Positions 1-32,590 of a DNA stretch of 32,590 nt are shown here, one piece after another (the stretch's first letter is position 1; each line of letters opens with the position of its first letter). A program made the translations under genes and the position numbers. The notes under the pieces are model-generated. The model did not search any database and had not been told where the DNA came from. It saw nothing but the letters and a program-made list of their open reading frames with translations. Location: positions 1-32,590 of the forward strand of contig QHXY01000005.1 of the NCBI GenBank assembly GCA_003223145.1, given 5' to 3'. Origin of the DNA: Acidobacteriota bacterium. GTDB lineage: Bacteria; Acidobacteriota; Polarisedimenticolia; Gp22-AA2.

Positions 1-123
1 GAGGAGCGGAGCGATCTTTACTTCGACAAGCTGCAGGAGTTCTATCCCCACCTTCCGGTGCTGAAGCAGTTTCTCCGCACGTTCGACGTGAGCAATATCA
101 TCAATCTCAAGAATCCATTCTAG
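1..123 (+). CDS. 3' end of an unidentified CDS (partial, ...LYFDKLQEFYPHLPVLKQFLRTFDVSNIINLKNPF*)
   Basis: Open frame from base 1 to TAG at 121-123; 5' end outside the window. Confidence 0.55.
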   Translation, partial: EERSDLYFDKLQEFYPHLPVLKQFLRTFDVSNIINLKNPF

Positions 124-133
124 GAGCCGGGCG

Positions 134-1072
134 GTGAGGAGTCACACGGGGGCGAGGTTGGCAGCGAGGGCCGCAGGGATTTTGCTGTGCCTCGCCGCGT
201 CCTGCCTGCCGGCCGCGGCGGCCCGGCACACCCTGACCGCCGGCGATGGATCAACCGTCCTGGTCTGGGAGCAAAAAGGGCGGTCGATGCGCGGACGCCC
301 CGGGGCGGTCTGGGCGATCGGCTTCAGTGTCACCGACGCTTCCGGAACGCACGTCGGCGTGGTGGCGCCCACCGGAGACACGGCGCGGGATTCGTCCCCG
401 TTCCTGGCGCTCGACGACGCGGGGGCACCTGTCCTCGTCTGGAGCCGCTTCGACGGCGTGTACAACAAAATTGCCTACACGCGGTATGCGGGCGGCGACT
501 GGACCGATTTCCATTACCTCACGTTCGGCTCGGGCGACGACCTGTTGCCTCTGATCGCGACCACCGCGAGCGGCTCGTACCTGTTCTACACCGGGTCGTC
601 CGACCGGTACTTCTTCGCCCCGCTCGATCTGGCGAGCGGGCGTCTGTTCGCCCCTCCCCGGCAGATCGATCTGGGAGTCTGGCACCGGCCGGCGCCCGTG
701 CCGGTCGCGCCTGGCGGACCGAGCCTGCGCGGCGGTGTCGATGTGCCGATCAACAACAGGGGCTGCAAGGATGCCAAGACCTGCACCAACGGAGGCGCCG
801 GTCGCCTGATCATGCTCGGCGCACCGGGCATGCAGGGAGGCGTCGACGCTCCGATCGTCAACGCCCGGGGAGCGATCTGGGGCTCGGCGTCCGGGGACGC
901 TTGCAGCCACGTCGTCCTCATCATGCCCTCGGGGAATGCCAAGACGGCGGTCGTCGTCGACTTCCACAACGGCACGGCCGGGGGCCTTCTGCGCCTCGCA
1001 ATTCCCGCCCAGCCGGACGGCAGCTTCGGGGACACCCTGGCCGAGTCCTATCTCGGCGGCCTCTGCAACTGA
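134..1072 (+). CDS. Hypothetical secreted protein, 312 aa
   Basis: GTG start after AGGAG-like sequence; signal-peptide-like N-terminus (AARAAGILLCLAASCLPAAAA); no family recognised. Confidence 0.65.
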   Translation: MRSHTGARLAARAAGILLCLAASCLPAAAARHTLTAGDGSTVLVWEQKGRSMRGRPGAVWAIGFSVTDASGTHVGVVAPTGDTARDSSPFLALDDAGAPVLVWSRFDGVYNKIAYTRYAGGDWTDFHYLTFGSGDDLLPLIATTASGSYLFYTGSSDRYFFAPLDLASGRLFAPPRQIDLGVWHRPAPVPVAPGGPSLRGGVDVPINNRGCKDAKTCTNGGAGRLIMLGAPGMQGGVDAPIVNARGAIWGSASGDACSHVVLIMPSGNAKTAVVVDFHNGTAGGLLRLAIPAQPDGSFGDTLAESYLGGLCN

Positions 1073-1088
1073 CAGGTACGCGCGGCGC

Positions 1089-1799
1089 TCAGTGGTAGGG
1101 GTAGTTCTCGTCTTCGGGGCGCATCACCCTGAAGCGGCGCCGGCGCAGCCGCCAGCGGATCCCGCTCCAGAACTGCTTCAGCCTCCAGACCCGCTTGAGA
1201 TACAGAAAGCCGAACAGCATGCCGCCCAGATGGGCGAAATGCGCCACGCCGTCCTGCAGGCTCAGGAGCGAGAACAACTCGATGCCGGTGCACAGGATCA
1301 CGAAGCTGATGGCCCGCATCGGAAAGATGAACCAGAAGAGGATCTGGCGGTTGGGAAACATCAGACCGTAGGCCAGCATGACGCCGAAGATTGCACCGGA
1401 CGCGCCGATCGTGGTGCCCTCCGGGAATATCAGACAGGTCGTAACCGCCGCGCCGATGCCGCAGAGAAAGTAGTACTTCACGAATTCCCTCGTCCCCCAC
1501 ACGCGCTCGACTTCCGTGCCGAACATCCAGAGCATCAGCATGTTGAGGAGCAGGTGGCTCAGCCAGCCGGTGGAGTGCAGGAACATGTACGTGACCAGCT
1601 GCCAGAGGTAGCGATCGTGGATCACCCGGCCGGGCGTGAGCCCGAAAATCTGCTCCATGTCGGTACGGCCCCCGAACTGCCCGACCAGGATTTGCAGGAC
1701 GAAGACGCTGACGTTCGCGATGATCAGCGCCTTGACACCGGGGGTGATCCGCCCGCCGAGACCGACCTGCGGGCTGTACTGCGTGCGGTAGTAGGACAT
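1089..1799 (-). CDS. Rhomboid family intramembrane serine protease
   Basis: GASGAIFGVMLAYGLMFPNR active-site serine motif, HLLLNMLMLWMFG, AHLGGMLFGFLYLKR; multiple TM segments. Confidence 0.92.
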   Translation of the reverse strand: MSYYRTQYSPQVGLGGRITPGVKALIIANVSVFVLQILVGQFGGRTDMEQIFGLTPGRVIHDRYLWQLVTYMFLHSTGWLSHLLLNMLMLWMFGTEVERVWGTREFVKYYFLCGIGAAVTTCLIFPEGTTIGASGAIFGVMLAYGLMFPNRQILFWFIFPMRAISFVILCTGIELFSLLSLQDGVAHFAHLGGMLFGFLYLKRVWRLKQFWSGIRWRLRRRRFRVMRPEDENYPYH

Positions 1800-1870
1800 G
1801 CCCGGAAGTTAGCACACGGTCCGGGGCATTGCAAGGAAGCGGGAATCGACGAGGCAGCGACGGGCGGCCG

Positions 1871-2461
1871 TCAGCCCTCGCGCAGCTCGGTGTTCCAGTA
1901 GGCGATATCGAGAAAGTTCTTCCAGGCCTCGTACTGGCCGGTGGTGAAGGAGATCTTCACCAGGGGGTGCCAGCGGGGCTTCACCGGCGCCTTGACCAGG
2001 CGCATGCCGGCCTCTTCGGGGAGAAGGCCGCCCTTCCGGGAATTGCAGGCAACGCAGCAGCAGACGACGTTCTCCCAGGTGGACTTGCCGCCGCGCGACA
2101 GCGGCACGACATGATCGAGGTTCAGATCGCGCGTCTGGAATTTCCCGCCGCAGTACTGGCAGCGGTTGCGGTCGCGGTAGAAGATGTTCTTGCGCGTGAA
2201 ACGCACCTCGTGACGCGGCAGGCGGTCGAAATCCACGAGCAGGATGACGCGCGGGATCCGGATGCGCAGCGTGGGCGTGACGATCGAGTCCTCGTACGGC
2301 TGCGGCGGGACGTCGACCCAGTCCTCCCAGTCGTAGGTCGTGTAGTCCGGGGCGACGGCCCGCACATGGCCCTTGTAGAGCAGGCAGAACGCCTTGCGGA
2401 CCGTGGTGACCTGGATGGCCTGGAAGAGGCGATTCAGGACCAGAACGTTCGTATCGAGCAT
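1871..2461 (-). CDS. HNH endonuclease family protein
   Basis: CQYCGGKFQTRDLNLDHVVPLSRGGKSTWENVVCCCVACNSRKG: HNH/CxxC zinc pattern. Confidence 0.9.
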   Translation of the reverse strand: MLDTNVLVLNRLFQAIQVTTVRKAFCLLYKGHVRAVAPDYTTYDWEDWVDVPPQPYEDSIVTPTLRIRIPRVILLVDFDRLPRHEVRFTRKNIFYRDRNRCQYCGGKFQTRDLNLDHVVPLSRGGKSTWENVVCCCVACNSRKGGLLPEEAGMRLVKAPVKPRWHPLVKISFTTGQYEAWKNFLDIAYWNTELREG

Positions 2462-2510
2462 GGTTACCGAAAGTGCCGCAGGGCCGGCAGACTCCCGGCG
2501 GGCACGGGAA

Positions 2511-2539
2511 AAAATAAAACGCCGTCAGCCTTTTGTCAA
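2511..2539 (-). promoter_or_regulatory. Putative sigma70-type promoter for the HNH gene (TTGACA-N17-TATTTT)
   Basis: On the minus strand TTGACA (2534-2539) and TATTTT (2511-2516) with 17-nt spacing, about 50 nt upstream of the start at 2461; overlaps the end of ddl. Confidence 0.5.
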
Positions 2540-3670
2540 GGAGCGGCGGCCATTGCGGCCCGGCCTGTAGCTGGTGATCAGGCTCTTCTTCTCCGCGTGG
2601 CGCTCCAGCGCCAGGCGGATGAGACGATCGACGAGGGCCGGGAACGGCAGGCCGCTGGCCTCCCAGAGCTTCGGGTACATGCTGATCGGCGTGAACCCGG
2701 GGATCGTGTTCAGCTCGTTGACGAAGATCGCCTCGGTGGTCCGATCGAGGAAGAAGTCGGCGCGGGCCATGCCGCACAGATCGAGAGCGCGGAACGCCTT
2801 GATCGCCAGCTCCCGGATCCGGCGGGCCTGCCTGTCCGTGATCGGCGCGGGGATCAGCAGGTTCGACCCGGGGTCGATGTACTTTGCCCGGTAATCGTAG
2901 AATTCGTTTGCCGGGACGATCTCGCCCGGCACCGAGGCCTCCGGCGCGTCGTTGCCGAGGACGCTGCACTCGATCTCGCGCGCATCGATGGCGCGCTCGA
3001 CCAGGATCTTGCGGTCGTATCGCCCCGCCAGCTCGAGGGCCGCGGAGAGATCGCGCGCGTCCCTCGCCTTGCTGACCCCGATGCTGCTGCCGCCGTTCGC
3101 GGGTTTCACGAAGCAGGGATAACCGAACGCCTGCTCGACGCTCCGGACGAGCCGATCACGCCCCTGCCCCAGATCGCGCCGCAGGACCACACGGTAGTCG
3201 ACGATCGGCAGCCCGGCGTCGCGGAACAGGGCCTTCATCACCGCCTTGTCCAGGCCGAGCGCGGAGCCCGCGACACCGGCGCCCACATAAGGGATGTCCG
3301 CCAGCTCGAGAAGACCCTGCAGCGACCCGTCCTCACCCCCGGTGCCGTGCACCACGGGGAACACGACGTCCAGCTGACCGAGGGAAGACCCGTTCCGGGC
3401 ACGGAGCGGATGCCGGCCGGAGGGGCGCAGCGCCGCCGCGCCCCGGGCGGATCGGGTCGCACCGGAGCGCCCGCCGTCGCGCAGCCGGACCAGGCCGCGG
3501 ACCGAGGGATCGGGCGGCAGCGCGCAATGGGCGCCACCGATCACCCAGCGGCCCTGCTTGGTGATGCCGATCGGCACGACTTCGTATCGCCCGGGGTCGA
3601 GGGCCCGCATGATGGCGCGCGCCGAGACCAGGGACACCTCATGCTCGACGGATCGGCCGCCGTAGATCAC
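2525..3670 (-). CDS. ddl: D-alanine--D-alanine ligase
   Basis: GGRSVEHEVSLVSA, VVHGTGGEDGSLQGLLELADIPYVG, KPANGGSSIGVSK, FVNELNTIPGFTPISMYPKLWEASG. Confidence 0.93.
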   Translation of the reverse strand: MIYGGRSVEHEVSLVSARAIMRALDPGRYEVVPIGITKQGRWVIGGAHCALPPDPSVRGLVRLRDGGRSGATRSARGAAALRPSGRHPLRARNGSSLGQLDVVFPVVHGTGGEDGSLQGLLELADIPYVGAGVAGSALGLDKAVMKALFRDAGLPIVDYRVVLRRDLGQGRDRLVRSVEQAFGYPCFVKPANGGSSIGVSKARDARDLSAALELAGRYDRKILVERAIDAREIECSVLGNDAPEASVPGEIVPANEFYDYRAKYIDPGSNLLIPAPITDRQARRIRELAIKAFRALDLCGMARADFFLDRTTEAIFVNELNTIPGFTPISMYPKLWEASGLPFPALVDRLIRLALERHAEKKSLITSYRPGRNGRRSLTKG

Positions 3671-3676
3671 CCCGGC

Positions 3677-4831
3677 TCACGCGCCGCTCCCCCGCCCCAA
3701 GGCAGCCAGGGGCCCGCGCGCCGGCGGGGGTTCGAATACCGGCGCGCGCCGGCCGAACTGGAGCGCCGCGCGCACGTGGTTCTCGAGCCGATCGGCGTGG
3801 GACGGGTCGATCGCCGACATGAAAAACGCCTCGGGCTGCTCGATCCGCAGCCTGCTGACCACCCCCGCGGGCGCCAGATCGATCTTGTTGAACACCAGGA
3901 GAGTCGGGCAGTCCGACAGCCCCAGTTCGGCGAGGGTCGAGCGCGCGGTGGTCATCTGATCTTCGTAGGATCCGGCGGCGGTGTCGACCACGTGCACCAG
4001 CAGGTCGGCCTCCGCCGCCTCCTCCAGGGTGCTCCGGAAGGAAGCGACGAGGTGGTGCGGCAGCTTGCGGATGAAACCGACCGTGTCGATGACCAGGAAC
4101 GGCGGGCGGCCGCCGCGCTCGCAGCGGCGCACCAGGGCATCGAGGGTCACGAACAGGCGGTTCTCCACCCTCGACCCCGCTCCGGTGAGGAGATTCAGGA
4201 TGGTCGACTTGCCCGCGTTCGTGTAGCCCGCGAGAGCGACGCGGCTCAGTCCCGAGCGCCGCTTGCGGCGCTCGCCGCGCTCCTTCTCGATGCCCTGCAG
4301 CTCCGACGAGAGACGCGCGATCCGGCTTCGGATGATCCGCCGGTCGATCTCGAGCTGCGTCTCCCCGACGCCCCGCTGGCCGATCCCGCCGACCTGCCGG
4401 GACAGATGGGTCCACTGACGCGTCAGGCGCGGCAGCAGATAGCGGAGCTGCGCCAGCTCGACCTGGGTGCGCGCCTCGCGAGTGCGGGCGCGGCGCGCGA
4501 AGATGTCCAGGATAAGACCGGACCGATCGAGGATCTTGGCCGGGATGGCGCCCGCGAGATTCCTGACCTGGGCCGGGGAGAGGTCGTCGTCGAAGATCAC
4601 CAGGTCGGCATCGTGCTCACCGGCCAGGCGGGCCAGCTCCTCGACTTTGCCGCGCCGCAGCAGGGTGGCGGGGTGCACCGGCCCCCGGTCCTGAATGACC
4701 GTGTCGGTGACCATCGCCCCGGCGGTCTCGGCCAACAGGCCCAATTCCAGAAGATGATCCTCGACCTCGGGCCGATCCCGCCGAGCGCGGCAGATCCCCA
4801 CGATGATGGCGCGTTCGAGACGGTTCACCAC
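3677..4831 (-). CDS. hflX: GTPase HflX
   Basis: GGIGQRGVGETQLEIDRR, GYTNAGKSTILNLLTG (P-loop), DTVGFIRKLPHHLVASFRSTLEEA, NKID. Confidence 0.95.
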   Translation of the reverse strand: MVNRLERAIIVGICRARRDRPEVEDHLLELGLLAETAGAMVTDTVIQDRGPVHPATLLRRGKVEELARLAGEHDADLVIFDDDLSPAQVRNLAGAIPAKILDRSGLILDIFARRARTREARTQVELAQLRYLLPRLTRQWTHLSRQVGGIGQRGVGETQLEIDRRIIRSRIARLSSELQGIEKERGERRKRRSGLSRVALAGYTNAGKSTILNLLTGAGSRVENRLFVTLDALVRRCERGGRPPFLVIDTVGFIRKLPHHLVASFRSTLEEAAEADLLVHVVDTAAGSYEDQMTTARSTLAELGLSDCPTLLVFNKIDLAPAGVVSRLRIEQPEAFFMSAIDPSHADRLENHVRAALQFGRRAPVFEPPPARGPLAALGRGSGA

Positions 4832-4834
4832 GCG

Positions 4835-4863
4835 ATCTTAGTCTCCGGCCGTCGCATCGTCAA
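4835..4863 (-). promoter_or_regulatory. Putative sigma70-type promoter for hflX (TTGACG-N17-TAAGAT)
   Basis: Minus strand TTGACG (4858-4863) and TAAGAT (4835-4840), 17-nt spacer, directly abutting the GTG start. Confidence 0.4.
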
Positions 4864-4885
4864 TGCGCGCGCCGGATGAACCACC

Positions 4886-5449
4886 TCAATGACGTCGAGT
4901 CGAGGAGGCGACGGCGGCGTCTTCCTTGAGCAGCGATTCGACCAGGGTGTCGTAGTTGGCGGGCAGACTGGTGCCGGCGTAGCGGATGACGCCGTCCTTG
5001 CCGATCAGGAAATTCTGGGGAATGTAGGAGACCCGGTAGCGCTCCATCAGCGACCCGCCGTCGTCCCACAGGATCGGGTAGTTGATCTTCATGTCACGCG
5101 CCGCCGCGCGCACACCGTCCAGGGTCTGGCTCTCGTTGACCGCGATGCCCAAGACTTGAAGACCGCGCTCGCGGTACTTGTCGTACGTGGCGCGCAGGGC
5201 CGGCACCTCCTCGAGGCACGGGACGCACCAGGTGGCCCAGAACACCACGTGGACCACGCGCTTGCCGCGCATCTCCTTCAGGCTGTACGAGCGGTTGTCC
5301 AGATCCTTGAGCGTGAAGTCCTGGGCAAGATTCCCGACGCGGGTCCCGGGTGAAGGGCCGAGCGAAGGCATCTTCTGGCCCGCGGCCCGCCCGGGAAGGA
5401 GGAGCGCCACCGCCAGTCCGAGCACGGCGACCCCACGCAGGTCCTTCAT
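4886..5449 (-). CDS. TlpA-like thiol:disulfide interchange protein (secreted thioredoxin fold)
   Basis: MKDLRGVAVLGLAVALLLPGRAAG signal; VVHVVFWATWCVPCLEEVPALRATYDKY; RVSYIPQNFLIGKDG. Confidence 0.88.
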   Translation of the reverse strand: MKDLRGVAVLGLAVALLLPGRAAGQKMPSLGPSPGTRVGNLAQDFTLKDLDNRSYSLKEMRGKRVVHVVFWATWCVPCLEEVPALRATYDKYRERGLQVLGIAVNESQTLDGVRAAARDMKINYPILWDDGGSLMERYRVSYIPQNFLIGKDGVIRYAGTSLPANYDTLVESLLKEDAAVASSTRRH

Positions 5450-5460
5450 GGAATGATGTC

Positions 5461-5784
5461 TCACAGGATGCGGTCGATCTTCTCGACCAGCTTCTCCCTG
5501 GGGACATAGCCGAGGAGCTGGTCCAGGACCTTCCCGCCCTTGAAGAACAGGACGGTCGGGACGGACATGATGCCGTATTTCACCGCCGTCGCCTGGGCCT
5601 TGTCGATGTCCAGGTGGGCGACCTTCAGGCGTCTGGCGTACTCGACCGCCACCGCCTCGACGATCGGCTCCAGCTTCTTGCAGGGCGCGCACCATTCCGC
5701 CGAGAAATCGAGCAGCACCGGCAGGGTTGAGCGCAGCACCTCGCTCTCGAAGTTGGCGTCGTCCACGTCGATCACATCCTTCAC
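5461..5784 (-). CDS. trxA: Thioredoxin
   Basis: LLDFSAEWCAPCKKLEPIVE (WCxPC), YGIMSVPTVLFFKGGK. Confidence 0.92.
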   Translation of the reverse strand: MKDVIDVDDANFESEVLRSTLPVLLDFSAEWCAPCKKLEPIVEAVAVEYARRLKVAHLDIDKAQATAVKYGIMSVPTVLFFKGGKVLDQLLGYVPREKLVEKIDRIL

Positions 5785-5845
5785 GATGATCCTCCGCTGC
5801 TGCCCACGGAAGCCGGGTGCTTTGTGGCTTGTGGCGGGACAAAAG

Positions 5846-5851
5846 ATTATA
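5846..5851 (-). promoter_or_regulatory. Perfect -10 box (TATAAT) upstream of trxA
   Basis: TATAAT on the minus strand about 60 nt upstream of the trxA start; no convincing -35 seen. Confidence 0.35.
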
Positions 5852-5886
5852 GCATCCCCGGGCGTACGTCCGCGTGCCGGGCCGCG

Positions 5887-6972
5887 CTACGCCAGCTGAA
5901 AGGCCGTCGTGATCTCCCCCACCAGGAGTCCGCCGTGGTTGCGCAGTTCACCCACGAAGCGCGCCCGCAGAGCCGCCGCCTCGTCCGGGGCGAGGACGCC
6001 GAGCTGTCTGAGCGCTTCGAGGGCGGCGCTGAAACGGGCCCTCTGCCCCTCGCCGTCGGCGATCTTGAGGGCCACGCCGGCGCCGGCGCCGTCCTGCATG
6101 AAGGCAAGGCCGTACATACCCTCCGCTCCGATCTTGGCGATCAGATCGGCGTGTCCGGCGCGCATCAGCTCCGTGCACAGGCGATCCGTGCCGGCGACCA
6201 TCTCCGGGTGCCGCCGCATCGCCTCGACCACACGGCGCGCCGATCGATCGGGGCCGCCCGCGGCGTCGGTCCCCGCCACCAGTCGGGCGAACAGAAGGGC
6301 CAGGTTGCGCAGCGGCATGGCGAAGGTCGGGGCGGAGCAGCCGTCGGTCGCCATGCGGACGGAACCCCGATCCAGGCCGGCCAGCGCCTCGAGACGCGCC
6401 CGGATGCTCGCCTGAACGGGGTGCGCGGGCTGCAGATAGGCCGCGATGGGGGCACCGAGCTGGACCGTCAGGGCGAGCATCCCGGCGTGCTTGCCGGAGC
6501 AGTTGTTGTGCAGCGCGGTCGGCTTCCGGCCCCGGCGGCGCAGCGCACGCGCGGACGGCCGGTGGTACGGAGGATGGGCGCCGCACTGCAGAGCCGTCTC
6601 GTCCAAGCCAACCTTCTTCAGGATGGAGAGGACCGCCCGCACGTGAAACGGCTCGCCGCCGTGCGATCCGGCCATGACGGCGATCTCCGCGTCGCTGAAA
6701 CGGAAGCGCTCGGCCGCGCCCGAGTCGAGCAGCGGCAGAACCTGCGCCGGCTTGGCGGTCGAGCGGAGGACCACGAGCGTCCCCGGATCGCCCGCCGAGG
6801 CAATCAGTCGTCCCCGGGAATCGACCGCGGCGATCGCTCCAAAGTGGACTGACTCGACCAGACCGCCCCGGCTCACCTCGACCAGTGGCGCGTACCCGGA
6901 TCCGGCTGGCGCGGGGGTCGAGAACGATGCAGGCACCCGGCAGGCTCCCGAAAGAGCGTCATTGTAAGGCAT
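5887..6972 (-). CDS. Asparaginase (bacterial L-asparaginase II family)
   Basis: LVEVSRGGLVESVHFGAIAAVDSRG, RSTAKPAQVLPLLDSGA, SGKHAGMLA, DGCSAPTFAMPLRNLA; start tentative (ATG at 6970-6972; ORF track extends to 7035). Confidence 0.88.
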   Translation of the reverse strand: MPYNDALSGACRVPASFSTPAPAGSGYAPLVEVSRGGLVESVHFGAIAAVDSRGRLIASAGDPGTLVVLRSTAKPAQVLPLLDSGAAERFRFSDAEIAVMAGSHGGEPFHVRAVLSILKKVGLDETALQCGAHPPYHRPSARALRRRGRKPTALHNNCSGKHAGMLALTVQLGAPIAAYLQPAHPVQASIRARLEALAGLDRGSVRMATDGCSAPTFAMPLRNLALLFARLVAGTDAAGGPDRSARRVVEAMRRHPEMVAGTDRLCTELMRAGHADLIAKIGAEGMYGLAFMQDGAGAGVALKIADGEGQRARFSAALEALRQLGVLAPDEAAALRARFVGELRNHGGLLVGEITTAFQLA

Positions 6973-6983
6973 GTGGATTCCCG

Positions 6984-8531
6984 ATGCCGGTTGCCCCACC
7001 CGACACGCGTGTATTACCATGCGCGGACCTCGCATCGTCCCGGGCCCCAGACCCCGGCCCGCGGATCAGGGATGCGCTGCTTCCGCGCGAGCCGTGGCGC
7101 CGCAACCAGGTTGCGGTCACCGTCGCGGCCGCGATGGTGTTCCTGGGCTTCACGCTGGTCACCCCGTTTCTGCCCTTCTACATCCAGACGCTGGGCATCC
7201 ACGAGATGCGGAGCGTCGCCCTCTGGTCCGGGGTCCTGCTTACCATCACCCCGCTGCTGGCCTCGATCCTCGGGCCCTGGTGGGGTCGCCTGGCGGACCG
7301 CGTCGGCATGAAGATCATGGTGCAGCGCATTCTGTTCGCGATTGCCGCCCACTGGGGGCTGATGTACTTCGTGACGAACGTCTGGCAGATGCTCGGCCTG
7401 CGCGTCCTCCTCGGTCTGTTCTCCGGCTTCGGCACGATGTCGGTTGCGCTCGTGACGCACGGCTGCCCGCGCGAGCGCATCGGACGGGCCGTCGGCGTGC
7501 TGCAGGCGACCCAGATCCTGAGCACGGCGATCGGCCCGCTGTTCGGGGGGCTCCTGGCGCACGCGATCGGCATCCGCAGCGCCTTCCTGGTCACCTGCGC
7601 CCTGTGCTCCACGGCGTTCTTCTTCGTGCTGGCGCTGTACCGCGACACCGGCCCGGAGACCGAGCCGGCAGGATCGGGAATGGTCGTGGTCCCGCAGGAA
7701 GGACCCGTTACCGCCGGGGTCCGTGCCGTGGTGTCCGGGACGCCCGCCGCGGCGGCCGGCGCGTCGCGGGTCACGCCGTCGTTCCGCGATATTCTCCGCC
7801 GGCCGCTGTTCATCCACCTCCTTCCCCAGCTCTTCCTGATCAACATGGTCGACCGCTCGCTGTTCCTGGTCGTGCCCCTGTTCGTCTCCGGCCTGGCGGC
7901 CGGGCGCGACGGCGCCGAGGCGCTCACCGGGATCGTGGTGTCGGCCGGCGCCCTGGCGAGCGCGGCGTCGGCCTACGCCATCGGTCGCAAGGCCTCCCGC
8001 GCATCACCCATGCCTCTCCTCCGTCTCAGCCTGGCGGGAAGCACCGTCGCCATCGCGCCGATGGCCTTCTGCCGATCGCTCACGGCGTTCACGCTCCTGC
8101 GCGTCATCCTGGGTCTCGCGGTCGGAGGCGCCATGACCCTGGTCTACACCCTCGGCGGCCACCTCATCCCGCCGAACGCGCGCGCCACCGCCTACAGCAT
8201 CCTCTCGAGCGCCGCCATGCTCGGGGGAGCGCTCGGCCCGGTCCTGTGCGGCCTCCTCACCTCGATCGATGTGCGGGCGACCCTCCTTCTCGGCGCCTGC
8301 GTCTACCTGGCGCTGACGTTGCACGCCGCGTCGCTCTCCCGCCGGGCCGGGATGGCTGCGGCCTTCAGTGCCCCAACGGTGCGGGGGCGACGCGTCTGCC
8401 CAACGGCCTCACCGTCATCCTGCGCGAGATGCGACACGCGCCGGTGGTCTCCGTCTGGTGCTGGTACCGGGTCGGGTCGCGCGACGAGCGGCCCGGGATC
8501 ACCGGGATCTCCCACTGGGTCGAGCACATGA
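6984..8531 (+). CDS. MFS transporter (start and 3' end uncertain; genuine coding probably ends near 8350)
   Basis: 12-TM-like hydrophobic pattern, GPWWGRLADRVGMKIMVQR loop motif; the last ~60 codons read like non-homologous sequence overlapping the M16 gene. Confidence 0.85.
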   Translation: MPVAPPDTRVLPCADLASSRAPDPGPRIRDALLPREPWRRNQVAVTVAAAMVFLGFTLVTPFLPFYIQTLGIHEMRSVALWSGVLLTITPLLASILGPWWGRLADRVGMKIMVQRILFAIAAHWGLMYFVTNVWQMLGLRVLLGLFSGFGTMSVALVTHGCPRERIGRAVGVLQATQILSTAIGPLFGGLLAHAIGIRSAFLVTCALCSTAFFFVLALYRDTGPETEPAGSGMVVVPQEGPVTAGVRAVVSGTPAAAAGASRVTPSFRDILRRPLFIHLLPQLFLINMVDRSLFLVVPLFVSGLAAGRDGAEALTGIVVSAGALASAASAYAIGRKASRASPMPLLRLSLAGSTVAIAPMAFCRSLTAFTLLRVILGLAVGGAMTLVYTLGGHLIPPNARATAYSILSSAAMLGGALGPVLCGLLTSIDVRATLLLGACVYLALTLHAASLSRRAGMAAAFSAPTVRGRRVCPTASPSSCARCDTRRWSPSGAGTGSGRATSGPGSPGSPTGSST

Positions 8532-9694
8532 ATTTCAAGGGGACGCGATCGATCCGCAAGGACGACGTGACGCGTCTGGTCGAGCTCGCCGGCGGCACCT
8601 GGAACGGGTACACCTGGCTGGACGTGACCTCGTATTTCGAGACGGTGCAGAGCGACGCCCTGGAGGCGATGCTGCGTCTCGAGGCCTCGCGCATGACCGA
8701 GTGCCTGTACTCCAGAACCGAGGTCGATCGCGAAAGGACCGTCGTCATCTCCGAGCTCCAGGGAAGCGAGAACGACCCGCGCACCTATCTCGACAAGGAG
8801 GTCACCGGGACCGCGCTGCAGGCTCATCCCTACCGCTGGCCGACCATCGGGTACCTGTCGGACCTGCGGGCGATCACGCGCGACGACCTGTACGCCCACT
8901 ACCGCCGGTACTACGTCCCGAACAACTCGATTCTCGTGGTGGCGGGTGATTTCGACACGCCGAGGGCTCTCGGTCTCGTCCGGCGCCACTTCGGGAAGAT
9001 TCGCGCCGGCGCCGATCCGCCGCAGGTGCGGACGCAGGAGCCGCCTCAGGGCGGCGAGCGGCGCCTGACGCTGCGCCGGCCGTCGGGGGCGGCCTATCTC
9101 GACGTCGCGTTTCACGCGCCGGCCGCGGCCGACCCCGACTTCGCGACGCTCCTTCTGCTGGACGGGATACTTGCCGGCGGGCCGACGGTCAACGCCTGGC
9201 GAGGGCACGACGGCCGCGGGTCGGTCAAATCGTCGCGCCTGTACCGCGCCCTCGTCGAGGGCGACCTGGCGAGCGAGGTTTCCACCTCGGTCGTCCCGAC
9301 CCGCCATCCTTATCTTTACCGGATCGTCGTGACCGCCAAGCAGGGCATCGAGCCCGTCCGCATCGAGGCGGCGCTGGACACGGAGATTGATCGCCTGGCG
9401 CGGGGCGATCTCGAGCCGCGCGACCTGGAGCGCGCCAGGAACCAGTTCCTGGCGCGCTACGCGCTGGAGTCGGAGAGCACCACGGACGCCGCCCATCAGC
9501 TCGGGTTCTTCGAGACCATCGGCGGTCACGCGTTGTTCCTCGACCTGCCGCGCCGGGTCGCTGCCGTCGGCGCCGCCGACGTCGCCAGACTGGCCCGCGC
9601 CCGGCTGGCCGCCGACCGTCGGACCGTGGGCACCCTGGTCCCCGCCGGTCCTTCGGCCGTAGCCGCCGCGGCCCCGGACGGACCGACACGATGA
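8384..9694 (+). CDS. M16 family zinc peptidase (catalytic subunit-like); 5' end uncertain
   Basis: TRLPNGLTVILRE...ISHWVEHMNFKGT (HxxEH present), E residues in RTVVISELQGSENDP; no ATG/GTG/TTG in this frame for about 40 codons upstream. Confidence 0.85.
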   Translation, partial: GATRLPNGLTVILREMRHAPVVSVWCWYRVGSRDERPGITGISHWVEHMNFKGTRSIRKDDVTRLVELAGGTWNGYTWLDVTSYFETVQSDALEAMLRLEASRMTECLYSRTEVDRERTVVISELQGSENDPRTYLDKEVTGTALQAHPYRWPTIGYLSDLRAITRDDLYAHYRRYYVPNNSILVVAGDFDTPRALGLVRRHFGKIRAGADPPQVRTQEPPQGGERRLTLRRPSGAAYLDVAFHAPAAADPDFATLLLLDGILAGGPTVNAWRGHDGRGSVKSSRLYRALVEGDLASEVSTSVVPTRHPYLYRIVVTAKQGIEPVRIEAALDTEIDRLARGDLEPRDLERARNQFLARYALESESTTDAAHQLGFFETIGGHALFLDLPRRVAAVGAADVARLARARLAADRRTVGTLVPAGPSAVAAAAPDGPTR

Positions 9695-10906
9695 ACGCGG
9701 CCCGCACCGCCCTGGGCAACGGCCTGGTCATCATCGCCCGCGACAACCGCGCTGCGAAATCCATCGCGGTGCGGCTCGTCCTGGAGGCGGGAGCCGCCTT
9801 CGACCCGCCGGGCCAGGAGGGGACCGCCGCGCTGGCCGCCGATCTCCTGGACCGCGGCGCCGGGGCCCTGTCGGCGGGGGAGATTGCCGGCTACTTCGAC
9901 GATCTCGGGGTCTCCTACTCCGCCGCCGCCCGGCGGGACACGCTGGAAATCGAGTTCCGGCTCCTGTCGGAGCACCTCCCCGGCATCCTGGAGCGCCTGC
10001 GCATCCTGGCCGCGGAACCAACTTTCCCCGAGAAGGAGGTGGCGCGCCAGAAGGGGCTGATGCTCACGGCGATCGCGGAGCGCGACCAGGACACCTCGTC
10101 CGTGTGCGAAATCGCCCTGGCCCAGGCGGTGTTTCCCACCGGCCACCCGTATCACGCCCCGCGTCTCGGGACCCGCGACAGCGTGCGGCGCATCGGGCGC
10201 GCCGGCCTCCTCGCCTTCCACCAGGCGCGCTTCCGCCCTTCGGGTGCAGTCCTCAGCATGGCAGGCGACTTCGAGCGGACCCGCGCCCTGGAGATCGCCG
10301 CGGGTGTCTTCGCCTCGTGGACCGATGGCGCGGGACGGGCCCGCGCGGTCATCCCCGACGCGCCGGCCCCGGACCGCTCGATCATTGTGGCGCGTCCGAT
10401 CGAGGGAAAGACCCAGGCTGATATCGGTCTCGGCTTCCGCGGGCTCAGGCGCCTGTCGCCGGACCTGCCGGCGGCCCTGGTCCTCAACAGCGTCGTGGGG
10501 GAGTTCGCCCTCGGGGGACGTCTCGGCAAAGCGATCCGCGACCGGGCGGGCCTCGCCTACTTCGTCTACTCCCGGTTCACCGCCGGTCTGGGGGCCGGCC
10601 CGTTCGTGGTGCGCTCCGGGGTCGCGCCGGAGGGCGTGCGGCGGGCGCTCGACCTGATGCGCCGGACCATCGAACGGGTGCGCCGCCACGGGGTGACCCC
10701 CGCCGAGGTGAACGATTCGAAACGGGCCCTCGCCGCCGCCGTGCCCCGACGGATGGAGACCAACACCGAGTCGGCCGCCGTTCTCGCCGACGCCGAGTTC
10801 TACGGCCACGGGATCGACTACCCTGAGAAGCTGCCGCTACTTCACCCTCGGGCGCCACGTGCTCGTCGTCGCCGGCCCCGCCCTGGACGAGGAGGCTCTC
10901 CGATGA
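9691..10906 (+). pseudogene. Second M16 family peptidase-like gene (non-catalytic partner type), frame-disrupted near 10835
   Basis: ATGA overlap with upstream M16; ALGNGLVIIARDN...; no HxxEH. C-terminal homology (RYFTLGRHVLVVAGPALDEEALR*) resumes in another frame, stop TGA 10904-10906. Confidence 0.75.
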
Positions 10907-12663
10907 CCCCGCGATTCCGACCGCCGGACGCCGCGGCGTGGCGCGCCGGCGGGGCGCTCCTCCTGGCCGCCCTCGCACTCGGCGCCGGCCACGCGGCGCC
11001 CCAACCGTCGCCGGCGGATGCGACCCGGGGCGCCGCGGCGCCCGTGGCGGCCGCCGAGACGTACGACGTCCTGCTGCGCGGCGGCCGGATCGTCGATGGC
11101 TCCGGCAACCCGTGGTACGTCGGTGACGTCGCGATCCGCGGCGACCGGATCGCCGCCATCGGCGGTCTCAGGGACGCCCGCGCCCGCCGGACCATCGATG
11201 CGCGCGGGCTCGTGATCGCGCCGGGCTTCATCGACCTGCTCGGACAGTCGGAGATCACGGTCCTGGTCGACCCGCACGTGCGCAGCAAGGTCACCCAGGG
11301 GATCACCACCGAGCTGACCGGTGAGGGAGGATCGATCGCGCCGCAGACGTCCTTCACGATCGAAGACAAGATCGCCGTCGACTGGCGCGACTTCGACGGC
11401 TATTTCAGGCGGCTCAAGGAGAGGGGAACGGCGATCAACTTCGCGCACCTGGTCGGGGCGACGCAGGTCCGGCAGGCGGTGCTGAAGAGCGACAACCGGC
11501 TGCCCGACGCCGCGGAGCTCGAGGCGATGAAGCGCCACGTGGCCCGCGCCATGGAGGCAGGGGCCTTCGGCGTGTCGTCGTCCCTCATCTATCCTCCCGC
11601 CAGCTTCTCGGACACGCACGAGCTGGTCGAGCTGGCCAGGGTGGCGGCGCGCTACGGCGGCTTCTACGCCTCGCACATCCGCAACGAGGCCGACGACATC
11701 ATCCCGGCCCTCAAGGAGGCGGAGGCGATCGGCGAGCAGGCCGGCGTCCCGATCGAGGTGTGGCATCTCAAGTGCGCCGGGCGGAAGAACTGGGGTCGGA
11801 TGAAGGAGGTCGCCGCGGAGATCGAGTCGGCGCGGGCGCGGGGCATCGACATGACCGCCGACATCTATCCCTACCCGGCCTCCTCGACCGGCCTGGCGGC
11901 CAGCCTTCCGCCCACCGCCTCGGAAGGCGGTGTCGCGAGGCTGGTGGAGAGGCTGAAGGACCCCGCCGAGCGGGCGCGCATCCGCGCCGAGATCGAGAAC
12001 CCAACCGGCCGCTACGAGAACCCGTTCCACAACGTCGGCGGACCCGAGGGCGTCCTCATCGTCGGCGTGCGAACGCCGGCCAACAAGAAGTACCAGGGAA
12101 AGCGGCTTTCCGAGATCGCCGCCCTGCGCGGCCAGGACGCCATCGATACGATGTTCGATCTCCTGGTCGAGGAGAGCGGATCGGTGGACTGCGTCTACTT
12201 CGCGATGTCCGAGGACGACGTGAAGACCGCGATGGTGCAGCCCTGGGTGGCGTTCAACTGCGACAACGCCGGCGTGTCGCCCGACGGCGTCCTGGGCGCC
12301 AGCATGTGCCACCCGCGCGCCTACGGCACCTTCCCGCGCGTCCTCGGCCGCTACGTGCGCGATGACCAGGTCCTGCGTCTCGAGGAGGCCGTCCGCAAGA
12401 TGACCTCCCTCCCGGCGCAGAGACTCGGCTTGCGCGATCGGGGCCTGCTGCGCCCCGGCGCGTACGCCGACGTGACGGTCTTCCACCCGGGCAAGGTGAT
12501 CGACCGCGCCACCTTCGACAACCCGCACCAGTACTCGGAAGGGATCGTCTACGTCTTCGTGAACGGGGCGTCGGTGGTCGACCAGGGGAAAATCACCGAC
12601 CGGCTGCCGGGGCGGATCCTGCGCGGACCCGGATACCGGCCGGCGGCCACGCCCGGCCGCTGA
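10903..12663 (+). CDS. N-acyl-D-amino-acid deacylase-like amidohydrolase
   Basis: ATG at 10903 (ATGA overlap with true M16 stop), signal-like N-terminus, YDVLLRGGRIVDGSGNPWYVGDVAIRGDRIAAIG, GFYASHIRNEAD, TADIYPYPASSTGL, LRPGAYADVTVFHP. Confidence 0.88.
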   Translation: MTPRFRPPDAAAWRAGGALLLAALALGAGHAAPQPSPADATRGAAAPVAAAETYDVLLRGGRIVDGSGNPWYVGDVAIRGDRIAAIGGLRDARARRTIDARGLVIAPGFIDLLGQSEITVLVDPHVRSKVTQGITTELTGEGGSIAPQTSFTIEDKIAVDWRDFDGYFRRLKERGTAINFAHLVGATQVRQAVLKSDNRLPDAAELEAMKRHVARAMEAGAFGVSSSLIYPPASFSDTHELVELARVAARYGGFYASHIRNEADDIIPALKEAEAIGEQAGVPIEVWHLKCAGRKNWGRMKEVAAEIESARARGIDMTADIYPYPASSTGLAASLPPTASEGGVARLVERLKDPAERARIRAEIENPTGRYENPFHNVGGPEGVLIVGVRTPANKKYQGKRLSEIAALRGQDAIDTMFDLLVEESGSVDCVYFAMSEDDVKTAMVQPWVAFNCDNAGVSPDGVLGASMCHPRAYGTFPRVLGRYVRDDQVLRLEEAVRKMTSLPAQRLGLRDRGLLRPGAYADVTVFHPGKVIDRATFDNPHQYSEGIVYVFVNGASVVDQGKITDRLPGRILRGPGYRPAATPGR

Positions 12664-12666
12664 GGG

Positions 12667-13898
12667 TCAGCGCTCCCTGAACACCTCGCCGCCCTTCATG
12701 ACGAACCGCACCCTGCGCAAGGCGGAGATGTCGGCCAGGGGGTTGCCGTCGACCGCGATGACATCGGCCAGCTTCCCAGGCTCCACGGCGCCGATCCGAT
12801 CCTGCCAGCCGAGCAGCTCCGCGTCGACGAGCGTCGCCGCCTGGATCGCCTTGAGCGCCGGCATGCCGGCCTCCACCATCAGCTCGAGCTCGCGCGCCGC
12901 GCTGGCCGGCGGAAAGTCGCCCGCGTCGCTTCCCGAGGCGATCTTCAGCTTCATGCGCAGGGCACGCTGGAACGTGTCGCGGTGCCCGTCCACCACCTTC
13001 TTCCATGCCGGAGTGGGGCTCTCCTCCCAGGAGACGTGGTAGGCCGCCAGCGTCGGGCAGTAATAAACCCCCTTGTCGAGCATCATCTTGAGTGTGGCGT
13101 CGTCCAGGAACAGACCGTGCTCCACCGAGCGCACCCCGGCCCGGATCGCGGCGCGCGCCGCGTCGTCTCCGTAGCAGTGCGCGGCCGCCGGGCGGTGCCG
13201 GCGGCCGGCCTCGTCCACCAGGGCGTCCATCTCCTCCTGCGTCATGGTGACGCGCAGATCGACGATCTCCCCGGTCGGCAGGAACTTCCGGTAATCGCCG
13301 TAAAACTTGATCCAGTCGGCCCCGTGCTCGATCTGCTCGCGCACCGCCTTGCGGATCTCCCAGGGCCCGTCGGCGATCTGCACCCCCTTCGGGACGGTGA
13401 CCTCGGGGGCGTACCCGAGAAGCGCGTAGTTTCCGGTGGTCGAGATGGCGCGCGTCGCCACCTGCATCCGGGGACCGGGGACGATCCCGTCGCCGATGGC
13501 GTCCCGCAGCTCCGCGTCCCCGAACAGCGCGCCCTCCGTCTCGAGATCGCGGATCGTCGTGAATCCGTTCATGAGCGCGGTGCGCGCCGCTACCGTCGCC
13601 CGGATCGTCCGATAGGGCGTCGATTCCTTCAGGAGCTGCTCATCGTATTCCGCCGCGGTGATGTGTAGAGCGCCGCCCCCTCCGGCGGCTTCGCCCCGGC
13701 GTCGAGTACTCTGTCGATCCGGTCGCCCTGGACGATCACCAGGGCGCCCTCCTTGAGGGCGCCGGTCCGGACGTCGAGCAGCCGCCCGCAGCGCAGGGCG
13801 GAGATCTTCGGCGGCGGCGCCGGCCTCGCGGTTTCGGCGCCGAGGGCCGGGCCGGTCGCCAGGCCGGCGGCGGCAAGGCAGAGCAGAAGCGATTTCAT
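12667..13898 (-). pseudogene. Amidohydrolase (imidazolonepropionase/Xaa-Pro dipeptidase-like), frame-disrupted near 13660-13667
   Basis: N-terminal part MKSLLLCLAAAGLATGPALG...GRLLDVRTGALKEGALVIVQGDRIDRV in one frame; ITAAEYDEQLLKESTPYRTIRATVAARTALMNGFTTIRDLETEG...HCYGDDAARAAIRAGVRSVEHG...ASGSDAG in another. Confidence 0.8.
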
Positions 13899-13912
13899 GA
13901 GGAGCCTTCCAT

Positions 13913-15724
13913 TCAGGCGGTGCGCCGCTGCGTCATGTGCAGCGCGTAGGCCGACAGGCCGAGGAGGATCAGGATCGGCAGAATGAGGTTCCAGGGCTCG
14001 GAGCAGTAACACAACGTCACGAACCCGCCCGCGAACGCGACGAGCGTGACCAGCTTGAGATGCTGTGGCAGCGGCGCCACCCCGTCGCCCATCCGGCTGT
14101 GCCGGTGGCCGTACAACGTGTAGATCGTCAGGCCGATCGCCAGCCAGCCCGCGAAGCGCCACCAGGTAAGCGCCGGAAGCCCCGCCATCAGCCAGACACA
14201 CGAACCGATGCCAGCCAGCGCGAACTCGGTCTTCACGATCTCCGGCACTATGCGGCCGGTAAGCTTCGCCCACAGCCCAATCACCGAGAAAAGCGTGCCG
14301 ACGACCGCGAGAAGCAACACGACCACGTGCTCGGCCACCTGGCCCCAACCTTCGTGCAGGATTTCCCGCGGTAGATACCACAGGATCAACAGCCAGACCG
14401 GCAGGAGCGGGATCCACGGTGTCTTGAAGGGTCGCTGGCGATGCGGCTCGGTGTGCCGCAGGAGCATGACGCCGAGGCAGACCAGCACGAACGCGAACAG
14501 TGTGCCGATGTTGGTCAGCTCGACGATCTTGTCGAGCGGCGAGAACAGGGCGAAGAACGCGACGAACACCCCCGTCCAGATGGTCGTCACGTGGGGGGTG
14601 CGGTAGCGCGGGTGCACTCTCGCAAAAATTTTCGGAAGCAGGCCGTCGCGCGACATCGAGAAGAAGATGCGCGGCTGCCCGAGCTGGAAGACCAGGAGCA
14701 CCGCCGTCATCGCCACCACCGCTCCAAACGACACCACCCCGGCCGCCCAGTCGAGATGGATGAAGGCCAGCGCCGCCGGCAGCGGGTCGGCGATGCCCAG
14801 GTTCTGCCAGGGAATGATGCCGATGAGGACCGCCGCAACCGCCACATAAATCACTGTGCAGATCAAGAGAGACCCGATGATTCCGATCGGGATGTCGCGC
14901 TTCGGATTGCGCGTCTCCTCGGCGGCGGTCGAAACGGCGTCGAAGCCGATGTACGAGAAGAAGATCAACGCCGCCCCCGCCTGCACGCCGGCCCAGCCGT
15001 TCGGGATGAACGGCGTGAAATGGTCCGGCCGGACATACTTGAATCCGACCCAGACGAACAGGACGAGGATGAGGATCTTGATCCCCACCATGATGTTGTT
15101 GAAGACGGCGCTCTCCTTGACGCCGATGACCAGCACCCAGGTGATGAGCGCGACGATGGCGACCGCCATGATGTTCATGACGATGGGAAATCCGAAGAGG
15201 TGCGGCGCCGATTCGATGATCCTGGGGGTCTTGGTCGCGGTCTCGTAGTCGATTGTCAGCCAGTCGTAGATGCGGAACCCGAAGGCGCTCTGCAGGACGT
15301 CGTTGAAGTGAGCCGCCCAGGAGATCGCCACCGCGATGTTCCCTACCGCGTACTCGATGATCAAGTCCCAGCCGATGATCCAGGCGACCATCTCGCCCAG
15401 GGTGGCGTAAGCGTAGGTGTACGCGCTGCCGGAGATCGGGATCATGGCCGCGAACTCGGCGTAGCAGAGCGCCGAGAAGATGCACGCCACGGCCGTGAGG
15501 ATAAAGGACAGAATGATCGCCGGGCCGGCGCCTGGGCGGTCGGCGTTGCCGGCGGTCGCCGTCCCGATGGCGGCGAAGATGCCGGTTCCGATGACCGCGC
15601 CGATCCCGAGCATGGTCAGGTCGAGCGAGGTCAGGGTGCGCTTCAGCCCGTGCTCGGCGCCCGCCTCGGACTCGCGCGTGATCCGATCGACGCTCTTCGT
15701 CCGGAACAGGGCCCCGAGCTTCAT
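13913..15724 (-). CDS. APC superfamily amino acid permease
   Basis: LTMLGIGAVIGTGIFAAIGTAT, GPAIILSFILTAVACIFSALCYAEFAAMIPISGSAYTYAYATLGE, FFSYIGFDAVSTAAEETRNPKRDIPIGI. Confidence 0.93.
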   Translation of the reverse strand: MKLGALFRTKSVDRITRESEAGAEHGLKRTLTSLDLTMLGIGAVIGTGIFAAIGTATAGNADRPGAGPAIILSFILTAVACIFSALCYAEFAAMIPISGSAYTYAYATLGEMVAWIIGWDLIIEYAVGNIAVAISWAAHFNDVLQSAFGFRIYDWLTIDYETATKTPRIIESAPHLFGFPIVMNIMAVAIVALITWVLVIGVKESAVFNNIMVGIKILILVLFVWVGFKYVRPDHFTPFIPNGWAGVQAGAALIFFSYIGFDAVSTAAEETRNPKRDIPIGIIGSLLICTVIYVAVAAVLIGIIPWQNLGIADPLPAALAFIHLDWAAGVVSFGAVVAMTAVLLVFQLGQPRIFFSMSRDGLLPKIFARVHPRYRTPHVTTIWTGVFVAFFALFSPLDKIVELTNIGTLFAFVLVCLGVMLLRHTEPHRQRPFKTPWIPLLPVWLLILWYLPREILHEGWGQVAEHVVVLLLAVVGTLFSVIGLWAKLTGRIVPEIVKTEFALAGIGSCVWLMAGLPALTWWRFAGWLAIGLTIYTLYGHRHSRMGDGVAPLPQHLKLVTLVAFAGGFVTLCYCSEPWNLILPILILLGLSAYALHMTQRRTA

Positions 15725-15838
15725 CCCAGGAGCGCTCCGTGCTGTCGCTGTCGGTGGAATTCGAAAGGCGGCGAAAATATACGCGAGCCCTCCGTGGGGA
15801 GTCAACCGCACCGCGAGGCCGGGCAGGCGGCGACGCGC

Positions 15839-18595
15839 CTACTTCAGCGGGCGCCGCCAGCGGCGGATGGGCCGGCGCGGATCGGACCGCAGGGCGTACT
15901 TGAAGACGCGCCGGTACCAGAACTCCGTGGAGTAGAGGGAGTAGCCGCGAGCGGTGTAACGCTCGTCCGGGTCGGGTCGCGGCAACGCCAGCTCGGGCCG
16001 GCGCAGCACCTCGGCGAAAGGATGCGGGATGCAGGTGTTCGACATCGGGTCGAGGATGACCTCCGCGCCGTCGCACATCGCCACGATCACCTCGTGCGAG
16101 TCGATCCGCCGCGGCCCGCGGCCCCGGGGGTGATCGCTCGCCAGCATCGACAGCCAGCGCACGTCGAAGCCCTCGCGTCTCAGGATTTCCCCCAGAGCCA
16201 CCGCGTACCCCCAGCAGTAGGCGTGACCCCCGGCCAGGATGGAGACCGGATCGCTGCCTTCGGACGATGTCTCCGGGTGGAGCCGGCGGTAGACCCATTG
16301 CATTGCCTCCTTCGCCCGGTCGAGCCGGGAGGCGTGGGCGCTCCGCTTCCAGGCGCGGACATAGATCATCCGGTCGTCGGACGGCGGATAGGGGGGCATG
16401 CCGAGCTGTCGGAAGGTGTCGATCTCCTCCAGGACGACATCGCGGAAGCCGGCCGCCTGCAGACGCGCGGTCACGTCGTGGGGGACGGTCTTCCAGGTGT
16501 GGTTGTCGCAGATGCGATCCGGGTTGCGGGCGTCGCTCGGAACCGCCGCCACCAGGACGCCGCCCTGCCGCAGCACGCGATGGATCTCCGACAGGGTGGC
16601 GGTCACGGAGAAGGCGTGCTCGAGCGTGTTGTCGGCGTACACGCCGTCGAAGCGCCCGGCGAGGAACGGCAGGCGCGCGATGTCGCCCCGCAGGAAGCGG
16701 GCTCGGTCGGAGCGATAGTGCCGGACGGCCTTCGAGAGGAACTCCGCCCCGTAGTCGATGCCCTCCGCCTGCATCCACGGATAGAGCCGGGTGATCTCCG
16801 CGCTCCAATAGCCGGCCCCGCAGCCGAGATCGAGGACGCGGTCGCGATCCAGGGGAATCATCTCCTGCAGCCGTCGCGACTGCGCCTCGTTGCGCTCGCT
16901 CCCCATGATCGCCGTGTACTCGCGGCGGACCTGCCAGGCGGCGCTTTCCTCCGCCTCCCGGTGCGGCGCCGATTTCAGCTCGGCGCGCGCGATGCGGGCC
17001 ATCTCGGAAAGGCTCACGAACTCGACCCGCCCTTCCTGCCGCAGCCGCCGCAGACCCGCGGCGATCGCCGCGAAGTCGTGCTCTCCTTTGGTGTGTCCGA
17101 TCATCACGAAGTAGTCGTGGGCCGCCATGACCGCGGCCGGATAGTCGGCGAGGACATGCGCCAGCGGTTTCGGCAGCAGCCGGTTGACGAGAGGACGCAG
17201 GGGCCTCAGCCGGGCGTAACGGGCCGCCAGCCAGGCGCGTATCCTCTTGATGCGGCGGTACGCCTCGGTCGGAGGCCACGCGGCGGCCTCCTCCTCGAGA
17301 CAGCGCAGCAGGCGGCCGGCGAAGCGGGCCCCCTCGGGCCCGTCCAGCGACCAGCGCTGTCCGGGCCCCCAGGCGAACAGGGGCAGCTCGATGATTCCCT
17401 CCTCGTCCGGTGGGGCCAGGAGCTGCGGGTCCTGCCGGCCCGCGAAGTAGGGCTGGCGCCGCGAGAAGGCCAGGCGATAGTCGTAGCCGCGTGCGGCCGA
17501 GAAGCCCCCGGCGTGCACCGAAGAGTCGCACCCGATGCCGCACGCGACCAGCGCGTCGTGGAGTCGCGCAAACGGCTGTGTCTGGTATCCGCCGGCGCGG
17601 AAGGCGGTCACGCTGTAGGACGGATCGACCGGGCGTAGCACCGACTCGAGCGCCGATTTGCATTCCGCCAGACGGGCGGCCAGGTCCCCGGGATAGTCGG
17701 CGGCCTTCGACTTCGCAAGGTCCCAGGTCCAGGTGTTCCCCTCGCGCCTCGCACCCAGCTCCGGGAGCCATGCCGGGTGCAGATGAAGCTGCACGTCGTG
17801 CCCGCGTCGCACCGCGTCCTGCCACTGATGCTCCATGCGCGTCGCGACCGCCGGATCGTTCGCGCGCAGCCAGAGATACTCGCCGGCCTCCGCCATCAGC
17901 GTCAGCGTCGCTCCCTCCCGATCTCCGGTGCCGAGGAACGCGTCCGCGGGCTCGAACAGATCCGCCTCCCAGTCGATCGTCTCGCCCGGGGGGATCGGCT
18001 GCCAGGTCTCGTAGTCCAGTGTCACGGCCACCAGGCGCCGCCTGCGCCCCGCCAGGAAGAGGGCGTGGCCGCTCCTGAGGATGCGTTCCATCTCCAGGCG
18101 GAGGTACCTGCGGACCAGCCGCTCGAGCTCGTCCGGCTCCAGGTAGTTGCCGCCTGGGCACCACGCCGCGATGAAGGCGACGCCGCCCTCCTTCAGGTGC
18201 TCCGCGATCCATCGGAGAGAGGCGTTTCGGCCGTCCTCTTGCAGATAGCAGATGACGTCGCTGAAGACAATCAGATCGTACGGTCCGGCGATGTCGCCGA
18301 CCCGGCCGAGATCGGCTGCGGAGCCCTGCGCGAACCGGATGAACGGAAAGCGCCGCCGGCCCTTTTCGATCGCCAGGGCGCTGAACTCGACCCCGTCGAG
18401 CCGCCGGAAGCTGTCGCGGAAGTGCGCCAGGAAGGCCCCGAAGCCGCAACCGATGTCCAGGACCGATTCCCCGGACGGGACGCGCTCGCGAATCAGGCTG
18501 CGGTACAGGGCGTAGCGATCCGAGTCGGCCGCGCCGATCGCCCAGGGATCGTCGTCGTCGCGATAGATCTGGTTGAAGTCCCGCCTAACTTGCAT
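15839..18595 (-). CDS. Four-domain protein: class I methyltransferase / polysaccharide deacetylase-like / class I methyltransferase / transglutaminase-like
   Basis: VLDIGCGFGAFL (aa ~45-56); VAVTLDYETW, HDVQLHLHPAW, FRAGGYQTQ, IGHTKGEHDFAAI (aa ~188-545); VLDLGCGAGYWSAEITR (aa ~587-603); HAYCWGYAVALGEILRREGFDVRWLSM, DSHEVIVA, ILDPMSN (aa ~790-852). Confidence 0.8.
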   Translation of the reverse strand: MQVRRDFNQIYRDDDDPWAIGAADSDRYALYRSLIRERVPSGESVLDIGCGFGAFLAHFRDSFRRLDGVEFSALAIEKGRRRFPFIRFAQGSAADLGRVGDIAGPYDLIVFSDVICYLQEDGRNASLRWIAEHLKEGGVAFIAAWCPGGNYLEPDELERLVRRYLRLEMERILRSGHALFLAGRRRRLVAVTLDYETWQPIPPGETIDWEADLFEPADAFLGTGDREGATLTLMAEAGEYLWLRANDPAVATRMEHQWQDAVRRGHDVQLHLHPAWLPELGARREGNTWTWDLAKSKAADYPGDLAARLAECKSALESVLRPVDPSYSVTAFRAGGYQTQPFARLHDALVACGIGCDSSVHAGGFSAARGYDYRLAFSRRQPYFAGRQDPQLLAPPDEEGIIELPLFAWGPGQRWSLDGPEGARFAGRLLRCLEEEAAAWPPTEAYRRIKRIRAWLAARYARLRPLRPLVNRLLPKPLAHVLADYPAAVMAAHDYFVMIGHTKGEHDFAAIAAGLRRLRQEGRVEFVSLSEMARIARAELKSAPHREAEESAAWQVRREYTAIMGSERNEAQSRRLQEMIPLDRDRVLDLGCGAGYWSAEITRLYPWMQAEGIDYGAEFLSKAVRHYRSDRARFLRGDIARLPFLAGRFDGVYADNTLEHAFSVTATLSEIHRVLRQGGVLVAAVPSDARNPDRICDNHTWKTVPHDVTARLQAAGFRDVVLEEIDTFRQLGMPPYPPSDDRMIYVRAWKRSAHASRLDRAKEAMQWVYRRLHPETSSEGSDPVSILAGGHAYCWGYAVALGEILRREGFDVRWLSMLASDHPRGRGPRRIDSHEVIVAMCDGAEVILDPMSNTCIPHPFAEVLRRPELALPRPDPDERYTARGYSLYSTEFWYRRVFKYALRSDPRRPIRRWRRPLK

Positions 18596-19855
18596 GACCG
18601 GGGTGCCACCAGGCGCAATAGACGACCTGCGCCACCAGGACGAGAACGTAGCACACCAGGGAGGACAGCGAGGCGCCCATGATGCCGTAGGCGGGGATCC
18701 AGAAAAGGTTGAGACCGACGTTCAGCGCGCACGCCACGATCCAGATCAGGACCGAAAACCACGGGAACGACATCGAGGCAAGATAACTCGAGACGATGTT
18801 ATTCACGCCGTAGAAGATCATGGCGATCGCCAGCAGCACGAACGCCGGTGCCGCCGGCAGAAAATCCGCTCCGAACAGCAGACGGATGACCGGCCGGGCG
18901 AACAGGGCGGCGATTCCCGATACGCCCATCATCAGCACCAGCACCAGGCCGCTCATGCCCGCCGTCAGCCTCCATTTCTCCTCGCGGGTCGCGCGGGCCA
19001 CCAGCTTCGGGAACAGAAGCGTGCCGATGATCGACGGCAGGAGATAAACGAGGTCCGCCATCGAGGCGGCGATCGAATAGTAGCCGGTCTGCCGCGCCCC
19101 GAGCATGTGCTGCACCATCAAGAGATCGAAGCGCACCACCAGATAGGCGAACAGACAGGCCAGATACGACTTCAGCCCGTAGACCAGGTGCGCGCGCAGG
19201 AGACCGGGAGACGGCCATGGGATGACCGGGGCGAGGCGCCAGATCCTCATCAAGACCTGCGCCAGGCCGACGGCCGAGGCCGCCACTCCTGCCGCGAACA
19301 GAGCCGCGGGCGAGACGCTCCCCTCCAGGATGACCAGGACGATCAGACGCCGATGAGCAGATTCTGCAGGAGGAGATAGACGAGACCGATCGGGATCGAC
19401 GCGGAAGTCAGCAGCAGGAGCGTCCCGCTCAGGGGGGCGATGTCGGGACGGAGGAACGCGATCCCCCAGAGCGCCGCGACCACGACCGTGCCGAGAACCG
19501 CGCTGACGGCCAGGCTGTTGCCCGCCAGGCGCGGCAGCAGGCTGCGGTCCCGGGCGGCGAAGAACGTGTTGGCGGAATGCAGCCCCAGGTTCCCGAACTG
19601 CACACCGATACCGGCCAGCGCTCCGGCCACCGCGTACAGACCGCGTCCTTCCGGGCCGAGCGCCCGCGCCACCATGACGCTCGCCGCGACACCCGCCCCG
19701 ATCAGGAACACCCGGGTCGCGAAGGTCTCGCCCACCTTCCAGGCGAAATCGGACGCGAAGGCCCTCTGCCAGAAAGCGGCCCCCGCCGACCACAGCGAAG
19801 GGAGGGAGAACACGGTGCTCGAATCGAAGCGTGCGCCGCGCAGCATGATCGGCAA
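18585..19855 (-). pseudogene. Oligosaccharide/O-antigen flippase-like (MATE/Wzx-type) membrane protein, frame-disrupted near 19345-19355
   Basis: N-terminal half (19343-19855, GPEGRGLYAVAGALAGIGVQFGNLGLHSANTFFAARDRSLLPRLAGNSL) and C-terminal half (IVLVILEGSVSPAALFAAG...GYYSIAASMADLVYLLPSIIGTLLFPKLV...WIPAYGIMGASLSSLVCY) lie in different frames. Confidence 0.8.
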
Positions 19856-19874
19856 AGATAGGCTCGTCCGCCGC

Positions 19875-19904
19875 CTGAATCAAGACGCGCGGGCACGCTA
19901 TAAT
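19875..19904 (+). promoter_or_regulatory. Putative sigma70-type promoter (CTGAAT-N18-TATAAT) for the GT2 gene
   Basis: Perfect TATAAT at 19899-19904 in the divergent intergenic region; supports a GT2 start downstream of the ORF-track ATG at 19903. Confidence 0.45.
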
Positions 19905-20034
19905 GCGCCCGCTTCGCTCCGCGGCCGGTCCGATTCCCGGGCGGGCTTCCGGAAGGCGCGGCACGAGGTGCGGCGATGCCGTTCGCAGGCGCTGCGTGAC
20001 ACATCCCGCGGGATCTCCCCCCGGCGGCGGTCCG

Positions 20035-21042
20035 GTGCAAGCCCTCCCGGCCGCGGGCCCGCGGCGACGTCTCACCTCGCACCTCAGCGTCGTCGTCCCC
20101 CTCTACAACGAGGAAGAGAACGTCGTTGAGCTGCACCGGCGTCTGACCGGCATCCTGAACGGGCGCGGCATCCCCCACGTGCTGTATTTCGTCAATGACG
20201 GGAGCCGGGACGGCACCCTGGAGCGCCTGCGCAAACTCGCCTCCACCGACGGCCGCGTGCGCGTCCTGTCGTTCTCGCGCAACTTCGGGCACCAGATGTC
20301 GATCAGCGCCGGGCTGGCCCACGCCGACGGCGACGCCGTCGTGGTGATGGACGCGGACCTGCAGGACCCGCCGGAGTTGATCCCGGACATGCTCGATGGC
20401 TGGGCCGAAGGCTATGACGTGGTGTACGCCGTGCGCCGCAAGCGCAAGGAGGGCACGCTCAAGCGCGCCGCGTACGCGCTCTTCTACCGCGTCCTGCGTC
20501 GTATCAGCAACGTCGAGATGCCCCTCGACTCCGGGGACTTCTCGCTGCTGGACGCGCGCGTCGTCGGCCTGCTGCGCAGCTTCCCGGAGCGCAACCGATT
20601 CGTACGCGGCCTGCGCTCCTGGGTCGGCTTCCGGCAGACCGAGCTGGCGTACGAACGCATGCCGCGGCGCGCCGGGGAACCGAAGTACCGCATCCGCCAT
20701 CTCGTGAAGCTGGCACTGGACGGGTTCTTCGCCTTCTCGACCGTGCCGCTGCAGCTGTCGACCTGGCTCGGCTTCCTGGCGGCCGGGCTGGGCTTTCTCT
20801 ACCTCCTCTACGCCCTCGCCAGCCGGTTTCTTTACCAGAATCCGGCGGGCTGGACCTCGCTCGCGGCGATCATCCTGTTTCTCGGGGGCACGCAGCTGAT
20901 CCTGCTGGGGGTCCTGGGCGAGTACGTCGGGCGGATCTACGAAGAGGTCAAGCTGCGCCCGCTCTACATCGTGGACGAGGCGATCGGGTTCCCGGAAGAG
21001 GCACACGGCGCGGTCACGCGCCTGGGCGGGAAAAGTCCGTAG
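20035..21042 (+). CDS. Glycosyltransferase family 2 (polyprenyl-phosphate sugar transferase-like with two C-terminal TM helices)
   Basis: SVVVPLYNEEENVVELHRRL, FVNDGSRDGTLERL, VVVMDADLQDPPELI; C-terminal TM pair, GGTQLILLGVLGEYVGRIYEEVKLRPLYIV. Start tentative (GTG 20035; ORF track opens at 19903). Confidence 0.92.
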   Translation: MQALPAAGPRRRLTSHLSVVVPLYNEEENVVELHRRLTGILNGRGIPHVLYFVNDGSRDGTLERLRKLASTDGRVRVLSFSRNFGHQMSISAGLAHADGDAVVVMDADLQDPPELIPDMLDGWAEGYDVVYAVRRKRKEGTLKRAAYALFYRVLRRISNVEMPLDSGDFSLLDARVVGLLRSFPERNRFVRGLRSWVGFRQTELAYERMPRRAGEPKYRIRHLVKLALDGFFAFSTVPLQLSTWLGFLAAGLGFLYLLYALASRFLYQNPAGWTSLAAIILFLGGTQLILLGVLGEYVGRIYEEVKLRPLYIVDEAIGFPEEAHGAVTRLGGKSP

Positions 21043-21051
21043 AGGAGCCTG

Positions 21052-21807
21052 ATGGACCTCTCGATGTACCGCGATTTCGCGGAGGTCCACGAAGATCGGC
21101 ACTGGTGGTTCGTGGGACGCCGCCGGATCGTCCGGTCGCTGCTCATGAGCCTGCTTGGCCCGGGGCGCGACCGGACACTCCTCGAGATCGGCTGCGGCAC
21201 CGGCGGGATGCTCCCGGTCCTCTCGGAGTTCGGCCGGGTGACCGGCGTCGATCCGTCCGAGGACGCCATCCGCTACTCGCGTCAGAGGCACGGCCGCCAC
21301 GCCGAGCTCCTGCGCGTCGATTTCCCCGGCGAGCTGCCCCCGGGGGGCGGCTACGACGTCGTGGCCCTGTTCGACGTCCTGGAGCACCTGGATGACGACG
21401 CCTTGGCGCTCCGGCGCGCCGCATCTCTCCTGTCCCCGGGTGGGCTGCTCGTCGCCACCGTCCCGGCGCACCGCTTCCTCTGGTCGCCGCACGACATCAT
21501 CAACCATCATCGACGGCGCTATGCCCGCCGGGAGCTGCGCGCGCGCATCCGCGAGTCCGGTCTGGTCGTGTCACGACTGTCGTACTTCAACATGTTTCTC
21601 TTCCCCGCGGTCCTCATGGCCCGCCTGGTACGCCGATCGGCCGCCGGCGTGGACGGCGGACGGTCCGACTTCAAGACCACGCCGGGTCTGGTCAATTCGG
21701 CCCTGGCGCGTCTGTTCGGCGCCGAGCGTTTCCTGCTGCGCCGCCTCGACCTGCCGTTCGGTGTCTCCCTGCTGGCCGTGGCGCGCAAGCAGGCGGCGCC
21801 CCGATGA
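21052..21807 (+). CDS. Class I SAM-dependent methyltransferase
   Basis: LLEIGCGTGGMLPVLSEFG, GGYDVVALFDVLEHLDDD, LLVATVPAHRFLWSPHDIINHHRRRY. Confidence 0.92.
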   Translation: MDLSMYRDFAEVHEDRHWWFVGRRRIVRSLLMSLLGPGRDRTLLEIGCGTGGMLPVLSEFGRVTGVDPSEDAIRYSRQRHGRHAELLRVDFPGELPPGGGYDVVALFDVLEHLDDDALALRRAASLLSPGGLLVATVPAHRFLWSPHDIINHHRRRYARRELRARIRESGLVVSRLSYFNMFLFPAVLMARLVRRSAAGVDGGRSDFKTTPGLVNSALARLFGAERFLLRRLDLPFGVSLLAVARKQAAPR

Positions 21808-23153
21808 CATCGGGCCGCGGCGCGCTGCTGGTCCTCTTGGCCCTGGCCGTCCGGACGCCGATCCTGCTCACCCAGCACGACGATTACGCGAGCGGCGGAA
21901 TTACCACCGCCCTCGGTCTGGTGGCGCGCAATATCCTGGAGGGGCGCGGGCTCGTGGAGACCACCGGTCCCGACGCGATCCTCGCGCTCTACGATCGCCA
22001 GCAGGCCGAGGGCCGGCTGATCGACATCCAGGATTTTCCGGATCCTCCCGACCAGCCGACCAAGCCGTTGATCCAGAGAATGCCCGGCTACCCGCTCTTC
22101 CTGGCGATCGTGTGGAAGCCGGCCGGCGGTTACCGCTACCTCCCGGCCCAGGCGGTCCAGGTCCTTCTGGGCTCCCTGCTGCCGCTCCTGCTGTACGCCG
22201 CCGGGGGGCGCCTGTTCGGAGAGAGCGCCGGGATGCTCGCGGGTGGGATCACCGCGCTCAACCTGCCGATGGCCTGGCTGTCCGTGGTGCCGCTCTATGA
22301 CGGGTGGGTCCTCCTGGTCGCCGGTGTGGTCGTCTGGCTCCTGGTCCGGAGCGACGGGCGCGGCCACCCGTTCGTGGACTGGGCCTGGCTGGGGCTGGTC
22401 GCCGCCGCCGGGGCGCTCGTCCCCCGCCTCGGCCCGCGCCGGGCCGCCGTGCGCGGCGCCGTGGCGCTGGGGATTCCACTTCTCGTCCTTCTGCCGTGGA
22501 CCGTGCGCAACGAACGGATCTTCCACCGGCCGATCCTGACGAACACGTTCTTCTGGGCGACGGTCTGGGAGGGATTCGGCGAAATCGACAACGACTTCGG
22601 CGCGGTCCTCGACGACCGCGCCACCTTCGCGGCGGTCAGGGCGGCGCATCCAGGAGTCATTTACGCGTCTCCCGAATATGACGACCTGCTGCGCCCGCGG
22701 GTCCTCGAAGCGGTCCGTTCCCGCCCGGCCTTCCTCGTCAGGCTCGCCCTGCGCCGCCTGGCCCGCGGTCTGCTTCTTCCCGACGACCGCTGGGGTCTCC
22801 CGGCCGCCGAGGACCCGGGGCGCAGCTACGCCGCGTTTCGCGCGCGCACCGGCGGCGGCCCGGCCGCTTACGCGGCCGCCGAGCCGCTGGCGGTTGCGAT
22901 CAAGCTCATGAAGCTGCTCTGGGGCCCCGTCCTGCCGGGTCTCGCCGTCTTCGGTCTGTGGAAGCGCCGGGATCGCTGGCGCGAGCTCCTGCCGCTTCTG
23001 GGCGTCGCGGCGGCCTTTCTTGCGCCCACCGTCCTCCTGCACATGGAGGGGCGTTACCTGCTGCCGGCCTCCCTCATCTGGACCCTGCTCGCCGCAGCCT
23101 GCTTCTCACCGGTCCCCGGGGCACCCGCGTCAGGTGGTCGCGCCGCCGCATGA
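21804..23153 (+). CDS. GT-C type membrane glycosyltransferase-like protein
   Basis: ATGA overlap with methyltransferase; multi-TM, RMPGYPLFLAI, LLPWTVRNERIF, HMEGRYLLPASLIWTLLA. Confidence 0.75.
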   Translation: MTSGRGALLVLLALAVRTPILLTQHDDYASGGITTALGLVARNILEGRGLVETTGPDAILALYDRQQAEGRLIDIQDFPDPPDQPTKPLIQRMPGYPLFLAIVWKPAGGYRYLPAQAVQVLLGSLLPLLLYAAGGRLFGESAGMLAGGITALNLPMAWLSVVPLYDGWVLLVAGVVVWLLVRSDGRGHPFVDWAWLGLVAAAGALVPRLGPRRAAVRGAVALGIPLLVLLPWTVRNERIFHRPILTNTFFWATVWEGFGEIDNDFGAVLDDRATFAAVRAAHPGVIYASPEYDDLLRPRVLEAVRSRPAFLVRLALRRLARGLLLPDDRWGLPAAEDPGRSYAAFRARTGGGPAAYAAAEPLAVAIKLMKLLWGPVLPGLAVFGLWKRRDRWRELLPLLGVAAAFLAPTVLLHMEGRYLLPASLIWTLLAAACFSPVPGAPASGGRAAA

Positions 23154-24176
23154 GGAGCCGGCGCCCGCCGTGCACCCATAGCAGTGATTCCCGGTGATGA
23201 TGCGGCGCGCGTGGAGAGCCTCCGGGTCGAAGTCGCGGACATGACTTGGCGCGCCGTGGCCGATCGTCAGCTCGAGCATCTGGTTGAAGTCGCAATCGTA
23301 CAGGCGGCCGTCCCAGCCCACGGACAGCGTGTACCGGCACATCACCCCGGCGGCGGCCGCCGGGTTGAAGGCGTTCGCCAGGCGCTGCATATACCCTTCG
23401 TAGTTGCCGGACTCCAGGAGAAACTCGAGGAAGCGGCTGATCGGCATGTTGGTGATGGTGTGCAGATCGTTGAACACGATGCCGTGGTCGCGGGCGAGAC
23501 GTTGTCTGAACTGCCTCTCCTGCGGCTCCTGCGCGGGAGGGAGGAAGGCGCCGACGGGGTTGGTGACGAGGGTCAGCACGAGACCGCTTCCCGGTGTCCC
23601 GTACCCCAGGGCATTCAGGAGTCGCAGGGCCTCGATCGATTTCTCAAAGACCCCGCCGCCGCGCTGGGCGTCGGTTTGTGCGGGGACGACGGACGGCAGC
23701 GAGGCCACGACCTCCACATGATGCCGTGCCAGGAACCCGCCGAGATCCGCCTGCGACGGCAGGAGGAGCACGCTGAGATTGCACCGATCCATGACCCGCC
23801 GCCCCAGCCGCTTCGATTCCTCCACCAGGTAGCGGAAGACCGGGCTCAGCTCCGGCGCCCCCCCGGTGATGTCGACGGTCGGGATGTCGGTGGGCGCCAG
23901 CGCGGCCATACAGCGCTCCGCCGTCTCGCGCGACATCACCTCGGTGCGATCGGGGCCCGCGTCCACGTGACAGTGGCGGCAGGTCTGGTTGCACAGCTTG
24001 CCGACGTTGATCTGGAACACCACGATGCCGGTGGCCCTGAGCGGATGCAGCTGCGCCACGGCCAGCCTCTCCTCGAACCGCGGAACACCCCGCGTCGTTT
24101 CGAGAAGACGCACCTGCTCGGCGGCCGAGGAGAGCATGCTGCTCCGCGCCCTGAGGCTCTTCAGCGGTGGCGGCAT
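23130..24176 (-). CDS. arsS: Radical SAM/Cys-rich domain protein, ArsS-like (arsenosugar biosynthesis radical SAM protein)
   Basis: FQINVGKLCNQTCRHCHVDAGPDRTE (CxxxCxxC), VDITGGAPELSPVFRYLVEE, GRLYDCDFNQMLEL, ITGNHCYGCTAGAGSSCGG; ORF track extends to 24212. Confidence 0.82.
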   Translation of the reverse strand: MPPPLKSLRARSSMLSSAAEQVRLLETTRGVPRFEERLAVAQLHPLRATGIVVFQINVGKLCNQTCRHCHVDAGPDRTEVMSRETAERCMAALAPTDIPTVDITGGAPELSPVFRYLVEESKRLGRRVMDRCNLSVLLLPSQADLGGFLARHHVEVVASLPSVVPAQTDAQRGGGVFEKSIEALRLLNALGYGTPGSGLVLTLVTNPVGAFLPPAQEPQERQFRQRLARDHGIVFNDLHTITNMPISRFLEFLLESGNYEGYMQRLANAFNPAAAAGVMCRYTLSVGWDGRLYDCDFNQMLELTIGHGAPSHVRDFDPEALHARRIITGNHCYGCTAGAGSSCGGATT

Positions 24177-24186
24177 CGCCGACTCC

Positions 24187-24519
24187 TTACATCGAGATCT
24201 TCGTGGCCACATTGCGCATCTGGACCCCGTGCGCGAGCGAGGCGCCGCCCCGGATGGCGCAGGCGACGTGCACCGATTCCGTCATCTCTTCGACGTTCGA
24301 CCCCTTCTCCAGGCAGGCTTGCGTGTAAGCGTCGATGCAGTAGGGGCACTGCACGGCGTGGGCCACCGCCAGGGCGATGAGCGCCTTCTCCCTCGCGGTC
24401 AGCGCGCCCTCGGCGAACACGGCCCCGTAATAAGCCATGAACTTCTCCCACAACTCCGGGTTGCCCTTCCCCATGTCGGCGAAGTGCGCGAGATCCTTCG
24501 GATGGTAGTAGGTGTCCAC
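24187..24519 (-). CDS. Carboxymuconolactone decarboxylase/AhpD-fold protein, arsenosugar biosynthesis-associated peroxidase-like
   Basis: GALTAREKALIALAVAHAVQCPYCIDAYTQACLEKG; 10 nt upstream of the ArsS-like gene on the same strand. Confidence 0.82.
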   Translation of the reverse strand: MDTYYHPKDLAHFADMGKGNPELWEKFMAYYGAVFAEGALTAREKALIALAVAHAVQCPYCIDAYTQACLEKGSNVEEMTESVHVACAIRGGASLAHGVQMRNVATKISM

Positions 24520-24563
24520 GGTCGGTCTCCTCGTGAGCGGCCGGCCGGGGCGCCCCGTCTCCC

Positions 24564-24603
24564 GCCGGACCGGCGTGCACAGACTATCATCGTCCGGTCC
24601 GGC
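24564..24603. repeat. Perfect 10-bp inverted repeat GCCGGACCGG-N20-CCGGTCCGGC
   Basis: Arms 24564-24573 and 24594-24603; upstream of the peroxidase-like gene. Confidence 0.7.
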
Positions 24604-24642
24604 CCGACTCCGCTCCGGCTACGCGCCTCCGTGATCCACTGT

Positions 24643-24760
24643 GTGAGACGCCGGGGCCTGCGCTCGTCGGGCCGTGCGAGACTGAGCGACGGGGCCCCAC
24701 CGCGGGCTCGCGCGGCGAGCCCGGACCCGTGCCCGGCGGGCGCAGGCCCCGGCGTCTCAC
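24643..24760 (+). repeat. Long inverted repeat, 30-nt arms (28/30 complementary, 20 outer bp perfect), containing an internal 9-bp hairpin
   Basis: 24643-24672 GTGAGACGCCGGGGCCTGCGCTCGTCGGGC versus 24731-24760 GCCCGGCGGGCGCAGGCCCCGGCGTCTCAC; internal CGGGCTCGC (24703-24711) gcg GCGAGCCCG (24715-24723). Confidence 0.85.
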
Positions 24761-24790
24761 CACTGCAGATCCGCGAGGGTTTCGCGCTTC

Positions 24791-24820
24791 TTGACACTGT
24801 TCGAAGCGGGCGGCTAGCAT
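24791..24820 (+). promoter_or_regulatory. Putative sigma70-type promoter for Sir2 gene (TTGACA-N18-TAGCAT)
   Basis: Perfect TTGACA 24791-24796, TAGCAT 24815-24820, 30 nt before the ATG at 24851. Confidence 0.5.
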
Positions 24821-24850
24821 GGCCGGTCTCAAGAGCCGGGAGATCCTGGC

Positions 24851-25576
24851 ATGACCGCGTTTTCGGCGCGTCTGCGGGAGCTGGTTGAGCGCGGGCGGGG
24901 CGTGGTCGCGCTGACAGGGGCGGGGATGTCGGCCGAATCGGGCGTCCCGACCTTCCGCGGACAGTCCGGTTTCTGGGAGGACGGATCGGTCGAGGACCTC
25001 GCCACCGCGGCGGGGTTCGCACGCGACCCGCGCCGCGTCTGGGACTGGTACGAGGCGCGGCGGATCCAGATCAGCCGCTGCGCGCCGAACGCCGGGCACC
25101 TCGCCCTGGCCCGCTACGGCGAGATGCATCCCGAGATGAGGCTGGTAACGCAGAACGTGGACGGCCTGCACGCCGCCGCCGGCAGCGGGCGGGTCATTGC
25201 CCTGCACGGCGATCTGTTCCGGGTACGCTGCACGCGGGACGGCCTGTCGCGCGAGGACCGGCGGGTGCCTCTGCCTGAGATCCCCCCGCGCTGCGGCTGC
25301 GGGGCGCTCCTGCGGCCCGACGTCGTATGGTTCGGCGAGCTCCTCCCCGAGGGTGCCATGGAGGAGGCGACTGAGGCGGCGCGGCGCTGCGAGCTTTTCC
25401 TGTCCATCGGGACCTCGGCGGTGGTGTATCCTGCCGCGGCCCTGCCGGAGGTGGCGAAGCGGCGCGGCGCGTACCTGGTGGAGATCAACATCGAGGAGAC
25501 GCCCCTGTCTCCCGTGGCCGATGAAGTGATCCTGGCGCCTGCGGCCGAGGCGCTCCCCGATCTTCTGGGAGCCTGA
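24851..25576 (+). CDS. Sir2 family NAD-dependent protein deacylase
   Basis: VVALTGAGMSAESGVPTFRG, VTQNVDGLHAAAGSGRVIALHGDLF, CGCGALLRPDVVWFGE, IGTSAVVYPAA, EINIEETPLS. Confidence 0.95.
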   Translation: MTAFSARLRELVERGRGVVALTGAGMSAESGVPTFRGQSGFWEDGSVEDLATAAGFARDPRRVWDWYEARRIQISRCAPNAGHLALARYGEMHPEMRLVTQNVDGLHAAAGSGRVIALHGDLFRVRCTRDGLSREDRRVPLPEIPPRCGCGALLRPDVVWFGELLPEGAMEEATEAARRCELFLSIGTSAVVYPAAALPEVAKRRGAYLVEINIEETPLSPVADEVILAPAAEALPDLLGA

Positions 25577-25578
25577 CG

Positions 25579-26865
25579 ATGCGCGGACTCTATCTCGACT
25601 GCTTCTCCGGGGTCAGCGGCGACATGTTCCTCGGCGCGCTCGTCGACCTGGGGGTCGAGGCGGCCCATCTGAAGACGCAGCTCAGGAAGCTGCCGGTCGG
25701 AGGATACCGGCTGTCCACCCGGCGGGTGACCCGCGGCGGTCTGTCGGGGACCAAGGTCGACGTCGAGATCGATCGGTCGCCGCAGCGGGAGCGCGGCCTG
25801 CGCGACATCGCGCGCATCGTCGAGGGCAGCCGGCTGTCCGCCGAGGTGCGGCGGCGGGCCATGGCCGCGTTCACGACCCTGGTGGAGGCGGAGGCGCGCG
25901 TGCACCGGCTGCCCAGGGAGAGAATCCACCTGCACGAGGTCGGGGCGACCGACGCGATCGTGGACATCGTCGGGACGATGGCCGGTCTCGAGAGGCTCGG
26001 GTGGCCGCGCGTCGTCTGCTCGCCGCTGCACGTGGGGCGCGGCATGACGGCGATGGAGCACGGGACGTTCCCGGTCCCCGGCCCGGCGACCGTCGAGATC
26101 CTCAAGGGCGTGCCGGTCTACTCCACACACGTCGAGGGGGAGCTGGTCACGCCGACCGGCGCGGCGCTGGCGGCGACCCTGGCTGCCGATTTCGGGCCGC
26201 TGCCCCCGATGCGCGTCCGCCAGGTCGGGTACGGGGCGGGGTCGAAGCAGTTCGATTCGCATCCGAACCTGCTGCGCGCCCTGTACGGTGATCTTCTCGA
26301 AGAGCACGTGCTCCGCGAGACCGTCCTGGTGCTGGAGACGACCATCGACGACATGAACCCGCAGATCTACGGGCATCTCATGGAGCGGCTGTTCGCGGCC
26401 GGCGCCCTCGAGGTGTTCTACACGCCGATCCAGATGAAGAAGAACCGGCCCGGCACCCTGGTCACGATCATCTGCCCCGAGCCCCGGCTGGAGGAGGTCA
26501 CCAGCGTGATCTTCCGGGAGACGACCACGATCGGCTTCCGCTATCAGCCGATGGGGCGGATCGAGCTGGCCCGGCGGATCGACACGGCGAAGACGCCGTT
26601 CGGCCCGATCCGGATGAAGGTCTCCGTCCACAATGGTCAGGTGGTGCAGGCCACGCCCGAGTACGAAGACTGCCGCCGGGCGGCGCTCAAGACCGGCGCG
26701 CCCCTGAAGGAGATCCAGAGGCTGGCCGCCGCGCGCTACGCTCCGCCGCGGGGGACAGCGGAAGGGCTGGCGGCCTGGGCGCGGCCGCCCGTGACGCCAC
26801 CGCGGACCCGCAGACCCCGCGGGCGGACGCAACCGGGCCGCGGAGCGAAACGGAGGAGCCGGTGA
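25579..26865 (+). CDS. larC: Nickel pincer cofactor biosynthesis protein LarC
   Basis: YLDCFSGVSGDMFLGALVDLG, RIHLHEVGATDAIVDIVG, LVTPTGAALAATLA, TTIDDMNPQIYGHLMERLFAAGALEVFYTPIQMKKNRPG. Confidence 0.93.
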   Translation: MRGLYLDCFSGVSGDMFLGALVDLGVEAAHLKTQLRKLPVGGYRLSTRRVTRGGLSGTKVDVEIDRSPQRERGLRDIARIVEGSRLSAEVRRRAMAAFTTLVEAEARVHRLPRERIHLHEVGATDAIVDIVGTMAGLERLGWPRVVCSPLHVGRGMTAMEHGTFPVPGPATVEILKGVPVYSTHVEGELVTPTGAALAATLAADFGPLPPMRVRQVGYGAGSKQFDSHPNLLRALYGDLLEEHVLRETVLVLETTIDDMNPQIYGHLMERLFAAGALEVFYTPIQMKKNRPGTLVTIICPEPRLEEVTSVIFRETTTIGFRYQPMGRIELARRIDTAKTPFGPIRMKVSVHNGQVVQATPEYEDCRRAALKTGAPLKEIQRLAAARYAPPRGTAEGLAAWARPPVTPPRTRRPRGRTQPGRGAKRRSR

Positions 26866-27170
26866 TCTACGACCGAACCAAGGCGGCGCGCATGCTGCGC
26901 GTCGTTCTCGACGTCACCGAGGCGGCCCTCGACCTGTCGACCCGCCCCGGCAGCGAGGCCGGTCTGCGCATCCCGGCGATGGACGCCGAGAAGGCGATGC
27001 GCGCGCTCGCCGCCAAGGGCGACGTCGACGGCATGTACCACGAGTACGTGCGTCTCCTGACGATCGGCTCGACCTTCGGCGGGACACTGGAGCGCTTCCA
27101 CCGCAAGAGCTTCGAGTCGGAGTTCTACCGTCTGTTCAAGATCTATCTGGAGCCTGGCGAGCGCCCGTAG
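26862..27170 (+). CDS. Small hypothetical protein, 102 aa
   Basis: GTGA overlap with larC stop; directly upstream of metG on the same strand. Confidence 0.65.
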   Translation: MIYDRTKAARMLRVVLDVTEAALDLSTRPGSEAGLRIPAMDAEKAMRALAAKGDVDGMYHEYVRLLTIGSTFGGTLERFHRKSFESEFYRLFKIYLEPGERP

Positions 27171-27178
27171 GGGTCCTC

Positions 27179-29176
27179 ATGGCACGCAAGTTCTACCTGA
27201 CCACGCCGATCTACTACGTCAACGACGTGCCGCACATCGGTCACGCCTACACGACCGTGGTCTCCGACGTGATCGCGCGCTTCCACCGCATGCTGGGGCA
27301 GGACGTCTACTTCCTGACGGGGACCGACGAGCACGGACAGAACGTCGAGCGCGCCGCCAAGGCCAGGGGCCTGACCCCGATCCAGCACGCCGATCTGATG
27401 GTCGAGCGGTTTCGGGGGCTCTGGCGGACCCTCGGGATCGGCAACAACGATTTCATCCGGACGACCGAGGAGCGCCACCGCCGCGGCGTCGAGAAGCTGT
27501 ACCAGAAGATTGTCGCGAAGGGGGACGTCTACAAGGACGCCTACAAGGGCTGGTACTGCACGTCCTGCGAATCGTTCTACCCCGAGAGCCAGATCGTGGA
27601 CGGCCGCTGTCCCGACCAGGGCCACAAGGTCGATTGGACGGAGGAGGAGTCGTACTTCTTCCGTCTGTCGAAGTACCAGGAGCCGCTCCTCAGGCACTAC
27701 GCCGACCACCCCGAGTTCGTGTTCCCCGAATCGCGACGCAACGAGGTCGTGTCGTTCGTCGGTGCGGGGCTGAAGGACCTGTCGATCAGCCGCAGCAGCT
27801 TCTCCTGGGGGATTCCCCTGCCGGGCGACCCGAGGCACGTGTTCTACGTCTGGTTCGACGCGCTCAGCAACTACATCACGGCGCTCGGCTACGGCTCCGA
27901 CCGCAAGCTGTACGCGCGCTACTGGCCCGCCGACATTCATCTGGTCGGCAAGGACATCCTGCGCTTTCACGCGGTCTACTGGCCCGCCTTCCTGATGTCG
28001 GCCGACGAGCCCCTGCCGCGGCGCGTGGTGGCCCACGGCTGGTGGCTCCGGGACGCTCTCAAGATCTCCAAGTCGCGCGGCGGCGCGGTCGATCCGGGGC
28101 CGCTGATCGAGGCGTTCGGCGTCGACGCCGTGCGCCACTTCCTCCTGCGCGAGATGGTCTTCGGCCAGGACGCCGGCTACTCCGATGAGGCGTTCATCGA
28201 CCGCGTCAACACCGATCTGGCCAACGACCTCGGCAACCTGGTGAGCCGCACGCTCAAGATGATCGAGGACTACTGCGCCGGCAAGGTTCCGAAAAGCGAC
28301 CACCGCTTCCGGGGCGACGAGCCGTTGAAGGAGGCGGCGCGGGACGCCGTCTCGGGATTCGTGAAGGATTTCGAGGAGCTCGATTTCAGCGCCGGTCTGG
28401 CGCGGGTCTGGAGCTTCATCGGCCTCCTGAACCGCTTCATCGTCCAGAACGAGCCCTGGAAGCTGTCGCAGGACCCGGGACGCCGCTGGGCGCTTGAGTC
28501 GGTGCTCTATACCGTCGCGGAGGGCCTGCGGATCGTGGCGATCCTCGTCGCCCCGGTCATGCCGGCCTCGGCCTCCGGGCTGTGGAAGCGTCTGGGCGTC
28601 CCCGGGGACGTCACCGCGGCCAGCCTGCAGCATGTCCACTGGGGGGAGCTGCGACCTGGCCAGGCCATCGCCCGCGGCGAGGGGCTCTTCCCGCGCATCG
28701 ACAAGGCCGCCTATCTGAAGGACGTCACGCTCAAAGAGGAGCCGTCCATGGACGCCATCAAGCCCGCAGCCCCGGCGGCGCCCGTCGCAATATCCCCGGC
28801 GCCGGCCGGCGCGCCCGCCGCTCCCGCCACCGCGGCGGGCCCCGGACCGACCGAGATCGGCATCGACGAGTTCGCCCGCGTCGATCTACGGACCGCCCGG
28901 ATCGTCGCCGCCGAGCGCGTGCAGGGAGCCGACAAGCTGCTCAAGCTCACGGTGGACCTCGGGGTCGAGACCCGCACTATCGTGGCCGGGATCGCCACGC
29001 GCTACCCCCCCGAGTCGCTGATCGGCAAGACGATTGTCGTCGTCGCCAACCTGAAGCCCGCCAAACTCCGCGGCGTCCTGTCGCAGGGGATGCTGCTGGC
29101 CGCCTCCGACGCCACCGGTCAGCCCTACATCCTGACGACGGAAGAGCCGGTCCCCCCGGGCTGGCGGGTGAAATGA
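27179..29176 (+). CDS. metG: Methionine--tRNA ligase with C-terminal tRNA-binding (EMAP/Trbp-like) domain
   Basis: FYLTTPIYYVNDVPHIGHAYTTV, WYCTSCESFYPESQI, KISKSRGG; C-terminal DEFARVDLRTARIVAAERVQGADKLLKLTVDLG. Confidence 0.96.
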   Translation: MARKFYLTTPIYYVNDVPHIGHAYTTVVSDVIARFHRMLGQDVYFLTGTDEHGQNVERAAKARGLTPIQHADLMVERFRGLWRTLGIGNNDFIRTTEERHRRGVEKLYQKIVAKGDVYKDAYKGWYCTSCESFYPESQIVDGRCPDQGHKVDWTEEESYFFRLSKYQEPLLRHYADHPEFVFPESRRNEVVSFVGAGLKDLSISRSSFSWGIPLPGDPRHVFYVWFDALSNYITALGYGSDRKLYARYWPADIHLVGKDILRFHAVYWPAFLMSADEPLPRRVVAHGWWLRDALKISKSRGGAVDPGPLIEAFGVDAVRHFLLREMVFGQDAGYSDEAFIDRVNTDLANDLGNLVSRTLKMIEDYCAGKVPKSDHRFRGDEPLKEAARDAVSGFVKDFEELDFSAGLARVWSFIGLLNRFIVQNEPWKLSQDPGRRWALESVLYTVAEGLRIVAILVAPVMPASASGLWKRLGVPGDVTAASLQHVHWGELRPGQAIARGEGLFPRIDKAAYLKDVTLKEEPSMDAIKPAAPAAPVAISPAPAGAPAAPATAAGPGPTEIGIDEFARVDLRTARIVAAERVQGADKLLKLTVDLGVETRTIVAGIATRYPPESLIGKTIVVVANLKPAKLRGVLSQGMLLAASDATGQPYILTTEEPVPPGWRVK

Positions 29177-29182
29177 GCGGGG

Positions 29183-29214
29183 GCCGGCGCGCGCGGCCAC
29201 CGTGCGCCGCCGGC
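29183..29214. terminator. GC-rich hairpin between convergent metG and flavoprotein genes (possible bidirectional terminator)
   Basis: GCCGGCG (29183-29189) pairs with CGCCGGC (29208-29214); no U-tract. Confidence 0.35.
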
Positions 29215-30537
29215 TCAGGCGGGGATCGGCGACCCCGGCGCCGGCTCGAGCACGCCGAGTAGCGGCACCGGCGGATTGAACTTCAACAACCGCTGCATCC
29301 TGATCACAAGATAAAAGCACCAGAGCCGCAGCCGAACCGGTGGCGTCGGATCCGCCATGCCCGCGAGGAGACTGATGACCGCTTCGCGGATGCGGAAGCG
29401 CTCGCCGGGCCGCAGGAACACGTCGAGGAAGCCCGGCTGATAGAAGCGGCTCACGATCCGGGAGTAGATCCGGACGTGGCGCCGAACTTTCTTTTCGTAA
29501 GCGGCGAACACCGCGGGCGTCAGGTCCCCCCGACTCCCGTCCCGGCCCAGGGCGCGGTCCAGCATGTCGGCGGCGATCTCCGCCGAGGACATCGCCAGCC
29601 ACACCCCGGTGGAGAAGAGTGGATCGATGAACGCCGCGGCGTCGCCGAGCAGGAGGTACCCGTCCCCCGCGATCCGGCGGCAGCCATAGCTGTAGTCGCT
29701 CGCGGTCCACACGGTCGAGACGCGCCGGGCGACCCGCGTCCTGTCGCGCGCCGCGGGACAGCGCCGCAGCGCCTCCTCGAGCAGGCTCTCCGGCGGGAGA
29801 CCGCTGCGCCGCAGCGTTGCGCCCTCGCCGACGAGACCGACGCTGGTCGTGCCCCCGGGCAGCGGGATGAACCAGAACCATCCGTCGCGCAGCAGGACGA
29901 GCACGATGTTGCCCCCGGCGGACCCAGGAGTCCGGGGGACACCCTCGTAGTGGGCGAAGATCGCCGCCTTGCGCAAACGTGGCATCATGTCGCGCAGCCC
30001 CCGGCGCGACGCCACGAAGGCGTCGCGGCCGCTGGCGTCGAGCAGAAAACGCGCCCGGCAGCGGACCGTCCCGCCGTCGCGGCCGCGCGCCGTGACCGCG
30101 CAGCCGTCGCGATGCGAATGGGTCGCCTCGATCACGGCGTGCCCCTCGTACACCCGTGCCCCCCGGTCGGCGGCGTTGCGCAGCAGCAGCTCGTCGAAGC
30201 TGGAGCGCAGGACCTGATAGGCCTTCGGGTGCCCCGGAACGAATCCCTCGGCGAACACGATGTCGCGCGTGATGGCGCCGTCGCTCGACACCAGGTGCGC
30301 GCCCCACTTCTCCACGAAGCGCTCTGCCACGCGGTCGAGGATCCCGAGGCGCCGCAGGAGGTCCATGTTGTAGGGCAGGAGCGACTCACCGATGTGGAAC
30401 CGCGGGAAGATCTCCTTCTCGAAGAGCGCGACGCTGCGTCCCGCCGTCGCCAGGAGCGCGGCGGCGGTCGAACCGGCCGGTCCGCCTCCGATCACGCATA
30501 CATCCGCCCCCACCTCGACCGGCGCCCTCGCAGACAT
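29215..30537 (-). CDS. FAD-dependent oxidoreductase, flavin-dependent halogenase-like
   Basis: ADVCVIGGGPAGSTAAALLATAG (GxGxxG-type), PRFHIGESLLPYN, DGWFWFIPLPGG (WxWxIP-like), GYLLLGDAAAFIDPLFSTGVWLAMSS; start ATG 30537 preceded by GGGAGG. Confidence 0.85.
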   Translation of the reverse strand: MSARAPVEVGADVCVIGGGPAGSTAAALLATAGRSVALFEKEIFPRFHIGESLLPYNMDLLRRLGILDRVAERFVEKWGAHLVSSDGAITRDIVFAEGFVPGHPKAYQVLRSSFDELLLRNAADRGARVYEGHAVIEATHSHRDGCAVTARGRDGGTVRCRARFLLDASGRDAFVASRRGLRDMMPRLRKAAIFAHYEGVPRTPGSAGGNIVLVLLRDGWFWFIPLPGGTTSVGLVGEGATLRRSGLPPESLLEEALRRCPAARDRTRVARRVSTVWTASDYSYGCRRIAGDGYLLLGDAAAFIDPLFSTGVWLAMSSAEIAADMLDRALGRDGSRGDLTPAVFAAYEKKVRRHVRIYSRIVSRFYQPGFLDVFLRPGERFRIREAVISLLAGMADPTPPVRLRLWCFYLVIRMQRLLKFNPPVPLLGVLEPAPGSPIPA

Positions 30538-30860
30538 GTCGCCTCCCTCGGCTTGCGCCCGACCGTCACGCATCGTAAGCAAAAGGTCGATCAGTCGCAA
30601 GAGGCGTGAAAATGACCGACAAGCGTGCGGGTCGAACATTCACTCTCCGAGAGACGCAGGCGTCCGTTTCCGCGTCGAGGGCCTCGGAGTCCAAGAGATG
30701 GAGGCGTGCGGTCATAATTCGTGTGGAGTGAGCAAGTTAGGCTGTTGCCTCGTCCCTTCACCCGCACTGTTGTCGGGCATTTTCCCTTGCATTTGGGCGG
30801 TGCGCGTCGTACTGAAGGACGTCACCCGTATTTGCACGCAGCAGCAGGAGAGTGTCGAGC

Positions 30861-32590
30861 ATGCCCCGCGGATTCAGACTGACGTCGACACTTTTCGTCA
30901 TGCTGGTGTTGCTCCTGCCGGCCGCATCGACGTCCGGCGCGATCGGCCAATCGGGGCCGAGCGTGGCGCGGCTGTGGGACGAGCAGCTGCTCGCCGCCAT
31001 CCGCATCGACATCCCCAAGCCTCCGGCGCATGCGCGCAATCTGTTCCATCTGTCGGTGGCCATGTGGGATGCGTGGGCGGCCTATTCGCCCACGGCGATC
31101 GGCTACCTGGTGAAGGAGAAGCACAGCGCGGTCGACGTGGAGGCGGCGCGGGCCGAGGCGATCAGCTACGCCGCCTACCGGCTGCTGAAGTACCGTTTCC
31201 CGGTCGGCTACCTGGACATCGATCTCAAGCCGTGCCATCCGAATGACGCGATCTCGCAGGCGGCGTTCGACACCCAGATGGATGCGCTGGGGTACGACAG
31301 GACCATCACCACGACGGACGGGGATTCGCCCGCGGCGCTCGGCAACCGGATCGCCGCGGCGGTCATCGCCTACGGCCAGACCGACGGCTCGAACGAAGGC
31401 GTGGGCCTGTGCTATCCGGACGACACCGGCTACGCTCCGGTCAACCCGGCGCTGATCTTCAAGCTGCCGGGCGTCGGGTCCCTCGTTGATCCGAACCACT
31501 GGCAGCCGCTGGCCTTCGACTTCTTCGTGACGCAGAACGGTATTCCGATCGGGCAGTCGATCCAGAGATTCGTCGGCGTGGGCTGGGGGGACGTCAAGCC
31601 GTTCGCCCTGGGACCGGGGGATGTCGATGCCGGGACCGGTCTTCATATGGACCCGGGTCCGCAGCCCCGTCTGGGCGGCGCGGGGGACGCGGTCGTGAAG
31701 GACGCGATGGTGGAGCTGATCCGGTTGAGCAGCCGCATCGACACGACGCAGAACGTGCTCGTCGATGTCTCCCCCGGGGCGATGTTCAACAGCTCGCTCG
31801 GCTCCGACGACGGCGCGGGCTACCCGAGCAACCCGGCCACGGGTGCGCCGTACGCGCCCGACCTCGTCAATCGCGCCGACTATCAGCGCGTCGTCACCGA
31901 GTTCTGGGCGGACGGCCCGAGATCGGAGACGCCTCCGGGACACTGGAACGTGATCGCCAATGCCGTTTCGGACAATCCCCTGATGAGCCGCCAGAAGCGT
32001 CCCGGCGCCAGGGGAAGAGCGGTCAACGATCTCGAATGGGACGTGAAGGTCTATCTGGCGCTCAACGGCGCGGTGCACGATGCCGCGATCTGGGCCTGGG
32101 GCAACAAGAACGTCTACGACTCGTCACGGCCGATCACCTTGATCCGCTACATGGCCGGTCTGGGCCAGTCCTCGGACCCGTCGCTTCCGTCGTACCACCC
32201 GGATGGCCTGCCCCTGGTGCCGGGTCTCATCGAGCTGATCACGCCGGAGGCCACGCAACCCGGCGGCGAGCTCGCGAGCCTCGCCGCTTTCGTGGGCCAG
32301 ATCGCCATCCGCACCTGGCTCGGCGGCCCCCACGATCCGGCGACCCAGGTGAGCGGGGTCGGCTGGAAGCGCGGGGTGCAGTGGATGCCGTACATGCCGA
32401 AGAATTTCGTGACCCCGCCCTTCCCGGGTTACACCTCGGGGCACAGCACGTTCAGCCGGTCGGCCGCCGAAGTGCTGGCGGCGATCACCGGCACGCCGTT
32501 CTTCCCCGGCGGGCTCGGGAGCTTCGTCGCGCTTCAGAACGTCTTCTTGGGCATCGAGCACGGCCCTGGCGCGACGGTCGTGCTGCAGTG
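30861..32590 (+). CDS. Vanadium-dependent haloperoxidase-like (PAP2-superfamily) secreted protein, 3'-truncated by window end
   Basis: ATG 30861 (MPRGFRLTSTLFVMLVLLLPAASTSGA signal-like), EFWADGPRSETPPGHWN, KNVYDSSRP (KxxxxxxRP), PPFPGYTSGHSTFSRSAAEVL (SGH); no stop before window end, so absent from the ORF track. Confidence 0.88.
   Translation, partial: MPRGFRLTSTLFVMLVLLLPAASTSGAIGQSGPSVARLWDEQLLAAIRIDIPKPPAHARNLFHLSVAMWDAWAAYSPTAIGYLVKEKHSAVDVEAARAEAISYAAYRLLKYRFPVGYLDIDLKPCHPNDAISQAAFDTQMDALGYDRTITTTDGDSPAALGNRIAAAVIAYGQTDGSNEGVGLCYPDDTGYAPVNPALIFKLPGVGSLVDPNHWQPLAFDFFVTQNGIPIGQSIQRFVGVGWGDVKPFALGPGDVDAGTGLHMDPGPQPRLGGAGDAVVKDAMVELIRLSSRIDTTQNVLVDVSPGAMFNSSLGSDDGAGYPSNPATGAPYAPDLVNRADYQRVVTEFWADGPRSETPPGHWNVIANAVSDNPLMSRQKRPGARGRAVNDLEWDVKVYLALNGAVHDAAIWAWGNKNVYDSSRPITLIRYMAGLGQSSDPSLPSYHPDGLPLVPGLIELITPEATQPGGELASLAAFVGQIAIRTWLGGPHDPATQVSGVGWKRGVQWMPYMPKNFVTPPFPGYTSGHSTFSRSAAEVLAAITGTPFFPGGLGSFVALQNVFLGIEHGPGATVVLQ

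Follow-up and report, generated by a model that had tools for sequence, protein, structure and literature searches.

A candidate surface-glycan tailoring enzyme joining two methyltransferases, a deacetylase and a transglutaminase-like module in one reading frame

In Nod-factor synthesis, which is not known to involve a transglutaminase-like enzyme, an amine released by a NodB-fold deacetylase is methylated by NodS and acylated by NodA, all in the cytosol and on an oligosaccharide. NodS is known to N-methylate Nod factors only after deacetylation (PMC5080398). In P. gingivalis and T. forsythia, the deacetylase VimE, the (amino)acyl transferase VimA and the amidotransferase WbpS make an aminoacylated sugar (PMC7468200), and here too N-(amino)acylation comes after the action of a CE4-family deacetylase, in a polysaccharide context and with an AsnB-type amidotransferase at hand. 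Amides are also made by arylamine N-acyltransferases (NAT) and the amide synthase GdmF with a Cys-His-Asp triad, that of GdmF being Cys73-His111-Asp126 (PMC11903869).

We describe here a protein from a soil/groundwater bacterium that resembles these systems in its parts but carries the parts in a single chain. The Nod enzymes are, in contrast, separate proteins, while the Vim pathway has neither methyltransferases nor a fusion and uses in VimA a FemAB/GNAT-like rather than a transglutaminase-like enzyme; the likeness of our deacetylase module to VimE is taken from the description of VimE, and the Wbp/Vim-type genes seen in the present analysis are of the AsnB type, plus one FemAB-like gene in a Bacteroidota locus (L030). 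The protein is very probably a cytosolic surface-glycan tailoring enzyme, whose substrate, in contrast to that of the Nod-factor system, is unlikely to be chitin.

The fusion gene and its neighbours

The window, that is, the whole 32,590-nucleotide stretch of DNA analysed, is one contig of a 474-contig MAG, the genome being 88% complete. The gene of interest, its modules and the adjoining genes are the following.

15839..18595, minus strand: fusion gene MT1-DAC-MT2-TG, ATG start, 918 aa, without internal stop
18056..18595, minus strand: MT1, aa 1-180, class I SAM methyltransferase, NodS-like (Methyltransf_23; motif I DIGCGFG at D47)
16952..18052, minus strand: DAC, aa 182-548, NodB/CE4-fold deacetylase (predicted model plus Foldseek, 16-sequence alignment)
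16361..16945, minus strand: MT2, aa 551-745, class I SAM methyltransferase (Methyltransf_25/11; motif I DLGCGAG at D589)
15842..16360, minus strand: TG, aa 746-918, transglutaminase-like Cys-His-Asp domain (Transglut_core, 3.2e-5)
18585..20075, minus strand: Wzx/MurJ-type flippase, longest reading (Polysacc_synt_3, 1.9e-7), directly upstream of the fusion and overlapping it
18585..18595, minus strand: 11-bp overlap of flippase stop and fusion start, with the same 11 bp in L028, L032 and L037
19903..21042, plus strand: GT2 glycosyltransferase of a divergent operon, with a homologue beside the AsnB/GT4 locus of G049 (L112)
21052..21807, plus strand: SAM methyltransferase of the divergent operon, with a homologue in L031
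21804..23153, plus strand: 449-aa protein of the divergent operon, with homologues in L112 (the G049 AsnB/GT4 locus) and L031

An earlier note on this DNA, which had not given the strand, described a single uninterrupted 918-aa frame at 15839-18595, and this reading holds on the minus strand, the plus-strand reading of the same interval being interrupted by a stop codon. All of the motifs it cited are where it placed them (DIGCGFG at aa 47, LDYETW at 193-198, HDVQLHLHPAW from 266, FRAGGY from 332, IGHTKGEHDF from 499 and DLGCGAG at 589), as are residues C794, H834 and D849. Direct reading of the sequence likewise returns the 11-bp overlap with the flippase gene, whose true start probably lies further downstream than in the longest reading; a flippase homologue also precedes the fusion in L028, L029, L032, L037 and the loci of a sister family. 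The call of the 449-aa protein as GT-C is that of the earlier note, and the protein matches no Pfam family.

With a source assembly of 474 contigs, a chance ORF or an assembly join of unrelated genes could be suspected. However, homologues with the same domain order are found, and not always as separate genes: the same fusion occurs in at least eight other assemblies from several phyla, full-length relatives being 75-76% identical in two genomes of the genus and 41-59% identical in others, and dN/dS between genus members is 0.13-0.30 in every one of the four modules, indicating purifying selection on all of them. We therefore reject an artefactual origin, which recurrence in independently assembled genomes of several phyla leaves with a negligible likelihood. 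No second full-length match occurs in its own genome, where the remaining matches are partial and confined to methyltransferase domains.

Elsewhere in the window, a radical SAM protein with a DUF3641 domain (23130-24212, minus strand) adjoins the divergent GT2/methyltransferase operon, and a FAD-dependent tryptophan-halogenase-like/FAD monooxygenase protein (29215-30639, minus strand) adjoins a methionyl-tRNA synthetase gene. A 990-aa frame (9691-12663, plus strand) combines an M16 peptidase unit (aa 14-347) with an amidohydrolase (aa 500-963), and homologous long frames are present in same-genus genomes.

Folds and candidate catalytic residues of the modules

The two SAM-methyltransferase modules anticipated from their motifs are recovered by Pfam as class I domains at aa about 27-148 and 586-681 (E about 1e-28 to 1e-32), both with the DxGxG motif I; in the MT2 alignment YADNxLEH and most of motif I are invariant. 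MT1 scores 36 bits against NodS (PF05401), above the curated cut-off of 24, and the Pfam search finds no NodS stretch in MT2. The best solved-structure matches of MT1 in the PDB are dTDP-amino-sugar N-methyltransferases, including sugar N,N-dimethyltransferases, and these are better than the NodS match. As similarity to NodS is common to many methyltransferases, non-orthologous neighbouring ones among them, we treat the likeness between MT1 and NodS as a lead only. The methyltransferase genes beside the three-module proteins of L030 and L073 were considered as a split-off MT1 and rejected, since they are only 25% identical to it, and we do not name them orthologues.

A PDB sequence-profile search with DAC and TG returned noise only and no relatives, which is why a fold search was used for both. 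For DAC, aa 185-545 of the window protein have no Pfam match, PF01522 (Polysacc_deac_1) included; PF01522 is matched by four of the 16 DAC relatives (best 1.5e-5). The AF2 model, built from six sequences, has a mean pLDDT of 70.6 and is weak after residue 180, and its best Foldseek matches are PuuE allantoinase/polysaccharide deacetylases (3cl6/1z7a/3rxz, E 2.9e-5). Together, the predicted fold and the Polysacc_deac_1 matches of relatives bear out the deacetylase core that the earlier note had recognised. In the 16-sequence alignment, which includes standalone deacetylases, D194, E196, H271, H273, R333, D357, H501 and K503 are invariant throughout, so that DAC keeps the D/H/H/R/D/H set of CE4/NodB-fold enzymes such as PuuE and the polysaccharide deacetylases. 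Its candidate metal residues D194, H271 and H273 nevertheless have the spacing H-x-H, whereas the usual CE4 metal motif is Asp-His-His with H-x3-H. Similar motifs presumably occur in the WalW-type CE4 subfamily (CDD), which we take to have an LPS context; a literature search for WalW found no paper. A relative of DAC in Pseudoalteromonas overlaps an AAC(3)-family N-acetyltransferase gene and abuts a CoA-ligase-family gene within a polysaccharide locus, and a plasmid search gave one distant standalone deacetylase.

For the C-terminal module, the Transglut_core family (PF01841) is matched at 24.6 bits, just above the curated cut-off of 23. The AF2 model (pLDDT 85.9) retrieves TglA, TGase, LapG, NAT, GdmF, PeiP/PeiW and vasohibins in Foldseek, the best matches being mostly Cys-His-Asp enzymes of the transglutaminase/papain-like kind, hydrolases and amide-forming ones alike. 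The transglutaminase-like fold proposed for this region is thus supported by both the family score and the model matches. The predicted triad residues are located as follows, helices and strands being numbered as in the TG model.

16214..16216, minus strand: C794, predicted nucleophile, at the N-terminus of helix 49-62
16094..16096, minus strand: H834, predicted His of the triad, within strand 86-96
16049..16051, minus strand: D849, predicted Asp of the triad, where strand 99-104 ends

All three are invariant in 14 of 14 sequences, one of which (G422) stands outside the fusion. In the predicted model they adopt the canonical layout, with Cys at a helix N-terminus and His and Asp on adjacent strands (model positions 49, 89 and 104); the structural check suggested earlier for these residues covered their helix and strand placement. 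The spacing of the triad is 40/15 in TG and 38/15 in GdmF. NAT and GdmF, which make amides via an acyl-cysteine and are both among the Foldseek matches, resemble TG as Cys-His-Asp enzymes with close triad spacing, but they are three-domain proteins of about 250-280 aa against only 173 aa for TG, their TM-scores to TG are only 0.3-0.46, and sequence similarity to TG was not detected.

These fold matches bear on the direction of the chemistry, as TG could alternatively belong to a glycan-tailoring enzyme in which it acts as a hydrolase, namely a deamidase or amidohydrolase on a sugar amide or an amino-acid substituent. Such a role would agree with the cysteine hydrolases LapG, PeiP/PeiW and vasohibins among its structural neighbours, and the AsnB-type amidotransferases encoded in the same loci, enzymes that in known cases make uronamides, would supply amide substrates. 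To make an amide only to hydrolyse it would, however, be wasteful, and deacetylases of related loci are paired with N-acyl or aminoacyl transferases rather than hydrolases, as in VimE-VimA and Pseudoalteromonas. We consider the hydrolase reading rather unlikely, and favour amide formation or exchange in what follows.

Distribution of the fusion and the polysaccharide locus

The four-module frame is present in three genomes of the genus (its own, G001 and G003) and in L028 and L029, spanning Acidobacteriota, Myxococcota and a cyanobacterium-labelled MAG, and the Bacteroidota carry a three-module core. The Myxococcota MAG sequence (L029, 59% identity) is cut by the contig end, and the phylum label of L028 (56% identity) is weak because its contig is only 4.1 kb long; among the 244 genomes searched from that labelled phylum, the fusion was found in no other. 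Among Bacteroidota, L030 has deacetylase, MT2 and TG in one frame with a separate methyltransferase gene just upstream, L031 is cut by the contig start with its frame still open upstream of the deacetylase, and G567 and G591, from the Bacteroidota search, have the three-module core. In all four genomes of the sister family (G008-G011) the same module order continues in frame into lnk (roughly 170 aa) and a GT4 glycosyltransferase, giving proteins of 1449-1454 aa. Taken together, these sequences form a graded series: deacetylase alone, as in further genomes of the phylum and also among Bacteroidota; a TG-like protein outside the fusion (G422); deacetylase-MT2-TG; MT1-deacetylase-MT2-TG; and the last with lnk-GT4 added.

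The occurrence of DAC and of a TG-like protein on their own, of Bacteroidota cores without MT1 and of GT4 as a separate gene in most genomes might suggest that each module has a substrate or step of its own, the fusion securing no more than joint expression at a fixed stoichiometry, without channelling. Against this, the order DAC-MT2-TG is constant in 13 of 13 core sequences, and it is one type of locus that uses the pieces. As the same neighbours have been fused repeatedly, consecutive steps are suggested, and we regard fusion without channelling as improbable.

With the three-module proteins G567 and G591 as root, a tree of the core joins the genus clade to the sequences from Bacteroidota, Myxococcota and the cyanobacterium-labelled MAG (100/100) and sets it apart from the sister family; in the same-genus genomes G002 and G004 the fusion was not found. 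Judged from these sequence comparisons, the history of the fusion is one of patchy distribution with horizontal transfer. Since the fusions of the genus and of the sister family are not sister clades, what is concluded from their shared locus crosses gene transfer.

Sister-family loci are arranged as Wzy-Wzy-AsnB-flippase-[MT1-DAC-MT2-TG-lnk-GT4]-heparinase II/III-ADH/GFO oxidoreductase-GT4s. A second contig of the window's own genome, C279, reads Wzy-Wzy-AsnB-[lnk-GT4, as a separate protein]-heparinase-ADH/GFO, with an AsnB that is 59% identical to that of the sister family and lies directly before lnk-GT4. The same empty slot before lnk-GT4 is seen in G001 and G002, and in G007 and G004 a flippase and a single methyltransferase stand immediately before it. 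The flippase-plus-fusion pair of the window thus corresponds to what occupies this slot in other genomes. The lnk-GT4 protein is found in all five genus genomes (partial at the contig edge in G003), in all four of the sister family and in only three of 51 other genomes searched. G002 and G004 keep this locus without the fusion, which is therefore dispensable or replaceable there. The in-frame GT4 of the sister family, a Rosetta-stone link, and the overlapping flippase put the enzyme in the cytosol, at a step of surface-polysaccharide synthesis that precedes flipping, and together with the matching locus on C279 they support the surface-glycan role already proposed in the earlier note, whose glycopeptide option is conjectural.

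Several further features of these loci were observed. The slot before lnk-GT4 varies among close relatives (L096 and L108-L111 versus L033-L036), being empty, filled by flippase and methyltransferase, or filled by flippase and four-module fusion, as if it were a hot spot at which tailoring cassettes are swapped. In L110 (G004:C51, 7171-9369) a 733-aa open frame directly before lnk-GT4 reads through a flippase into an in-frame SAM methyltransferase, possibly a flippase-methyltransferase fusion. The poorly described lnk domain (about 170-180 aa) is fused to GT4 in L055 (907-2577) as well as in the sister family; small Bacteroidota ORFs at a comparable position upstream of GT4 (L030, 4310-4741; L031, 2243-2659) do not match the lnk profile. 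Genes for AsnB-type amidotransferases number at least nine in genome G000 (contigs C108, C393, C442, C56, C66 and others), and some of their loci also contain GT4 genes, which suggests many glycan (or peptide) amidation pathways.

The AsnB, Wzy ligases and GT4 families of the locus are closest to XrtA-system models, and the modified sugar could thus be a protein-anchoring or linking sugar, of a Wbp/Vim pathway or an exosortase/PEP-CTERM system, rather than part of a bulk exopolysaccharide: AsnB best matches TIGR03108, the GT4s match XrtA-system GT families, and exosortases are present in G001, G002, G003, G008 and G009. The scores nonetheless fall below the family cut-offs (for TIGR03108 about 506 bits in the sister family, well below 816.9), a search for exosortases found none in G004, G010, G011 or the 88%-complete genome of the window, and two Wzy-type ligase/polymerase genes with a heparinase fit polymer synthesis. 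A linking sugar is in our judgement distinctly improbable, and synthesis of a surface polysaccharide remains our preferred setting.

A scheme for amino-sugar tailoring before export

No stretch of the 918-aa protein is as hydrophobic as a transmembrane segment (maximum 19-residue Kyte-Doolittle value 1.16), and this, like its SAM dependence, fits a cytosolic place before flipping. In the scheme that we propose, the enzyme would be a soluble, cytosolic component of a flippase/Wzy-dependent surface polysaccharide pathway. Its CE4-fold module would take the N-acetyl group off a nucleotide- or lipid-linked amino sugar, and one or both SAM methyltransferases would then methylate the freed amine or a neighbouring hydroxyl. 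The Cys-His-Asp module may make or exchange an amide there via an acyl-cysteine intermediate, and the finished unit would pass to the partner GT4, fused in the sister family and separate on C279, and to the co-translated flippase. We infer the substrate, the order of the steps, the methylation target of MT2 and the making, rather than breaking, of amides by the Cys-His-Asp module. We give the full sequence of deacetylation, methylation and (re)acylation or amidation before export an even chance of being right. That the whole line grew by successive fusions, starting from a single module and reaching six with the glycosyltransferase, and with TG making a sugar amide by re-acylation of the deacetylated amine or by transamidation of an AsnB-made uronamide, is offered more tentatively and is doubtful as a whole.

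As far as can be told, the parts are of known kinds, and what is new is the architecture and the way it grew step by step. The literature search found no paper on the four-module architecture or on deacetylase-transglutaminase fusions, only unrelated meanings of WbmS, and no characterised or named protein or family covering the whole architecture, in line with the earlier note, which had not recognised the fusion as a characterised enzyme. Nor did we find an earlier description of glycan tailoring before export in which a transglutaminase-like domain takes part, and we know of no precedent for sugar-amide formation by such a module in bacterial surface-glycan synthesis. The graded series offers a natural experiment in the physical coupling of glycan-modifying steps, and it names candidate consecutive steps that come together in a single expressible protein. 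If the Cys-His-Asp module does make sugar amides, an acyl-transfer mechanism would be added to bacterial glycan chemistry.
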